This document shows, piece after piece, positions 1 to 64,000 of a DNA stretch of 64,000 bases. Both the position numbers and the translations under genes were made by a program. The notes beneath the pieces are model-generated. The model was given only the letters and a program-made list of their open reading frames with translations, made no database searches and had not been told where the DNA came from. Origin of the DNA: an uncultured Massilia sp. (GTDB lineage: Bacteria; Pseudomonadota; Gammaproteobacteria; Burkholderiales; Burkholderiaceae); assembly GCA_946481275.1 (NCBI GenBank), contig CAMLMV010000009.1, forward strand, positions 112,101-176,100. The letters run 5' to 3'. Position 1 is the first letter of the stretch, and each line of letters starts with the position of its first letter.

Positions 1-1077
1 ACTGCGGTTGTATTTAGTGATAGCAAAAAAGTTAGCGTTTGCTACCCAATACTCCGTCGGGTCGGCCCCATTTTGTAAATCGACGAGGCCGTACAGGCGG
101 CCATCCGGCAGGGCGGTGCGCGTGGCGACGCCGGCGCCGTCCAGCTCGGCCGGCTGGTAGCGCGCTTCCAGGCCGCCCAGCAGCCCTTGCCAGGCAAGGC
201 TGGGTGCCACGTCGGCCGGGAACACGGCCGGTCCCGTGTTGTTGCGATCCCAGCCGTGCTGGACGAGGAAGTTGGCCACGCTGCCGATCGCATCCGCGGC
301 CGAGCCGCGCAGGTCGACGATGCCGTCGCCATCGAAGTCCACGCCATATTTCAGGATATTGCCCGGCATGAACTGTGGCATGCCGACGGCGCCCGCGAAC
401 GAGCCCAGCAGCGAGAACGGGTCGATGTTTTCCTTGCGCGCGAGCAGCAGCGTGTGTTCCAGCTCGCCGCGGAAGAACGCCATCCGGTCGGCGCGGTTCG
501 GCGCTTCCGGGTAGGCGAAGGCGAGGGTGGTGAGCACGTCGACGACGCGGAAACGGCCCGTGTCGCGGCCATAGATCGTTTCCACGCCCAGGATGCCGAC
601 GATGATCTCGGCCGGCACGCCGTAGGTCGCCTCGGCGCGCGCGAGGAGGTCGGCGTTCTCGTTCCAGAAGCGCACGCCGGCGTTGATGCGGATCGGCTCG
701 ATGAAGCGGTCGCTGTAGGCTTGCCAGTTCTTCGGCTTGCCGGGCGGCGCCGGTTTGACCAGTTGGACGGCGGAATCGATGAAGCGTGCCCGTTTGATCA
801 CATCCTCGATCTGCGCGCGCTCGAACCCGTTGCGGGCGACGATGTCGTCCTCGAAATCGCGCACGGCCTGCCAGTCGCTGAAATTGACGGCCTCGCCGTC
901 GTAGTCGATCGTGGGACGGGCGGGAGCGGCGGGTTTCGCCTTCTTGCCGGATTTTTTCGTCGCCTTAGCGGACTTGGCCGTGGGTTTGGCGTGGTGGAGC
1001 GAGGATGCGGCGGCCGCATCCGCCACCGGCCCGGCGCCGACGGCCAGGGCAAGCAGCAGGGAAACGAAGGATTTCAT
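1..1077 (-). CDS. mltB: Lytic murein transglycosylase B (partial, C-terminus cut by window edge)
   Basis: The minus-strand reading frame runs from an ATG at 1077 off the left edge of the window, giving about 359 residues. It starts with a signal-peptide-like hydrophobic stretch (MKSFVSLLLALAVG), followed by an Ala/Lys-rich linker and a soluble-lytic-transglycosylase fold. The MltB-type catalytic glutamate is seen in GILGVETIYGRDTGRF, and the family motif GAVGMPQFMPGN follows. MltB cleaves the MurNAc-GlcNAc bond of peptidoglycan to form 1,6-anhydro ends in the periplasm. Its ATG overlaps the stop codon of the upstream transglutaminase gene by 4 bases, so it is probably the last gene of the moxR-DUF58-tgpA-mltB operon. 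No lipobox cysteine is visible, so the form is probably soluble or periplasmic. The end of the protein cannot be judged. Confidence 0.9.
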   Translation of the reverse strand, partial: MKSFVSLLLALAVGAGPVADAAAASSLHHAKPTAKSAKATKKSGKKAKPAAPARPTIDYDGEAVNFSDWQAVRDFEDDIVARNGFERAQIEDVIKRARFIDSAVQLVKPAPPGKPKNWQAYSDRFIEPIRINAGVRFWNENADLLARAEATYGVPAEIIVGILGVETIYGRDTGRFRVVDVLTTLAFAYPEAPNRADRMAFFRGELEHTLLLARKENIDPFSLLGSFAGAVGMPQFMPGNILKYGVDFDGDGIVDLRGSAADAIGSVANFLVQHGWDRNNTGPAVFPADVAPSLAWQGLLGGLEARYQPAELDGAGVATRTALPDGRLYGLVDLQNGADPTEYWVANANFFAITKYNRS

Positions 1078-3053
1078 CGAACTCGGGACAGCAAATCTCT
1101 CAGAATTGGAACGAGGCCGGTGCCCGGACTCTGCGGTCCGTAGCGGTAGGCGCTGTAGCGGCGCAGGAATTCCGTTGCGGCCGCGCCAGTCTCGGGAGCC
1201 AGGCCGGCAGCGGCGAGACGCTGCGCATACGCGGTCGGCCCTTCGTCCGGCGCACGCGGCAGGCCAAGCTGGCCGAGGCGCTGGCACAGGACCGAGTATA
1301 GCGCATCGACGGGGTCGGCTTTTCGCCGGTGCGAGAATTTTTTTACCAGGAACAACAGGGCGCAGAGCATGGCGACCAACGCCAGGCTTTGCCAATGGGA
1401 CAATCCTTCTTGCAAGCGTTGTACGAGATGCTGCTGGCGTTGCGGCGTGTAGTTCAGTACCCACTGGTTCCAGCCGTTGTTGACGGCGCCGATGGCATAG
1501 CGGACGCGGCCCAGCAGGGAGTCCGGATCGGGCTGCAGCAGCCGGCCCAGGCCTTCGAAGCCGAACGGCGCCGGCGGCGGCAGCGCGCTCGCCAGGCTGC
1601 GCTGCACGCGGTCCGGCGCCACGGCGGCCGTCGGGTCGACGCGCACCCAGCCGCGCCGCGGCAGCCAGACCTCGGCCCACGCATGCGCATCCGACTGGCG
1701 CACGGCGAGGTAGCCGTCGATCGGATTCATGTCCCCGCCCTGGTAGCCTGTGACGACGCGCGCCGGCACGCCGGCCGAGCGCATCAGGAACACGAAGGCG
1801 CCCGCGTAGTGCTCGCAAAAGCCGGCGCGCGTGCCGTACAGGAAGTCGTCGATCGAATCCCGGCCCGGCAGCAGCGGCGGCTGCAGCGTGTAGACGAAGC
1901 CGCCTTCGGCAAACAGGCGCAGCACGGCCGTCACGCGGCGCGCCGGATCCAGTTCGGACGCCAGCGCCTGGCCCATCGCACGTGTCCGCGGATTCAGGCC
2001 GTAGGGCAGCATCAGCCATTGCCCGTCGACGGGCGACGCGTCCGGCTGCAGGCTGTAGTGTACGAAGGAGATGAGGTCGTAGCGCACGCGCTCGGCGATC
2101 GGGTCGAGCGACTGGAACTCCAGCTCGCCGGACAGCGTCACGCCGTGTCCGGGCACCTCGGGGATGGCGCGCGGCATCTCGAGCGCGAACAGCCAGCGCG
2201 TGTTCGACGGTTCCAGCGTGACCTGGTAGCCGACCGGTGTGCCGCCCACGGACAGGGCCAGCGGCTGCGGGCGCGTGTGGCGCGATGGCCGCACCCGGGT
2301 CCAGGTGCGGCCGTCGTAGCTGCCCAGCACGGGGCCGCGCCAGTACAGCTCGCGCTGCGCGGGCACGGGGCCATCGAATTTGACGCGGAACGCGACCTCT
2401 TCCGATTGCGCCAGGTTCGACATCTGGCCGGGTGCCATCGTGTCGGACAGGCCGCTCTTCGCGCTGTGCGACGGGTCCGGCATGCCCCACAGCGGCCCTT
2501 CGATGCGCGGGAACAGGACGAACGCGGCGCCCGCCAGCGGCAGCGCCAGCCCGAGCAGTTTCGCACCCATCCACAGGCGCGTACGCAACGGGGGCACGAC
2601 GCCCGTCAGCTGGAACGACAACTGCGTGGCCAGCAGCGCCACGAGGGAGGCCAGCATCAGCAGCGCCGTCGGGATCGTCTGCGAATAAAAGAAATTGGTG
2701 AGTACGAGGAAATAGCACAGGAACACGACGACGAACAGGTCGCGCCGCGCATGCATCTCGAGCATCTTGAAGGCGACGAGAAGGACGAGCATGGCGACGC
2801 CCGCATCGCGTCCCAGCAGGGTGTGATAACTCTGCAGCACGCCGAACATGGCCGCAGCCGCGATGGGCACGAGGATGACATTGGGAGGCATGCGCCGGCC
2901 CAGCAGCGTGATGGCGGCGCGCCAGGCCAGCGTGGCCCCGCACAGCAGGCTCACCCACAGGGGCAGGTGGGCCGCGTGCGGCGCCAGCACGAGCAGGCTG
3001 CTGGCGATCAGCAGCAGCGTGTCCTGCTTGTCCCGTGACAGGGGTGTCTTCAC
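1074..3053 (-). CDS. TgpA-like membrane transglutaminase (DUF3488 plus transglutaminase-like)
   Basis: This is a 659-residue membrane protein. The N-terminal ~190 residues hold several hydrophobic helices (DUF3488/TgpA N-terminal type). A periplasmic transglutaminase-like papain fold follows, and a last transmembrane helix lies near residues 560-580. The catalytic triad is visible: Cys in GFCEHYAGAF (~411), His in DAHAWAEVW (~458) and Asp in RVDPTAAV (~473). The Pseudomonas aeruginosa homologue TgpA is essential and envelope-associated; its substrate is unknown. It lies downstream of a DUF58 gene and a moxR gene and overlaps both neighbours by 4 bases, which is the usual MoxR-DUF58-TgpA arrangement. 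The family call is secure; the physiological role is inferred. Confidence 0.9.
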   Translation of the reverse strand: MKTPLSRDKQDTLLLIASSLLVLAPHAAHLPLWVSLLCGATLAWRAAITLLGRRMPPNVILVPIAAAAMFGVLQSYHTLLGRDAGVAMLVLLVAFKMLEMHARRDLFVVVFLCYFLVLTNFFYSQTIPTALLMLASLVALLATQLSFQLTGVVPPLRTRLWMGAKLLGLALPLAGAAFVLFPRIEGPLWGMPDPSHSAKSGLSDTMAPGQMSNLAQSEEVAFRVKFDGPVPAQRELYWRGPVLGSYDGRTWTRVRPSRHTRPQPLALSVGGTPVGYQVTLEPSNTRWLFALEMPRAIPEVPGHGVTLSGELEFQSLDPIAERVRYDLISFVHYSLQPDASPVDGQWLMLPYGLNPRTRAMGQALASELDPARRVTAVLRLFAEGGFVYTLQPPLLPGRDSIDDFLYGTRAGFCEHYAGAFVFLMRSAGVPARVVTGYQGGDMNPIDGYLAVRQSDAHAWAEVWLPRRGWVRVDPTAAVAPDRVQRSLASALPPPAPFGFEGLGRLLQPDPDSLLGRVRYAIGAVNNGWNQWVLNYTPQRQQHLVQRLQEGLSHWQSLALVAMLCALLFLVKKFSHRRKADPVDALYSVLCQRLGQLGLPRAPDEGPTAYAQRLAAAGLAPETGAAATEFLRRYSAYRYGPQSPGTGLVPILRDLLSRVR

Positions 3054-4081
3054 GCCGGTTCCTCCGGCAAGCCGTACAACGCCAGCGCGCGCAGGCAGGC
3101 CGCCTGGTGCGCGGGGCCGAGGGCCGCGTCGTAGCGGATGCGGCCGAGGATAAAGCCGTAGGGCAGGGCGCGCTGCTCCGCTTCCAATACCCAGCGGACC
3201 ATGCGCGCGAGGCGCAGCTCCACGTCGAGCCGCGGCGGCAGCGCGTCGAAGTCGAGGACCAGCTCGTCCACCGTGCCGCCCTCGAAATGCTTGGTGACGA
3301 GCTGGCCGCCCAGTTCCGGATCGAGGCGCGCGATCTGGCGCCAGGCGAGGTGGCGCAGCGGGTCGCCGGGCTGGTAGCTGCGCACCCCGCCGAAGTTTTC
3401 GTAATCATCGGCGCTGACGGTGCTGCCCACGCCGTCCGGGCTGGGACGGCCCAGCATCGGCAGCGGCGGCGCCTCCTGCTCGGGGAACGGGTAGACGAGG
3501 GCGCGGCTGTCCGGCTGCCACCAGCTCCACGCGCGGAACAGGCCGAGCGGGAAGTGCGTGGACAGGCGCACGCGGGGTGGGCGCATCCAGCCGCGCGCGC
3601 TGGTTGCCGTGCGCAGCACGAGCGTCGTGCTGCCACCGGCCGGCACGTCGATGGCCTGCCTCGGCTCGGGCACGTGCTCGAAATCGATCCAGACGGCGTA
3701 GCGCGCGAGTCGCGTCGGGTTCTCGACGCGGAGTTCGAACGGCGCGTCCTCGCCGGCATACACGTCGGGCGCGCGGCCGGGGCTGAGCACGAGGCCGGCC
3801 AGGTTGCGCGTCGTCTGCACCATGTCGACGAGGGCGCAGGCGCCGGCGAGGAACGTGAGGCCGAAGCCGAGGCCCAGGTTGTAGTTGATCGAGCCGATCA
3901 GGAGGACGAGCAGCAGCACGCAAAAGCCGAGACCGGCACGCGTGGGCAGGATGTAGACGCGCCTCTGGTTCAGCAGCACGCTGCCCTTGTCGCGGGCCGT
4001 CGCGCGCGTACGCCAGTTGGCGCGCTTGCGATCCAGCCAGCCGCCGGGCCGTGCCATCGCTTGATCGGCTGTTCCGGCCAT
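3050..4081 (-). CDS. DUF58 domain-containing protein
   Basis: The protein has 343 residues from the ATG at 4081, chosen because it overlaps the moxR stop codon by one base; the frame stays open further upstream, but that part reads as antisense to moxR. Two adjacent hydrophobic segments (around LPTRAGLGFCVLLLVLLIG and the following 25 residues) anchor it to the membrane. The DUF58 signature is present as GVRSYQPGDPLRHLAWR. DUF58 proteins are vWA-like partners of MoxR AAA+ ATPases, and in this operon it probably links the ATPase to the transglutaminase encoded next. The exact biochemical role of DUF58 is not established. The 3' end overlaps the transglutaminase gene by 4 bases. Confidence 0.88.
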   Translation of the reverse strand: MAGTADQAMARPGGWLDRKRANWRTRATARDKGSVLLNQRRVYILPTRAGLGFCVLLLVLLIGSINYNLGLGFGLTFLAGACALVDMVQTTRNLAGLVLSPGRAPDVYAGEDAPFELRVENPTRLARYAVWIDFEHVPEPRQAIDVPAGGSTTLVLRTATSARGWMRPPRVRLSTHFPLGLFRAWSWWQPDSRALVYPFPEQEAPPLPMLGRPSPDGVGSTVSADDYENFGGVRSYQPGDPLRHLAWRQIARLDPELGGQLVTKHFEGGTVDELVLDFDALPPRLDVELRLARMVRWVLEAEQRALPYGFILGRIRYDAALGPAHQAACLRALALYGLPEEPA

Positions 4082-5001
4082 CAGACCGGGACCGATTTCT
4101 GCAGCTGCAGCACGAGGTCGCGGCTGGCCATCGCCACGCCCTGCGCGGACCGCAGCGGCCGCAACCGGTGCGCACACACGGGCACGAGCAGGGCCTGGAT
4201 GTCTTCCGGGATGACGTGGTCGCGGCCTTCCAGCGCGGCCCATGCGCGTGCGGCCTGCAGCAGCGCCAGCGTGGCGCGCGGCGACAGCCCTTCCGCGAAC
4301 AGTTTTCCGGAGCGCGACGCGTGCGCCAGGGCCTGCAGGTAATCGATGAGTTTCTCGGACGCGTGGATCGCGCGCAGCGCGCGCTGGGCGTCCAGCAATT
4401 CTTCCGGCCGCATCACGGGGGCGATGGTCTTGAGCATCGCGCGCCGGTCCTCGCCCATCAGCAGGGCGCGCTCGGCGGCGGCGTCCGGGTAGCCGAGCGA
4501 CAGGCACATCAGGAAGCGGTCGAGCTGGGATTCCGGCAGCGGGAACGTGCCGACCTGGTGCGCGGGGTTCTGTGTCGCGATGACGAAGAAGGGCTCCGGC
4601 AGCGCGCGGGTGACGCCGTCGGCCGTGACCTGCCGCTCTTCCATCGCTTCCAGCAGGCCCGACTGCGTCTTGGGCGTGGCGCGGTTGATCTCGTCCGCGA
4701 GCAGCACCTGGGTGAAGATCGGGCCGGGGTGGAAAACGAAGCCGTTCTTTTCGCGCTCGTAGACGGAGATGCCGGCAACGTCGGCGGGCAGCAGGTCGCT
4801 CGTGAACTGGACGCGGTTGAACTTCAGGCCCAGCGCCAGCGCGAGCGCGTGGGCGAGGGTCGTCTTGCCGACGCCCGGCACGTCGTCGATGAGCAGGTGG
4901 CCGCCGGCCAGCAGGCAGGTGAGCGCGAGGCGGACCTGCTGGTCCTTGCCGACCACGATCTGGCTGACCTGGCGGGCGGCGGCGTGCAATTTATTGAACA
5001 T
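4081..5001 (-). CDS. MoxR family AAA+ ATPase
   Basis: This is a 306-residue AAA_3-type ATPase. Walker A is DDVPGVGKTTLAHAL, Walker B is VLLADEINRATPKTQ, and the sensor region is FFVIATQNPAHQVGTFPLPE. The following ESQLDRFLM contains the arginine typical of MoxR proteins. MoxR ATPases act as chaperones that help mature or activate protein complexes, usually with vWA or DUF58 partners encoded beside them. The gene starts the minus-strand operon moxR-DUF58-tgpA-mltB and is divergent from the deacetylase-like gene at 5156, with about 150 bp between them. Confidence 0.93.
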   Translation of the reverse strand: MFNKLHAAARQVSQIVVGKDQQVRLALTCLLAGGHLLIDDVPGVGKTTLAHALALALGLKFNRVQFTSDLLPADVAGISVYEREKNGFVFHPGPIFTQVLLADEINRATPKTQSGLLEAMEERQVTADGVTRALPEPFFVIATQNPAHQVGTFPLPESQLDRFLMCLSLGYPDAAAERALLMGEDRRAMLKTIAPVMRPEELLDAQRALRAIHASEKLIDYLQALAHASRSGKLFAEGLSPRATLALLQAARAWAALEGRDHVIPEDIQALLVPVCAHRLRPLRSAQGVAMASRDLVLQLQKSVPV

Positions 5002-5155
5002 GGATGGCTTCCGGTGGTCGTTCAGGGGCGGCGGGGTGCGCAGGCGTGGTAGATTAACGTTGTTAGCAATCTTGATATGCCTGCGGTGGCCTTTCCCGTC
5101 GATTCTATGCGAGAACGGAGGGACTTGCGGTATCGATGAGCATCAACCAGGAATC

Positions 5156-6088
5156 ATGAGTACAGCCATTTACAGCCACCCGGACTGCGCCCTGCACGAG
5201 ATGGGCAGCTGGCATCCCGAAACCCCCGAACGCCTGCGTGCGATCGAGGACCAGTTGATCCTCGCGCGCCTGGACGGCCTCGTCGAGCAGGTGAGCGCGC
5301 CGCTGGCCGACGAAGCCGACATCCTGCGCAACCACACGCAGGGGGCGCTCGATCTCGTGCGCGGGAACCTGCCGCGGGCCCCCGGCGAACACTATCCGCT
5401 CGACGGTGACACCCTGCTGTGCAAGGACAGCTACCGCGCCGCCCTGCGCGCGGCCGGCGCCGCCGTGGCCGCCACGGACGCCGTCGTCGCCGGCACCGTC
5501 GACAATGCGTTCTGCGCCGTCCGCCCGCCGGGCCACCACGCGCGGCCGACGGAGCCCATGGGCTTCTGCCTCTTCAACAACGTGGCCATCGCCGCGCGCC
5601 GCGCGCTCGACGTGCACGGCCTGGAGCGCGTCGCCATCGTCGACTTCGACGTCCACCACGGCAACGGCACGGCGGAGTCGTTCAAGGGCGATCCGCGCGT
5701 GCTGATGGCCAGCTTTTTCCAGCATCCGTTCTATCCGTACACGGAACCGGAACCGATCACGCCGACCTGCGTCAACGTGCCGGTCCCCGCGTACTCGGGC
5801 GGCGACGTCGTGCGCAAGCTCGTCGCCGAACAATGGCTGCCCGCGCTGCACGCGTTCCGCCCGCAGATGATCTTCATCTCGGCCGGCTTCGACGCCCACA
5901 AGGAAGACGACATGGGCGGCATGGCCCTCGTCGAGGCGGATTACGCGTGGATCACGCACCAGGTCGCCGACATCGCGCGGCGGTACGCGGGCGGACGCAT
6001 CGTCAGCTGCCTGGAGGGCGGCTACGCACTGTCGGCGTTGGGACGCAGCGTCGTGGCCCACGTCAAAGCCCTCGCGGAACTCGACTGA
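5156..6088 (+). CDS. Histone deacetylase family protein (class II-like amidohydrolase)
   Basis: The protein has 310 residues, starting at MSTAIYSHPDC. The frame is open upstream, but the family N-terminus and an initiator ATG fall at 5156. Zinc-site and catalytic motifs of the arginase/deacetylase fold are present: RPPGHHA, DFDVHHGNGT, and SAGFDAH followed by a glycine-rich EGGY loop. Bacterial members (HdaH, AcuC, acetylpolyamine amidohydrolase types) remove acyl groups from lysine, acetoin-related proteins or polyamines. Sequence alone does not separate these here. The lack of acetoin or polyamine genes nearby gives no hint of the substrate. It is predicted cytoplasmic. Confidence 0.92.
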   Translation: MSTAIYSHPDCALHEMGSWHPETPERLRAIEDQLILARLDGLVEQVSAPLADEADILRNHTQGALDLVRGNLPRAPGEHYPLDGDTLLCKDSYRAALRAAGAAVAATDAVVAGTVDNAFCAVRPPGHHARPTEPMGFCLFNNVAIAARRALDVHGLERVAIVDFDVHHGNGTAESFKGDPRVLMASFFQHPFYPYTEPEPITPTCVNVPVPAYSGGDVVRKLVAEQWLPALHAFRPQMIFISAGFDAHKEDDMGGMALVEADYAWITHQVADIARRYAGGRIVSCLEGGYALSALGRSVVAHVKALAELD

Positions 6089-6133
6089 AACGCCGGACTC
6101 TAACCTTCACGATATGGATGAGTGGAGGTCTCG

Positions 6134-7009
6134 ATGAAACCGCTGCGGTTCTTGTTGATGCTGTGTCTGCTCGCTTTTTCCGCGCTGGCATCAGCCGCCA
6201 ATTACACGTTATGGATCCACGGCCGCACAGGCGGCGCCACGATCGGCGACTATGCCGACTTTTCCTACTGGGGCCCGGCGTCGATGGACGCCGGCGTCAA
6301 CAAGAAGGCCGTCAACTGGGACGGCCGCAGCAGCATCGCGTCGCAGAGCGGCACCATCCGCAACGCCCTCGACTGCTTCTGCACGGGGAACAACTGGTGC
6401 TACATCGCCACGCACAGCGCCGGCGACCTGCTCATCGGCTACACGCTCGCCAACTACGGCGGTTCCGCTCGTGTGAAGAAGAACGCGCAGCCGAATGCGG
6501 CGGGCGTGTGCGGCAACAGCGACGGGTCGTCGCAAACCGGCTGGAACATCAAGTGGGTCGCCTCGGCCGCGGGTTCCGGCGGCGGCTCTGAACTCGCGGA
6601 CATCGGCGCCTGGACGACGTCGGAGCCACTCGTGCAGGACTTGCGCGTGAGGACGGCGCGCGCCATGTACAACCACAACGACACGCGCGGCATCTGGTTC
6701 TGGATGTACGCCGGCGCCGACGGCGGCCTGACGTCGGCCTTCCTGCCGGGCCAGGACGACGGGGTCCAGGCCTACCACAGCGCGGGCGCCGTAGCCGGCT
6801 CGTCGGGCGGATCCTATTGCAACCCGCAGGACTGGTTCTGCGATGTGCTGACCCTGGGATCCGTCCCGGCCGAGGGCGGCCATGCCAAGTGGGCCAACCA
6901 CTGGGTCGCCTTCCGCGACGACGGCGAGAACTACAACCACCGCACGGACGGTCATTGGGGCGGCATCGTCGCCGTGATGCGGGCGGCGGTCGCGGTGAAT
7001 GCGCGCTAA
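6134..7009 (+). CDS. Secreted alpha/beta-hydrolase-like protein, paralogue 1
   Basis: The protein has 291 residues from the ATG at 6134, which has a GGAGG ribosome site six bases upstream; a GTG at 6122 is a less likely start. A signal peptide ends near ALASA/ANY. The mature part begins with a strand ending in HGR (LWIHGRTGG, oxyanion-loop-like). It has a nucleophile-elbow-like IATHSAGD (Ser95), an acidic GQDD, and a late His in NYNHRTDGHWGG. A cysteine cluster (CFCTGNNWC) suggests disulfides. This looks like a secreted serine hydrolase (lipase/esterase-like fold), but I do not recognise a named family. It forms a tandem pair with the next gene, which has exactly the same length and very similar sequence throughout. 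Confidence 0.75.
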   Translation: MKPLRFLLMLCLLAFSALASAANYTLWIHGRTGGATIGDYADFSYWGPASMDAGVNKKAVNWDGRSSIASQSGTIRNALDCFCTGNNWCYIATHSAGDLLIGYTLANYGGSARVKKNAQPNAAGVCGNSDGSSQTGWNIKWVASAAGSGGGSELADIGAWTTSEPLVQDLRVRTARAMYNHNDTRGIWFWMYAGADGGLTSAFLPGQDDGVQAYHSAGAVAGSSGGSYCNPQDWFCDVLTLGSVPAEGGHAKWANHWVAFRDDGENYNHRTDGHWGGIVAVMRAAVAVNAR

Positions 7010-7032
7010 GTGCGCGCTAAGTGCGCGCTGAA
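7000..7032 (+). repeat. 11-bp tandem repeat across the stop codon of paralogue 1
   Basis: Three consecutive copies of an 11-bp unit (TGCGCGCTAAG, the last ending TGAA) cover the final codons and the TAA stop of the first hydrolase-like gene. The repeat provides stop codons in successive copies. It may be a slippage product. Confidence 0.8.
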
Positions 7033-7041
7033 CATGGACAT

Positions 7042-7063
7042 GCGAGCCACCACGCTGGCTCGC
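7042..7063 (+). terminator. Stem-loop between the two hydrolase paralogues
   Basis: A perfect 8-bp stem (GCGAGCCA/TGGCTCGC) encloses a 6-nt loop. No U-run follows, so it is at best a weak or factor-assisted terminator for paralogue 1. Confidence 0.4.
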
Positions 7064-7070
7064 GCGGCAA

Positions 7071-7099
7071 TTGACATACATACAGACCCTCTCTACAGT
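7071..7099 (+). promoter_or_regulatory. Sigma-70-type promoter of paralogue 2
   Basis: A consensus -35 hexamer TTGACA (7071-7076) and a -10 hexamer TACAGT (7094-7099) are separated by exactly 17 bp. They lie about 75 bp upstream of the start at 7173. The second copy therefore seems to have its own promoter. Confidence 0.65.
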
Positions 7100-7172
7100 C
7101 GACTCGGCCGTAAGCTCAGCGGCAACCAGCGTACGGCGCACCATCCAACGACGACTACAAGGAGGAGTGGAG

Positions 7173-8048
7173 ATGACATCGATGCGCTGGCTGACGGCGC
7201 TGTGCCTGCTCATGATTACGGGACTGGCATCGGCGACGAATTACACGCTGTGGATCAACGGCCGCACGGGCGGCGGCACGATCGGCGACTACAACAGCTT
7301 CACGTACTGGGGCCCGTCGTCGACGGCGGCGGGCGTCAACAAGAAGGCCGTCAACTGGGACGGCTACAACAGCATCGCATCGCAGAGCTACCACATCCGC
7401 GACGCCCTCGACTGCTTCTGCACGGGCAGCAACTGGTGCTACATCGCGACCCACAGCGCGGGCGACCTCATGATGGGCTACACGCTCGCGAACTACGGCG
7501 GTTCATCGCGCATGAAGAAGAATGCGGCCCCGAATTCGTCGGGCGTGTGCGGCAACAGCGACGGTACCTCGCAGACCGGCTGGAACATCAAATGGGTGCG
7601 CGCCGCGTCCGGCGCGGGCGGCGGTTCCGAACTGGCCGACTACGGCTCGTGGGCCGTTTCCGACCCGCTCACGCAGGATCTCAAGACGACGACGGCGCGC
7701 GCCATGTACAACCACAACACGACGCGCGGCATCTGGTTCTACATGTACGCGGGCGCCAAGGGCACCGCGTATTCCGGCATACTGCCCGGCCAGGACGACG
7801 AGGCCGTCGCCTACCACAGCTCCGGTGGCGTGGCCGGCAGCTCCGGCGGATCGTACTGCAACCCCAGCGACTGGCTGTGCAACGACCTCGCGCTCGGCAC
7901 GGCCGCGAACGAGGGCGGCAGTGCGAAGTGGAGCTACCATTCCGTTTCATTCCGCGACGACAGCGAAACCTACAACCATTACACGAGCGGTAACTGGCAG
8001 GGCATCGTGTCGGTCGTACGCAATGCGATGGTGAACAGTGCCCTCTAG
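7173..8048 (+). CDS. Secreted alpha/beta-hydrolase-like protein, paralogue 2
   Basis: The protein has 291 residues from the ATG at 7173, behind a strong AAGGAGG ribosome site; the frame is open upstream but lacks a signal peptide there. The signal peptide ends near GLASA/TNY. It matches paralogue 1 almost residue for residue in the key blocks: LWINGRTGG (His of the first motif changed to Asn), IATHSAGD, AMYNHNTTRG, ILPGQDDE, GSSGGSYCNP and the late His in ETYNHYTSG. The change of HGR to NGR in the oxyanion-like loop is a notable difference between the copies. The function is unknown beyond hydrolase-like. The stop codon overlaps the start of the next gene by 11 bases. Confidence 0.75.
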   Translation: MTSMRWLTALCLLMITGLASATNYTLWINGRTGGGTIGDYNSFTYWGPSSTAAGVNKKAVNWDGYNSIASQSYHIRDALDCFCTGSNWCYIATHSAGDLMMGYTLANYGGSSRMKKNAAPNSSGVCGNSDGTSQTGWNIKWVRAASGAGGGSELADYGSWAVSDPLTQDLKTTTARAMYNHNTTRGIWFYMYAGAKGTAYSGILPGQDDEAVAYHSSGGVAGSSGGSYCNPSDWLCNDLALGTAANEGGSAKWSYHSVSFRDDSETYNHYTSGNWQGIVSVVRNAMVNSAL

Positions 8049-9315
8049 ACGTAACGACAAGCCAAAACGGCGCCCGGCTGCGGCGCCGAAGCCGCGCCTG
8101 CGCCGGCTGGCGCTGGCGACGGCCGCGGTCGCCGTCATCGCGGTGCTCGTGTGGAGCGCCATGGACCATGGCGCGCCGGCGCCTGCCCCCGCGGTGGCCC
8201 AGGCACCGGCCCCGCGCGGGCCGCAGTTCTTCGGCCAGGTCCAGGCCAGCGATCTGCCGCTGCCGGACGACCGCAACAACCGGCGCCGGCAACTGGTCGA
8301 GAACGTCCAGCTGGCCGACCACACCTATTGCAGCTACCGCACGGCCAGCCAGTATCCGGTCGGCTCGCGCCCGATGACGGACAACCCCGACCAGAACCGC
8401 CCCAACGATCCCGTGGCGTCGACGAACCCGATGCGCCTGGACAGCGGCGGCGCCAACACGGGTGTGCAATTGCAGACGTCGCAGTCGCGCGTCTACATGG
8501 CGTCCGGCGAATCGGTGGCGTTCTCGCTGCGTGCCGTCGACGCCGACGGCAGGACGCTGCCCCTCGTGATCACGCGCGCCCTCGCGCAAGGCATCACGTA
8601 TGCCGGCACGCGCCAGACGCCGCAGGTGAGCATCCCGTTCACCGACGACGGCACGGGCGCCGACCCGGTGCCAAACGACGGCGCCTTCGCCGGCGTGCTG
8701 GCACCCGCGCAGACGGGCCTCGCCGCATTCAACGGCACGATCCGCACCGAGGTGCGCTACAACGTGGGCGGCAAGACCGGCCTCGTGCAATTCGACGTCA
8801 TCTACACGCCCGAATTGCCGGCCGTGTGGACGGGGGCGCCGCGCGAAGCCGTCGAGGAAGGCTCGCTCGTGTTCCACCTGCCGCTCGACGTGCGCATGCC
8901 CGGCCGCTACGTCGTGAACGGCCGCGTCGACGACGCCCGCGGCCAGCCCGTCGCGCTGCTGACCTTCAACGAGGTGCTGGGCCCCGGTCCGAACGACATC
9001 AAGCTGACGATGTTCGGCAAGCTGCTGCGCGACCAGGCCCCGGCCGCGCCGCTCACGCTGCGCGACGTCGACGGCTACCTGCTCAAGGAGAACACCGACC
9101 CCGACCGCGCGCTGCTGCCGCGGCTGCAGGGCAAGGTCCTGACGGCGGCATCGCACGCGCCGAAAAGCTATTCGGATGCAGAATGGCAGAGCGAGGAGCG
9201 GTCGCGCTATCTCACCGAATTCGGCAAGGACCTGCGCGAGGCCCGGTCGCGCCTGGCCGCATTCGACCCGGCCGTGCCGCTGCCGCCGAGCGAGTGCATG
9301 CCTGCAACACGGTAG
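8038..9315 (+). CDS. Membrane-anchored protein with Ig-like/choice-of-anchor-type regions, coupled to hydrolase paralogue 2
   Basis: The protein has 425 residues from a GTG at 8038 that lies inside the end of the upstream hydrolase gene. The overlap suggests translational coupling. A basic N-terminus (PSRRNDKPKRR) and one hydrophobic helix (LALATAAVAVIAVLVW) make it an N-terminally anchored periplasmic protein, followed by a Pro/Ala linker. The middle holds beta-rich sequence with the motif FTDDGTGADPVPNDGAFAG, which resembles choice-of-anchor-X-type domains. A second domain (RMPGRYVVNGRVDDARG) looks Ig-like. The tail is charged and helical. It could be a partner, chaperone or foldase for the secreted hydrolases, much as lipase-specific foldases are membrane-anchored and encoded downstream. 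No foldase motif is seen, so that role is only a suggestion. Confidence 0.6.
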   Translation: MPSRRNDKPKRRPAAAPKPRLRRLALATAAVAVIAVLVWSAMDHGAPAPAPAVAQAPAPRGPQFFGQVQASDLPLPDDRNNRRRQLVENVQLADHTYCSYRTASQYPVGSRPMTDNPDQNRPNDPVASTNPMRLDSGGANTGVQLQTSQSRVYMASGESVAFSLRAVDADGRTLPLVITRALAQGITYAGTRQTPQVSIPFTDDGTGADPVPNDGAFAGVLAPAQTGLAAFNGTIRTEVRYNVGGKTGLVQFDVIYTPELPAVWTGAPREAVEEGSLVFHLPLDVRMPGRYVVNGRVDDARGQPVALLTFNEVLGPGPNDIKLTMFGKLLRDQAPAAPLTLRDVDGYLLKENTDPDRALLPRLQGKVLTAASHAPKSYSDAEWQSEERSRYLTEFGKDLREARSRLAAFDPAVPLPPSECMPATR

Positions 9316-9319
9316 GGCG

Positions 9320-9360
9320 ATTTGCGTGGACTCAGGTACAATACCCGGTTGCACGCAAAT
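9320..9360 (+). promoter_or_regulatory. 9-bp inverted repeat around a -10-like element upstream of ylqF
   Basis: ATTTGCGTG (9320-9328) and its exact reverse complement (9352-9360) flank a -10-like TACAAT (9337-9342). The repeat ends 15 bp before the ylqF start codon. It may be an operator or, if transcribed, a leader hairpin. Confidence 0.4.
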
Positions 9361-9375
9361 TTTTGAAGGTAGAGC

Positions 9376-10323
9376 ATGTCGATTCAATGGTTCCCGGGCC
9401 ACATGGCCGCCGCCCGCAAGCAGGCCGCGGAGCAGATGGAAAACACCGATGTGGTCATCGAGGTCCTGGACGCCCGCCTGCCGCAGGCGAGCAGCAACCC
9501 GATGGTCGAAGAGTTGCGCAAGTTCCGCCAGCGTCCCTGCCTGAAGGTGCTGAACAAGACTGACCTCGCCGACCCCGCCGCCACCGCGGCCTGGGCCGCG
9601 TGGTATGACGCCCAGGAAGGCGTGACCGCGTATCCGATGACGACGAAGAAGCCGTCGGACGTGGCGAAGATCCCCGACCTGTGCAAGGCGCTGGCCCCGC
9701 ACCGCGGTGTGCCGACGAAGCCGCTGCGCATCATGATCATGGGCATCCCGAACGTAGGCAAGTCCACGCTGATGAACGCGCTGCTGAAAAAACGCGTGGC
9801 GAAGGTCGGCGACGAACCGGCCGTCACGAAGTCCCAGCAAAAGCTCTACCTCGACAAGTTCACGGTGCTGGTCGACACGCCCGGCATGCTGTGGCCGAAG
9901 ATCGAGATGGAAAGCGACGGCCTGATGCTGGCCGCGAGCCACGCGATCGGCACGAACGCCGTCATCGAGGAAGAAGTGGCGGAATACCTGGGCGGCCTGC
10001 TGCTGCAGCGCTACCCGCAATTGCTCACGGCCCGCTACGGCATCAAGACGGAAGGGCTGGACGGCTTCGGCGTGATCGAGGGCGTGGCCCAGCGCCGCGC
10101 ATTCCGCGTGCGCGGCGGCGACTACGACTACGAAAAGGCGGCGCACGTGCTGCTGCAGGATTACCGCCAGGGCGCGCTGGGCCGCATCAGCCTGGAAACC
10201 CCGCAGACGCGCGCCGAGGCGCTGGAACGCCACCGCATCGAGATGGACGAAAAGGCCCGTATCGCGGCCGAGAAGGCGGCGCGCAAGGCGGAAGAGGCGG
10301 CGCGGGGGAAGCGCGGGACTTAA
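9376..10323 (+). CDS. ylqF: Ribosome biogenesis GTPase YlqF/RbgA
   Basis: This is a 315-residue circularly permuted GTPase. The motif order is G4 (NKTD near residue 55), then G1 GIPNVGKSTLMNAL (~121-134), a G2-type threonine region (PAVTKSQQ) and G3 DTPGM. It begins with the family hallmark MSIQWFPGHMAAARKQ. YlqF/RbgA binds the large ribosomal subunit and takes part in late 50S assembly in the cytoplasm. The C-terminus is a Lys/Ala/Glu-rich helix. Its stop codon TAA is the anticodon triplet of the degenerate tRNA-Leu half that begins inside the gene at about 10314, so the last few residues may have been replaced by an integration event. Confidence 0.95.
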   Translation: MSIQWFPGHMAAARKQAAEQMENTDVVIEVLDARLPQASSNPMVEELRKFRQRPCLKVLNKTDLADPAATAAWAAWYDAQEGVTAYPMTTKKPSDVAKIPDLCKALAPHRGVPTKPLRIMIMGIPNVGKSTLMNALLKKRVAKVGDEPAVTKSQQKLYLDKFTVLVDTPGMLWPKIEMESDGLMLAASHAIGTNAVIEEEVAEYLGGLLLQRYPQLLTARYGIKTEGLDGFGVIEGVAQRRAFRVRGGDYDYEKAAHVLLQDYRQGALGRISLETPQTRAEALERHRIEMDEKARIAAEKAARKAEEAARGKRGT

Positions 10324-10373
10324 AATCCCGTGTCAGCGATGGCGTGCCGGTTAGATTCCGGCCGGAGCACCCC
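10314..10373 (+). pseudogene. Degenerate 3' half of tRNA-Leu(UAA), probable integration scar
   Basis: The sequence folds as the 3' part of a class II tRNA. It has an anticodon arm (stem CGGGA/TCCCG, loop CTTAAAA with anticodon TAA), a short variable arm, and a T-arm with a perfect GCCGG/CCGGC stem. CGGAGC and ACC follow. There is no 5' half: the preceding bases are ylqF coding sequence without an acceptor or D-arm match. The T-loop reads TTAGATT instead of TTCGATT, and the acceptor strand is one base short. It is therefore a non-functional fragment, as left at the edge of an island integrated into a tRNA 3' end. Confidence 0.7.
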
Positions 10374-10546
10374 CTACTCATCCGTAGTAGTCTAGCAAAG
10401 TCCATGAAACCGCGTTTCTCTTTCTGGAACCTGGTTTTTTGTGCGCTAAAGTTTAAGCTCGTCCATTACAAGCCCCATTTTTGGATCCATATCCTCGCTT
10501 AGGGATGAAAATGCCAGGCGTCATGGATCCAGAATGCCAAAGATCT

Positions 10547-10603
10547 GTACCGTCCTTGACGGACAGCGCTGTTCGGAACGCCAAGCCCCAAGACAAGACC
10601 TGC
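10547..10603 (+). pseudogene. Remnant of a P4-type tyrosine integrase (N-terminal scrap)
   Basis: A plus-strand frame encodes VPSLTDSAVRNAKPQDKT, which closely matches the conserved start of P4-family integrases (usually M-x-LTD-x-AIRNAKP). The similarity stops after about 18 residues and no integrase body follows. It lies about 175 bp downstream of the tRNA-Leu fragment, the normal place for such an integrase. The rest of 10374-10682 holds no other gene that I can support. Confidence 0.65.
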
Positions 10604-10682
10604 CGCGGCACTGCTGGCGCTGGTGTCGACATCGCACATCTCGAACATCGAGGCGCAAGAGCAGTTCACAACGATCGTCGAT

Positions 10683-13600
10683 TCACACGCTCTTTACTCT
10701 GCCGTCCGATATCGCAGAGGATGCGCCTTCAACACCAAGCCGGGGAGTCAGGTCCAGCACGCGCGCAAGCACACGGGCAGACCCACCTAAGCGCTGTTGT
10801 GCGGTCTGAGCCGCTACATTGAGCAGCTCCTGCAGTTGAACATGATCGATCAAGCGGCCTGTGTCAGGGTGTTTCCAACGCCGCTTAGAATCGGCTATGG
10901 TAACCAGCAGGCATCCCGTGCGTGCGTGTGAATACGCCATGTACTTGTTCACAAGTTGCTTTTCGATGGTATCGCACAATTCTTTTGCCGAACGGTCTTT
11001 TTCGCCAATTTTCAACTCGATAGTTGCCTGTAAGTCGGGAGGTGTTCGAAAGCGAATATCAGTCTCTTTGCCTTCAGCGGTTACCGCTTCCTGGTCGACG
11101 GTATATGCGCCATTTGCCATATGCAGGAATTCCCGCGCGATCGCCGGGCGGAGCGTGTTTTCGTCCTGAACTGCTGCCCACGCAGCGCGCGGACTCGTGT
11201 CGGCCAGCATAAGCGCTTGCAGATCATCGAGCCGATCAACAAGGACTTGCGCCATGGCGCTGCCGGTTTTAGGCGGAAGATCTTTTCCGTTAAACAGCTC
11301 TGCGATCTCAGGGATCTCTGCGATAGCTCGGTCGACCTCGCCTGCAAGTCTTTCCCTAGCAAGCTCCCGAATTCGGTACCTGAGAAAGTCGAAGATGGGC
11401 AATTCCGCCAAAGCAAGCTTTGCTCGCAGCGCTTCAGGTCCCGATCGCTGCATGAAAGCCTCAAAAATGTATCGGCGTGCATCCTCGGCGTTGTCACGGT
11501 GTTCGGGCGAGTAGGCACCGGCATGGATAGTGTCCATGTCAGGACGGACGTGGCGATAGACTTCAGCCGTCAATTCCATCAGAAGATCAATGTCCGTCAA
11601 TGCGCTGAAGTTGTTAAGGTCATGCGCTCGGCGGGAATCTACCAAGCTGGCGATCAACTCGACGGCTTCTCCCTTTTGCTCGACCGGCAGTGCGCGCAAC
11701 AGTCGCAATAAATGTCCGATACCGATGTTCGGATTCAGTGTGCAAAGGACCGGTATCCATAAGCCGAGATAGGCGTTCCCATAACTTGCAATTTGTTGAA
11801 TAGCGATGCTTTCCACACTATTTCGTCCTTGTGCATCGCCATGCGTCAGAAGGACTTGCACCACTTGGTTAAGTCGAGCCTCCCGCGAAACGTTGTGCGG
11901 TCCCTGCAGTAAATTCGTTGCCGGACCATTTAACCATTTCAGGAGCCGAGGTTGCAGCACCAGCGCAACGTTCGCAGGACCATAGCGGAGCGCTTGAAGC
12001 AGACTGCTATGCGGGATCGTGTCGCAACCAGACACATCGAGCTCCTTATCGAGTTCTCCGCCAATCAAGGTGTCAATCTGTAATGGAAAGTTGCTGGTGG
12101 CGTCACGCAGCCAGGCAGGAAAACCATTTAATTCGATCAGCGCATAGCGCGCTACGACGGTCGCTTCCTGATCGCTCAAATGATGGCTCCATGTAGGGTC
12201 CTCTGCTTCCGCATAAATGCCCAGCAGGCCGAGTGTCCAGACTACGAGATAGGTATTTTTTTCGTCAGCCTTACGTTCGCTTGCTACAGTCGGCACCATA
12301 GTACGCCAGTACGTCATAAGTGCAGCACGAAGAGCGTCGGTCGCCGTACGGCCAAAATGCTTTTCCAGAAAGACGCGGTTCCAACGCAAGGTGTCGCCTG
12401 CCTTGCGAAGCAGAATGCCGAGATTCCAGATCGTGCCTTCCTGACGGTCCGGAGCCAATGCCAAAGAAGGTTGGGTGGCAAGCTCGCGCCAGAACTGCAA
12501 CCAAGCTGCCGCCTCGTCCGCTGCTTTCTTCAGCTGCGTTTCCTTCCTTTTCCGCTCTTCCTCCATTATTTTGAGGAACTGTTCGCTGGGCTTTTTGGAT
12601 GCAACCGCTTCAACAAGCTGAGCGAGGAGAGGGGATGAGTCTGCCACCGCCGCCCGCATCTCTGCCTGTTTCGACGTTTCACCGTCTTTTGTCGCCAGAT
12701 ATACGGCAAGCTCAAGCAGCACCTGTCGATGCGCATGTGGCGTTTGTCTGTCGCCCAGCGCGTCGATAATCCATGGGAGGTCGCTTTCCGAATACACAAT
12801 GGGCCCTTGCCAGAGCAACTTTGCGAGCCAGTGAGTTGCGTCAGTACCTAGTTTTAGCCGTTCTAGGCAGTGCAGGTCGATTGCACATACTTCCCGGCGA
12901 GACTGGAGCGGAAGCACGTTGAGAAGCTGCCGCAGTTCGTCAAGGCGAGAGCTGCTCGCTATGCCACCGGCAACGCGAGTGACCGTAACAGACGCGCGCA
13001 ATACTTCACGATTGACAACTTTGACCTTCAGCAGCCGTATGCTAACGGCTGCAAGTAGGGGTGACAGCTTCATGGAAGTTTCGCCGTCTCGGAACTCGTC
13101 GTCCACTACCGCAATATTCTTCTCTGCCAGCACTAAAAGTCCCAACAGAACCGTCTCAAGACGTTTACTACTGACAACCGCCGTTTCGATGCGCGACGCC
13201 ATCCTGTCTGCATAATTCCTCAATCTTCGGGTTTGGGAAGGTAAACGAGCCGCGATTTCCAGCAGTTGAGTGTCAGTAACGTGATCGGGATAGAGCGAGG
13301 TTGCGATCCATCCCGCTAGCTCGGCGTTCCAGTTCGGGCCAGAGGCAAGGGCCGCATCAATCAATGCTGATGTGCGCGGATCTGCCAGTTCGGCGAGGGC
13401 TGCAATTGCATCGAACCGTTCGTGCGGATTGGAATTTACCGTCGATGCGAGGCTGGCCATGAGATCAGCACATTTCTGGAATCTCCCGACCGAAACCAGT
13501 TGTATTAGTAGATCTCTGACTTCCGGGTTCTCGACGCCATCGCGCCACGCATCGAGCACGGTCTGGGCGAGCGACGGTTCGGCAAGACGCTCAATTTGGA

Positions 13601-15014
13601 TGTCCGGCACGCGGACACCGCGCCACCGTCCTTTTCCACACAGAATTACGAAGCTAAGCAGCGCGCGCTGGCGCTGGTGGTCCATCAACGACTCCGGATC
13701 GCCGTGGATTAGTAACGTGCTGGGCTCGACCCTGAGAATTTCATCGAACACATCCTGGCGGAGCAGAGCCAGCCAGCCAGCTACCGGGCGCATTGACGGT
13801 TTCAGGACCCGTTCGTTTGCGTCGGTCAGCCCGAATAGCAGTCGATAGCCAGCACTCAGTGAAAGTTTGCCGCTTTCAACCAGTTGATGCACTTCGCTGG
13901 CAGCTAGATATTCCAGAACTGAGCGATGTCGAAAGCGAACACGGCCATACCCTGCGGCCGCGAACAGTGGGCGCTCCAGCAGTGCGGAGATTTCCTGGAC
14001 GGTCCAATCGGTCAGAAGAGGACGCGGGTCGATCGGTGCCTCCCCCGAGCCATGCAGATCTGCACCGGCGCTATACCGGATAGTGAGCCGCCGCGACAGC
14101 ACGGCCGCCAGCGCAAGGCGCTGCGCACCGGTGCGCGCTTTCTCCGCTGTCAGATCCGCCTTTTCCTTTCTGTTCGGTCGGGCGGCAAGTTGATTCAAGA
14201 CATGCGCTCTCACCTGCTCAAAGTGCGGACGGATGGAATGATGATCGCGCCAGTCATCGCAAAGTTCAATGAGGTCTTGGGGCCGGCGGGCAAAATCATG
14301 CGCATGCTTTTTTTGGATTGCGGCGAGTAGATCGTCAGGTGATTCGACCCCATGGCCTCGCGCGAACTGTAGTATTTGCGCATCGGTAAGCGGAAGCAGT
14401 TCGACTTCCCGAAAATCTGACAGCTCTTCAGTCTTTTCTTGGCCGTGGAGCGCAAGGCGCACTAGGTCCTTACCGTCAAGCTCCTGGTTGATGATCTCGC
14501 TAACGGAGAGCAGGTCGCGAAATGCTGCGCGATCAATGGCAACTGGACGGGATGTGACGACGATCGTTGCACGCGCGAGTGCACCTTCTAGGTCGGCCGC
14601 GAGGCGTTCCAACGCATCTCTAAAATTCCCGTGCGCCAGTTCCAGCTCATCAACCGAGTCCAGAAAAAAGTAGCCCATACCCGACGCGGCAGCATACCAA
14701 GCATCGAATCGTCGCTTATTTTTCCCGAACAACGCCCCGGTGATGCCAACCGATGCAACCGTTTCCAAGCGTAGGAAAAATGCGGCTTCGCCTGCCTCGA
14801 ACAACGATTTCGCCTTGGACTCGCACTCGAATGTTTTCCCTGTTCCCGCTTCGGAGATCAGCAATATCCGGCGCGAACGCAGCAATGCTTTCCAATCTAG
14901 ACTCTTGTGTGAAGTAGTACGATCTGCCATCCAGGCGGGATCTCCAATCCCAGCGCCATTTCTGACAGTCTCTCGAAAGGTACGTTGGATATGGTGTAAA
15001 TCGGCGCCTGCCAC
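10683..15014 (-). CDS. NACHT/STAND-like NTPase with helical repeats and C-terminal PD-(D/E)XK-like nuclease domain
   Basis: This is a 1443-residue protein from a GTG at 15014; an in-frame ATG exists at residue 29. Walker A is SEAGTGKT (~54-61), the extended Walker B is FFLDSVDEL (~116-124), and a sensor-like strand VVTSRP follows (~152-157). This is the pattern of NACHT-type STAND ATPases. Residues ~300-1270 are mostly alpha-helical with a HEAT/ARM-like character. The C-terminus has a restriction-nuclease-like core: Asp in KETDIRF (~1319), IELK (Glu 1333, Lys 1335) and QLVNKYM (Gln 1353). Known antiviral STANDs (Avs, bNACHT) sense phage proteins and fire an effector domain, commonly at the N-terminus; here the nuclease is at the C-terminus. 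It is a single gene on a low-GC island. The antiphage role is inferred. Confidence 0.8.
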   Translation of the reverse strand: MAGADLHHIQRTFRETVRNGAGIGDPAWMADRTTSHKSLDWKALLRSRRILLISEAGTGKTFECESKAKSLFEAGEAAFFLRLETVASVGITGALFGKNKRRFDAWYAAASGMGYFFLDSVDELELAHGNFRDALERLAADLEGALARATIVVTSRPVAIDRAAFRDLLSVSEIINQELDGKDLVRLALHGQEKTEELSDFREVELLPLTDAQILQFARGHGVESPDDLLAAIQKKHAHDFARRPQDLIELCDDWRDHHSIRPHFEQVRAHVLNQLAARPNRKEKADLTAEKARTGAQRLALAAVLSRRLTIRYSAGADLHGSGEAPIDPRPLLTDWTVQEISALLERPLFAAAGYGRVRFRHRSVLEYLAASEVHQLVESGKLSLSAGYRLLFGLTDANERVLKPSMRPVAGWLALLRQDVFDEILRVEPSTLLIHGDPESLMDHQRQRALLSFVILCGKGRWRGVRVPDIQIERLAEPSLAQTVLDAWRDGVENPEVRDLLIQLVSVGRFQKCADLMASLASTVNSNPHERFDAIAALAELADPRTSALIDAALASGPNWNAELAGWIATSLYPDHVTDTQLLEIAARLPSQTRRLRNYADRMASRIETAVVSSKRLETVLLGLLVLAEKNIAVVDDEFRDGETSMKLSPLLAAVSIRLLKVKVVNREVLRASVTVTRVAGGIASSSRLDELRQLLNVLPLQSRREVCAIDLHCLERLKLGTDATHWLAKLLWQGPIVYSESDLPWIIDALGDRQTPHAHRQVLLELAVYLATKDGETSKQAEMRAAVADSSPLLAQLVEAVASKKPSEQFLKIMEEERKRKETQLKKAADEAAAWLQFWRELATQPSLALAPDRQEGTIWNLGILLRKAGDTLRWNRVFLEKHFGRTATDALRAALMTYWRTMVPTVASERKADEKNTYLVVWTLGLLGIYAEAEDPTWSHHLSDQEATVVARYALIELNGFPAWLRDATSNFPLQIDTLIGGELDKELDVSGCDTIPHSSLLQALRYGPANVALVLQPRLLKWLNGPATNLLQGPHNVSREARLNQVVQVLLTHGDAQGRNSVESIAIQQIASYGNAYLGLWIPVLCTLNPNIGIGHLLRLLRALPVEQKGEAVELIASLVDSRRAHDLNNFSALTDIDLLMELTAEVYRHVRPDMDTIHAGAYSPEHRDNAEDARRYIFEAFMQRSGPEALRAKLALAELPIFDFLRYRIRELARERLAGEVDRAIAEIPEIAELFNGKDLPPKTGSAMAQVLVDRLDDLQALMLADTSPRAAWAAVQDENTLRPAIAREFLHMANGAYTVDQEAVTAEGKETDIRFRTPPDLQATIELKIGEKDRSAKELCDTIEKQLVNKYMAYSHARTGCLLVTIADSKRRWKHPDTGRLIDHVQLQELLNVAAQTAQQRLGGSARVLARVLDLTPRLGVEGASSAISDGRVKSV

Positions 15015-15341
15015 AATGATCTCGTCTGGATATCGAAAAATATCATTTTATCGATTGCCAGAATTTAGCGCGAGACCGAAAGTGGCGATTTGGTCGGCGT
15101 GACTTAGCCTTGCCGATCCGCAGTACTTCGCGCTTTTTCTTCTCAAAAAAATGGCGAAGCCCGGCCATTAGCCGTTTTTCGCCGCCCGTACGCGGTTGTG
15201 CCGCTGGCGTCACCTAAACAGGCGTGTATCCAAGCGTGTATTCAAGTCGCAGATGAGCCCGCAAAGAAAACCCAGAAGCCATACGGCTTCTAACGACCTC
15301 GTCGATTCCTGCCGGAGCATCCTTGCGCGAAGCACACGGCA
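15015..15341. other. Intergenic region between the NTPase gene and the T6SS cassette
   Basis: These 327 bp hold no convincing gene. The part nearest 15015 is AT-rich and would carry the promoter of the NTPase gene. The part near 15274-15291 holds the terminator of the T6SS cassette. Confidence 0.6.
15263..15291 (-). terminator. Probable terminator of the hcp-effector-immunity operon
   Basis: On the minus strand a 7-bp stem (AGAAGCC/GGCTTCT, 4-nt loop) is followed by GGGTTTTC. It lies about 50 bp after the immunity-candidate stop codon. Confidence 0.55.
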
Positions 15342-15737
15342 CTAGCAGCTCAACCGCACATCTCCCTCTCCAGTCCGTAGGTTGATACCAACCCAGCATC
15401 GGTAATGGGCGTTTTTGGGATTTTCCAGGCGCGGCGTGTACGAGCAATAGACTCCTTTTTTTTCTCGTGCCCGATAGCCCGGTGCATCGTGACACGCAGA
15501 CTTCACGTCAGGCCCGATCTGCTCGAACACCTGTCTGGCCGCCTCGTCCCTGAAGGCGACCGTAAACGCACTGTCGTCCTTCGTCGGAAGCTCCGAATAC
15601 GCGGTGCCGCCTGAGTGGATTTTGTAGTTCGCTTGAAGCGGGTTCCACTCGTTCAGTTCATGAGGCTTCTGTTCGCTCTCGCCAGCATTGACCAACTGGC
15701 AGAACCCAGCGAAAACGAGCAACGTCAGTGTGCGCAT
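15342..15737 (-). CDS. Small secreted protein, probable periplasmic immunity protein
   Basis: The protein has 131 residues from the ATG at 15737, chosen because it gives a clean signal peptide (MRTLTLLVFAGFCQLVNA, then GES); the open frame upstream is antisense sequence. The mature protein has four cysteines (CHDAPG, GVYCSY, RCWVG and the C-terminal Cys), which would suit periplasmic disulfides. No family is recognised. It begins 2 bp after the murein endopeptidase gene. In type VI secretion cassettes the gene directly after a peptidoglycan-degrading effector normally encodes a periplasmic immunity protein, and export plus position fit that. The role is inferred from context only. Confidence 0.6.
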   Translation of the reverse strand: MRTLTLLVFAGFCQLVNAGESEQKPHELNEWNPLQANYKIHSGGTAYSELPTKDDSAFTVAFRDEAARQVFEQIGPDVKSACHDAPGYRAREKKGVYCSYTPRLENPKNAHYRCWVGINLRTGEGDVRLSC

Positions 15738-15739
15738 GA

Positions 15740-16234
15740 TCACCCTATCAAGGCTACGTGGAAATGGTCGTCGTGACGTTTGGCCGCTTTGACGAATGGG
15801 ATGCCGGTGTCGTTGAAGAGAATGAACTTGACCGGGGCAAACGTGCGGAACAACTCGATCAGCCTGGCAGTTGCATCCCTGTCGTACTCGCGATCGGTCC
15901 ACGTGACAGGATTTTCAAGCCCGTCTTTACGGACGGGCCGAACATCCACCTGGAGCCCATCCAGGTGGGAGTCGTGGTCGTCGTCATCAAATCCATTGGC
16001 ACGGCTGATGTTGCCGATACCGATGCGGCGCGGGTCTCGGGCCTGCCACTCCAGCGCCACGCGAAGGATTGCCTGCATCATGACTGGATGAGGATATTGG
16101 TATCCGCCCCTGTCCGGCTTGTTATCTATTTTGCCGTAGGTGTAGTAGCCTGAATCCATCGGCGTCTGCGGCAGCATGAAGAAACCACGCTTGTCCTGGG
16201 TGGGACGGAGCGGGTCGTCCTTTTGATCGCGCAT
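15740..16234 (-). CDS. M74/MepA-like murein endopeptidase, probable T6SS effector
   Basis: The protein has 164 residues with a GGAGG ribosome site upstream and no signal peptide. It has the LAS-metallopeptidase zinc motifs of penicillin-insensitive murein endopeptidases: H90 and D97 in HLDGLQVDVRP, and HDDHFHVAL with H157/H159 near the C-terminus. The helper motif IGIGNIS lies upstream. This family cleaves peptide cross-links (D-Ala-mDAP) in peptidoglycan. Lack of a signal peptide, together with an hcp gene 12 bp upstream and a secreted partner 2 bp downstream, indicates a type VI secreted cargo carried by Hcp rather than a housekeeping MepA. Confidence 0.82.
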   Translation of the reverse strand: MRDQKDDPLRPTQDKRGFFMLPQTPMDSGYYTYGKIDNKPDRGGYQYPHPVMMQAILRVALEWQARDPRRIGIGNISRANGFDDDDHDSHLDGLQVDVRPVRKDGLENPVTWTDREYDRDATARLIELFRTFAPVKFILFNDTGIPFVKAAKRHDDHFHVALIG

Positions 16235-16246
16235 GAGCAGCCTCCG

Positions 16247-16744
16247 TCACGCACACGATTTGTTGCACGACAGGTCCCAGCCACCCGCCGTATGTCCTCC
16301 CATGCCGCCGCCGATCTTCTGCTGCGAATACTTCCATTTCACTTTCGTGAAGTGAAGGGCGATGTGGTCACGGAGGATGCTGCCCTCGGCCACCATCTGC
16401 TCCATGTTGGCGATGAGTACGTTCTCCAGCTCGACCTCGTAGTACTTCACACGATTGCCATCGCCATCGGCCCGCATCATGTCCAGCTTCGCTTTCGGAA
16501 TGGTCTTGCCGTTCGTGCAGTGCTGCATCAGAATTGGCGACGCCAGATCGGCGAGCTTGGCCAGCGACAGCGTGCGGTATTCGCTACGCCCTGTCGTGCG
16601 ACCTCCAGTGCCCGATCCCGGCGAATTGAGAACTGGTTGAGTCACACCCCATTGGGCCTGGACGATTTCGATCCAGCCCTGATGTGCCGAGTCTTGGGAT
16701 TCGCCCTTGATGCCGTCGATCTGAAGGTACACGTCGATTGCCAT
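16247..16744 (-). CDS. hcp: Hcp family type VI secretion tube protein
   Basis: The protein has 165 residues, starting MAIDVYLQIDGIKGES and ending GWDLSCNKSCA, both typical of Hcp1-type proteins. A GGAGAG ribosome site precedes the ATG. Hcp forms hexameric rings that stack into the T6SS tube and can carry small effectors in the lumen. No other T6SS structural gene (vipA/B, tssJKLM, clpV, vgrG) is present in the window, so this is an orphan hcp that would use a T6SS encoded elsewhere. It heads a three-gene cassette with the endopeptidase and the immunity candidate. Confidence 0.92.
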   Translation of the reverse strand: MAIDVYLQIDGIKGESQDSAHQGWIEIVQAQWGVTQPVLNSPGSGTGGRTTGRSEYRTLSLAKLADLASPILMQHCTNGKTIPKAKLDMMRADGDGNRVKYYEVELENVLIANMEQMVAEGSILRDHIALHFTKVKWKYSQQKIGGGMGGHTAGGWDLSCNKSCA

Positions 16745-16840
16745 TTGCTCTCTCCGAAGTCATGTCGAATTGAAGAGAGCATTGTCATGTCGAGCGAATC
16801 TGCAGATTTTGGCCGCTGTCAACCAGCGTCTGCCTGAACG

Positions 16841-17653
16841 TCAAGCTGCCGCTTCACCAAACCTGAAACTCGACACCGTCAACGCCCCAAAGAAACTCTC
16901 CTCGTGATACACGCACGCGGAAGGTTCCTGCTCGGCCGCCCCCAACGCCACCCACAACGGCACGAGATGATCCTCGCGCGGATGCGCCATCCGGGCATAC
17001 GGCGCCTCGCTCCAGTACAGCAGAGCCTGCTCGCGGTCGGCGGGAGACAGTTCCAGCAGCACGTGCTGCAGCCACGTATCGAACGCGTGCGATGCCAGCG
17101 CGCCGCCCGGGCCGAACTGGCGCAGGTTGTGGAACGACAGGCCGCTGCCGAGGATCAGCACGCCCTCGTCGCGCAGCGGGGCCAGTGCGCGGCCGGCGGC
17201 CAGGTGCACGGCCGGGTCGTAGCCGTGGCGGATCGACAGCTGCACGACCGGCATGTCGGCCTCGGGATAGATCGGGGCCAGCATCGAGAACGTGCCGTGG
17301 TCGAAGCCGCGTTCCGCGTCGAGGCGCGTGGGCTGGCCGGCGTCGGTCAGCAGTTGTGCGACTCTAGCCGCCAGCTGCGGTTCGCCCGGCGCCGGGTAGC
17401 GGATCTGGTACGTGTGCGGCGGGAAGCCGCCGTAGTCGTAGATCATGCCCGGTGCCGTGCCGGACGACACGGTGAACTCGTCCGTCTCCCAGTGGCTCGT
17501 CACGACGAGCACGGCCTTCGGGCGCGCGCCGATCTGGCGCCTGATGTCGACCAGCGACGCTTCCAGCTCGGCATACGTGGGGCCGTACTGGTCCTTCATC
17601 CACGGCCACGGGCCGCCTCCATGCGAGACGAAATAGGTGGGCAGGCGGGTCAT
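16841..17653 (-). CDS. DODA-type extradiol ring-opening dioxygenase (LigB superfamily)
   Basis: The protein has 270 residues from the ATG at 17653, behind AAGGAG; the open frame upstream is the antisense of the next gene. Class III extradiol dioxygenase features are present: TYFVSHGGGPW at the N-terminus (metal-ligand His), VVTSHWE, ERGFDHGTFSMLAPIYP and LILGSGLSFHNLR. Bacterial members (YgiD type) can cleave 4,5-DOPA or other catechols with Fe or Zn. The real substrate is not known. It is a cytoplasmic single gene next to a membrane protein gene on the same strand. Confidence 0.9.
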   Translation of the reverse strand: MTRLPTYFVSHGGGPWPWMKDQYGPTYAELEASLVDIRRQIGARPKAVLVVTSHWETDEFTVSSGTAPGMIYDYGGFPPHTYQIRYPAPGEPQLAARVAQLLTDAGQPTRLDAERGFDHGTFSMLAPIYPEADMPVVQLSIRHGYDPAVHLAAGRALAPLRDEGVLILGSGLSFHNLRQFGPGGALASHAFDTWLQHVLLELSPADREQALLYWSEAPYARMAHPREDHLVPLWVALGAAEQEPSACVYHEESFFGALTVSSFRFGEAAA

Positions 17654-17706
17654 GGCGGGCTCCTTCTGGCGGCAATCGAAACATTCATGGTAGCCGAACG
17701 CGTGGT

Positions 17707-18606
17707 TCAGCGCAGAAGGGCCACCAGCGCGAACAGGCGCGCCATCCGCATCCATCCGAGTACGAGGACGACCAGCTGGGCCAGCACGACGGCGCCCGCA
17801 GTGCCGATGGTCCCCAGCGCCGGCACGTGCACGCGCGCGAACGCGAGCACGGCCGCGAGCGCGAGACCGGCCGCGGTGATGCCGAGCCAGGTCCCCAGCA
17901 GCGCCAGCGGCCGGCGCGCCAGCTGGACGCAGCCGCGCCACCACGCGCCGATGGCGGACGTGCGCCGGCGGTCCGCGGCCAGCATGGCGCGGCCGACGTC
18001 GATCGTGGCGTGGGCCAGCACGAGCAGCACGACGGTCGCCAAAGTGGCCACGTGCGCCGCGCGTTCGGCGTCCGCTTCCAGCCGCGCCGTCTCGGCGATC
18101 TGGCCGGCCAGGTGATGGGCCGAGCTGCCGACCATCACCGCCACACCCAACGGGACGACCGACCACGCGAGCATGCGCGCGAGGCGCGGGTAACACTGCG
18201 CACCGGCCGCCAGCAGCGCGCCGGACGCCAGCGGTTCCGGCGCGCGCGCGGCAGCAAGCGCCATGCCCGCCAGCAGCGGCGACAGCAGCAACGTCAGCGC
18301 CAGCGCGACGAGGCTGCCCGCGCCCAGCGCCGGCGCGTACTGGTCGCGCGCGGCGTGCATGATGTCGGCGTACGCGATCATGTCGAGGCGCTCGGCGAGG
18401 CGCGCCGCGTACACGGAGTGATCGAGGCTGGCGGACAGCAGCTCCCACACCGGCAGCGCGGCGACGACGGTCGGCAGCAGCAGGAGCACGGCCCACCACA
18501 GCAGCAAGCGCCATTGCAGCGCGGCGCGCGCCACGTGCAGCACGCCGTGCGGGCCGGCCGCACGCGGCGCGAGGGAAGGGGACTCAAGGATCGTTTCGGT
18601 CGTCAT
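17707..18606 (-). CDS. Polytopic membrane protein of unknown function
   Basis: The protein has 299 residues with about six hydrophobic segments, for example LLLWWAVLLLLPTVVAALPV near 35-54, another around 95-120, and a last pair before the C-terminus. No recognisable domain or motif is seen. Its start overlaps the stop codon of the M1 peptidase gene by 4 bases, so the two are co-transcribed and probably translationally coupled. It may tether or regulate the peptidase at the membrane, but nothing in the sequence shows this. Confidence 0.7.
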   Translation of the reverse strand: MTTETILESPSLAPRAAGPHGVLHVARAALQWRLLLWWAVLLLLPTVVAALPVWELLSASLDHSVYAARLAERLDMIAYADIMHAARDQYAPALGAGSLVALALTLLLSPLLAGMALAAARAPEPLASGALLAAGAQCYPRLARMLAWSVVPLGVAVMVGSSAHHLAGQIAETARLEADAERAAHVATLATVVLLVLAHATIDVGRAMLAADRRRTSAIGAWWRGCVQLARRPLALLGTWLGITAAGLALAAVLAFARVHVPALGTIGTAGAVVLAQLVVLVLGWMRMARLFALVALLR

Positions 18607-20741
18607 AAGGTGGCGATCAGGGCAAGGAGGTAATTGACGACGGCGGCGAATTCGAGGCCCCAGCGGTGCGACGCCCGCGCATCCGGTTCGAGGGTGCGGC
18701 TGTCATCGAGCTTGTTCACGTCCAGGTAGTGCAGGCGCTGCGGATCGAGTTCGGCGGAGACGGCCTTCGCCGGTTTCGTCCAGGTGAATTTGTGCCAGCG
18801 TTCGTCGGCATTCCAGTGCGCGGTCTCGGTGCTGCCGTCGGCGAACTTCACGACGAGCGTTTGCGGCACCGGCGCGCCATGGCGGCGGACTGTGACGTCC
18901 GTGCGGTACGGGTACGGTCCGGTGCCGTCCGGATGCGTCTTGCGCCATGCCGCACGCGCCGCCTCGATGCGTTTGTCGACGGCCGCCTGGCTCTCGTGTG
19001 CGCCGGGGAGCGGCACCTGCTCGGTGCTCGTGAGGTCGGCGATGCTGTCGTCGATGCGGGACACGGCGTAGACCTGGCGCTCGAACGCATCCTCGATGAC
19101 GGCGCGCTGGCCCGTCACCTCGGCGAGCGTCTCGCGCAGGTCGGCGGTGCTCGGGTGGCGGAACTTCCAGCGCCGGTAGTACTCCTTGAACGCGCGCTCC
19201 ATCGGCGCCCTGCCGATGCGCGCTTCCAGGTCGCGCATCAGGATCGCCGTGCGCGTGTAGACGGGGCCGATATCCTGCAACCGGTGCCACGCGTTGGCGC
19301 CGGGCGGATCGGCCGGGTCGTGGCGCGGCGTCGCGATGCGCTCGGCGTCGAAAGTCGGGTAACCGGGTGCGAAGCCGAGGCGGGCAAGCAGCGGCGTCGC
19401 GATGTAGGCGAGCTGGCCCTGGTCGCGCATCATGCGGTTGTCCCAATACTCATTGAGGCCTTCGTCCAGCAGCGGTTCCTCGAATTCGTTCGATGCGAGC
19501 AGGCCGTAGAAATAGCCGTGGCCGAATTCGTGGATGGTGACGAAGGCGAGGGCGAACTGGTTTGCCGTGCGCGGTTCGACGGTCCGGTAGGCCTCGGCCG
19601 TGAAGAACGTCGGGTATTCCATGCCGGCCGCTTCTTCCGCGTTGTACGGCGGGATCACGATGGTCAGCGTCTTGTACGGGTACGGGCCCAGCGTGTTCGA
19701 GAAATAGGTCAGCGATTCTTTTGCCGCCTTCAGCGCGGGCGCCGCGCTGGCCGCGAATTCGGGCGGGTACAGCACGGTCACCGTCACGGGCGGGCTGCCC
19801 GGGCCGGACCACGTGTCGACGAGCGGCTGCGCCGTCTGGCTGTCGGCCGTCCAGGCGAAGTCGTGGACGTCGCCTTGCACAAAATGCCACGTGCGCATGC
19901 CGTCCTTGTCGACCGGAGCGCCTTGCGGTTCGCCCGTCGCGCCCACGGTGTACCCGCGCGGGACGGTCAGTTTGACGTCGTAGCTGCCGAAGTCCGCGTA
20001 GAACTCGGAATTCAGGTGGTATTCGTGGACGTTCCAGCGCGGCGACGTCGCGCCACGTTCGCCCGGCAGTTCCAGCACGCCGATCTTCGGAAACCACTGC
20101 GCGACGAGGTGGAAGGTGCCGAAATACCCGGCGCGCGCGACGACGCGCGGCAGCTGCGTGACGAAGTCGATGTCGAGCGTCGTCGACGCGCCCGGCGCCA
20201 CGGCCTGCGGCAGGTCGAAGCGCACGACGGTGTGATCAAGCGCCGGGCCGTTGTCGGGATGGACGAAGGTCCACGGCACGCCGGCGCCGCCCTGCGCGAC
20301 GCGGCGCAGGGCGATGTGGCCCCACGCGTCCTTGATGTCGACGCCGGAGCGGAACGTACCGTCGCGTTCGCGCCGCTCCGTGAAATACGTGCTGCCCGCG
20401 CTCTCGAACGCGTTCATGTACAGGTGCAGGTAGACGCTCCTGACGGCGACGTTGCTGCGGTTGCGCCACGTGAGCCGTTCGCGGCCCGTGACCGTGTGTT
20501 TGATCGGGTCGAGCGTGGCGGCGATGTCGTAATGGACGACGCGGTCGGACAGCGTGGGTTCGCGTCCCGTGCGCGGGCCGCCCCAGGCATCCGGGCTGCT
20601 GGGGATGCGGACGGCGGCGGCGTCGGGCGGGGCGAGGGCGATGCCGTCGGGTGACAAGACAGGCTGCGGCGCGGCGAAGACCGCGCCCGCCAGCAGCAGC
20701 GCGGCGGCGAGGGCGAAGCGGAACCGGAAACGAGGAAGCAT
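18603..20741 (-). CDS. M1 family zinc metallopeptidase (secreted)
   Basis: The protein has 712 residues with a signal peptide (FALAAALLLAGAVFA). The gluzincin site is TIHEFGHGYF (around residue 403), and the third zinc ligand lies in EPLLDEGLNEYWD about 20 residues on. The region before it carries the M1-type EEAAGMEYPTFF, where GMEYP corresponds to the GxMEN exopeptidase motif. M1 enzymes are aminopeptidases; the altered GMEYP motif, seen in some M1 relatives, makes the exact specificity uncertain. It is predicted periplasmic. It is the first gene of the operon with the downstream membrane protein and is divergent from the B12-regulated receptor. Confidence 0.9.
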   Translation of the reverse strand: MLPRFRFRFALAAALLLAGAVFAAPQPVLSPDGIALAPPDAAAVRIPSSPDAWGGPRTGREPTLSDRVVHYDIAATLDPIKHTVTGRERLTWRNRSNVAVRSVYLHLYMNAFESAGSTYFTERRERDGTFRSGVDIKDAWGHIALRRVAQGGAGVPWTFVHPDNGPALDHTVVRFDLPQAVAPGASTTLDIDFVTQLPRVVARAGYFGTFHLVAQWFPKIGVLELPGERGATSPRWNVHEYHLNSEFYADFGSYDVKLTVPRGYTVGATGEPQGAPVDKDGMRTWHFVQGDVHDFAWTADSQTAQPLVDTWSGPGSPPVTVTVLYPPEFAASAAPALKAAKESLTYFSNTLGPYPYKTLTIVIPPYNAEEAAGMEYPTFFTAEAYRTVEPRTANQFALAFVTIHEFGHGYFYGLLASNEFEEPLLDEGLNEYWDNRMMRDQGQLAYIATPLLARLGFAPGYPTFDAERIATPRHDPADPPGANAWHRLQDIGPVYTRTAILMRDLEARIGRAPMERAFKEYYRRWKFRHPSTADLRETLAEVTGQRAVIEDAFERQVYAVSRIDDSIADLTSTEQVPLPGAHESQAAVDKRIEAARAAWRKTHPDGTGPYPYRTDVTVRRHGAPVPQTLVVKFADGSTETAHWNADERWHKFTWTKPAKAVSAELDPQRLHYLDVNKLDDSRTLEPDARASHRWGLEFAAVVNYLLALIATL

Positions 20742-20766
20742 GCAAGACCCCTGGCGTGGCTGTTAT

Positions 20767-20795
20767 TTTTGTGCCCACACTATACAGGTTATAAT
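20767..20795 (+). promoter_or_regulatory. Promoter of the B12-controlled receptor gene
   Basis: A perfect -10 TATAAT lies at 20790-20795, with a poor T-rich -35 region (TTTTGT, 17-bp spacing). It is placed directly before the cobalamin aptamer. Confidence 0.6.
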
Positions 20796-20799
20796 CTCG

Positions 20800-21008
20800 G
20801 GGTTCTGGTGCCCGCATGCGCGTCTGCGCGTGCAGTTAAACGGGAAACACGAAGCGGCGTCGCCTCCGGCGACATGCCAACGTGTGCTGCCCCCGCAACG
20901 GTAAACAAGCGTCGCCGCACGGCGACAGGCCGCCCCGACAGCCACTGTGCTTGCATAGGAAGGTGGGACGGTCCGTCTTGGAGCCCGGAGACCGGCCAGA
21001 CAGGGGAA
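20800..21008 (+). ncRNA. Cobalamin (adenosylcobalamin-type) riboswitch
   Basis: The leader of the TonB receptor gene carries the conserved cobalamin aptamer blocks in order. These are GGGAAACACGAAG, GTGCTGCCCCCGCAACGGTA, GACAGCCACTG and the B12-box-like GGAGCCCGGAGACCGGCCAG. Such riboswitches shut down translation or transcription of vitamin B12 uptake genes when cobalamin is bound. The expression platform follows as a separate hairpin. Confidence 0.9.
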
Positions 21009-21042
21009 GCCGGCGTTACGCCGCGCTTTTGTGTACGCCGGC
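21009..21042 (+). promoter_or_regulatory. Expression-platform hairpin of the cobalamin riboswitch
   Basis: An 8-bp perfect stem (GCCGGCGT/ACGCCGGC) with an 18-nt loop lies between the aptamer and the start codon at 21086. No U-run follows, so control of translation initiation is more likely than transcription termination. Confidence 0.5.
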
Positions 21043-21085
21043 GTGCGGGGACGCTTGCCGGTGCCAAACGAACACTGAACATCCA

Positions 21086-23068
21086 ATGCATACTGCCGCT
21101 TCCACCCGCGGCGCGCCGGCTATCAAGCCGATCGCGCTGGCCTGTGCCATCGTCCTGTCCTTCTCCACCGGCGCCGTGCGCGCCCAGGACGGCACCCCAT
21201 CGACCGTCGTCATCACCGGTTCCCGTTTTCCGAGCGTGGAAACCCTGCGTCCGATCGGCGCCACCGTCATCACGCAGGACGACATCCGCCGCGCCGGCGT
21301 GAACGACGTGAACAGCGCGATCCGCAAGATCGGCGGCGTGTTCGGCCGCCAGAGCCTGGACTCCTCGCCCGACTTCGCGCTCGACCTGCGCGGCTTCGGC
21401 ACCAACAGCGCGCAGAACATGGTGATCATGGTCGACGGCGTGCGCCTGAACGAGAACGAACTGGCGAACACCGTGCTGTCGACGATCCCGATCGACACGG
21501 TCGAACGCATCGAGATCACCCGCGGCGGCGGCAGCGTGCTGTATGGCGAAGGCGCCACCGGCGGCGTCATCCAGATCACCACGCGCCGCAACGTGGACGG
21601 TGGCCTGCACGGTTCCGTGTTTGCCGAAGGCGGCTCGTTCCATGAACACGACGTGCGCGCGTCGCTGTCGCAGACGGCGGGCAACGTCAGCGCCGACATC
21701 GCCGTCGCGCGCCAGGGTAGCAACAACTACCGTCGCAACAGCGATTTCGACCAGACGACCGCCTCGCTCAACGTGCAGACCCGCTTCACGGGCGGCCGCG
21801 CCGGCATCCACCTCGAAAGCGCGCGCCAGGATACGCGCCTTCCCGGCGCGCTGTCGCTGGCCGAGTTCGACGCGGACCCGCGCCAGGCCGCGACGCCGAA
21901 CGACTTCGGCTCACTGAACACGGACCGCGCGAACGTCTTCGCCGAATACCGCCTGGGCGCCGTCGACCTGGCGGCCGACCTGTCGCACCGCGAACGCAAC
22001 GTGCGCTCGAACTACCTGTCGTTCGGCTCGACCAATGCGTACGACGGCCGCCAGGACCAGTTCTCGCCGCGCGCGCGCTGGCTGTCCGACGTGGGCGGCA
22101 TGCTCAATGAACTGGTGGGCGGTGTGGACTTCACGCGCTGGAAGCGCAAGACGACGGCCTCGTTCTCGAGCGCCGACGCGAGCCAGTCGTCGAAAGCCGT
22201 GTACCTGCGCGACGAGCTGCGCTTCGACCCGGCCCACGACGGCCGCATCGCCCTGGGCGCGCGCCACGAGAACTTCGACAAGAGCGTCGTGGACGTCGTG
22301 GGCGGCGTCGCGCCGGAAGACCGTTCGCAATCGCAGAACGCGTGGGAAGCGCAGGCCAGCTACCGCGTGCATCCGCTCGTCGAGGTCTACGCGAAGGCGG
22401 GGCAGAGCTACCGCGTGGCCAACGTCGACGAGAACGGCTACCGTTCCAGCCTCGACATCCTGAAGGCGCAGACGTCGCATGACCTCGAACTGGGCACGAC
22501 CCTGCGCCACGCGCCGGGCGACGACAGCCGCACCGTGACGATGCGCGTGTTCCGCCATCGCCTGAACAACGAGATTTTCTACGACCCCACGCTGAACGGC
22601 GGCTGGGGCGCGAACACGAACCTCGATCCGACCGAACGCAAGGGCTTCGAGATCGACGCCGAGGCCGCGCTGATGGCGGGCTGGCGCGCGAGCGCGCACC
22701 TGCAGCACGTGATTGCGCATTTCACGGACGGCCCGAACGCCGGCCGCGAACTGGCGCTCGTGCCGAAGAACGTCGTGACGGCGCGCCTCGCCTGGGTGCC
22801 GGGCAATGGCCTGTCGGCCGACGTGGGTGTGCAATGGGTCGACAGCCAGCGCTACGGCAGCGACTTCAGCAACAGCTGCGGCGCGCTCATCCCGTCGTAC
22901 ACGACGGTCGACGCGCGCTACGGCATCAAGCTGGGCGCGTGGGAAGTCGCCGCGACTGGGCTGAACCTGGCGGACCGTCGCTACTTCAGCAATGCGTTTT
23001 CGTGCAAGGGCGGTATCTACCCGAGCGATGGACGTCAACTGAAACTGTCGGCCCGGTACGACTTCTGA
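21086..23068 (+). CDS. btuB: TonB-dependent outer-membrane receptor, BtuB-like
   Basis: The protein has 660 residues from the ATG at 21086 (MHTAAST), downstream of the riboswitch; the open frame before it is the riboswitch itself. A signal peptide ends near AVRAQ. A TonB-box-like region (STVVITGSRFP) and a plug domain (MVIMVDGVRLNENELA, EITRGGGSVLYGEGATGGVIQI) follow, then a beta barrel ending in a C-terminal Phe (KLSARYDF). With a cobalamin riboswitch in front, the likely substrate is vitamin B12 or another corrinoid. No btuCDF or cob genes are next to it, so the receptor stands alone here. Confidence 0.88.
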   Translation: MHTAASTRGAPAIKPIALACAIVLSFSTGAVRAQDGTPSTVVITGSRFPSVETLRPIGATVITQDDIRRAGVNDVNSAIRKIGGVFGRQSLDSSPDFALDLRGFGTNSAQNMVIMVDGVRLNENELANTVLSTIPIDTVERIEITRGGGSVLYGEGATGGVIQITTRRNVDGGLHGSVFAEGGSFHEHDVRASLSQTAGNVSADIAVARQGSNNYRRNSDFDQTTASLNVQTRFTGGRAGIHLESARQDTRLPGALSLAEFDADPRQAATPNDFGSLNTDRANVFAEYRLGAVDLAADLSHRERNVRSNYLSFGSTNAYDGRQDQFSPRARWLSDVGGMLNELVGGVDFTRWKRKTTASFSSADASQSSKAVYLRDELRFDPAHDGRIALGARHENFDKSVVDVVGGVAPEDRSQSQNAWEAQASYRVHPLVEVYAKAGQSYRVANVDENGYRSSLDILKAQTSHDLELGTTLRHAPGDDSRTVTMRVFRHRLNNEIFYDPTLNGGWGANTNLDPTERKGFEIDAEAALMAGWRASAHLQHVIAHFTDGPNAGRELALVPKNVVTARLAWVPGNGLSADVGVQWVDSQRYGSDFSNSCGALIPSYTTVDARYGIKLGAWEVAATGLNLADRRYFSNAFSCKGGIYPSDGRQLKLSARYDF

Positions 23069-23076
23069 CCCCGGTG

Positions 23077-23096
23077 TTGGTTACGACGGTAACCAA
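23077..23096 (+). terminator. Hairpin after the TonB receptor gene
   Basis: The stem TTGGTTAC/GTAACCAA (8 bp, 4-nt loop) lies 8 bp after the stop codon and has no U-run. A second GC-rich hairpin follows. They may end the receptor transcript or act as an operator upstream of dsbA. Confidence 0.35.
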
Positions 23097-23183
23097 TTGC
23101 AAGAAATAAGCCCCGGCTAAGGTTGGGGGCCGAAAAAGTGGTAATCTCGCGTCGTTCGCTCAATCAACCCAAGAAGGATAACT

Positions 23184-23846
23184 ATGCGTTCCCTGCGTTT
23201 TGCCCTGCTCGCCACCGTCCTCGCCGCCAGCACCGCTTTCGCTTCGCCGACCGACCCGAAGAACGGTGTCGAGTACGTGACGCTCGCTCAGCCGCAACCG
23301 GTGCAGGCCACGGGTAAAAAGGTCGAGGTGATCGAGTTCTTCATGTACCACTGCCCGCACTGCAACGCGCTGGAACCCCAGCTCGAACAGTGGGTCAAAA
23401 AGCAGGGTGACAACATCGTGTTCAAGCGCGTGCACCTGCCGTCGTCGGGCCCCAACGATCCGGAAGCGCACCTGCGCCTGACGCTGGAAGCGCTGGGCAA
23501 GGCCGAAGAGTTCCAGCCGAAAGTCTTCAAGGCCTGGCACGTGGATCGCCTGCGCCTGAACACGGACGCGGCCATCATCGACTGGGTCTCGAAGAACGGT
23601 ATCGACCGCAACAAGTTCCTGGAAGCCTGGAACTCGTTCGGCGTGACGACCAAGCTGCGCCGCCTGCCGCAGATCACCACCGACTACAAGGTCGACAGCG
23701 TGCCGACGATCGTGATCGACGGCAAGTACCAGACGTCGCCCGCATTGGTCTACAATTCGGTCAAGACCCAGAACGAGCCGGCCCTGTTCGGAGCCACGCT
23801 GCAAGTGATGGACGCCCTGGTCGCGAAAGCAGCCAAGTCGAAATAA
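23184..23846 (+). CDS. dsbA: Thiol:disulfide interchange protein DsbA
   Basis: The protein has 220 residues, with a signal peptide (LRFALLATVLAASTAFA) and a thioredoxin fold with the active site FMYHCPHCNALEP (CPHC, the classic DsbA dipeptide). The cis-Pro loop is DSVPTIVIDG. DsbA oxidises cysteine pairs in exported proteins in the periplasm and is recycled by DsbB. It has a GAAGGA ribosome site. The small membrane protein gene and a second DsbA gene follow within about 400 bp on the same strand, so the three may form a cluster. Confidence 0.93.
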   Translation: MRSLRFALLATVLAASTAFASPTDPKNGVEYVTLAQPQPVQATGKKVEVIEFFMYHCPHCNALEPQLEQWVKKQGDNIVFKRVHLPSSGPNDPEAHLRLTLEALGKAEEFQPKVFKAWHVDRLRLNTDAAIIDWVSKNGIDRNKFLEAWNSFGVTTKLRRLPQITTDYKVDSVPTIVIDGKYQTSPALVYNSVKTQNEPALFGATLQVMDALVAKAAKSK

Positions 23847-23866
23847 AAAGGTAGAGAAACAGCGCA

Positions 23867-24199
23867 ATGAGTGATGTCGAAGGCAAGATCCTGAAGATGT
23901 ACGACAAGTCCAAGCCGGACGAGGAGCATCTGTTTGATTCGAGTAACTGGAACCACGCGGCCTGGGTGCTCGTGGTCGCGCTCGCAGGACTTGTATTCTG
24001 GCTCACCATTGCGCTGGTGAACGCCGAAAACCAGCGCAACGCGCTGGTGACGAACAAGTGCCAGGACCCCGTGTTCAAGGGCGAAATCGACCGGCAATGC
24101 CTGCTGACCGTGCGTTCGCGCGATCACTGGTGGGAACACCTGGGCTACGCACTGCGCCACGTGAAGCCGGAACCCCCGGAACCGGTCGGACGTCGATAA
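23867..24199 (+). CDS. Small single-pass membrane protein, unknown
   Basis: The protein has 110 residues with one central transmembrane helix (AAWVLVVALAGLVFWLTIALV, around residues 31-51). It is flanked by a charged N-terminus and a C-terminal part with two cysteines (CQDPVFKGEIDRQC) and HWWEHLGYALRHVKPEPPEP. By the positive-inside rule the cysteine pair could face the periplasm, which would suit a DsbA substrate or partner; this is inference. It lies 20 bp after dsbA. No named family is recognised. Confidence 0.7.
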   Translation: MSDVEGKILKMYDKSKPDEEHLFDSSNWNHAAWVLVVALAGLVFWLTIALVNAENQRNALVTNKCQDPVFKGEIDRQCLLTVRSRDHWWEHLGYALRHVKPEPPEPVGRR

Positions 24200-24245
24200 T
24201 TCCTTAAGGAAATGGTAACCTTCAGGTTTTCCACGACCTGAAGGA
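24200..24245 (+). promoter_or_regulatory. Palindrome and SD-overlapping stem-loop before the second dsbA
   Basis: A 12-bp perfect palindrome TTCCTTAAGGAA (24200-24211) is followed by a 9-bp perfect stem (CCTTCAGGT/ACCTGAAGG, 8-nt loop, 24219-24244). The right arm of the stem contains most of the ribosome site AAGGA for the ATG at 24252. The stem could limit translation of the second DsbA. Confidence 0.5.
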
Positions 24246-24251
24246 TTGACC

Positions 24252-24920
24252 ATGCCTCTCCTGCGTGCAGCCGGCCTCGGCCTGCTGCTGTCCCTGTCGG
24301 TATCTCTCGCCTCCGCGTCGCCCGCCGTCCCGCAGAATGGCGTCGACTACGCCACGCTCGCCCGTCCGCAGCCCGTGCAGGCGAACGGCAACAAGGTCGA
24401 GGTCATCGAATTCTTCATGTACCACTGCCCGGTGTGCAATGCACTGGAACCCTTGTTCGAGGAGTGGATCGGGAAGGAAGGCGACCGCATCACGGTGCGC
24501 CGCATGCACTATCCGTCGACGGGACAGGCCGATCCGGAAGCGCATCTGTTCCTGGCGCTCGAGGCGCTGGGCCGGCTCGGCGACATGCACGAGAAAGTGT
24601 TCAAGGCCATCCACGTGGATCATATCCGTTTGAACAAGGACGACGTCATCATCGACTGGGCGGCGCAGAACGGCATCGACCGCGCGGCATTCCTGGAAGC
24701 GTGGAATTCGTTCGGCGTGACGACGCGCCTGCGCCAGCTCGGACGGATCGCGGCCAGCTACCAGGTGGATTCCGCGCCCACGCTCATTGTCGGCGGCCGC
24801 TTCCTGACGAACCCCGGGCTGCTGTCGCGCCAGATGGAGGGTGCGGACCGCGAAGCCGTGTTCAAGGCCACGCTGCACGTGGCGGACAAGCTCGTCGACA
24901 AGGCCTTGCAGGAGAAGTGA
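24252..24920 (+). CDS. DsbA paralogue with a CPVC active site
   Basis: The protein has 222 residues from the ATG at 24252 (AAGGA six bases upstream); a TTG two codons earlier is less likely. The signal peptide is AAGLGLLLSLSVSLASA. It aligns with the first DsbA along its whole length, including FMYHCPVCNALEP and the cis-Pro loop DSAPTLIVGG. The His of CPHC is replaced by Val, which is expected to alter the redox potential. It is probably a duplicate specialised for different substrates. It converges on the histidine kinase gene, whose stop codon directly abuts its own. Confidence 0.85.
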   Translation: MPLLRAAGLGLLLSLSVSLASASPAVPQNGVDYATLARPQPVQANGNKVEVIEFFMYHCPVCNALEPLFEEWIGKEGDRITVRRMHYPSTGQADPEAHLFLALEALGRLGDMHEKVFKAIHVDHIRLNKDDVIIDWAAQNGIDRAAFLEAWNSFGVTTRLRQLGRIAASYQVDSAPTLIVGGRFLTNPGLLSRQMEGADREAVFKATLHVADKLVDKALQEK

Positions 24921-26261
24921 TCAGGCCGACAGCACGCCGTCCGGCAGGCTGATCACGAAGCGGGCACCGCCCAGCGTCGATTGCTCGACTTTCAGGTGGC
25001 CGCCGTGCAGCGCGATCGCCTTGTACGCGATCGACAGGCCCAGGCCGAAGCCGCCCGTGGCGCGGTCGCGGCTGCGGTCGAGGCGGTAGAACGGTTCGAA
25101 GATGCGTTCCCGTTCCTCCTCGGGAATGCCGGGACCGTCGTCCTCGACGGCGATCTCGATGCGGCAATCGTCGCGCCGCACGCGCAGCGCGACCTCGTGT
25201 GCCGCGTACTTCTGCGCATTCCGGAGCAGGTTGCCGATGGCGCGGCCGATCAGGCGGCGGTCGCCGTCCACGCTGCCCAGGCGCTCGCCCAGGTCCACGT
25301 GCAGGCGCTGCGGCCGCGGGTGCAGGCCGTCCGTGCATTCGCGCAGCAGCGGTTCCATTTCGAACAGGGCGCGCTGCGGGCCTTGGGCGTTGTCCAGCTT
25401 GCTCATCGACAGCAGTTCGTTGACGAGGTCGTTCAACTCGGTCAGGTCGCCTTCCATCGCCGCGATGCGCTTGGACAGGGCCGGGTCCCCGGCGCGTTCG
25501 GCCAGCAGTTCCAGCGCGAACTCCAGCCGCGCGATCGGCGTGCGGAGTTCGTGCGACACGGAGTGCAGCAGGTTCTTCTGCGCTTCCAGCAATCCCTGGA
25601 TGCGCTCGGCCATCGCATTGATGCGTTCGGCCAGCGGATAGACGGCGTCCGCCGGCTTCAGGTCGGCCCGGGCAGACAGCTGCCCGGCACCGAATTCATC
25701 CGCCACCCGCGACAGCCTCTGCAATGCCTGCCAGTGCGAACGCGACCACAGCGCGATCGGCACGAGCAGCGCCAGTGCCACGACGACGTAGCGCACCACT
25801 TCCATCGCGAGCGCCTGGCCGAGGTCGATCGGCAGGTTGTAGGCGCGGATCGCTTCCTCGTTGCTGCCGATGTAGCGGTCGCCGTTCAGGTCGACGCGCC
25901 GGAAGAAGGCCTTGTGCTGCGGATCGAACACGACGTCGCCCCGCTCCAGCGCCTCGTGCTGGCGGGCGGGCAGGGCGGCGCGCGCCTGGTCGAGCGGTAT
26001 CAGGTCGAAATGGGCCTCCGACACTTCGCGCACCTTGTTCAGGCGGCCGAGCCACTCGTCGCCCGGCGCGCGGTCGACATATTGCTCGAGCAGGAAGATC
26101 TGGGCCGACGCCTGGCGCCGCGCGATATCGTCGAGCGGATCGCCGAACAGGCGCGCGAACACGAAATAGATGACGAACGTCGCCGCCGTGATCGACAGCA
26201 TGACGAGCACGAAGAACCGGAAGAACAGGCGATTCAAGCCGCTGTCCCCCGGTCGTGCCAA
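24921..26261 (-). CDS. rstB: RstB-like sensor histidine kinase
   Basis: The protein has 446 residues with two transmembrane helices (near 15-35 and 160-180) bracketing a ~125-residue periplasmic sensor. HAMP, HisKA (HSVSHELRTPIARLEFALE) and HATPase (EDDGPGIPEEER, ATGGFGLGLSIAY) domains follow. It resembles E. coli RstB in length, in the RPHWQ-like SRSHWQALQRL after the second helix, and in the sensor size. The matching RstA-like regulator is encoded on the same strand about 3.9 kb upstream (30174-30860), and opposite-strand genes lie between. Signals for RstB in enterics include low Mg and acid; here the signal is unknown. Confidence 0.87.
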   Translation of the reverse strand: MARPGDSGLNRLFFRFFVLVMLSITAATFVIYFVFARLFGDPLDDIARRQASAQIFLLEQYVDRAPGDEWLGRLNKVREVSEAHFDLIPLDQARAALPARQHEALERGDVVFDPQHKAFFRRVDLNGDRYIGSNEEAIRAYNLPIDLGQALAMEVVRYVVVALALLVPIALWSRSHWQALQRLSRVADEFGAGQLSARADLKPADAVYPLAERINAMAERIQGLLEAQKNLLHSVSHELRTPIARLEFALELLAERAGDPALSKRIAAMEGDLTELNDLVNELLSMSKLDNAQGPQRALFEMEPLLRECTDGLHPRPQRLHVDLGERLGSVDGDRRLIGRAIGNLLRNAQKYAAHEVALRVRRDDCRIEIAVEDDGPGIPEEERERIFEPFYRLDRSRDRATGGFGLGLSIAYKAIALHGGHLKVEQSTLGGARFVISLPDGVLSA

Positions 26262-26277
26262 CTGTCTGGACCTGGAT

Positions 26278-26457
26278 TTGTCTTACACATATCGAAATTG
26301 TATAGGAGCAATCATCTAAAAAACCATACCTTACAAATTGAGGACAAATGCCCGACAGTCCGCGGATGAAGTTCTTGCCCCTTGTCCGTACGATACACAG
26401 CATCAGGTTTTCCGTTTGGGTCCGCCTGATGCGCGAGAGAAGGCGGACCCTTTTTTT
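26278..26457 (+). ncRNA. Possible short leader or small RNA ended by an intrinsic terminator
   Basis: A plus-strand promoter-like pair (TTGTCT 26278-26283, TGTATA 26299-26304; spacing 15 bp, short) lies upstream of a strong terminator at 26418-26457. No open frame of note lies between. A transcript of about 140 nt could be a small RNA or an attenuated leader of the lipoprotein gene at 26511. Confidence 0.35.
26418..26457 (+). terminator. Strong intrinsic terminator upstream of the PrcB-like lipoprotein gene
   Basis: A 10-bp stem GGGTCCGCCT/AGGCGGACCC with a 13-nt loop is followed by seven T on the plus strand. There is no plus-strand gene directly upstream, which makes its position unusual. 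Confidence 0.8.
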
Positions 26458-26510
26458 ATTCGGGATGCGTGCCGGGTACACGGCGCCATCGTTTCCAGGA
26501 GAGGGAGAGT

Positions 26511-27734
26511 ATGAGCATGTTTGGACGCGTGATGCCGCCACTGGGCGCCATCGTCGTTGCCGCGGCACTGGCCGCCTGCGGTGGAGGAAGCACGATGCAT
26601 GACCAGCAAGCCAGCCCCGGCATCGCGGTTGGCGAGCCGAACCCGGCCGCCCTGGCCACCGCCCCGTTCGTCGACATGGCGCGCACTGCCGCCTGCGCCG
26701 AGACGAAGAACCGCCTGTTCGTCATCGATGGCAAGCAAGTGTTCTGGGACCATGCCGGCCGCTGCGCCGACGCGTCCTATGAGCAAGTCCTGTTCGGCAA
26801 CAAGCCGGAAGCCCGTTTGTGCTCGTACGGCGACACGATTGCCGGACCAAAGACGTATTGCCAGGACGAGAGCGCCCGCGCCCTGTTCGAGACGATCGTC
26901 AAGAATGCCGACCAGCCGGATCTCGGCCTGGGCACCGGCCACAAGGTCGAGCAGCTGAACTTCCTGCCGGCGGCCGGCACGGCGGTCACGTTCGAAACCG
27001 TCGCGAAAGACACATTCTCGGGCGTGAAGGCGCCCCAGACCGTCGTCATCAAGGACCAGGCCGCCTGGGACAAGCTGTGGGCCCAGCACACCGCCGGCCG
27101 CACGCCGGTCCCAAGCCAGCCGAAGGTCGATTTCACGCGCAAGATGCTGATCGGCGTGTTCGCGGGCGAGTACGCCAGCGGCTGCCGCAGCATGGTCGTC
27201 GGCCGCGTGGCCGCGGGCGCCAGCAAGCTGGAAATCGAGATCGACGAGCGCGACGTGACGACGGTTGCCATCTGCCTGCCCGTCGTGACCCAGCCGATGC
27301 AGGTCGTGGCAGTGGACCGCGTGGATGCCGACGTCGCGTTCAACAAGGTCGCCGCCTCGGACATCTTCTTCCAGACCGCGGACGCGACGAGCATGTCGGG
27401 CATTCACGAGGAACGCACCGTCGTCATCAAGGATGAGGCCGCATGGACCCGCCTGTGGAACGAACACGCGCCGGGCCGTGCCAAGCCGGCCGTCGATTTC
27501 GCGACGCAGATGGTGGTCGGCGTATTCATGGGCAATGGCGCCAGCAGCTGCTACGGGACGGCCATCGACGGCATCCTGCGCGCAGGCGACAGGATCCTCG
27601 TGCGTGAGCTGCGCTCCGTGCCGGGACCGGACATCATGTGTGCCATGCTCGTGACGACCCCGGCCCATCTCGCCGTGATCCCGCGCAGCGATCTGCCGGT
27701 CGTATTTTCGACCGAAGTGGCAACGAGGCATTAA
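26511..27734 (+). CDS. Lipoprotein with two tandem PrcB-C-like domains
   Basis: The protein has 407 residues from the ATG at 26511 (GGAGAGGGAGAG ribosome site). The signal peptide ends in a lipobox LAAC, so it is lipid-anchored. After a ~110-residue cysteine-containing N-terminal part, two homologous units appear: TVVIKDQAAWDKLWAQH with VDFTRKMLIGVFAG, and TVVIKDEAAWTRLWNEH with VDFATQMVVGVFMG. This pattern resembles the PrcB C-terminal domain (PF14343), named for a Treponema protease-complex subunit. The role in Proteobacteria is unknown. It is the first gene of the plus-strand block that separates the RstA- and RstB-like genes. Confidence 0.75.
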   Translation: MSMFGRVMPPLGAIVVAAALAACGGGSTMHDQQASPGIAVGEPNPAALATAPFVDMARTAACAETKNRLFVIDGKQVFWDHAGRCADASYEQVLFGNKPEARLCSYGDTIAGPKTYCQDESARALFETIVKNADQPDLGLGTGHKVEQLNFLPAAGTAVTFETVAKDTFSGVKAPQTVVIKDQAAWDKLWAQHTAGRTPVPSQPKVDFTRKMLIGVFAGEYASGCRSMVVGRVAAGASKLEIEIDERDVTTVAICLPVVTQPMQVVAVDRVDADVAFNKVAASDIFFQTADATSMSGIHEERTVVIKDEAAWTRLWNEHAPGRAKPAVDFATQMVVGVFMGNGASSCYGTAIDGILRAGDRILVRELRSVPGPDIMCAMLVTTPAHLAVIPRSDLPVVFSTEVATRH

Positions 27735-27807
27735 AGCAGGAAAGGATATGGGAGGAAGGAAGACAAGGACGTAGAATGTTGTCTTCCCGAATCTTTCAAC
27801 CCTGAAC

Positions 27808-28668
27808 ATGAACAAGCTTCTCTTCCTCGCGCTCAGCAGCGCCTGCGCCACGACGTGGGCCCAGACGCCGGCGACCAACCCCATGCCCGACGGCAGCCGC
27901 GACATGTACGTGGGCCTGGGCGTGCAGTCGGCGCCGCGCTGGGACGGGACGGGAAGCCGCAAGGTATCAGCGTTGCCGGTGCTCCAGGTTCAATGGAGCA
28001 ACGGCCTTTTTATTTCCGGCATGAGCGCCGGGATGCACCTGACGGACAGCCCGACGTTCGAATACGGTCCGCTGGTGGCCGTCCAGCCCGGCCGCGACCA
28101 GGACGGCACCGGCCGGACGGTCGACGGTGCGAGCACCTGGGGTACGAGCCTGATCGGCCCGGTCCCTGACCCGATCGACAAGCGCAACATGGTCGCCACG
28201 CGCCTGGAGGGCATGGACAAGATCGGCGCCCGCCTGCAGGGTGGCGCCTTCGCGAACTATTACCTGACGCCGCAATGGCGCCTGACGAGCAGCGTCCTGT
28301 ATGGCGCCGGCAACGACCACGACGGCGCGCGGCTGGACCTGGGCGTGCAGCGGCTCGCGTTCGCGCTCGGCAGCCAGCACCGCGTGTCGGTGTCGGCCGG
28401 TGTGTCCATCGTGAACCGCAACTACAACCAGACGTATTTCGGCGTATCGCGCGAAGAAGCGTCGCGCAGCCGCTTTTCTTATTACGAGGCGGGCGGCGGC
28501 CTGCAGGAGGCGCACGTGGGCGTGCGCTGGAACTGGGTCCTGTCGCCCTCGTGGATGCTGACGTCGAACGTGCAGGCCAAGGGCCTGCTGGGCAATGCCG
28601 CCAAGAGCCCGCTCGTCGAGCGGTCCACCAACCTGACGGTTTCGACCGCCTTCGCCTACCGGTTCTGA
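27808..28668 (+). CDS. mipA: MipA/OmpV family outer-membrane protein
   Basis: The protein has 286 residues with a signal peptide ending TTWAQ, then the family start (YVGLGVQSAPRWDGTGSRKVSALPVLQVQW). It has amphipathic beta strands and a terminal aromatic (FAYRF) typical of an outer-membrane barrel. MipA-type proteins are linked to murein-synthesis scaffolds in E. coli and to antimicrobial-peptide sensing in Pseudomonas. They are often encoded beside two-component systems, as here with the RstAB-like pair. The next gene starts 2 bp after the stop codon, so they are co-transcribed. Confidence 0.87.
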   Translation: MNKLLFLALSSACATTWAQTPATNPMPDGSRDMYVGLGVQSAPRWDGTGSRKVSALPVLQVQWSNGLFISGMSAGMHLTDSPTFEYGPLVAVQPGRDQDGTGRTVDGASTWGTSLIGPVPDPIDKRNMVATRLEGMDKIGARLQGGAFANYYLTPQWRLTSSVLYGAGNDHDGARLDLGVQRLAFALGSQHRVSVSAGVSIVNRNYNQTYFGVSREEASRSRFSYYEAGGGLQEAHVGVRWNWVLSPSWMLTSNVQAKGLLGNAAKSPLVERSTNLTVSTAFAYRF

Positions 28669-28670
28669 CG

Positions 28671-29384
28671 ATGCGCGCATCCCGCCACCTCATCGCTGCC
28701 TTCGCCTCGCTGCTCGCGGCCGCTCCGGCCATCGTGCAGGCGCAGGCACAGGCCGGCGAATGGGTGAGCTACCGGGATGCGTACCGGGCCATGGTCCAGT
28801 TCGAGAAATACGGCGGTCCGAAGAACCTGCTGCAAAGCCAGTTGCAGGTGCAGTCGCGCGACCACGCCGGACTGGGCGAGGGCGCCCAGCTCACGCTGAC
28901 GGGCAAGACGACCCAGTTGAACCTGCCGCTGGACGCCCTCGGCCGCACGGTGTTTCCGCTGACGAAGGCGGCGTACGACGAGAACGCGGCGCTCGTCCTG
29001 AACCGCAAGGGCATGCCGTTCGTGCTGCGCCCGCAGGTGACGATCGCGCCGCGCGCCGACGGCCAGTACGACGCCGCCGACCTGCGCACGGCCTGCGCCC
29101 AGGCGCTCGGCTTCGTGCGCTACGTGGACGCGTCGCAGCGTGCGCGCCAGTGCGCCGGCGTGCGCTTCGTGTTCCCAAGGAAGGGACCGGCCGAACCGGC
29201 CGGCGCCCGCCTGCGCCACGCCGAGGGCGGCGAGCAGGCCCTGCCCGTGACGTCCGGCGCCGCCTTCACGGGCGATCCCGACGAAGGCTTCCCCATCGTG
29301 ACCTGGCGTTTCGCCACGGCGCCCGGACGGGCCCAGGTGGTCACCTACAATGCGCCGCTGGCGATCGTCCCGATCTTCGAATAA
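28671..29384 (+). CDS. Secreted protein of unknown function, operon partner of mipA
   Basis: The protein has 237 residues from the ATG at 28671 with a signal peptide (HLIAAFASLLAAAPAIVQAQ). The mature part is mixed alpha/beta with a paired-cysteine region (RTACAQALGFVRYVDASQRARQCAG) and no catalytic motif that I recognise. It starts 2 bp after mipA, which suggests a joint role at the outer membrane, as with the small periplasmic partners encoded beside mipA genes elsewhere. Function is unknown. Confidence 0.7.
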   Translation: MRASRHLIAAFASLLAAAPAIVQAQAQAGEWVSYRDAYRAMVQFEKYGGPKNLLQSQLQVQSRDHAGLGEGAQLTLTGKTTQLNLPLDALGRTVFPLTKAAYDENAALVLNRKGMPFVLRPQVTIAPRADGQYDAADLRTACAQALGFVRYVDASQRARQCAGVRFVFPRKGPAEPAGARLRHAEGGEQALPVTSGAAFTGDPDEGFPIVTWRFATAPGRAQVVTYNAPLAIVPIFE

Positions 29385-29423
29385 CGCGGTATGCTCGTCC
29401 GGTTACGTACAACGAGGACGAGA

Positions 29424-30170
29424 ATGGACAAGACAGTACTGATCACGGGCGCCAGCCGCGGCATCGGCGCCGCCTGCGCGCTGCTGGCCGCACGGCGCGG
29501 CTATACGGTCTGCGTGAACTACCGGGACAACGAAGGGGCGGCAAACGCCGTCGTGCAGGCCATCGAAGCGGCCGGCGGGCATGCGTTCGCGGTCGCCGCC
29601 GACGTGGCCGACGAAGAACAGGTCGCGCGCCTGTTCGCGGCCATCGACGCACGCTGCGGCCGGCTCGACGCCCTCGTCAACAACGCCGGCATCCTCGCGC
29701 GCCAGACGCGGGTGGAACACATGGACGCCGCCCGCATCAACCGCATCCTCGCCACCAACGTCACGGGCAGCTTTCTCTGCGCGCGCGAAGCGGTGCGGCG
29801 CATGTCGACGAAGCACGGCGGCAACGGCGGGGCGATCGTGAACGTATCGTCGCGCGCGGCCGTGCTCGGGTCGCCCAACGAATACGTCGATTACGCCGCG
29901 TCGAAGGCGGCCGTGGATGCGCTGACGATCGGGTTGTCGAAGGAAGTGGCGCAGGAAGGGATCCGCGTGAACGGCGTGCGGCCGGGCCTGATCGACACGG
30001 ACATGCACGCCAGCGGCGGCGAGCCGGGCCGCATCCTGCGCCTGCAATCGTCCGTGCCGATGGCGCGCGGCGGCACGGCGGACGAAGTCGCGGCCGCCGT
30101 GCTGTGGCTGCTGTCGGACGAGGCGTCGTATGCGACCGGGACGTTCATCGACGTGTCCGGCGGGCGGTAG
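29424..30170 (+). CDS. Short-chain dehydrogenase/reductase (SDR), glucose-dehydrogenase/FabG-like
   Basis: The protein has 248 residues from the ATG at 29424; a GAGGA ribosome site lies just upstream. It is a classical SDR: TGASRGIG nucleotide-binding motif, NNAGI, catalytic Ser in VNVSSRAAV, YAASK (Tyr, Lys), and the C-terminal GTFIDVSGGR. It uses NAD(P)H to interconvert a carbonyl and an alcohol; the substrate is unknown. It converges on the RstA-like gene, with the stop codons only a few bases apart. Confidence 0.9.
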   Translation: MDKTVLITGASRGIGAACALLAARRGYTVCVNYRDNEGAANAVVQAIEAAGGHAFAVAADVADEEQVARLFAAIDARCGRLDALVNNAGILARQTRVEHMDAARINRILATNVTGSFLCAREAVRRMSTKHGGNGGAIVNVSSRAAVLGSPNEYVDYAASKAAVDALTIGLSKEVAQEGIRVNGVRPGLIDTDMHASGGEPGRILRLQSSVPMARGGTADEVAAAVLWLLSDEASYATGTFIDVSGGR

Positions 30171-30173
30171 GAA

Positions 30174-30860
30174 TCAGTTCCAGGCCGAGGGCGAGAAAAG
30201 GTAACCCTCGCCCCACACCGTCTTGATCTTCTCGGACAGGTTGTCGTCGAACTTGCGGCGCAGCTTGGAGATGCAGTTGTCGATGCTGCGGTCGAGGCCG
30301 TCGAATTCGATGCCCCGCATCTTCTTGAGCAGCTCGTCGCGCGACAGCACGCGGCCGGCGGCTTCGGCCAGCACGAGCAGCAGCTTGTATTCCGTATTGC
30401 TGAGCACGCACGGCTGGCCGCGCCACGTGACGCTGCGGTCGCTCGTCATGATGCGCAGCGCGCCGAACTCGAGCACGCGGGTATCCGTCGTCGTCTTCGT
30501 CTGCGTGCGGCGCAGCAGCGCGCGCAGGCGCGCCAGCAGCACGCGCGGCTGCACGGGCTTGTTGACGAAGTCGTCCGCACCCTGTTCCAGGCCCGACACT
30601 TCATCGTACGTATCCTCGCGCGCCGTGAGGATCAGGATCGGCACGTCGGACACGTCGCGGATCTGGCGGCACACGACCATGCCGTCCATGCCGGGCAGCA
30701 TGAGGTCGAGCACGACGATGTCCGGCGAGGCCGTCTTGAAGTGTTCCAGCGCGGCGTCGCCCCGCGTGACGAGGTCGACCGAGAATTCATAGCCGGACAG
30801 GTATTCCGTCACCAGTTCCGCGAGGCGCGGATCGTCTTCCACCAACAGTACGCGATACAT
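30174..30860 (-). CDS. rstA: RstA-like OmpR-family response regulator
   Basis: The protein has 228 residues. The receiver domain has the acidic pair EDD, the phosphoacceptor Asp in VVLDLMLPGMDG, and Lys in FVNKPVQP. The winged-helix DNA-binding domain ends KTVWGEGYLFSPSAWN. The segment LLKKMRGIEFDGLDRSID is almost the E. coli RstA signature. It probably pairs with the kinase at 24921-26261. In the usual order (regulator then kinase, same strand) they would be adjacent, but here a 3.9-kb opposite-strand block sits between them. Confidence 0.88.
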   Translation of the reverse strand: MYRVLLVEDDPRLAELVTEYLSGYEFSVDLVTRGDAALEHFKTASPDIVVLDLMLPGMDGMVVCRQIRDVSDVPILILTAREDTYDEVSGLEQGADDFVNKPVQPRVLLARLRALLRRTQTKTTTDTRVLEFGALRIMTSDRSVTWRGQPCVLSNTEYKLLLVLAEAAGRVLSRDELLKKMRGIEFDGLDRSIDNCISKLRRKFDDNLSEKIKTVWGEGYLFSPSAWN

Positions 30861-31018
30861 GATGTTCTCCTTGAGCCCGACATTTTATAAGAGTGGGCAA
30901 GGTTGGAGCATGTTTGGTGGGTAGCCATGACAAAAACGTACAGTTTCGCGACAAATCTCCGTGCGCGTCCTTCGGTAAAAAACACAACGCTATTGTTTGA
31001 ATTTATATTGACTCAAAG

Positions 31019-31059
31019 AAATATTATTCTGGTAAGCTTGCCAATAATCAATAATATTT
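31019..31059 (+). promoter_or_regulatory. 10-bp AT-rich inverted repeat upstream of the protease gene
   Basis: AAATATTATT (31019-31028) and AATAATATTT (31050-31059) flank a partly palindromic GGTAAGCTTGCC. The repeat ends 12 bp before the start codon at 31072, where no clear ribosome site is seen. It may be an operator or a leader hairpin in this AT-rich 210-bp gap. Confidence 0.45.
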
Positions 31060-31071
31060 AATTACGTCAAT

Positions 31072-34000
31072 ATGAGCGCGCTCATCAAAATCATCGGCAA
31101 GCAGTCCTATCAATTCGATCCGGTCGCGGGCACCTTCACCCTGAAAGCCGACGAGGTCGCCAACGTCGGCACGACAACGTCCGGCAAGGTCCGGCTGGAA
31201 CTCTGGTTGACGTCGGCCCCATGGGATCCGACCGGCTCCAACAAAGGCTACGAAGTCGCCGTCGATGCGCTGGGCGGGACGGATGGCACGCTCGACCCGG
31301 GCTATTCCATCAAGAACGTGTCGGCCACGGTCCCGCTGAAGCAACTGCCTCCACCCGGCAATTATTTCGTGACGCTCGTCGCCGCCGAATATACCGGCAA
31401 GGATCCGGCGACGGACGACGGCTACGTCACCGACAGTTCCTACCCCTATTCGAAGCTTGCGACGGTGCGCAGCGACGGCAGCATCGTGGCGAGCGACATC
31501 ACGTTGCCGAGCCTGAGCGTCAAGTCGGGCAACACCACGGAAGGCGATGGCGGCTCGCACGACATGACGTTCACGGTCGTGCTCTCCCACGCCGTGACCT
31601 ACGCCGTGTCGGTGAACGTGGGGACGCGCGGCGAGACCGCATACGCCGGCTACGACTACGAGCCGCAATACGAGAAACTGACCTTTGCACCGGGCACGAC
31701 CACGGCGACGTTCACGGTCCCGGTGCTTGGCAACAAGGACTTCGAACCGGACCGCGCGTTCGGGATCGAGCTCACCAACGCGGTAGGCGCCACCGTCGCG
31801 CCGCCGGGCACCGTCCCCGTCGGCACGACCGCCGGCCCGGACGACGTGACCAGTGCCTGGGGCGTGATCCGCGACGACGACGCGGGCGCCGGCCTGGTCA
31901 ACGGCGCGGTGATCCCGACCGACGAGTGGTTCCAATACCAGTGGTACCTGTTCACGACCCGCGTGCCGTACGCATGGGCCCACGCGACCGGCCAGGGCGT
32001 CAAGGTCGGCGTGTTCGACAGCGGCATCGACGCCACCAATCCGGATCTGGCGCCGAACGACAAGCTGGGCCTGGACCGTGCCGCCCTGACGCTGCAGCCG
32101 GGCGGCGCGCCGGTCCTGGCGAAGGACAACCACGGCACCGAGGTCGCCGGGGTGATCGCCGCAGCCAGGGACGGGCATGGCACTGTCGGCGTCGCCTACA
32201 ATGCGCAACTGGTGTCGCTCTACACGTCGTTTTCATCCCAATGGCAGACGGAGCTCGTCAACGCCTTCCATTACGCGGTCGGCCTGGATGTGCTGAACAA
32301 CTCCTGGGGCTTCAACCACCTGCTCGAGACCGGGACGAACTGGGCCTTCTACGACAATGCGAACGATCCCGTGTTCGCGCCGAAGTTCGCGGCACTGCGC
32401 GACCTCGTCGCGAACGGGCGGCATGGCCTGGGCACGGTCGTCGTGCAGGCGGCGGGCAACGGCTACGACTACGGCGACGACACCAACCTGCACAATTTCC
32501 AGAACAGCCGCTACATCGTCACCGTGGGCGCGGTCGACTCCAACGGCGAATCGTCCCACTTCAGCACGACGGGCGCGTCGATCCTCGTCGCGGCCCCGGG
32601 CGGCGGCGGCTACAGCGACTACGAAAGCATCCTGACCACCGACCGCACCGGCACGGCCGGCGCCAGCAGCACCAACTACGCGTTCGTCGACGGCACGTCC
32701 TTCGCCGCGCCGGTCGTCAGCGGCGTCGTGGCGCTCATGCTCGAGGTGAATCCGAACCTGGGCTACCGCGACGTGCAACAGATCCTCGCCTATACCGCGC
32801 GCCAGGTCGGGTCGCCGTCCAGCTGGACGGCCAACGGCGCCCACGACTGGAACGGCGGCGGCCTGCAATACGACGACGCCGTCCAGGCCACCGGCTTCGG
32901 CATGGTGGATGCCCTCGCGGCCGTGCGCCTGGCCGCGACCTGGGAGGGCACGCCGCGCACGTCCGCGAACGTCGTGGACGTCGTCGCATCGAAGACCGTC
33001 AACGCCGCCATTCCAGACAATACCGACAAGTTCGCGGACAGCGACATCGACATCGACAGCGACGTCGTGGTCGAGCGCGTCGACGTCGCCGTCAACATCA
33101 CGCATCCGTTCATCGGCGACCTCGAAATTGCGCTGACCTCGCCGGACGGAACGACCAGCTACCTGATGTACCGCCCGTCGCAAGGCGCGCTCAGCGCCGT
33201 CGGTTCGAACCAGCACGACATCCATTTCACGTTCGACACGGTGCTCGACTGGGGCGAGAGCGCGCGTGGGCGCTGGACGCTGAGCGTGATCGACCTCGCG
33301 ACGGGCAATACCGGCACGCTGGACAGCTGGAGCATCGACATCATCGGCCACAAGCCGACGGCGGACCACACGTTCATCTATACGGCGCAATACGCGCAGC
33401 TCGTCGCCGCCGACCCGTCGCGCGGCACGCTGAGCGACCCGAACGGCGGCATCGACACCATCAATGCCAGCGCGCTCGGCAGCGATGACCGCCTCGATCT
33501 CTCCGGTGCCACGGCCTCCGTGATCAACGGCGCCAACCTGACGATCGCGCAAGGAACGACGATCCTGAACGCGTACGGCGGCGACGGCAACGACGTCCTG
33601 ATCGCGAACGCGAAGGGCAGCGTCCTGCACGCGATGGCCGGCAGCGACACGCTGACGGGCGGCGCCGGCAACGACAAGCTCGACGGGGGCGCGGGCAACG
33701 ACAAGCTCGACGGCGGGGCCGGCATCAACACGGCGGTCTACCATGGCGCCGCGGCGAATTACACGATCACGAAGACCAACACCGGCTTCACCATCGCGGA
33801 CAAGACGGGCGCCGAGGGCACCGACCAGCTGGCGAACGTGCAGCGCCTGCAGTTCGCCGACAAGGCGGTCGCGTTCGACGTCGGCGGCGACGGCGGCCAG
33901 GCTTTCCGCATCTACCAGGCCGCGTTCAACCGCGCGCCGGACAAGGGAGGCCTCGGGTACTGGATGTCCGCGCTGGATCACGGCATGTCGCTGCTCGACG

Positions 34001-34263
34001 TGGCCAATGGGTTCGTCGAGTCCAAGGAATTCAAGGATTTGTACGGCACCAATCCGACGAATGCCGATCTCGTCAACAAGTACTACGCCAACATCCTGCA
34101 CCGCGCGCCGGACGCGGCGGGCGCGGAATACTGGACCAAGCTGCTCGACCAGCACGTGGTGTCGAATGCCGACGTGCTCATGAACATCAGCGAGAGCGCC
34201 GAGAACCAGGCGGCGCTGGTGGGCGTGCTGCAGAACGGCTTCGAGTACACGCCTTACGGCTGA
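31072..34263 (+). CDS. Large extracellular subtilisin-like (S8) protease with Calx-beta, P-domain, RTX and DUF4214 modules
   Basis: The protein has 1063 residues and no N-terminal signal peptide. The domains in order are an N-terminal beta region, Calx-beta (~145-275, ending VIRDDDAG), and the S8 catalytic domain with Asp in GVFDSGID (~315), His in DNHGTEVAG (~353) and Ser in GTSFAAP (~542). A proprotein-convertase P-domain follows (~640-765). RTX nonapeptides come next (GGAGNDKLDGGAGNDKLDGG, ~860-890), then a DUF4214 module (IYQAAFNRAPDKGGLGYW and a second copy). RTX repeats without a signal peptide point to calcium-dependent type I secretion. No ABC exporter genes are adjacent. This is probably a secreted degradative protease. 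Confidence 0.9.
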   Translation: MSALIKIIGKQSYQFDPVAGTFTLKADEVANVGTTTSGKVRLELWLTSAPWDPTGSNKGYEVAVDALGGTDGTLDPGYSIKNVSATVPLKQLPPPGNYFVTLVAAEYTGKDPATDDGYVTDSSYPYSKLATVRSDGSIVASDITLPSLSVKSGNTTEGDGGSHDMTFTVVLSHAVTYAVSVNVGTRGETAYAGYDYEPQYEKLTFAPGTTTATFTVPVLGNKDFEPDRAFGIELTNAVGATVAPPGTVPVGTTAGPDDVTSAWGVIRDDDAGAGLVNGAVIPTDEWFQYQWYLFTTRVPYAWAHATGQGVKVGVFDSGIDATNPDLAPNDKLGLDRAALTLQPGGAPVLAKDNHGTEVAGVIAAARDGHGTVGVAYNAQLVSLYTSFSSQWQTELVNAFHYAVGLDVLNNSWGFNHLLETGTNWAFYDNANDPVFAPKFAALRDLVANGRHGLGTVVVQAAGNGYDYGDDTNLHNFQNSRYIVTVGAVDSNGESSHFSTTGASILVAAPGGGGYSDYESILTTDRTGTAGASSTNYAFVDGTSFAAPVVSGVVALMLEVNPNLGYRDVQQILAYTARQVGSPSSWTANGAHDWNGGGLQYDDAVQATGFGMVDALAAVRLAATWEGTPRTSANVVDVVASKTVNAAIPDNTDKFADSDIDIDSDVVVERVDVAVNITHPFIGDLEIALTSPDGTTSYLMYRPSQGALSAVGSNQHDIHFTFDTVLDWGESARGRWTLSVIDLATGNTGTLDSWSIDIIGHKPTADHTFIYTAQYAQLVAADPSRGTLSDPNGGIDTINASALGSDDRLDLSGATASVINGANLTIAQGTTILNAYGGDGNDVLIANAKGSVLHAMAGSDTLTGGAGNDKLDGGAGNDKLDGGAGINTAVYHGAAANYTITKTNTGFTIADKTGAEGTDQLANVQRLQFADKAVAFDVGGDGGQAFRIYQAAFNRAPDKGGLGYWMSALDHGMSLLDVANGFVESKEFKDLYGTNPTNADLVNKYYANILHRAPDAAGAEYWTKLLDQHVVSNADVLMNISESAENQAALVGVLQNGFEYTPYG

Positions 34264-34274
34264 ACTAAAAACCG

Positions 34275-34303
34275 GCCCGCCCGCGGCGGGCATAGATGTT
34301 TTT
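34275..34303 (+). terminator. Probable terminator after the protease gene
   Basis: A GC-rich stem GCCCGCC/GGCGGGC with a 3-nt loop is followed after seven bases by five T. Confidence 0.55.
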
Positions 34304-34317
34304 CTCCTGAGTCGACG

Positions 34318-36027
34318 ATGATCCGTAGAATCACCTTCCTCAATTATGTATTGCGTAAATTCCTATGGATCGATATTGCCTTTGCTGCACTAGCCGCAGG
34401 AAATGCATATGCTGTTGCGCCCGAAGTATGTGAGCCGAGCCCGGTTGCCAGGGATATGCAAATCGCCATCACCAGAAGCGCGGAAGGCGTGGTGGCAAGT
34501 TATCGTTTCTCCGAACCGGTAACTTGCTTCCGTCTCGCTGATGCGGGTCCCGTGCGCAAGTTGACATGGAAAGTGCTCACGGCTGGTACGCGACTGAGTG
34601 AAAACGGCAACGTCGTTTTCATGGAAAAGGCGCTGACTGGTTTTCAGGTGCGATTGCAGCCGTTTCAGTACGACGGCCAGATCGACCGTACCTATTCGCC
34701 AGTTATCGTTTTCGGGGACGGCAGTTCCGCAGCCGTATATACCGCTTATCTGCTGGGAGAGGGCCAGCCCGGTAAAACGACATTCACTTACCGTGGATTT
34801 TCGCCGTTTGCGCCGGTCAGCAGGATAGGCCGGCAAAGCGACGTCGCTGGCGAACATCCGGGCTATCTGATCGTCGGTTCACCGATGCTTGTGCAGCAAG
34901 GAAATGCAGCGATGATTCTGGATCGCGCTTTGCCGGTCTGGTTGAGAGCCGAGGTGACGAAACAGTTACGCCAGGGCGTAGCGACACTGTCGTCGGTTGC
35001 CGCGCTGCCCGGCAAAATGTCGTACCTGCTGACTTACACCGATCCCCGATCTCCCGGCGCGTATTGGCGCGGCGACACGCTGCATCAATTTGTCCGTTTG
35101 AATTTTTTCGGCGAGAAATGGCAGCATGAAGATCCGGCCCTCGCTGCGGCGGCCACCCGGTTTGGCCTGCACGAACTGTTTCATCTAGTGAATGATCGGA
35201 TCCGTTCCGGCCAGCCGGGCGATGGTTCGCTGTCGCTGCTTGAAGGTGGGGCTGAAGCTGCCGCCGCCACGTTGATGCACCGTTCGGGTCAACTCGACGA
35301 CGCCGGCCTCGTCGCCAGGATGGATTCGGCGACCATGCGGTGCCTGGCAGTGACCGGCGATACGCTGGCGGCCAAGGAGAAAAATAATACAAGGACCACG
35401 CCCTATGCCTGCGGGGAAGTGCTCCAGTATCTGGCTGCGAGCACTTTGAAAAAGAAAGCCGGCCAGGCCGATATGCTCGCGATCTGGAAAACGTTATTGT
35501 CACGCCAGAACGGAGCGGCGTATGGCTGGGACGAGTTTTTCGCCGCTTTGCGTCAAGAAGCAGGTACGGCCGCACTCGAGCAGATTGCGATTCTCGAAAA
35601 AGCAGTAGGCAGCAGTGCCTCCTTGAACGATACGCTTGGGGCTTTCGAGGTGCAGTCCGTGGTGCGAAAACTCGACGGCGCGGAATTGCGCAAGCCGGAA
35701 CTGTCAGCGTTTTATGCCAATTTTGTCTTGTGGCAGATGCTGGAGGGGCATTGCAACGGACGGTACGGCATTAATTCCATAAACGCCGACTATATACTTG
35801 ATGCCCCACCCGAGTCCTGCTCCGGCCTGCCGGACAAGTTCCGCGTAGTGGCCATGAACGGTTATCGACTGGAAAACGAGGGGTATGACGCCTACCGCGA
35901 ACAGATCCGTCGATGCGCAGCGGGAGAATTGACCGAACTGAAGGACGACCACGGCGAGATACGCACGGCCGCTTGCGGCAAAGCAGTCAGGCAGCTTCAG
36001 GCATATAGCTTCGGTCGAAGCCAGTAA
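34318..36027 (+). CDS. Secreted HExxH metallopeptidase-like protein, unknown family
   Basis: The protein has 569 residues with an N-terminal hydrophobic stretch (IDIAFAALAAGNAYAV) that could be a signal peptide or anchor. A gluzincin-like motif FGLHELFHLVND is followed about 25 residues on by LLEGGAEAAAATL, giving HExxH plus a downstream Glu as in M1/M61-type zinc peptidases. The N-terminal half is beta-rich. Base composition is clearly lower in GC than the protease before it or sodB after it, suggesting recent transfer. Zinc binding and peptidase activity are predicted only from the motif; I do not recognise the family. Confidence 0.65.
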   Translation: MIRRITFLNYVLRKFLWIDIAFAALAAGNAYAVAPEVCEPSPVARDMQIAITRSAEGVVASYRFSEPVTCFRLADAGPVRKLTWKVLTAGTRLSENGNVVFMEKALTGFQVRLQPFQYDGQIDRTYSPVIVFGDGSSAAVYTAYLLGEGQPGKTTFTYRGFSPFAPVSRIGRQSDVAGEHPGYLIVGSPMLVQQGNAAMILDRALPVWLRAEVTKQLRQGVATLSSVAALPGKMSYLLTYTDPRSPGAYWRGDTLHQFVRLNFFGEKWQHEDPALAAAATRFGLHELFHLVNDRIRSGQPGDGSLSLLEGGAEAAAATLMHRSGQLDDAGLVARMDSATMRCLAVTGDTLAAKEKNNTRTTPYACGEVLQYLAASTLKKKAGQADMLAIWKTLLSRQNGAAYGWDEFFAALRQEAGTAALEQIAILEKAVGSSASLNDTLGAFEVQSVVRKLDGAELRKPELSAFYANFVLWQMLEGHCNGRYGINSINADYILDAPPESCSGLPDKFRVVAMNGYRLENEGYDAYREQIRRCAAGELTELKDDHGEIRTAACGKAVRQLQAYSFGRSQ

Positions 36028-36043
36028 GCGCAAGCGAATAGAT

Positions 36044-36070
36044 AACGGCCTGCATGAAGCAGGCCGTTTT
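36044..36070 (+). terminator. Intrinsic terminator after the HExxH protein gene
   Basis: The stem AACGGCCTGC/GCAGGCCGTT with a 5-nt loop ends in TTTT. It lies between the convergent HExxH and sodB genes and may work for both. Confidence 0.8.
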
Positions 36071-36102
36071 ACTTACGCCAGGTATGGCGGAACAATCACG
36101 TA

Positions 36103-36681
36103 TTACGCGAAGTTCTTGTTCACGAAGTCCCAGTTGACGACGTTCCACCATGCCTCGACGAACTTCGGACGGGCGTTGCGGTAGTCGATGTAGTAGGCGT
36201 GTTCCCAGACGTCGCAGGTCAGCAGCGCCACGTTGTCGGTGGTCAGCGGGGTGCCGGCGTTCGAGGTGTTGACGATGTCGACGGTGCCGTCGGTCTTTTT
36301 CACCAGCCAGGTCCAGCCCGAACCGAAGTTGCCGACGGCCGACTTCTGGAATTCTTCCTTGAACTTGTCGAACGAACCCCACTTGGCGTTGATCGCATCG
36401 GCGACCGGGCCGGTCGGGGCGCCGCCGCCGTTCGGGGTCATGCAGTTCCAGAAGAAGGTGTGGTTCCACACCTGGGCCGAGTTGTTGAACACGCCGCCCT
36501 GCGATTTCTTGATGATCTCTTCCAGCGACAGGTTTTCGAACTCGGTGCCCTTGATCAGGTTGTTCAGGTTCGTGACGTAAGCCTGATGGTGCTTGCCGTA
36601 GTGGTATTCCAGCGTCTCGGCCGAGATGTGCGGCTGCAGGGCGTCCTTAGCGTACGGCAGTGGGGGCAGGGTATGTTCCAT
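36103..36681 (-). CDS. sodB: Iron superoxide dismutase
   Basis: The protein has 192 residues, the usual length for cytoplasmic Fe-SOD. It has [34 protein letters not shown] at its N-terminus in overlapping blocks (shown here only to mark the first two metal His). The third and fourth ligands lie in [17 protein letters not shown] (Asp and His). AVGNFGSGW is Fe-type. It converts superoxide to oxygen and hydrogen peroxide. It lies downstream of xseA on the same strand, an order I associate with Burkholderiales, though the 120-bp gap suggests its own promoter. Confidence 0.95.
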
Positions 36682-36804
36682 GTCTTGTTCCTTAGTAAGT
36701 TGACGGGAGACTCTTCGAAGTCTCTGCGGTACATCAATTCGGGCGCTTATTCTAAACCGGTTAAGAAATCGTTGCAGATATGACTTTGCGAATACGCCAG
36801 ATTG

Positions 36805-38166
36805 TCATTCCAATACATCCTGCACACCCGCCACGCTGACTTCGGCACTGCCTTCCGCCAGGCGGATGCGCAATACGTCCCGCGGCTTGATCTGCCCCGG
36901 CGAGTGCAACACCTTGCCTTTCGCATTGCTGATGATCGCATAGCCGCGCTCCAGCGTCCGCTGCGGGTTCAGAAGCTCCAGCTGCGCCGCCAGGGCATTC
37001 AATGCCTCGCGCCGCGCGCGCAACTGGTTGCCGACGCTCGCCACCAGGTGGCGCCGGTCGGATTCCAGCCGCGTGCGCAAGCCGCGCCAGTCGGGGCGAT
37101 GGCGGGCCCAGCGCTGCTGCAGCTGCGCCAGCAGCACGCCGTGGCGGTTCACCGGCGCGCGGACGGCATGCGTGAGACTGCTGGCCATGCCCAGAAGTTT
37201 CAGGCGCTGGTGCTGGATCTGGCTCGATGGACTCAGCAGGCGGCGCGACAGGTTGTCGAGGCCCTGGCTGGCGTCGGACAGGACGCGGTCCATCGCGCGG
37301 CGCAGGTCGCCCGCGTCCGCCTGCAGCGACGCGAGCCAGTCCGCGCGTGCCGTGGCGGCGAGCTCGGCGGCGGCCGTCGGCGTGGCGGCGCGCAGGTCGG
37401 CGGCAAAGTCGGCGATGGTGAAATCCGTCTCGTGGCCCACGCCCGAGATCACGGGCATGCTGCACGCCGCGATCGCGCGCGCGACGGCTTCCTCGTTGAA
37501 GCTCCACAGGTCTTCGATCGAGCCGCCGCCGCGGCAGACGATCAGCACGTCCACTTCGCGCCGGTGGGATGCGACCGAAATGGCTTCCGCGATCTTCTGG
37601 GCGGCCAGCTGGCCCTGCACGGGCGCCGGATACAGCACGATGCGTATGTGCGGCACGCGCCGCCGGAGGGCCGTCAGCACGTCGCGCAGCGCGGCCGCCT
37701 GCGGGCTCGTGACGATGCCCACCGTGCGCGCGAACAGCGGCAGCGGACGCTTGCGGGCTTCGTCGAACAACCCCTCGGCCCCCAGCTTCTCCTTCAGGCG
37801 CATGAACGCTTCGTACAGCGCGCCCACGCCCGCGCGGCGGATCGCCTCCACGTTGATCTGGTAATCGCCGCGCGCGCCGTACAGCGTGACGAGGGCGCGC
37901 ACCTCGACCTTGTCGCCTTCGCGCGGGGTGAAGCCCGCGTACTGGGCGCGGCCGCGGAACATGACGGCGCGCACCTGGGCCGCGTCATCCTTCAACGTGA
38001 AATACCAGTGGCCGCTGGCCGCGCGCGTGAAATTCGAGATCTCGCCGCCGATCCAGACGAGCGGAAAGGTGCGCTCCAGCAGGCGCGCGACCTGCTGGTT
38101 GAGAGCCGTGACGGTCAGTACGGGCGGGGCGGCATAGGCCGGATCGGCGTCTTCGGTGGGAAACAT
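36805..38166 (-). CDS. xseA: Exodeoxyribonuclease VII large subunit
   Basis: The protein has 453 residues from the ATG at 38166 (MFPTEDADP); the open frame further upstream runs into the non-coding repeat region and is not protein-like. An N-terminal OB fold ([25 protein letters not shown], in overlapping blocks) is followed by the XseA catalytic core ([46 protein letters not shown]). A coiled-coil C-terminal part follows, ending in [14 protein letters not shown]. With XseB it degrades single-stranded DNA to oligonucleotides. It is divergent from exbB, with the 1.2-kb repeat region between. Confidence 0.95.
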
Positions 38167-38283
38167 AGGGATGAGCTGGGTTGAACTGTCCACAAAAACA
38201 TGGCTGCGCGCAGTGTAAGACACATCTGCTGTAAAACAACAGGTAGTTTTTGTAAACACCTGATTTTTATAGTAAAACGATGC

Positions 38284-39259
38284 TGCCCGATTTCGATGCA
38301 GCAACCAAATTGCCTTACGGATCAATGGCTTGAGTGCATCTTCGGATACTTGGCCACAATCTTATCCACAGTTTATGTGCGAAAGTGGACAAGTCGGCGG
38401 TGCCCAAAAATTCAGCTTGAATATCTTTTCCTAGAGCAATCAAACACTTAGCATGCTGTCCCGGCCCTTGCTCACATCGTTTTCCACAGTTTATGTGAAC
38501 AGAGGTCCTTCAACGGGCGCATGCCGGACCGGTTTTCCACTGCCTAAAAATTCTACACGGCAAAAATTCCCTTTAGATTCAAGGACTTTGTCTTTCCTCT
38601 AGGGCCTTGCTCACAATCTTTTCCACAAAATTTGTGAAGAAGGCCGGCCGGGGCCGGGACGCGACTATAACCCAGTGGCCGGGCGGCTGGAATACCTGTC
38701 CGCCGAGCTGTCTTCGGTGTGTATGAGTCCCGGATGCCTAAAAATTGGGCTTGGCTAGAAATGCTGAGAGAAATCAAAGGGTTAGTAGGCGAATGATGTG
38801 CTTGCTCACATCTTTTTCCACAGTTTGTGTGAAAAATCCTGCGGGCAGGCAGCCCTGGCACGTGGATAGGCGCCTGCCTAAAAAACGTGCGCAGATTCCT
38901 TTGCCTTATGAATCAAAGGCTTAGGGTGCAGTTTGTGCGCTTGCGCACAATTTTGTCCACAAAAAATGTGAAGAAGAAGAGGGTTGTAGTCGAGCTCAAC
39001 CTTGCCTATTTTTTGGACTTGGAAATTTCTCTGAGTAAAATCAAATACTTACCGATTGGAAAGCTGATTTCTCACAAATTTATCCACAGAAATTGTGGGC
39101 AACTACACGCGAGGCGGGCGCCCTGACTGCCTTCGAAGTCCGGGCAGTCAACGCATCCTGACCTGCCGCGTTTTTACGCACGGAAAAATATCCCTTAAGA
39201 ATCAAGCTACTTGGCGCCTCCGGACGGCCTTGCGCACACTTTTATCCACAGAAAGTGTG
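38284..39259 (+). repeat. Array of seven diverged ~96-bp units with DnaA-box-like cores
   Basis: The 1180-bp gap between xseA and exbB has no supportable gene. It holds seven same-orientation units at 38284-38379, 38401-38497, 38541-38636, 38735-38831, 38875-38970, 39003-39097 and 39164-39259, separated by variable 21-98 bp linkers. Each unit starts TGCC (often TGCCTAAAAATT), has ATCAA exactly 33-34 bp before its final block, and ends in a 25-bp block CACA-N3-TTWTCCACA-N5-TGTG, usually preceded by CTTGC. The 9-mer is the DnaA-box consensus TTATCCACA in units 1, 6 and 7, TTTTCCACA in 2, 3 and 4, and TTGTCCACA in 5. Unit length stays 95-97 bp although the sequences have diverged. The function is unknown. 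Confidence 0.85.
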
Positions 39260-39346
39260 AAGAACTCTACTTGCCGCAATCCGGGCAACACGTTACATTG
39301 CGCAACTACCTTGTTTCATTGATTTTTACCTATCCAGGAGTTCCAT

Positions 39347-39952
39347 TTGCTCGCCATTCTTCAAGCCGCCGGCTGGCCCATCTGGCTGTTGCTGATCGCA
39401 TCGATCATCGCCCTGGCCCTGATCATCGAGCGCCTGATCTACCTGCGCCGCGAAAAGATCCTGCCGCGCCAGCTGCTCGATGAAGTCATCCAGGTCTATC
39501 GCAGCGGCAAGGTCACTCCGGACATTATCGACAAGCTGCAGACGAACTCCCCGCTCGGTGCCGTGCTGGCCGCCGCGCTGCGCAACGTCGACGCGCCGCG
39601 CGACGTGATGAAGGAATCGATCGAGGAAGCGGGCAGGGGCGTCGCCCACGTGCTGGAACGCTTCCTGACGACGCTCGGCACGATCGCGTCGCTGGCGCCG
39701 CTGATGGGCCTGTTCGGCACGGTCGTCGGCATGATCGAGATCTTCGGCGCGCAGAATGCCAGCGGCACGAATCCCGCCCAGCTTGCCCACGGCATTTCCG
39801 TCGCGCTGTACAACACGGGCTTCGGCCTGGCGATCGCGATGCCGGCCCTCGTGTTCTACCGCCACTTCCGGGCACTGGTCGACAGCTTCATCATCGACAT
39901 GGAACTGCAGGCCGTGAAATTCGTCGACGTCGTCCACGGTGCCCGCAAATGA
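39347..39952 (+). CDS. exbB: ExbB/TolQ-like proton-channel protein
   Basis: The protein has 201 residues from a TTG start at 39347, chosen because AGGAG lies six bases upstream and the first residues enter the first membrane helix (MLAILQAAGWPIWLLLIAS). It is an MotA/TolQ/ExbB-family protein with three helices; the conserved block is TIASLAPLMGLFGTVVGMI. With ExbD it couples the proton gradient to an energy transducer (TonB or TolA type) in the inner membrane. It overlaps exbD by 4 bases and begins the exbBD-lpxK-trm112-kdsB cluster. No tonB gene is adjacent. Confidence 0.92.
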   Translation: MLAILQAAGWPIWLLLIASIIALALIIERLIYLRREKILPRQLLDEVIQVYRSGKVTPDIIDKLQTNSPLGAVLAAALRNVDAPRDVMKESIEEAGRGVAHVLERFLTTLGTIASLAPLMGLFGTVVGMIEIFGAQNASGTNPAQLAHGISVALYNTGFGLAIAMPALVFYRHFRALVDSFIIDMELQAVKFVDVVHGARK

Positions 39953-40404
39953 TCGACTTCCGCCGCGGCCGCAAACGCGAGGATCCGGAAATCAACCTGA
40001 TCCCGTTCATCGACGTGCTGCTGGTCGTGCTGATCTTCCTGATGGTAACGACCACGTACAGCAAGTTCACCGAACTTCAGATCACCTTGCCGACGGCCGA
40101 TGCCGAGAAGGCGATCGACAAGCCGTTCGAGATCAACGTCACGGTCGACGCCAAGGGTAACTACACGGTGAACAACGTGCCCGTCGCGTTCCACGGCGTG
40201 GCAAGCCTCGCCGACGACCTCAGGCGCGCGGCCGCCACCGGCCCGAACGGCCAGCCGCTGCCGGCGCCCGTGAAGGACCCCGTCATCATCGTCAACGCCG
40301 ACCAGTTCGCGATGCACCAGATGGTCATCAACGTGCTGGAAGCGGCGCGCATGGCGGGGTATGACAAGCTGACGTTCGCGGCGCAGACGGGCGGGCAGAA
40401 GTAA
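39949..40404 (+). CDS. exbD: ExbD/TolR-like biopolymer transport protein
   Basis: The protein has 151 residues with a single N-terminal helix carrying the functional Asp (INLIPFIDVLLVVLIFLMV) and a periplasmic C-terminal domain. It is the partner of ExbB, with a 4-base overlap. A short GC hairpin (CCCCGC/GCGGGG) without a U-run lies in the 48 bp before lpxK, so read-through into the LPS genes is likely. Confidence 0.93.
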   Translation: MIDFRRGRKREDPEINLIPFIDVLLVVLIFLMVTTTYSKFTELQITLPTADAEKAIDKPFEINVTVDAKGNYTVNNVPVAFHGVASLADDLRRAAATGPNGQPLPAPVKDPVIIVNADQFAMHQMVINVLEAARMAGYDKLTFAAQTGGQK

Positions 40405-40452
40405 AAATCCGTCGGCCCCGCTCTCGCGGGGACGACGTTATTCATCCTTAAA

Positions 40453-41481
40453 GTGGCATCCTCTCTCGAATCGACACTCACCCGCGCCTGGCTCCGGCGC
40501 GGGCCGCTCGCCGTGGCCCTGTGGCCGCTGTCCCTGCTGTTCCGCCTGCTCACCGCCCTCCGGGTCGCCCTGTACCGCGCCGGCGTGCTGAAGGCCGGAC
40601 GCCTGCCCGTGCCCGTCATTGTCGTCGGCAATATCTTTATCGGCGGCACGGGCAAGACCCCGCTGACGATCTGGCTGGCGCAGCAGCTGCGCGCGGCCGG
40701 GATGCGGCCGGGCGTGATTTCGCGCGGCCACGGCGGTGCCGAAGACGCGCCCCGTGAAGTGCTGCCGGCGTCGCGCGCGCAGGACGTCGGCGACGAGCCC
40801 CTGCTGATCGCGGCGCGTGCCGGCTGTCCCGTGGTCGTCGGCCGCAAGCGCGTCGAAGCGGGGCGCCGTCTGCTGGACCTGCATCCCGACGTCGACGTGC
40901 TGATCACCGACGACGGCCTGCAGCACTACGCGCTCGCGCGCGACGTGGAGATCATCCTGTTCGACGGCCGCGGCACCGGCAATGGCTGGACCCTGCCGGC
41001 GGGCCCGCTGCGCGAAGCGCCTTCGCGCCGGCGCGACGTGACGGTCGTCAACGCGCCGGAGATCACGCCGGCACTGGCCGCGGCGGTGGGCGGCGATCCC
41101 TGGCAGATGCGGCTCGCGGGCGACCATGCCGAGCGCCTGATGGATGCGGGTGAATGCGTGCCGTTGACCGCGCTGCGCGGAAAACGCGTGCTGGCGGTGG
41201 CCGGCATCGGCAATCCGGGGCGCTTCTTCGCGCTGCTGCGCGCGGCCGGCCTCGACGTCGCCGAGCTGCCGCTGCCCGACCACCACGACTTCCGCGACGA
41301 TCCGTTCCGCGCCGTCGACGCCGACGTCATCCTGGTGACGGAGAAGGATGCAGTAAAATGTCGGCAACTTGAAACAATCAACAACGACCCGCGCGTGTGG
41401 GTCGTACCGGTCGGCGCGCAGATCGATGCCGCGCTGGCTGCCCAAATCGTGGAGAAATGTCGTGGACGCCCGACTGCTTGA
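40453..41481 (+). CDS. lpxK: Tetraacyldisaccharide 4'-kinase
   Basis: The protein has 342 residues from a GTG at 40453. A membrane-associated N-terminal helix is followed by a P-loop ([19 protein letters not shown]) and the family motif [11 protein letters not shown]. It phosphorylates the 4' position of the lipid A disaccharide precursor at the inner membrane, a late essential step of lipid A synthesis. It overlaps the trm112 gene by 20 bases and is followed by kdsB, which fits an LPS-assembly operon. Confidence 0.95.
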
Positions 41482-41635
41482 TATCCTGGTCTGCCCGCTG
41501 TGCAAGGGACCGCTCGAATATGACAAGAAAGCGCAGGAACTGATCTGCCGCCCGGACCGCCTCGCGTATCCGATCCGCGACGGCATCCCGATCATGTGGG
41601 CCGAAGAGGCGCGCAAGGTCGAGCCCGTGCTGTAA
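41462..41635 (+). CDS. Trm112 family protein (YcaR-like)
   Basis: The protein has 57 residues from a GTG at 41462 inside the end of lpxK. It is a Trm112-type small zinc-ribbon-like protein: [16 protein letters not shown] with one CxxC, then [18 protein letters not shown]. Relatives activate methyltransferases. In Proteobacteria the gene is nearly always between lpxK and kdsB, as here, but a link to LPS synthesis has not been shown. Longer upstream reading of the frame is antisense-like and was rejected. Confidence 0.9.
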
Positions 41636-41639
41636 CCCG

Positions 41640-42392
41640 ATGAGTTTCGTCGTCATCATCCCGGCACGCCTGGCGTCGACGCGGCTGCCGAACAAGCCGC
41701 TCGCGGACCTGGGCGGCAAGCCGATGGTCGTGCGCGTGGCCGAACGCGCGCAGCAATCGGGCGCCGCGCGCATCATCGTCGCCACCGACCATGCCGACAT
41801 CGCCGCCGCCTGCGCCGCGCATGGCGTGGAAGCGTGCATGACGCGTTCTGATCACCCGTCCGGCACCGACCGCATCGCCGAAGTGGCCCACACGCTGGGC
41901 CTCGCGCCCGACGCCGTCGTCGTCAACCTGCAGGGCGACGAACCCCTGATCGATCCCGCGCTGCTGGCCGCCTGCGCCGCGCGCATCTCGGCCGATGTGC
42001 CGATGGCGACCTGCGCCCATCCGCTGTCCGACGTCGCCGACGCGTTCAACCCGAACGTGGTGAAGGTCGTGCTGGACAAGCCCGGGCGCGCGCTGTACTT
42101 CTCGCGCGCCACGATCCCGTGGCACCGCGACGGCTTTGCCGCCACCCGCGAGCAACTGCCTGCTGGCTACGTACCCCTGCGCCACATCGGCCTGTACGCC
42201 TACAGCAATGCGTTCCTGCAGCGCTATCCGCAGCTGGAACCGTCGCCGCTCGAATCCATCGAAGCGCTGGAACAATTGCGCGTGCTTTGGCACGGGGTGC
42301 CGATCGCCGTGCACGTGACGGACGAGGCGCCCCATGCGGGCGTCGACACGCCGGCCGACCTCGAGCGCGTGCGACTTTTCTATACGTCTTGA
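41640..42392 (+). CDS. kdsB: 3-deoxy-manno-octulosonate cytidylyltransferase
   Basis: The protein has 250 residues: [27 protein letters not shown] at its start in overlapping blocks, [13 protein letters not shown] (metal-binding Asp), and RHIGLYAYS near the C-terminus. It activates KDO with CTP to CMP-KDO for attachment to lipid A. It starts 4 bp after trm112. A gap of about 190 bp separates it from adk. Confidence 0.95.
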
Positions 42393-42575
42393 TCCGCTTG
42401 GAAACTACTCTTCAGGCTGCTTGCGCCACGTCAAACGGCTGAGAGATCGGCCGCCTTCAGTGGCGTTTGATGCTGCTTTTGTGGTAAGTTTCGTATCAGC
42501 TAGTCAGACATGCATCAATGCGGTTATCTGTTCCCAACTATAGCCGTCTCTACAAGAATTATTAGATACCTTTAG

Positions 42576-43241
<666 letters not shown>

Positions 43242-43248
43242 GCATTCC

Positions 43249-43272
43249 AGAGCGGCGCAAGCCGCTCTTTTT
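43249..43272 (+). terminator. Intrinsic terminator of adk
   Basis: A perfect 8-bp stem AGAGCGGC/GCCGCTCT with a GCAA tetraloop is followed by TTTT. Confidence 0.9.
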
Positions 43273-43446
43273 GGCTCCGGATGACTAATGCCATCCGTCC
43301 AGGTTTTTAGATCAAAGTTTTGTCGCACCTTTGTGCGGCGAATGCAGCAAGGTTGGCCGTACCGCAGATCAGCTCAACTGAGCTCAACCAAGCGCACGCG
43401 GCCTTTCGACTCTGTGGTGGTTTGATCGAAGAACGAGGGGGACGAC

Positions 43447-45633
43447 ATGGCATCCGCGCAGCTCATCTTCGCCGTCGCGTGCGGCGTCATCGCGGTATTC
43501 TACGGCTTGTGGTCGCGCAGTTGGGTCCTGAGCCAGGATCCGGGCAACGGCCGCATGCAGGAAATCTCGCTGGCCATCCAGCAGGGGGCGTCGGCCTACC
43601 TGGCGCGCCAGTACCGCACTATCGGCATCGTGGGCGTCGTCCTGCTGATCGCCATCTACTTCCTGCTCGGCACGGCCACCGCGGGCGGCTTCCTGGCCGG
43701 CGCGCTGCTGTCCGGAGCCTGCGGGTTCATCGGCATGAACGTGTCCGTCCGCGCCAACGTGCGTACGGCGCAGGCGGCGGCAACGGGGCTCGACCAGGCG
43801 CTGAACGTCGCGTTCCGCGGCGGCGCGATCACGGGCATGCTCGTCGTCGGCCTGGGCCTGCTGGGCGTGGCGCTGTTCTACTGGATCCTCGTGCTGCGCG
43901 CCGACCCCGCGCTGACCCGGCATGAGGTCATCCAGCCGCTCGTGGGGCTCGCATTCGGCGCGTCGCTGATTTCGATCTTCGCGCGCCTGGGTGGCGGCAT
44001 CTTCACGAAGGGCGCGGACGTCGGCGCCGACCTCGTCGGCAAGGTCGAGGCCGGCATCCCCGAGGACGATCCGCGCAATCCCGCCGTCATCGCCGACAAC
44101 GTGGGCGACAACGTGGGCGATTGCGCCGGTATGGCGGCCGACCTGTTCGAAACGTATGTCGTCACGCTGGTCGCCACGATGCTGCTCGGCGCACTGGTGA
44201 TCCCCGGCATGGGCGGCATCGGCACCGTGTATCCGCTGCTGCTGGGCGGGATCTCCATCATCGCGTCCATCGTCGGCTGCTCGCTCGTGAAGAACCATCC
44301 GGGGCACAAGATCATGTATGCGCTGTACACGGGGCTGTGGTGGTCGGCCGCGCTGTCGCTGATCGGGTTCGCCGTCGTCACGTGGCTCGTGTGGCCGGAT
44401 GACGCGATGCGCTGGCGCATGCTGGGCTGCGCCACGGTCGGCATCGCGCTCACGGGCCTGATGGTCTACATCACCGAGTACTACACGGCCACGGAGTTCG
44501 GCCCCGTGCGCCACATCGCGGAAGCGTCGACGACGGGCCACGGCACCAACATCATCGCGGGGCTGGGCGTGTCGATGAAGTCGACCGCGTATCCGGTGCT
44601 CGTCGTGTGCGCCGCGATCCTCGTCGCGTACCAGCTGGGTGGCCTGTATGGCATCGCCATCGCGGCGACCGCCATGCTGTCGATGGCCGGCATCATCGTC
44701 GCGCTGGATGCCTACGGCCCGATCACCGACAACGCCGGCGGCATCGCGGAGATGAGCGGGATGCCGGAACAGGTGCGCGCCGTCACCGACCCGCTGGACG
44801 CCGTCGGCAACACGACGAAGGCCGTCACGAAGGGCTATGCGATCGGTTCCGCGGGGCTCGCGGCCCTCGTGCTGTTCGCCGACTACACGCATGCGCTGGA
44901 AGCGCACGGCACGCGGATCGCGTTCGAGCTGTCGAACCCGATGGTGATCGTGGGCCTGTTCATCGGCGGCCTCGTGCCCTATCTGTTCGGCGCGCTGGCG
45001 ATGGAAGCGGTGGGGCGGGCGGCGGGTGCCGTCGTGCTCGAGGTGCGGCGCCAGTTCCGCGACATCGTGGGCATCATGACGGGCACCGGCAAGCCGGAAT
45101 ACGACAAGGCTGTCGACATGCTGACGGCATCCGCCATCCGCGAAATGGTGCTGCCGTCGCTGCTGCCCGTGATCGTGCCGATCCTCGTCGGCATGCTGCT
45201 GGGGCCCGCGGCGCTGGGCGGCATGCTGATGGGCACGATCGTGACGGGACTCTTTGTCGCGATCTCGATGACGACGGGCGGCGGCGCCTGGGATAACGCC
45301 AAGAAATACATCGAGGACAACCACTACGGCGGCAAGGGTTCCGATGCGCACAAGGCCGCGGTCACGGGCGACACGGTGGGCGACCCGTACAAGGACACGG
45401 CCGGGCCGGCCGTGAATCCGCTCATCAAGATCATCAACATCGTGGCGCTGCTGCTCGTCCCGCTGTTGCCGGCCGGCGGCTGGCTGGCCGTGTCGGAACC
45501 GCAGGCGCTGTATGGCAAGCCCGCGGCGACCGCGCATGCGCCGGCGGCTGCTCCCGCACAAGCAGTGGTTCAGCGTCCGAGCGCCTCGCTGAGCGCGCTT
45601 TCCAGCGACGCCCGGTCCGAGTCGCCGCGGTAG
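43447..45633 (+). CDS. hppA: Membrane-bound proton-translocating pyrophosphatase (K+-independent type)
   Basis: The protein has 728 residues with about 16 transmembrane helices. Pyrophosphate-binding motifs are [30 protein letters not shown] in overlapping blocks, and DNAKKYIED near the end. The residue that separates subfamilies lies in [10 protein letters not shown]: Lys in place of Ala marks the K+-independent class, which is generally proton-pumping. It links hydrolysis of pyrophosphate to ion export across the inner membrane. The last ~20 residues ([16 protein letters not shown]) overlap the 3' end of the convergent DsbA-like gene by 64 bp and look like a non-conserved tail. Confidence 0.95.
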
Positions 45634-46094
45634 CGCACGCCGTTGATGTAGAGGGTCGGGGTGCCGGTCGCGCCGTCGTGGTGGGCGCGTTCGGCATCCG
45701 CCTGCACGCGCGCGCGGTGGCGGCGGTCCAGGACCTCGGTGCGAAAGCGCTCGATGTCGAGATCGATGCTTTCCGCCAGCACGGCGAGGTCCTGCTTGTC
45801 GAATACCTGGCGCTGCTGCTCGTACAGCGCGTCGTGCATGTCCCAGAACCGGCCCTGGCTGCCGGCGGCCTCGGCCGCTTCCGACGCCAGCTCGGCCAGC
45901 GGGTGCAGGTGCGTCAACGGCAGGTGGCGGTAGACCAGGCGGATGCCGCCGAACCGTTCGCCCAGGTCGCGCAGCGCGAAGTGGGCGCGGGCGCTGTACG
46001 GGCACTGGAAGTCCGCGTATTCGATCACCGTCAGCGCGGCATTTGCCGGGCCGCGCACATGTTCGTCGTTGCCAATCTCGTCAACTCGTTTCAT
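45570..46094 (-). CDS. DsbA-family thioredoxin-fold protein with a single active-site cysteine (CPYS)
   Basis: The protein has 174 residues from the ATG at 46094 (AGGAG six bases upstream). The thioredoxin fold has [13 protein letters not shown] where the second catalytic Cys is Ser, and a cis-Pro loop [13 protein letters not shown]. There is no signal peptide, so it is cytoplasmic. A monothiol CxxS centre cannot form the usual intramolecular disulfide; such proteins may work in glutathione-linked or isomerase-like chemistry. It resembles the DsbA/NhaA-C-terminal-type thioredoxins. Its 3' end overlaps hppA by 64 bp on the opposite strand. Confidence 0.85.
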
Positions 46095-46292
46095 TCATGT
46101 CTCCTGGTCGCGTCGAGGCGCCATCATGACATGGCATCGGAAATTGTGTAGTAAATTTTCACCCGGAAAGAAGATAGGTGTAAAAACAAAACAGATGGCG
46201 ACGAGTTAGCCTCCGTTGCGGTACAGTAGCGTCATCAGCGGTTTTGTTTATTGAACAAGCCGCGCCAGCTTACTAACCAAATGGAGAAAACC

Positions 46293-46490
46293 ATGACGAC
46301 CAATCTGGGAGGAAAGGGCGTAACCGACGCCCGCGGCCTTGAGCCCACCGACGCACCGCGCCAGGACAGCATGCAGCTGGCCGAGGGCGCCGAACGCGCC
46401 GAACTGCAGCGCGCGCTGCTCGTCTACGGCATGGCCGGCGCACTGGGCGCCGATCACGCACGCAGCGCCATGAACGACACGCGCGCCTGA
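46293..46490 (+). CDS. Small hypothetical protein
   Basis: The protein has 65 residues from the ATG at 46293, which has GGAG six bases upstream; in-frame ATGs at 46251 and 46281 are weaker. The composition is acidic and Ala-rich (EGAERAELQRALLVYGMAGALGADHARSA) with one predicted helix and no motif. A strong terminator follows directly, which supports it as a real transcribed unit. Function unknown. Confidence 0.6.
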   Translation: MTTNLGGKGVTDARGLEPTDAPRQDSMQLAEGAERAELQRALLVYGMAGALGADHARSAMNDTRA

Positions 46491-46509
46491 CGCCGCCGCG
46501 TCGATAACG

Positions 46510-46535
46510 AACGGGACCCGCGGGGTCCCGTTTTT
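46510..46535 (+). terminator. Intrinsic terminator of the small hypothetical gene
   Basis: The stem CGGGACCC/GGGTCCCG with a 3-nt loop is followed by five T. Confidence 0.85.
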
Positions 46536-46539
46536 CATT

Positions 46540-47838
46540 TCAGAACACGCACATGCGATCCGCTTCCTCGCGCAGCCACGGCCGGAAATCCGGATGCGCG
46601 ATGCCGATCAGCGCCTGCGCGCGCTGCTTCGCCGACTTGCCGCGCAATTGCGCCACGCCCCATTCCGTGACCACGTAGTTGACGTCGTTCTTGCTCGTCG
46701 TGGCGTGCGTGCCCGGCGCCAGGGTCGGCACGATGCGCGAGACGGTGCCGTCCTTCGCCGTGGACGGCAGCACGATGAACGACTTGCCGCCGCGCGACCG
46801 GTTTGCCGCGCGCACGAAATCCACCTGGCCGCCCGTGCCGGAATAGGGCAGGTGCCCGATGCTTTCGCTGCCGCACTGGCCGAGCAGGTCGACCTGCAGG
46901 CTCGCGTTGATCGACACGAGCTTGTCGTTCTGCCCCGCGATGTACGGATCGTTCGTGAAGTTCGACGGGTGCATCTCCAGCATCGGATTGTGGTGCATGA
47001 AGTCGTACAGGCGGCGCGAGCCGAGCGCGAACGTCGCCACCATCTTGCCCGGCAACAGCGTCTTGCGGCGGTTGTTGACGGCGCCCGCTTCCACGAGTTT
47101 CAAAATACCGTCGCCGATCATTTCCGTGTGGATGCCGAGGTCGCGCTTGTCCGTCAGCTGCATGACGACGGCGTCCGGAATGCCGCCGTAGCCGATCTGC
47201 AGGGTGGAACCGTCCTCGATGTGCTCGGCCACGAGACGGCCGATCGCTTCCTGCACGGGCCCGATGTGGGGGAGGCCCACTTCCATGATCGGGTCTTCGC
47301 TTTCGACCAGCGCCGTGACCTGCGAGATGTGCACGTGGCACTGGCCGTGCGTGAACGGGACGTGCGGATTCACTTCCAGCACGACGGCGCGCGCCTTCGC
47401 GACGGCCGCCATCGTGTAATCCGTGCCGAGGCTGAGCGCGAAGTGGCCGGAGGCGCTCATCGGCGACGCCATCGCGAATACGACGTCCGCCGGCATCAGG
47501 CCACGCTCGATCAGCATCGGGATCTCGGAAAAATAATTCGGGATGAAATCGCACCAGCCGCCCTGGCCGCCGGCGCGCGACGCCCCGCCGAAGAACAGCG
47601 CCGCGTGGCGCACATGGGGCCGGCATTCGGGCGCGAAATAGCCATACTTGCGCATCGCGAGAATCTGCGCCACCTGGACGTCGTGAAAGCCCCGGCATTC
47701 CTGGGACAACGCGTGCAGCAGGACAGGCGGTTCGCCGACACCGGTCGGGACGACGATCATGTCGCCGTCGCGGACGTGGTTGAGGGCGTCGAAGGCACTG
47801 CCGCGTTTGGCGCGATACATCTCCTGCAGGGTCTGCAT
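46540..47838 (-). CDS. Acetyl-CoA hydrolase / 4-hydroxybutyrate CoA-transferase family protein
   Basis: The protein has 432 residues with the two-domain fold of class I CoA-transferases. The catalytic-Glu region is LGIHTEMIGDGILKLVEAGAV in overlapping blocks. A glycine-rich GYGGIPDAV and the late VTEWGVAQLRGKS are family hallmarks. It moves CoA between short-chain acids or hydrolyses acyl-CoA. The exact donor and acceptor are unknown. It is a single minus-strand gene; the adk-style terminator at 46510-46535 lies just beyond its stop codon on the opposite strand. Confidence 0.88.
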   Translation of the reverse strand: MQTLQEMYRAKRGSAFDALNHVRDGDMIVVPTGVGEPPVLLHALSQECRGFHDVQVAQILAMRKYGYFAPECRPHVRHAALFFGGASRAGGQGGWCDFIPNYFSEIPMLIERGLMPADVVFAMASPMSASGHFALSLGTDYTMAAVAKARAVVLEVNPHVPFTHGQCHVHISQVTALVESEDPIMEVGLPHIGPVQEAIGRLVAEHIEDGSTLQIGYGGIPDAVVMQLTDKRDLGIHTEMIGDGILKLVEAGAVNNRRKTLLPGKMVATFALGSRRLYDFMHHNPMLEMHPSNFTNDPYIAGQNDKLVSINASLQVDLLGQCGSESIGHLPYSGTGGQVDFVRAANRSRGGKSFIVLPSTAKDGTVSRIVPTLAPGTHATTSKNDVNYVVTEWGVAQLRGKSAKQRAQALIGIAHPDFRPWLREEADRMCVF

Positions 47839-47984
47839 GGTCGTCTCCTGTGTGTTTTTGTTTGTAAAACATGCACCGTGGCAGCTTAACAGCGTGGCGC
47901 AGGAAACTGACGCGCACCTGACGCACAGCAGCGCGCCGGCAAGGCGGCGCGCGGCCGATAATGGAACGCGAGGAGCGACCCATC

Positions 47985-48587
47985 ATGGAACCGAAACGAT
48001 ATGTACTGACTGCATGCATGCTGCTGACATGGTCGTGCATGGCGCCCGCGCAGAACCAGGCCCAGCGTACGGAGCAGGCCAACCGCGACGCCACCGTGGC
48101 CGATGAAGCGAGCACGGCCAAGCCGGCGCGCACGCCGCCGCCCGCGACGCTGAGCTATGGCCCCGTGCTGAACCCGCGCGCGCAGGAGGGCGCCGACGCT
48201 GTCCGCAAGGACCCGGCCGAGGTGCACGATGAAGCGGACACGCTGACCCGCCAGGTTCAGCCGTCAGATAAGCAACTAACCGACAAGCAGATCGAAGAGC
48301 TGCGCCGCCGCGCTGCGCGCCGCCATCCGGCGTGGCAGGGAGAGGGGGCGATGGCGCCGCGGCCGCTGCGGTCCGGCGCGACGCCGCCGGCAACCGTCGC
48401 TGTACCGATTCCGCCGCGGGCGACCGCGCCGCAGCCGACCGTGCCCGGCACCAGTGTCATCCGCGGCTGCCAGGGCATCGTTTGCACGGATGGGGCCGGC
48501 AATACGTTCAACGCCAGTGGCAATGCCGGCGTCAACAGTACCGGCCGCGCATGTGCGCGGAACGGGACTACCGTCACATGTTTTTGA
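47985..48587 (+). CDS. Secreted Pro/Ala-rich hypothetical protein
   Basis: The protein has 200 residues from the ATG at 47985 (GAGGAG upstream) with a signal peptide-like start (YVLTACMLLTWSCMAPAQ). A lipobox is possible at LTWSC. A low-complexity Pro/Ala and charged region follows. The C-terminal end is a compact Cys-containing segment (GCQGIVCTDGAGNTFNASGN). No family is recognised; envelope location is likely. Confidence 0.6.
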   Translation: MEPKRYVLTACMLLTWSCMAPAQNQAQRTEQANRDATVADEASTAKPARTPPPATLSYGPVLNPRAQEGADAVRKDPAEVHDEADTLTRQVQPSDKQLTDKQIEELRRRAARRHPAWQGEGAMAPRPLRSGATPPATVAVPIPPRATAPQPTVPGTSVIRGCQGIVCTDGAGNTFNASGNAGVNSTGRACARNGTTVTCF

Positions 48588-48619
48588 CGTTTCGGCCAAC
48601 CCTCGCTAGAATCTGCTAA

Positions 48620-48641
48620 TTGACGTTTACGTAAACGTAAA
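48620..48641 (+). promoter_or_regulatory. LiuR-like operator palindrome
   Basis: A perfect 16-bp palindrome ACGTTTACGTAAACGT (48623-48638), extended by TTG and AAA, lies 30 bp before the SDR start. It resembles the LiuR (MerR-family) operator that controls branched-chain amino acid and fatty acid degradation genes in betaproteobacteria. Confidence 0.6.
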
Positions 48642-48670
48642 ATGAGCGGAAGATAACGAAAGGGAGACAG

Positions 48671-49435
48671 ATGCAAATCCAGAATAACGTGTTCATCGTG
48701 ACGGGCGGCGCTTCGGGCCTGGGCGCGGCCACCGCGCGCACCATCGTCGAGGCGGGCGGCAAGGTCGTGCTGGCCGACGTGCAACAGGAAGCCGGCACGG
48801 CGCTGGCCGCCGAACTGGGCGCCGCGGCACGTTTCGTGAAATGCGACGTGACGTCGGAAGCGGATGGGCAGGCCGTCGTGGCGGCGGCCCTCGAACTGGG
48901 CAGCCTGCGCGGCCTGGTGAACTGCGCAGGCGTCGCGCCGGCCATCAAGACGGTCGGCAAGGACGGCCCGCATCCGCTGGACGCGTTCCAGCGCGCCATC
49001 AACATCAACCTCGTCGGCACCTTCAACATGTGCCGCCTGGCGGCCGATGCGATGGGCAAGGAAGAGGGCCTGGAACACGGCGAGCGTGGCGTCATCATCA
49101 ACACGGCGTCCGTTGCCGCGTTCGACGGCCAGATCGGCCAGGCCGCATACGGCGCGTCGAAGGCGGGCGTGGCCGGCATGACCCTGCCGATGGCGCGCGA
49201 CCTGTCGCGCAGCGGCATCCGCGTGATGACGATCGCCCCGGGCATCTTCGAGACGCCGATGCTGATGGGCATGCCGCAGGAAGTGCGCGATTCGCTGGGC
49301 AAGATGGTGCCGTTCCCGCCGCGCCTCGGCATGCCGCGCGAGTATGCGCACCTGGCGAAGACCATCATCGAAAACGTCATGCTGAACGGTGAGACGATCC
49401 GCCTGGACGGCGCCATCCGCATGCAGCCGAAGTGA
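48671..49435 (+). CDS. SDR, 3-hydroxyacyl-CoA dehydrogenase type 2 (HSD10-like)
   Basis: The protein has 254 residues. The NAD-binding motif is VTGGASGLG, followed by NCAG, catalytic Ser in INTASVAAF and YGASKAG (Tyr, Lys). The C-terminal DGAIRMQPK is typical of the type 2 3-hydroxyacyl-CoA dehydrogenase (HSD17B10-like) group. It oxidises short branched or straight 3-hydroxyacyl-CoA, as in isoleucine degradation. The LiuR-like site directly upstream fits that pathway. The strong AGGGAGA ribosome site fits the start at 48671. Confidence 0.88.
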
Positions 49436-49487
49436 GCCCTTGAGCGATTTCGGGTACGATGCCCTCTGGTATTTCCGGAGAAATCGT

Positions 49488-51281
49488 ATGACCAAGAAGT
49501 TGCTTGCCCTCGCTTTGGGCGGCGTATTGATCGCCGCCCTCAATCCCGCCGTTGCAGTCGCCCAGGACGCCTCGGCGCTGCAGCGCGCCCCCGAGGCCGC
49601 CAGCGGCTACGCCGAGAAGGCCGGCTGGACCGCACGCAAGTACATGGTGGCGGCCGCGAATCCGCTGGCCGTCGAGGCGGGCTACGAGATGCTGAAGCAG
49701 GGCGGCACGGCGATCGACGCGGCCATCGCGACGCAACTGGTCCTCACGCTCGTCGAGCCGCAATCGTCCGGCATCGGCGGCGGCGCGTTCCTGATGTATT
49801 ACGACGGCAAGAAGGTGCAGGCGTTCGACGGCCGCGAGACGGCACCGTCGAAGGCGGACGAGCATCTGTTCCAGCGTCCGGACGGTACGCCGATGTCGCG
49901 TGCCGAAGGCATCGTGGGCGGCCGCTCGACGGGCGCGCCGGGCGTGCTGCGCATGCTGGCGCTCGCGCACCGCCAGCACGGCAAGCTGGCGTGGAAGACC
50001 CTGTTCCAGCCCGCGATCCGCCTGTCGGAACAGGGCTTCGCCGTCAGCCCGCGCCTGAACGCCTTGCTGGCCGGGGACCGGTATCTCCGCAACGACCCGA
50101 CGGCGCGCGCGTACTTCTATGCGCCGGACGGCAAGCCGTGGCCCGTCGGCCACGTGCTGAAGAACCCCGAACTGGCGCGCACCCTGCGCGAACTGGCCGC
50201 CGGCGGCGCCGAGTTGTTTTATACGGGCCGCATCGCGCGCGACATCGAGGCGAAAGTCAAAAGCCACCCGACGAATCCGGGCCTGCTGACGGCCGCCGAC
50301 ATCGCGGCCTATCAACCCAAGCTGCGCGAGCCGGTCTGCAACGACTACCGCGCCTACACGGTGTGCGGCATGCCGCCGCCGTCGTCGGGCGGGATCGCCG
50401 TCGCGCAGATGCTCGGCATGTTCGAGACGCGCGACATGAAGGCGCTGGCGCCGGCCAATGGCATCCCGGGCGCGGACGCCGTGCACGTGTTCTCGGAAGT
50501 GGGCCGTCTCGCGTATGCGGACCGCGACCGCTACGCCGCCGACACGGACTTCGTCCCGCTGCCCGGCCGCGGCGTGCCCGCGCTGCTGGACAAGGGCTAT
50601 CTCACGCAACGCGCCAGCCTCATCAAGCAACGCTCGATGGGCAAGGCGCAAGCCGGCCATCCGCCGGGCGTGGAGATGGCGTGGCACTGGGGCCTGGACA
50701 ATTCGATCGAGGCGCATTCGACGTCGCACATCGTCGCGGTCGATCCGTACGGCGCCGGCCTGTCGATGACGACGAGCGTCGAGGACGCGTTCGGGTCGCG
50801 CCAGATGGTCGACGGCTTCATCCTCAACAACCAGCTGACCGACTTCTCGTTCGATTCGCGCGACGCGAACGGCCCCATCGCCAACCGCGTGGAACCGGGC
50901 AAGCGTCCGCGCAGCGCGATGAGCCCCACGATCGTGTTCGACAAGAAGACGGGCAGATTCGTCGAAGCGGTCGGTTCGCCGGGCGGTCCGTTGATCATCA
51001 ACTACGTGGCCAAGGTCCTCGTCGGCACGCTCGACTGGGGCCTCGACATGCAGCAGGCGATCTCGCTGCCGAACTTCGGCAGCCGCAACGGCCCGACCGA
51101 GTTGGAGGCCGGGCGCTTCCCGCTGTCCGAGGTCAAGGCCCTTCAGGCGCGCGGCCACGACGTGCGCGTGTTCGAGCAGACGTCCGGCCTGCAGGGCATC
51201 GCGCGCATGGAGATTCACGGCGTGCCTTTGTGGTTCGGCGGCGCCGACCCCCGCAGGGAAGGTGTTGCAAAAGGTGACTAA
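49488..51281 (+). CDS. ggt: Gamma-glutamyltransferase
   Basis: The protein has 597 residues from the ATG at 49488 (CGGAG ribosome site), with a signal peptide (KLLALALGGVLIAALNPAVAVAQ in overlapping blocks). It is an Ntn-hydrolase: VEPQSSGIGGGAFLMYYD at the large-subunit start. The autocleavage/catalytic Thr lies in AHSTSHIVAVD, with GSPGGPLIINYV later. It matures into two subunits in the periplasm and moves or hydrolyses the gamma-glutamyl group of glutathione. It lies 52 bp after the SDR gene. Confidence 0.93.
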   Translation: MTKKLLALALGGVLIAALNPAVAVAQDASALQRAPEAASGYAEKAGWTARKYMVAAANPLAVEAGYEMLKQGGTAIDAAIATQLVLTLVEPQSSGIGGGAFLMYYDGKKVQAFDGRETAPSKADEHLFQRPDGTPMSRAEGIVGGRSTGAPGVLRMLALAHRQHGKLAWKTLFQPAIRLSEQGFAVSPRLNALLAGDRYLRNDPTARAYFYAPDGKPWPVGHVLKNPELARTLRELAAGGAELFYTGRIARDIEAKVKSHPTNPGLLTAADIAAYQPKLREPVCNDYRAYTVCGMPPPSSGGIAVAQMLGMFETRDMKALAPANGIPGADAVHVFSEVGRLAYADRDRYAADTDFVPLPGRGVPALLDKGYLTQRASLIKQRSMGKAQAGHPPGVEMAWHWGLDNSIEAHSTSHIVAVDPYGAGLSMTTSVEDAFGSRQMVDGFILNNQLTDFSFDSRDANGPIANRVEPGKRPRSAMSPTIVFDKKTGRFVEAVGSPGGPLIINYVAKVLVGTLDWGLDMQQAISLPNFGSRNGPTELEAGRFPLSEVKALQARGHDVRVFEQTSGLQGIARMEIHGVPLWFGGADPRREGVAKGD

Positions 51282-51352
51282 AAGTCGCTTTAATTGTTAG
51301 CTGAGAAATAATTATTCCCCTCAAGGTCGGCAGAGTTTGCTAATCTTGCTCT

Positions 51353-52522
51353 GTGGATATTGAATGTAAAACGGGTTTGATCCTCAGCGGTGGCGGCGCG
51401 CGCGCGGCCTACCAGGCGGGGGTCCTGCAGGCGATCTCCCGCATCCTGGGGGAGGCGGGCTGGCCCGCCGCGCGCAACCCCTTCGAGATCATCTGCGGCA
51501 CGTCGGCCGGCGCGCTCAACGCGGCCGCGCTGGCCTGCCGCGCCGACGACTTCGGCGACGCCGTCGACCAGTTGGCGGACGTGTGGGAGGGCATCGATGT
51601 CACGCAGGTCTACCGCGCCGATTCGCTGGGCGTGCTGCGCTCCGGCGCGCGCTGGCTGTCGCTGCTGTCGTTCGGCTGGATGCTGCGCCAGTGGCATGCG
51701 GCGCCGCCGACGTCCCTGCTCGACAACACACCGCTCGTGGGCCTGCTGCACCGCATGCTCGACCTGCCGCGCCTGGACGCGGCGCTGGCCAGCGGCTGCC
51801 TGGACGCGCTGGCCGTGACCGCGTCCTCGTACAGCGGCGGCCAGCACGTCACGTTCTACCAGAGCGAACGCGAGATCGCGCCGTGGAAGCGGCACCAGCG
51901 CCTCGCCTTGCAGGGACAGATCGGCGTCGAGCACCTGCTCGCATCGAGCGCCTTGCCGTTCATCTTCCCGGCCGTGCCGTTGTACTTCGACGGCCACCTT
52001 GAATACTGCGGCGACGGTTCGATGCGCCAGCTGGCGCCGATCGCGCCCGCGATCCACCTCGGCGCGCGCCGCGTGCTCGTCGTGGGGGCGGGGCGCATGA
52101 ACGAGACCGTGAACCACCTGCCGGCGCACGTGCGCTATCCGAGCCTGGCGCAGATCGCGGGCCACGCGCTGTCGTCGATCTTCCTGGACGGCCTCGCGAT
52201 GGACATCGAACGCCTGCAGCGCGTCAACGACACGCTGTCCATGCTGCCGGAGGCGGCGCTGGCGAAGACGCCGCTGCGCCGCATCGACCTGCTCGCGATC
52301 GTGCCGTCGGAACGCCTGGACGACATCGCCGCGCGCCATGCGGTCAACCTGCCGGCACCCGTGCGCACCTTGCTGGGCGGGATCGGCGCGATCGAGGCGC
52401 GCGGCGCCTCGCTCGCGTCCTACCTGCTGTTCGAAGGCGGCTACACACGCGAACTGATGGCCCTGGGCCAGCGCGACACCTATTCCCGGCGCCACGACGT
52501 ACTGGAGTTTTTCGAAGCATGA
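51353..52522 (+). CDS. Patatin-like phospholipase
   Basis: The protein has 389 residues from a GTG at 51353. The patatin domain has the oxyanion motif LSGGGARAAYQAGVLQ, the nucleophile in GTSAGALNA, and the dyad Asp in GDGSMRQ. It is an acyl hydrolase on phospholipids, probably cytoplasmic or membrane-associated as no signal peptide is seen. Its TGA overlaps the ATG of the propeller hybrid kinase by 4 bases, so the two are translationally coupled. A lipid or membrane signal may link them, though this is inference. Confidence 0.9.
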   Translation: MDIECKTGLILSGGGARAAYQAGVLQAISRILGEAGWPAARNPFEIICGTSAGALNAAALACRADDFGDAVDQLADVWEGIDVTQVYRADSLGVLRSGARWLSLLSFGWMLRQWHAAPPTSLLDNTPLVGLLHRMLDLPRLDAALASGCLDALAVTASSYSGGQHVTFYQSEREIAPWKRHQRLALQGQIGVEHLLASSALPFIFPAVPLYFDGHLEYCGDGSMRQLAPIAPAIHLGARRVLVVGAGRMNETVNHLPAHVRYPSLAQIAGHALSSIFLDGLAMDIERLQRVNDTLSMLPEAALAKTPLRRIDLLAIVPSERLDDIAARHAVNLPAPVRTLLGGIGAIEARGASLASYLLFEGGYTRELMALGQRDTYSRRHDVLEFFEA

Positions 52523-55500
52523 GACGATGGCTGTTCCTGCTGGTTGCGCTGTTGTGGATCGGGCTCGCCCAGGCCGCGCCGACCCCGACCCTGCGCTTCG
52601 AGCACCTGTCGGTGGACGACGGCCTCGCGCAGGAGTCGGTGCTGTCCATCGTCCAGGATCCGGACGGCTTCATGTGGTTCGGCACCCAATCCGGCCTGTC
52701 GCGCTACGACGGCTACCGCTTCACGAATTTCCGCAACGTCGTCGGCGATCCGAAGACGCTCGCCAACAACTGGGTGCGCGTGCTGTACGTCGACCGCAAG
52801 GGCCGGCTGTGGATCGGCACGGACGGCGGGCTCGATCGCTACGAACCGAAGACCGGCACGTTCACCCATTTCCTGCCGGACGAATCGGCCAAGCGGGGCA
52901 ACGGCAACCGCCACATCCGCGCCATCCTGGACGACGGCAAGGAAGGGTTGTGGCTGGCGACGGCCGACGGCCTGCAGCACTTCGACATCGCGACCGGCCG
53001 CTTCGACACGTGGCACCACGTGCCGGGCGTGCCGGACAGCCTCGCGTCCGACAAGCTGACGGCCCTTGCCCGCTCGCGCGACGGCCGGCTGTGGATCGGC
53101 ACGGCGGCGGGTCTCGACAGCCTCGATCCGGAGCGGATGCATTTCCGCCACCATCCGTCGCCGCGCGGCGGCAAATACGACTTCGTGCAGACGCTGATGG
53201 TCGACGCGGGCCAGGGCCTGTGGGTCGGCAGCATGGGCGGCCTGGAACGCCTGCCGCTCGGGCCGAAGGGCGAGGTGCGCACGTTCGGCGCGGACGACGG
53301 CATGCCGCCGGGCGAGATCAGCGTGCTCTACGAGGATGCCGAGCGCCAGGTGTGGGTCGGCTCGCACGACCGCGGCCTGTACCGCTGGCTGCCCGCGCTG
53401 GGCCGCTTCGAGCGCCATCCGCACCGCATCACCGACAGCTACAGCCTGGGCGATAACCAGGTCACGGCGCTGTACGGCGACCGCGTGGGCACGTTCTGGG
53501 TCGGCACCTGGTACGGCGGCGTGTCGCGCGCGGACATGGGCAGCGGCGGTTTCGCGCGCATCGTGCGCGGCGACGACACGCCGCTCGCGCTGGAAGACAA
53601 CAAGGTGCGCGGCATCGTCGGCGAGGGCGCTGGCCGCCTGTGGCTGGCCACGAACGGCGGCCTGCACCTGTTCGATCCGGCGACCGGCGCGGACCAGGCA
53701 TGGCGCCTGGCCCCCGTCGAAGCGGGGCTGTCGGGCGACGCGATGGCGACGTCGGTGGCGCTCGGCCGCGACGGCACCGTGTGGGTCGGCACGCGCAACG
53801 GCCTCGCGCACTTCGATCCGAAGACCGGCCGCTTCACGCGGCGCGCGCTGTCCACGGACGACGTCGACGCCAACTACGTGCGCAACGTGCACGTCACGCG
53901 CGACGGCACCCTGTGGGCCGCGAGCCGCGGCGGCCTGCACCGCATCGCGCCGGACGGCAAGCTGACCACGTACCAGCACGACCCGACCGCGGCCGCGAGC
54001 CTGGCCGACAACATCGTGCGCCCGATGCTGGAAGACCGCCACGGCCGGTTCTGGGTCGGCACGTTCGACGGCCTGGACCTGCTCGACCGCGCCACCGGCA
54101 AGTTCCGCCACTTCCGCCACGATCCGGACGACCCCACGAGCCTGTCGCACGACGAGGTGCACTACCTGCTGGAAGACCGGCGCGGCGACCTGTGGGTCGG
54201 CACGGCCGTGGGCCTGAACCGCATGGTCATCGGCGCCGACGGCACGCCGCGCTTCCAGCGCTACACGGTGCGCGACGGCATGGCGGACGACGTCGTGGCC
54301 GCGATGCAGGAAGACCTCGACGGCTTCATCTGGGTCTCCAGTTCGAGCGGCCTGCACCGGCTCGACCCGTCCAGCGGCGCCTGGCGCAACTACAACGCGA
54401 CCGACGGCACGATCGAGGGCGCCTATTTCGACGCCTCCGCGCTGCGCTTGGCCGACGGCACGCTCTACTTCGGCGGCAACAACGGCATCACGGCCTTCAA
54501 TCCGCGCGCGCTGCACGACAACCTGATCGCGCCGCGCGCCGTCATCACGGGCCTGCAGATCTTCGGCCAGCCGTGGCAGGACGTCCGTCCGGGCATGCTG
54601 CCGGGTCCCATCGAACGGCTGTCCGGCATCACGCTCACGCCGCAGGATTCCGTGTTCTCGCTGGAGTTCTCGGCGCTGCACTTCGCCGCGCCGGGCCGCA
54701 ACCGCTTCGCCTATCGCCTCGTCGGCTTCGACCAGGACTGGATCGGCGTCGACGCCGGCAAGCGCTTCGCCACGTACACGAACCTCGATCCGGGCAGCTA
54801 CACGTTCCAGGTGCGCGCGGCGAACAAGGACGGCGTCTGGAGCGACGCCGCCGCGACGCTCGAAGTGACGGTGCTGCCGCCGTACTGGAAGACGTGGTGG
54901 TTCCGCACCCTGTGCGCGCTGGTGGTGATCGGCTGCGGCTACGGCGCCTACCGCATCCGCGTGGACGTGCTGCGCCGCCAGAAGGCCATGCTGGAGCAGC
55001 AGGTCAGTGCGCGCACGGAGCGCATCGAGCAGCAGAACCGCCTGCTGGAACGCCAGACCGAGGAATTGCGCGAGCAGGAACGCCAGGTGCGGCGCCGCAC
55101 GAACGAGCTGGCGCTCGCCAACGACGCGCTGCAGGAAAACGAGGAGCGGCTGTACCAGGCCAAGCAGCGCGCGGAAGACGCGACGAGGCAGAAATCCGAA
55201 TTCCTCGCCAACATGAGCCACGAGATGCGCACCCCGCTGGCCGGCGTGATCGGCATGCTGGGCTTCGCGCTGCGCGACACGGCACTGCGCGATTCCACGC
55301 GCGAACAGATCCTGCGCGGCCAGGCGAACGCGCAGTCGCTGCTGGCGATCATCAACGACCTGCTCGACTTTTCCAAGATCGAGGCGGGCAAGTTGACCAT
55401 CGAGAACATCGACTTCGCGCTCGACGAATCGATCGCGCATGTGGCCACCCTGTTCGAGGAACAGGCCGGCGCGCACAGCGTGGGCTTCGCCGTGCGCCTC

Positions 55501-56742
55501 GATGGGGACCTGCCGCGCTTCGTCGTCGGCGACCCGACCCGGCTGCGCCAGATCCTCGTGAACCTCGTCGGCAACGCCTTCAAGTTCACCGAGAGCGGCT
55601 CGGTCACCGTGCGCGTCGAGCGCCGTCCGGAAGACCAGCACGACCGCGCGGGCCGCAACATGATCCGCTTCTCGGTGGAAGACACGGGCATCGGCATCGC
55701 GCCGGACGCCTTGCCGCGCCTGTTCCAGAAATTCGAACAGGCCGACGCGACGACGACGCGCCGCTACGGCGGCACGGGCCTGGGGCTGGCGATCTGCCGC
55801 CAGCTCGTCGAACTGATGGGCGGCACGATCGGCGTCGCCAGCACGCCGGGCGTCGGTTCCACGTTCAGCTTCGTGCTGCCGCTGGCGGACGGCGTGCAGC
55901 CGCACTCCGTCGTCGACCAGCCGCGCGCGCCGCACACGCACCGCCTGCGCGTGCTGTGCGCGGAAGACTATCCTACCAACCAGATCATCGTGCGCATGAT
56001 GCTCGAGGAACTGGGCCACCAGGTCGACGTCGTCGAGAACGGCCTGCTGGCCGTGATGGCCTGCGCGCGCACGCGCTACGACCTGATCCTGATGGACGGC
56101 CGCATGCCCGAGATGGACGGCGCGACGGCGACGCGCCTGATCCGCGCCGGCGGCCCGCTGGAAGCGCCCGTGCTGGACCAGCACCTGATGATCGTCGCGC
56201 TCACCGCGAACGTCAGCGAGGAAGACCGCACGCGCTACCTGGCCTGCGGCATGGACGCCTTCATCACCAAGCCGATCGACGACACGCAGCTCCACTACCA
56301 TCTCACGCGCGCCATCGAGCGCCAGCTGCAGCGCGGCATCGAGCTCGCGCCGATGCCGGAAGCGTCCGCGCGCACGCCGTCCACGGCCGAACTGGACGCG
56401 ATGTTCGACGTGCCGGGCGATGCCGTTCCGCCCGCCGCACCGCCGCCTCCCCCGATCCGGCGCGCAAGCGACCTGAAGGGCCGCCTGCGCGGCGCCTTCC
56501 TGGCCGACCTGCCGCGCCGCCGCATCGAACTGGACAAGGCGCTGGAGGCGGGCGACCACGATACGGCCGGGCGCGTCCTGCACGGCATGAAGGGCAGCGC
56601 CGGCTACCTGGGCGAGGATGGCCTGCGCGCGCTGTGCGCCGAACTCGAGGCCCTGGCGGACGCGGGCCAGCTCGACGCCGTGCGCGCCGGCCTGCCGCGC
56701 CTGTGGGACCTGCTGGCCCGCTTCGAGGCGGCGCCCGCCTGA
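52519..56742 (+). CDS. Hybrid sensor histidine kinase with two-component regulator propeller, receiver and HPt
   Basis: The protein has 1407 residues with a signal peptide (LFLLVALLWIGLAQA). Two seven-bladed-type propellers are made of repeated WIGTxxGLDRYDPxTGxF units (~30-660). A Y_Y_Y domain comes before the single transmembrane helix (~795-815). A coiled coil, HisKA (ANMSHEMRTPLAGVIGML, His ~901), HATPase (DTGIGIAPDAL, GTGLGLAICRQL), receiver (LILMDGRMPEMDG, Asp ~1191) and HPt (VLHGMKGSAGYLGE, His ~1354) follow. This is a full phosphorelay in one polypeptide. The signal is perhaps an extracellular carbohydrate or other ligand bound by the propeller. A short receiver protein gene follows 64 bp on. 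Confidence 0.93.
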   Translation: MRRWLFLLVALLWIGLAQAAPTPTLRFEHLSVDDGLAQESVLSIVQDPDGFMWFGTQSGLSRYDGYRFTNFRNVVGDPKTLANNWVRVLYVDRKGRLWIGTDGGLDRYEPKTGTFTHFLPDESAKRGNGNRHIRAILDDGKEGLWLATADGLQHFDIATGRFDTWHHVPGVPDSLASDKLTALARSRDGRLWIGTAAGLDSLDPERMHFRHHPSPRGGKYDFVQTLMVDAGQGLWVGSMGGLERLPLGPKGEVRTFGADDGMPPGEISVLYEDAERQVWVGSHDRGLYRWLPALGRFERHPHRITDSYSLGDNQVTALYGDRVGTFWVGTWYGGVSRADMGSGGFARIVRGDDTPLALEDNKVRGIVGEGAGRLWLATNGGLHLFDPATGADQAWRLAPVEAGLSGDAMATSVALGRDGTVWVGTRNGLAHFDPKTGRFTRRALSTDDVDANYVRNVHVTRDGTLWAASRGGLHRIAPDGKLTTYQHDPTAAASLADNIVRPMLEDRHGRFWVGTFDGLDLLDRATGKFRHFRHDPDDPTSLSHDEVHYLLEDRRGDLWVGTAVGLNRMVIGADGTPRFQRYTVRDGMADDVVAAMQEDLDGFIWVSSSSGLHRLDPSSGAWRNYNATDGTIEGAYFDASALRLADGTLYFGGNNGITAFNPRALHDNLIAPRAVITGLQIFGQPWQDVRPGMLPGPIERLSGITLTPQDSVFSLEFSALHFAAPGRNRFAYRLVGFDQDWIGVDAGKRFATYTNLDPGSYTFQVRAANKDGVWSDAAATLEVTVLPPYWKTWWFRTLCALVVIGCGYGAYRIRVDVLRRQKAMLEQQVSARTERIEQQNRLLERQTEELREQERQVRRRTNELALANDALQENEERLYQAKQRAEDATRQKSEFLANMSHEMRTPLAGVIGMLGFALRDTALRDSTREQILRGQANAQSLLAIINDLLDFSKIEAGKLTIENIDFALDESIAHVATLFEEQAGAHSVGFAVRLDGDLPRFVVGDPTRLRQILVNLVGNAFKFTESGSVTVRVERRPEDQHDRAGRNMIRFSVEDTGIGIAPDALPRLFQKFEQADATTTRRYGGTGLGLAICRQLVELMGGTIGVASTPGVGSTFSFVLPLADGVQPHSVVDQPRAPHTHRLRVLCAEDYPTNQIIVRMMLEELGHQVDVVENGLLAVMACARTRYDLILMDGRMPEMDGATATRLIRAGGPLEAPVLDQHLMIVALTANVSEEDRTRYLACGMDAFITKPIDDTQLHYHLTRAIERQLQRGIELAPMPEASARTPSTAELDAMFDVPGDAVPPAAPPPPPIRRASDLKGRLRGAFLADLPRRRIELDKALEAGDHDTAGRVLHGMKGSAGYLGEDGLRALCAELEALADAGQLDAVRAGLPRLWDLLARFEAAPA

Positions 56743-56806
56743 ATCGTGCGCGTCCCTCACTATCTGTATAATTGCCATTTAACAATTGCGACACAATGGG
56801 GCAGGG

Positions 56807-57502
56807 ATGAAGGTATTGATAGTCGACGATGACGTGGTGTCGCGCATGATGCTGATGCACATGATCGACAGCACCGCGAGCGGCGTATTCGACGTGCTGG
56901 AAGCGGAGGATGGCGAAGACGCCTGGGCGCAGCTGGATGGCGGTGCGGAGCCCGCGCTGCTGTTCTGCGACCTGCGCATGCCGCGCCTGTCCGGCATGGA
57001 ATTGCTGGCGCGCGTGAAAGCGGACGCGCGCTTCACCGGCCTGCCGTTCGTCCTCGTCTCGGCCGCGGCCGACGGCGCGACGATGGAGCAGGCGCTGTCG
57101 CTCGGCGCTGACGGCTACATCGTCAAGCCGTTCGACGCCGCGCGCGTCGCGCAGCACCTGCAACCCCTGATGCGCGCGCCGGACGAGCAACCCGACGCCA
57201 CCCTGCGCCGCCTCGGCATCGACGCCACGCGCCTGCTGCTGTACCTCGGGGGCCTGCAGCGCCAGCTCGTCAGCGCCGGCACCGACCTGGCCGCGCTGCT
57301 GGCCACGAGCCAGCTCGACGCCGCCCGCGCCCACCTCGCGCGCCTGTGCGAGGGCTGCCGCACGCTGGGCCTGCACGGCGCTGCGAACGGCTTCGACGCC
57401 TTGCGCTCCGCCCCCGACGGCGCCGCCCTGACGCGCGAACTGGAAGCCGCGCACCGCGCCGTCCTGCGCCAGACCGACGCCACCCGGCACCTGGCCATGT
57501 AA
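56807..57502 (+). CDS. Response regulator with C-terminal HPt-like helical domain
   Basis: The protein has 231 residues from the ATG at 56807 (GGGGCAGGG upstream). The receiver has VDDDVVSR, LFCDLRMPRLSG (Asp) and VKPFDAARV (Lys). The C-terminal ~100 residues are Ala/Leu-rich helices without a DNA-binding domain. They may form a bundle resembling an HPt domain, but there is no clear histidine motif. It probably receives phosphate from the hybrid kinase directly upstream. Confidence 0.8.
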   Translation: MKVLIVDDDVVSRMMLMHMIDSTASGVFDVLEAEDGEDAWAQLDGGAEPALLFCDLRMPRLSGMELLARVKADARFTGLPFVLVSAAADGATMEQALSLGADGYIVKPFDAARVAQHLQPLMRAPDEQPDATLRRLGIDATRLLLYLGGLQRQLVSAGTDLAALLATSQLDAARAHLARLCEGCRTLGLHGAANGFDALRSAPDGAALTRELEAAHRAVLRQTDATRHLAM

Positions 57503-57801
57503 CAGGTCGCGCCTGTCCGCAACGTTACATTCCTGTTGGAAAACGGGAAAAATTGTTGTAAAAAATGTTGTAAATCACCCCTCCACACGGTTGCGGAATC
57601 CGGCATACTGATCCTTTGCCGTGGCCGGCATGCAGCACCTCCCAGGCAGAACGGCAACTTGTCGGGCGTCTTTTTTGCCCCGTACGGACCACGCCAAGCG
57701 CGCGCCGTCCGTCACGAGCTTGTCATTAAAATAGCCCCCTTTTTACGGCAGCGCAGAACTGTCGGGATGGACTTTGACCAGGGATTGCATGAGCGAGGAC
57801 T
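57503..57801. other. Intergenic region between the response regulator and PAS hybrid kinase genes
   Basis: These 299 bp hold no supportable gene. Near 57550-57575 there is an AT-rich stretch with two close TGTTGTAAA copies, and near 57645-57675 a GGGC/GCCC pair around a T-rich stretch. Promoter elements for the next gene are likely here but not certain. Confidence 0.4.
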
Positions 57802-59919
57802 ATGAAGACCACGGTTTCCCCCAGCCTGACCTTTCTTACCGGCGGCGGCCAGATGGCCGCGCGTATCGCCGCATATGACTGGCGCGCCACGCCACTCGGC
57901 CCCGTCGAGGACTGGCCCGCCGCACTGCGCACGGCCCTGGGCCTGGCGCTGAATTCCCGGTTCCCCACCTTGCTGTGCTGGGGCGCCGACCTGATCAGCT
58001 TTCACAACGACGCGTACACCCCGTTGCTCGGCGACAAGGCCGCGCTGGGCCGGCCGTGCCGCACGGTGTGGCCGGACGTGTGGGACGTCGTCGGACCGAT
58101 CGCGATGAAAGCCTATGCGGGCGAAGCCTGCCATCACGAAGACATGGCCGTGCTGGTCGAGCGCCACGGCTTTCCGGAACAGGCCTGGTTCACGTTCTCG
58201 TACAGCCCCGTGCGCGACGACGACGGCACCGTCGGCGGCATCCTGTGCACGGTGGTCGAGACGACGGGCAAGGTGCGCGCGCTGGCCTCGCTGCGCCAGA
58301 AGGAAGAGACGCTGCGCCGCCTGAACGAGGCGCTGACGCACCAGGTGGCGTCGCACGCGAGCGACCGCGAACGCCTGTGGCGCATCTCGCCCGACGTGAT
58401 GGCGGCCGCGTCGCTGGCGACGGGGCGCTTCCTCACCGTGAACCCCGCGTTTACCGCCAGTTTCGGCTGGAGTGCCGAGGAGGCGACCACGCGACCGTTC
58501 ATGGACATGGTCTACCCGGACGACCGCGAGGACGTCCTGCGGAAGATGCAGGTCCTGGCCGAGGGCACGCCGCTCGTCGGCTACGAAACGCGCGTGCTGC
58601 ACAAGGACGGCTCGTACCGCTGGGTGTCGTGGACGATCTCCCCGGAAGGCGAGTTGCTGTACGGCGTCGCGCGCGACATCACGGCGGAAAAGCACCAGGC
58701 CGACGCGCTGCGCCAGGCCGAGGAAGCGCTGCGCCAGTCGCAGAAGATGGAAGCCGTGGGCCAGCTCACGGGCGGTCTCGCGCACGATTTCAACAACATG
58801 CTGGCGGGCGTCACGGGCCACCTGGAACTGATGAAGCTGCGCCTGCGCATGGGCCAGAGCGGCGACCTGCTGACGCGCATCGACGCCGCCCTCGGCGTGA
58901 CCCAGCGCGCGGCCGCGCTCACGCACCGCCTGCTCGCCTTCTCGCGCCGCCAGGCCCTCGACCCGAAGCCGACGAGCGTCAACGCGCTCGTGATGTCGAT
59001 GACGGACCTGATCGAACGCGCGGCCGGCCCGTCGATCGCCGTGCGCACGCGCCTTGCCGCCGCGCTGTGGACGACCCTGTGCGACCCGAACCAGCTGGAA
59101 AGCGCGCTGCTGAACCTTGCGAACAATGCGCGCGATGCGATGCCGGAAGGCGGCCTGCTCGTCATCGAGACGGAGAACGTCACGTTGACACAAGCCCAGG
59201 CGCGCCGCCACGGCGACCTGCGGCCCGGAGAATACGTGCAGGTGAGCGTGCGCGACAACGGCGCCGGCATGGCGCCCGACGTCGTCGCGCGCGCGTTCGA
59301 CCCGTTCTTCACGACGAAGCCGATGGGGCAGGGGACCGGCCTGGGCCTGTCGATGGTGTACGGCTTCGCGCACCAGTCGGGCGGCAACGTGCGTATCGAA
59401 TCGCGGCCGGGGCAGGGGACGGAAGTGCGCCTGCTGCTGCCGCGCCACCTCGTGGAGACGCTGCCGGCGGCCAGCCCGGACGCCGAACCGCCGCTGGAAG
59501 CGGGCACCCGCAAGGGCGTCGTGATGGTGGTCGACGACGAGGCGGACATCCGCGCCGTGATGACCGAGGTGCTCGAATTGCAGGGCTACACGGTGCTCGT
59601 CGCCTGCGACGCGCCGCAGGCCCTGCGCCTGCTGAAAGACACGCGGCCGGACATGCTCGTGACGGACGTCGGCCTGCCCAACGGCATGAACGGCCGCCAG
59701 CTGGCCGACCACGTGCGCGTGCAATGGCCGCAACTCCCCGTGCTGATGGTGACCGGTTATGCGGAAAGCACGGTCATGAAGAACGAGAAGCTGCCCGCGC
59801 AGATGGAGATCCTGACCAAGCCGTTCGCGATGAATGCACTGGTGGACAAGGTCGGCTGCATGCTGGCGCAGGGTGTGGGTACCGAGGTGAATGCGGAGAC
59901 GGGGGCCGAAGCCGCCTGA
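57802..59919 (+). CDS. PAS-domain hybrid histidine kinase with C-terminal receiver
   Basis: The protein has 705 residues, cytoplasmic with no transmembrane helix. The N-terminal ~170 residues resemble the PAS/GAF-like region of bacteriophytochrome-associated hybrid kinases (YDWRATPLGPVEDWPAALRT). A PAS fold follows (~195-300, ending LLYGVARDITAEK). The HisKA/HWE-like segment is GGLAHDFNNMLAGVTGHLEL (His ~327), with HATPase (DNGAGMAPDVV, GTGLGLSMVYG) and a receiver (VDDEADIR, VTDVGLPNGMNG, Asp ~618). The AHDFNN type often lacks a dedicated DNA-binding partner. It follows the other signalling genes on the same strand. Confidence 0.9.
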   Translation: MKTTVSPSLTFLTGGGQMAARIAAYDWRATPLGPVEDWPAALRTALGLALNSRFPTLLCWGADLISFHNDAYTPLLGDKAALGRPCRTVWPDVWDVVGPIAMKAYAGEACHHEDMAVLVERHGFPEQAWFTFSYSPVRDDDGTVGGILCTVVETTGKVRALASLRQKEETLRRLNEALTHQVASHASDRERLWRISPDVMAAASLATGRFLTVNPAFTASFGWSAEEATTRPFMDMVYPDDREDVLRKMQVLAEGTPLVGYETRVLHKDGSYRWVSWTISPEGELLYGVARDITAEKHQADALRQAEEALRQSQKMEAVGQLTGGLAHDFNNMLAGVTGHLELMKLRLRMGQSGDLLTRIDAALGVTQRAAALTHRLLAFSRRQALDPKPTSVNALVMSMTDLIERAAGPSIAVRTRLAAALWTTLCDPNQLESALLNLANNARDAMPEGGLLVIETENVTLTQAQARRHGDLRPGEYVQVSVRDNGAGMAPDVVARAFDPFFTTKPMGQGTGLGLSMVYGFAHQSGGNVRIESRPGQGTEVRLLLPRHLVETLPAASPDAEPPLEAGTRKGVVMVVDDEADIRAVMTEVLELQGYTVLVACDAPQALRLLKDTRPDMLVTDVGLPNGMNGRQLADHVRVQWPQLPVLMVTGYAESTVMKNEKLPAQMEILTKPFAMNALVDKVGCMLAQGVGTEVNAETGAEAA

Positions 59920-59943
59920 GCGGCCCCGGCCCATCAGGCAGGA

Positions 59944-62142
59944 TCAGGCGGCCAGGTCGTTCCGGCCGTCGTCCAGCGTGACCAGTTCCCCGAACTGCAC
60001 GGTGCGCGTGGCGATGTCGTGGTACGCGCCCACGAGACCCATCTCGCCGCGCGCGATGCGCTCGCGCAGGAAGGCGCTGCCGGCGATGATCTCGTCCAGC
60101 GAGTTCTCGATGTTGCGGCGCGTGACCGCCTCCAGCATTGCCTTGCCCTCGGGCGGATGATGGGCGCCGCACTTGCACTGGTCGACGGCCTTGCGGATCT
60201 TGCCCGTGATCGCCCCCATGCTGTGCGCGCCTTCGTTCTGCAGCGCGAGGCCGATCGCGCCGCAGCTCGAGTGGCCCTTCACGACGATCAGCTTCGCGCC
60301 CAGTTTATGGGCGATCTCCAGGCTGCCGATGATTTCGCGGCTGATCACGTTGCCCGCGATGCGGATCGTCAGCAGGTCGCCCAGGCCGGCATCGAAAATG
60401 ATTTCCGGCGACGTGCGCGAGTCGATGCAGTTGACGACGACCGCCATCGGGTGCTGCCCGCCCGCCGTCGCTTCGACCTGGTGCAGATAGTATTTCTTCG
60501 TCGTGCGGCCCGCGCGGAAGCGCTCGTTGCCGTCGCGTAGCAGCTGCAACACCTCTTCCGGACGCAGTTTCTTCTGCGTGTCCTTGTCGAGAGCGGGAAC
60601 GAACTGGATCGGGTCGTGCAGGCTGTATTCGTCGCGCAGGCCCACGACGTTCAGCTTGACGTTGCGTTCCGCCGCGACGACGCGGTAGTCGTTGATGACT
60701 TCCAGCACGTCGTGGTCGATGTAGTCCGAGTTGGCCGCGTCGATCAGCACGTTCGCGTTCTCCGGGATTTCCCACAGCGCGCTCTTGATCGTGGCCTTGT
60801 TCAGGAACGACACCTGGTTCGGCAGTTCCATCTTGACGACTTCGCCGATGTGCAGGCGGTACTGTTCCATCGAGAACGGATTCTTGAAGTGGCTGCGCAT
60901 CAGGTAGAACAGGGCGGCGGCGAGGCCGATCAGCACGCCGGTGAGCAGGTCCGTCAGCACGATGGCGGCGACGGTGACGGCGAACGGCACGAATTGCGAC
61001 CAGCCCTTCTTGTACATGTCGCGGAACAGCGAGACCTTGGCCAGCTTGTAGCCGGTCACGATGAGGATAGCGGCCAGTGCGGCCAGCGGGATCAGGTTCA
61101 GCATGGGCGCCAGCACGAGCACGCTGGCGAGCAGCAGCAGGCCGTGGAAGATGGTCGACGCCTTCGTCCGGTTGTCGTTCTGGATGTTGACGGAACTGCG
61201 CACGATGACGGACGTGACGGGCAGGCCGCCCAGCAGGCCGGCGCAGATGTTGCCGACGCCTTGCGCGACGAGTTCGCGGTTCGTCGGCGTTTCGCGCTTG
61301 TGCGGATCGAGCTTGTCGACCGCTTCCACGTTCAGCAGCGTTTCCAGCGACGCGACGATGGCGATCGTGAAGCCGACGATCCAGACGTCGTGGTTCGCGA
61401 AATGGGCGAGGTTGGGGAAATGCAGGTAAGCGCCCAGGTTGCCGATATCGACGGGCGGAATATCGACGAGGTGTTCCGGATCGATACTCAGTGCAGGAAA
61501 GAAACGACTGAATGTCACATTCAGTGCAACACCCAATGCCACGACGAACAATGGCGCCGGCAGCAATTTAATGTTTTTTAATGGCGTCTTGTCCCAATAC
61601 ACCAGGATCAGCATCGACAGGAGCGCAATGATCATGGCGCCGGGCGTGATCGCATTGAAGGCGTGTGCAATGGCGGAAAACGTGTTTTCGCCATTGGCCT
61701 GCATGAATGAGGTTTCATCGGCCTGGTTGGCGTCGTAGCCGATTGCGTGCGGAATCTGTTTGAGAATGAGCAGAATGCCGATCGCCGCGAGTAATCCCTT
61801 GATCACATTCGAGGGGATGTAATTGGCGATAAAGCCGGCGCGGGCAAGACCCATTGCCAATTGCATTGCGCCGGCAATCAATATGGCCACGAGCAGGATT
61901 TCGAAGGCGCCGAGTTTCGTGATCGAGGCGAGGACGACGGCCGCCAGCCCCGCGGCGGGGCCGCTGACGCTCGTATGGGAACCGCTGATGGCACCGACGA
62001 CGATGCCGCCGATAATGCCGGAAATAACACCGGAAAACAGAGGGGCGCCCGAGGCGAGGGCAATACCGAGACACAGGGGCAAGGCGACAAGAAACACTAC
62101 TATGCCGGCCGGCAAATCGTACTTGAGGGTATTCGTATGCAT
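59944..62142 (-). CDS. SulP-family anion transporter fused to a beta-carbonic anhydrase
   Basis: The protein has 732 residues. The N-terminal ~420 residues form a SulP transporter (DLPAGIVVFLVALPLCLGIA, VSGPAAGLAAVV, GLLGGLPVTSVIVRSSVN in separate helices). A STAS-like linker follows (NQVSFLNKATIK... DAANSDYIDHDVLEVI). The C-terminus is a beta-carbonic anhydrase with CIDSRTSPE (Cys ~570, Asp, Arg) and GHSSCGAIG (His, Cys ~625). BicA-like SulP proteins carry bicarbonate, and the fused enzyme would interconvert it with CO2 at the membrane. This fusion is known in many Proteobacteria. The upstream region is rich in palindromes. Confidence 0.93.
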   Translation of the reverse strand: MHTNTLKYDLPAGIVVFLVALPLCLGIALASGAPLFSGVISGIIGGIVVGAISGSHTSVSGPAAGLAAVVLASITKLGAFEILLVAILIAGAMQLAMGLARAGFIANYIPSNVIKGLLAAIGILLILKQIPHAIGYDANQADETSFMQANGENTFSAIAHAFNAITPGAMIIALLSMLILVYWDKTPLKNIKLLPAPLFVVALGVALNVTFSRFFPALSIDPEHLVDIPPVDIGNLGAYLHFPNLAHFANHDVWIVGFTIAIVASLETLLNVEAVDKLDPHKRETPTNRELVAQGVGNICAGLLGGLPVTSVIVRSSVNIQNDNRTKASTIFHGLLLLASVLVLAPMLNLIPLAALAAILIVTGYKLAKVSLFRDMYKKGWSQFVPFAVTVAAIVLTDLLTGVLIGLAAALFYLMRSHFKNPFSMEQYRLHIGEVVKMELPNQVSFLNKATIKSALWEIPENANVLIDAANSDYIDHDVLEVINDYRVVAAERNVKLNVVGLRDEYSLHDPIQFVPALDKDTQKKLRPEEVLQLLRDGNERFRAGRTTKKYYLHQVEATAGGQHPMAVVVNCIDSRTSPEIIFDAGLGDLLTIRIAGNVISREIIGSLEIAHKLGAKLIVVKGHSSCGAIGLALQNEGAHSMGAITGKIRKAVDQCKCGAHHPPEGKAMLEAVTRRNIENSLDEIIAGSAFLRERIARGEMGLVGAYHDIATRTVQFGELVTLDDGRNDLAA

Positions 62143-62234
62143 GAGAATCTCGCGGAAGAACGATGGTTGTCAGTCAGAATGCGCGTAACTGTTTTGCGCA
62201 TGGCGATATAACGATTCACATCGGTGGATTGCCG

Positions 62235-62299
62235 ATGAATCGGGATTCATGAACGTTTGATTTGGGATGAATCAAAACGGTGCAATGCACCGTTTTGAT
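62235..62299. promoter_or_regulatory. Dyad cluster with a 29-bp palindrome upstream of the SulP fusion
   Basis: A 14-bp arm ATCAAAACGGTGCA (62271-62284) is followed by one base and its exact reverse complement (62286-62299). Next to it lies a dyad ATGAATC-GG-GATTCAT (62235-62250) and a further ATGAATC copy at 62268-62274. It lies about 90-160 bp before the minus-strand start at 62142 and may be an operator region. Confidence 0.6.
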
Positions 62300-62522
62300 G
62301 CATTTTCAGGAACGTCGATTGTTAAAACGACGGGTAAAAAATATAACATGCAGTTTGCAAATGCGTCCAGCATGAACATCAAAACGTTACAATTCTTTCG
62401 GTCGAATGGATTTGAATAAAAGCGGTTTTCCCCAGGTTATTTTTATTGCTTTGAATAACGCCGGATTGGGAATGTGTTAAACCTGCGAATGAGGTCGTAT
62501 AGACGTCCGGCGGCGCCGAACA

Positions 62523-62551
62523 TTGTGGGAGGAGCCTGCGTCCTGTAGAAT
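62523..62551 (+). promoter_or_regulatory. Promoter of tRNA-Arg
   Basis: TTGTGG (62523-62528) and TAGAAT (62546-62551) have 17-bp spacing and lie about 22 bp before the tRNA. Confidence 0.55.
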
Positions 62552-62573
62552 AGCTGGCTGCAGTACGCAGAGT

Positions 62574-62648
62574 GTCGCCATAGTACAATGGATAGTACAA
62601 GGTCCTCCTAAGACTTAGATGCAGGTTCGATTCCTGCTGGCGACACCA
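62574..62648 (+). tRNA. tRNA-Arg (anticodon CCU)
   Basis: A complete cloverleaf is present: acceptor GTCGCCA/TGGCGAC, D-arm stem GTAC/GTAC, anticodon stem AGGTC/GACTT with loop CTCCTAA (CCT), T-arm GCAGG-TTCGATT-CCTGC, discriminator A and an encoded CCA. Confidence 0.95.
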
Positions 62649-62713
62649 CTTCCACCGCCTCCCACACTTTTACGGAAGTCCGCGAACCGATCGGCATCGC
62701 GGCCGCTTACACC

Positions 62714-64000
62714 ATGGCTGTCATTTCCCTCTCTTCCGCGCAACTGGCATTCGGCCACGTCGCGCTGCTCGACCATGCCGATTTCTCGCTGGAAGCCGGC
62801 GAACGCGTCGGCCTCATTGGCCGCAACGGCACCGGCAAATCCTCGCTGCTGAAAATCATTTCCGGCCGCTCGAAGCTGGACGACGGCCTGCTCGTGATGC
62901 AGCAGAACGTCAAGATCGCGTACGTCGAGCAGGAGCCCGTGTTCGATCCGGAGATGACCGTGTTCGACGCGGTCGCCACCGGCATGGGCGACCAGCAGGC
63001 GATGCTGGCCGAGTACGAATCCCTGACAGGGCAATTCGGCCAAGGCAATGACGACGCGATCATGGACCGCATGCACGATCTGCAGGCCAAGCTCGATGCG
63101 ACGGATGCGTGGAACCTCGGCAACCGGGTCGAAACGACGCTGGGCCGCCTGGGCCTCGCGGGCGACGCGAAGATGGGCACGTTGTCGGGCGGTATGCAGA
63201 AGCGCGTGGCGCTGGCCGTCGCGCTCGTGTCCGGCCCGGACGTGTTGCTGCTGGATGAACCGACCAACCACCTGGACTTCACGTCGATCCAGTGGCTGGA
63301 AGGCCTGCTGCGCGAATTCCGCGGCTCCGTGCTGTTCATTACCCACGACCGCCGCTTCCTCGACAATGTCGCCACGCGCATCGTCGAACTAGACCGCGGC
63401 CGGTTATTGTCGTTCCCCGGCAATTTCAGCAAGTACCAGGAACGCAAGAAGGAACTGCTCGCGATCGAAGAGGTCGAGAACGCCAAGTTCGACAAGGTGC
63501 TGGCGCAGGAAGAAGTGTGGATCCGCAAGGGCGTGGAAGCGCGCCGCACCCGTAACGAAGGCCGCGTGCGCCGCCTGGAAGACCTGCGCCTGCAACGTTC
63601 CGCGCGCCGCGACCAGCAGGGCCAGGTGCGCATCGATGTTGCGACCGGCGAGCGCTCGGGCAAGATCGTCGCGGAACTGGAAAATATCTCGAAGTCGTAC
63701 GGAGAGAAAGTGATCGTGAACAACTTCACGGGCACGATCATGCGCGGCGACAAGGTCGGCCTGATCGGGCCGAACGGCGCCGGCAAGACGACGCTGCTGA
63801 AAATCATTCTTGGCGAAGAGACTGTCGACAGCGGCAACGTCAAGCTGGGCACGCGCCTGAACGTCGCGTACTTCGACCAGATGCGCGCGCAGCTGAACGA
63901 AGAGGCGACGCTGGCGGACACGATCGCGCCGGGCAGCGACTGGGTCGAGATCAACGGCCAGCGCAAGCACGTGATGAGCTACCTGGGCGACTTCCTGTTC
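62714..64000 (+). CDS. uup: ABC-F family ATPase, Uup-like (partial, 3' end cut)
   Basis: About 429 residues of the N-terminal part are visible, from the ATG at 62714. Two ABC domains without membrane segments are seen. The first has GRNGTGKSSLL, the signature LSGGMQKRVALA and Walker B LLLDEPTNHLD. An arginine- and glutamate-rich linker (RRTRNEGRVRRLEDLRLQR) separates it from the start of the second domain (GPNGAGKTTLLKI). ABC-F proteins of the Uup type act on ribosomes and help prevent transposon-excision-type instability. It lies directly after tRNA-Arg; the C-terminus is outside the window. Confidence 0.93.
   Translation, partial: MAVISLSSAQLAFGHVALLDHADFSLEAGERVGLIGRNGTGKSSLLKIISGRSKLDDGLLVMQQNVKIAYVEQEPVFDPEMTVFDAVATGMGDQQAMLAEYESLTGQFGQGNDDAIMDRMHDLQAKLDATDAWNLGNRVETTLGRLGLAGDAKMGTLSGGMQKRVALAVALVSGPDVLLLDEPTNHLDFTSIQWLEGLLREFRGSVLFITHDRRFLDNVATRIVELDRGRLLSFPGNFSKYQERKKELLAIEEVENAKFDKVLAQEEVWIRKGVEARRTRNEGRVRRLEDLRLQRSARRDQQGQVRIDVATGERSGKIVAELENISKSYGEKVIVNNFTGTIMRGDKVGLIGPNGAGKTTLLKIILGEETVDSGNVKLGTRLNVAYFDQMRAQLNEEATLADTIAPGSDWVEINGQRKHVMSYLGDFLF

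Follow-up and report, generated by a model that had tools for sequence, protein, structure and literature searches.

A tandem array of seven DARS2-like, probably DnaA-reactivating modules between xseA and exbB in an uncultured Massilia

The intergenic region between xseA and exbB (38284–39264) holds seven repeat units, all on the plus strand; positions refer to the window, the whole stretch of 64,000 nucleotides that was analysed. Each unit contains an exact copy of the block CACA-N3-TTNTCCACA-N5-TGTG, starting at positions 38355, 38473, 38612, 38807, 38946, 39073, and 39235 of the plus strand, and a search of both strands of the window found no further exact copy. TGCC is located 70 to 72 bp 5' of the block in all seven units, and ATCAA is located 33 to 34 bp 5' of it in six. 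Arithmetic on the block positions gives units of 95 to 97 bp and linkers of 21 to 98 bp. The inner 9-mer is TTATCCACA in three units, TTTTCCACA in three, and TTGTCCACA in one. The initial annotation had described this plan, and its orientation, motif distances, 9-mer variants, and lengths were all recovered, with the single exception that unit 3 has TTCAA where ATCAA had been claimed for every unit. The features of the locus are as follows, with mismatches to the consensus in brackets after each Fis-like and IHF-like site.

36805..38184, minus strand: xseA, exodeoxyribonuclease VII large subunit (TIGR00237, E 1.3e-144, residues 24–451 of 459)
38284..38384, plus strand: unit 1 (HMM E 6.3e-20); Fis-like dyad 38285–38299 (2), IHF-like site 38320–38332 (1), DnaA boxes III 38350–38358, II 38362–38370, and I, inverted, 38376–38384
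38401..38502, plus strand: unit 2 (HMM E 3.5e-15); Fis-like dyad 38402–38416 (1), IHF-like site 38438–38450 (0), boxes III 38468–38476, II 38480–38488, and I 38494–38502, which reads TGTGAACAG
38541..38641, plus strand: unit 3 (HMM E 3.6e-22); Fis-like dyad 38542–38556 (1), IHF-like site 38577–38589 (2), boxes III 38607–38615, II 38619–38627, and I 38633–38641
38735..38836, plus strand: unit 4 (HMM E 1.2e-15); Fis-like dyad 38736–38750 (0), IHF-like site 38772–38784 (0), boxes III 38802–38810, II 38814–38822, and I 38828–38836
38875..38975, plus strand: unit 5 (HMM E 3.9e-21); Fis-like dyad 38876–38890 (1), IHF-like site 38911–38923 (0), boxes III 38941–38949, II 38953–38961, which reads TTGTCCACA, and I 38967–38975
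39003..39102, plus strand: unit 6 (HMM E 8.5e-16); Fis-like dyad 39004–39018 (0), IHF-like site 39039–39051 (0), boxes III 39068–39076, II 39080–39088, and I 39094–39102
39164..39264, plus strand: unit 7, the unit nearest exbB (HMM E 1.5e-23); Fis-like dyad 39165–39179 (2), IHF-like site 39200–39212 (2), boxes III 39230–39238, II 39242–39250, and I 39256–39264
39347..39952, plus strand: exbB/tolQ-family gene, used as the synteny anchor (NCBIfam tolQ 78.8 bits, exbB 55.7 bits)

The start codon of xseA is provisional, and its open frame extends to 38325. The tolQ model outscores the exbB model for the downstream gene, both scores are under the curated cut-offs, and the name exbB is that of the initial annotation.

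The conserved core exceeds the 25-bp block by approximately 5 bp on each side, since both outer boxes, III and I, are complete 9-mers. The extended block consists of three DnaA boxes in the order box III, 3 bp, box II, 5 bp, and box I in inverted orientation. Boxes I and II face each other and box III lies behind box II in each unit, which is the arrangement of a DARS core, and the fixed spacing with box I opposite to boxes II and III is found in 7/7 units. Box II is of the TTWTCCACA type (TTGTCCACA once), box III fits TTGCnCACA in 5/7 units, and box I, read on the other strand, fits TGTGnnnAA in 6/7. The CACA and TGTG motifs are the ends of boxes III and I, and the separate protein that had been proposed to read the CACA/TGTG dyad is not needed. 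A unit HMM was trained on 190 units from genomes other than this one, taken from the nearer named exbB loci (L074–L119 and L133), the records of which are mostly titled with Oxalobacteraceae genera and in some cases only with Burkholderiales or Burkholderiaceae. It matched all seven window units (E 3.5e-15 to 1.5e-23) and gave one weak extra match in the window, on the opposite strand inside unit 4 (E 2.3); it had no match in twenty 20-kb samples of a relative's genome (G140). A matrix of the core, derived from 186 distinct cores of 61 named exbB loci with no E. coli sequence among them, scores the seven units at 34.6 to 52.9 bits and the opposite-strand place in unit 4 at 14.1 bits, and the next place in the window scores below 0.

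The E. coli stretches used for comparison lie at the positions of DARS1, DARS2, and datA. The MG1655 DARS1 stretch holds the 25-bp plan with 1/17 fixed bases changed, the DARS2 stretch holds it with 2/17 changed, and the spacing and orientation are identical in both. The best alignment of the datA stretch to the unit core has 4/17 mismatches. The core matrix gives 25.7 bits for DARS1, 24.9 bits for DARS2, 3.3 bits for datA, and −0.2 bits for oriC. The maximum on both strands of a 4-Mb sequence was 3.0 bits, this background being a simulation and not the whole E. coli genome, and the runner-up in the E. coli stretches scored reached 7.5 bits, approximately 320 bp from the DARS2 core. The position of the DARS2 core is borne out by published deletion primers that flank exactly that core (PMC4585315), and that of DARS1 by PMC5742627, which gives its intergenic site at 0.81 Mb. 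The latter source places DARS2 and datA at 2.97 and 4.39 Mb, and describes DARS1 and DARS2 as having equal spacing of boxes I–III with box I opposite to boxes II and III. DARS1, in the bioD-uvrB gap, is a single-copy site that is reported to work without accessory proteins such as IHF or Fis (PMC4585315), whereas the array is multi-copy. DARS2 requires IHF and Fis, and its IHF sites lie between the core and the Fis sites (PMC4245941, PMC8682772).

The window units carry matches to both of these partner sites. An IHF-like site (WATCAANNNNTTR) begins at −35 or −34 from the core block, and a Fis-like dyad (GNNYANNNNNTRNNC) begins at −71 to −69. As consensus matches with at most one mismatch, the IHF-like site beside the core is present in 5/7 units and the Fis-like site beyond it in 5/7, and either count was reached by 0/20,000 letter shuffles. 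The weaker sites, with two mismatches, are the IHF-like sites of units 3 and 7 and the Fis-like sites of units 1 and 7. Among the 190 units of relatives, an IHF-like site with at most one mismatch lies at −37 to −34 in 126 (0–4 at five control offsets) and a Fis-like site, under the same mismatch limit, lies at −72 to −69 in 102 (4–14 at the control offsets). A 17-bp TGC-N11-GC dyad begins at −72 to −70 in 130/190 units. The loose Fis consensus has matches within the core too, at −3 (124/190) and +11 (122/190), and these are commoner than the matches at −70. Same-numbered units of five genomes, compared in three 1-bp registers with the best one kept, have a mean identity of 0.93 for the core, 0.79 for the IHF site, and 0.77 for the Fis dyad, with 0.50–0.65 for the spacers and 0.49–0.54 for the flanks. 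The plan is conserved across genera, which confirms the selection on spacing proposed earlier.

E. coli DARS2 (approximately 2.969 Mb, beside ygdT and mutH) has the same three-box order, orientation, and spacing as the array units, and likewise has core, IHF, and Fis in that order on the box III side (order from PMC4245941). It is a single 455-bp site, whereas the array consists of seven compact units of approximately 100 bp. The E. coli core/IHF/Fis spacing is not reproduced here: the IHF matches of DARS2 are at about −76 and −92 with Fis further out, in contrast to −35 for IHF and −70 for Fis in the array units, which also differ from DARS2 in their weak boxes III and I and in their neighbour genes. 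The units are termed DARS2-like, and not DARS2, because of this departure in IHF/Fis spacing. The looseness of the Fis consensus, the status of the IHF and Fis sites as consensus matches, and the spacing unlike that of E. coli DARS2 count against a DARS reading.

The array is nonetheless likely to be a tandem set of seven DARS2-like modules that convert ADP-DnaA to ATP-DnaA, judging from the sequence comparisons. The initial annotation had named a datA/DARS-like role among several. The DARS half of that proposal stood, on the core match and on the IHF-like and Fis-like sites in DARS2 order, and among the roles listed DARS-like reactivation is now strongly favoured as the predicted function. 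The datA half did not. A datA-like site would use IHF and DnaA boxes to promote the hydrolysis of DnaA-bound ATP, and thereby inactivate DnaA. The array units do share DnaA boxes and an IHF site with datA, but the datA stretch is without the facing trio at unit spacing, and the array does not resemble datA when judged by core similarity alone (the mismatches and core score given above). Minimal datA is reported to consist of boxes 2, 3, and 7 plus one IHF site with no Fis site (PMC5742627), whereas the Fis-like dyad is conserved in the units. A datA-like function is very improbable.

Relatives were surveyed for the unit at exbB, where the initial annotation had suggested looking for conservation. 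All 22 family genomes surveyed, from 11 genera, have one or more units upstream of exbB and on its strand (20 called by HMM, G006 by exact pattern, and G131 by HMM), and at least four units are present there in 19/22; G023, G059, and G131 have one. The named exbB loci surveyed were the best 80 of 417, and all locus counts out of 80 refer to this set. A core with at most one mismatch lies upstream on the exbB strand in 61 of the 80 and on the opposite strand in 3, and there is none on the exbB strand downstream of exbB. HMM units were found in 56/80, three of them without a core call, and either the HMM or the core in 64/80, a count that is not independent since many of these loci trained the HMM. 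The 16/80 with neither core nor HMM match upstream include three of the five named Herbaspirillum loci and Oxalobacter formigenes, and the upstream DNA of at least one of them (L153) is too short for a call. These 16 negative loci and the weak boxes III and I count against the DARS reading. HMM unit counts are 4–8 in seven Massilia-titled loci, 3–6 in five Undibacterium loci, 7 in each of five Janthinobacterium isolates, and 0 and 9 in two Janthinobacterium MAGs. Single units occur in two Noviherbaspirillum loci and in many more distant loci, some titled Rhodocyclaceae. In one locus (L041, genome G015), five successive cores are 245–246 bp apart in nearly identical surroundings, which looks like a recent tandem amplification.

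The exact core was found in 172/195 genomes of the family, 186/250 of the order, 97/134 of the class, and 51/140 of the phylum, where the family search pattern was slightly narrower and the genome samples overlap. A reversed control pattern had 0 matches in every genome row. Among the matches listed for genomes outside the family, exact cores lying within 1.5 kb of each other on the same strand number two at most, which is no more than an indication that the array is a feature of this family.

The constant relationship to exbB raises the alternative of transcriptional control, in which DnaA, IHF, and Fis would couple the expression of exbB and its neighbours to the cell cycle. The nearest exbB-strand core is 93–373 bp upstream of exbB in 61/61 loci with a core, a placement that also holds for the single-copy units of distant loci, and the rarity of opposite-strand cores points the same way. 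The unit just upstream of exbB in most loci thus fits a promoter role as well, which counts against the DARS reading. However, units extend more than 1 kb upstream of exbB, and as far as −2845 in Massilia rhizosphaerae (L077). The exbB-proximal core of that locus is at −111 and the other seven are at −1908 to −2845, leaving a gap of approximately 1.8 kb. Approximately 20 kb separates two units beside xseA from the single exbB unit in G131, in relatives the core also lies in the hemE-priA gap or next to a helicase gene of UvrD/PcrA type, and the genes around the E. coli DARS sites are unrelated ones. Control of exbB is quite unlikely as the function of the array; a promoter role of the exbB-proximal unit is possible and would leave the other units, and the elements elsewhere, unexplained.

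Tandem repeats of approximately 96 bp could also be an array of small RNAs, as had been suggested, or neutral leftover repeats. The array has five terminator-like matches where 1.8 (sd 1.2) were expected; units 4 and 5 hold four of these, and the other units do not share them. Paired changes from CACA to AACA and from TGTG to TGTT occur in 2/116 scanned units, and RNA pairing could explain them; so, too, could a DnaA-box dyad. Folding 20 units to a consensus gave 4 pairs without any variation and a covariation term of 0, promoter matches are at chance (1 versus 0.9), and there is no Rfam match at the array. Column-pair statistics on 117 units gave some pairs above the shuffled maximum (0.87 versus 0.24 bits) that link Fis and IHF columns, presumably through 1-bp shifts of both sites together, and no signal in the core dyad columns. 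Neutral repeats are opposed by the fact that conservation tracks the protein sites across genera. Both ideas, small RNAs and neutral leftovers, are scarcely credible.

The chromosomal position of the array was determined in nine genomes of relatives, with the largest contig taken as the chromosome. The array or the xseA/exbB-linked units lie at 0.275–0.335 of the chromosome from dnaA in 8/9 genomes and at 0.146 in G002. E. coli DARS1 and DARS2 are at a computed 0.33 and 0.21 of the chromosome from oriC; the DARS1 position is similar to that of the array, and DARS2 is likewise far from the origin. The array is a non-coding, intergenic site away from oriC as judged by distance from dnaA. The mnmG gene is 0.009–0.12 of the chromosome from dnaA in the nine genomes; it is near dnaA and the array is far, and the array is therefore not at the usual origin markers. 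This agrees with the earlier view that an ordinary oriC is unlikely, as does the score of E. coli oriC with the core matrix. Only 2–3 DnaA boxes with at most one mismatch lie upstream of dnaA in each of three genomes.

DnaA titration would make the 21 DnaA boxes of the array a passive sink that lowers free DnaA and leaves its nucleotide state unchanged. The number of boxes in approximately 1 kb and the variation of unit copy number between species suit this idea, and in E. coli a model in which chromosomal boxes titrate DnaA is actively pursued (PMC12371093). Strong boxes would be expected in a sink, but most copies of boxes III and I are weak, the commonest being TTGCGCACA (59/190) and TGTGCAGAA (70/190). 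Neither the rigid inversion and spacing nor the IHF/Fis sites are needed for a sink, and the core resembles DARS and not datA. PMC12371093 reports that boxes accumulate towards the origin, whereas the array is 0.146–0.335 of the chromosome from dnaA in the nine genomes. Titration is unlikely to be the main function, and it may coexist with a DARS role.

Further exact cores away from exbB were found in 20/22 family genomes, the two without them being G006 and G049. We read 32 of these elements in 19 loci. Seven loci (L051–L057) have the element between hemE-like and priA-like genes, as grouped by BLAST clusters with NCBIfam naming for L051 only, and four (L060, L061, L063, and L064) have it beside a UvrD/PcrA-family helicase-like gene; the remaining loci are L058, L059, L062, L065, L066, and L068–L070. 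The hemE-priA elements were considered as an oriC beside mnmG, which was rejected because the flanking gene is priA. Box II is perfect in 32/32 further elements, a reversed IHF-like site lies at −103 to −101 in 31/32, a Fis-like match lies at −72 to −69 in 16/32, and the TGC..GC dyad is present in 23/32. In the chromosomal comparison, a second element is 0.32–0.36 from dnaA on the other arm in three genomes (G019, G071, and G140) and 0.004–0.064 from dnaA in five of the nine; none was found in G049.

The set of distant exbB units comprises 22 units (L120–L153 without L133; L121 is titled Oxalobacteraceae). Eleven of them have a Fis-like site at −71, eleven have a reversed IHF-like site near −103, and six have both; a reversed IHF-like site at −102 also occurs in 20/190 nearer units. 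Because distant exbB units often share the layout of the further elements, the array units perhaps come from an older core-Fis-IHF layout through the gain of an IHF site at −35.

Successive units tend to share one face of the helix. For phasing, each genus contributed one locus and the window was added, giving 32 spacings; the strongest period of successive core spacings in a scan of 5–20 bp was 10.75 bp (R 0.49). This R was reached by 32/3,000 jittered sets, odds that are rough since the genera are related, and it ranged from 0.44 to 0.59 with one genus left out in turn. The signal over all 59 distinct spacings is weaker (R 0.31 near 10.95 bp). The periodicity hints at joint action of neighbouring units; the approximately 20-kb split in G131 counts against the need for one compact array.

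Genes for dnaA, Hda, and a Fis homologue were found in 22/22 family genomes and ihfB in 10/10. The Fis homologues are 37–44% identical to E. coli Fis, and those of G055 and G113 have one stop codon within the aligned range. These homologues show that a partner protein is available in the family. Fis and the DARS2 core have been called specific to gammaproteobacteria related to E. coli (PMC4245941).

In the proposed mechanism, ADP-DnaA left by Hda-driven hydrolysis would assemble on boxes I–III of the core, IHF would bend the unit DNA, and Fis would dock, following the E. coli DARS2 model. ADP would then be let go by the AAA+ domains that face each other, and apo-DnaA would depart, rebind ATP, and be able to initiate at oriC. 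With several tandem copies, the supply of ATP-DnaA would be higher and its timing adjusted, and phased neighbouring units may assemble together. The dosage of the array would double part-way through replication because it is approximately one-third of the chromosome from dnaA in relatives. We lean towards a broader model of an Oxalobacteraceae DARS array in which copy number, from 1 to approximately 9, would set the DnaA-recharging capacity and units on one face of the helix would act as a single assembly. A single older site linked to exbB, made up of a core, a Fis site at −71, and a reversed IHF site near −103, would have been rebuilt into compact Fis-IHF-core modules and tandemly amplified, and in Massilia-type genomes a second DARS-like site, at roughly the same distance from dnaA but on the opposite chromosome arm, would balance the array.

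A DARS-like core outside E. coli is already known. Sequences similar to DARS1 and DARS2 are reported as conserved in many proteobacterial species, and for these the accessible text of that source mentions neither an array nor a copy number nor a compact Fis-IHF-core module (PMC10380432). Among the matches listed by a literature search, there was no report of a DARS array and none of DARS work in betaproteobacteria. What is known of DARS function comes from two single-copy E. coli sites. The amplified units, split apart in one genome, provide a dosage series for relating initiation timing to DnaA recharging, and their repetition reveals which positions matter. The findings suggest that bacteria well outside the E. 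coli group also use the ATP/ADP-DnaA cycle of Hda plus DARS and that some bacteria may pace chromosome copying by an array of DnaA-recharging sites.

Other features of the window are a cobalamin riboswitch (20789–21014, plus strand; RF00174, 64.9 bits), a tRNA gene (62574–62645, plus strand; RF00005), and a 1063-residue open reading frame (31072–34263, plus strand) that, on inspection by eye, resembles a subtilisin-type protease carrying calcium-binding repeats.
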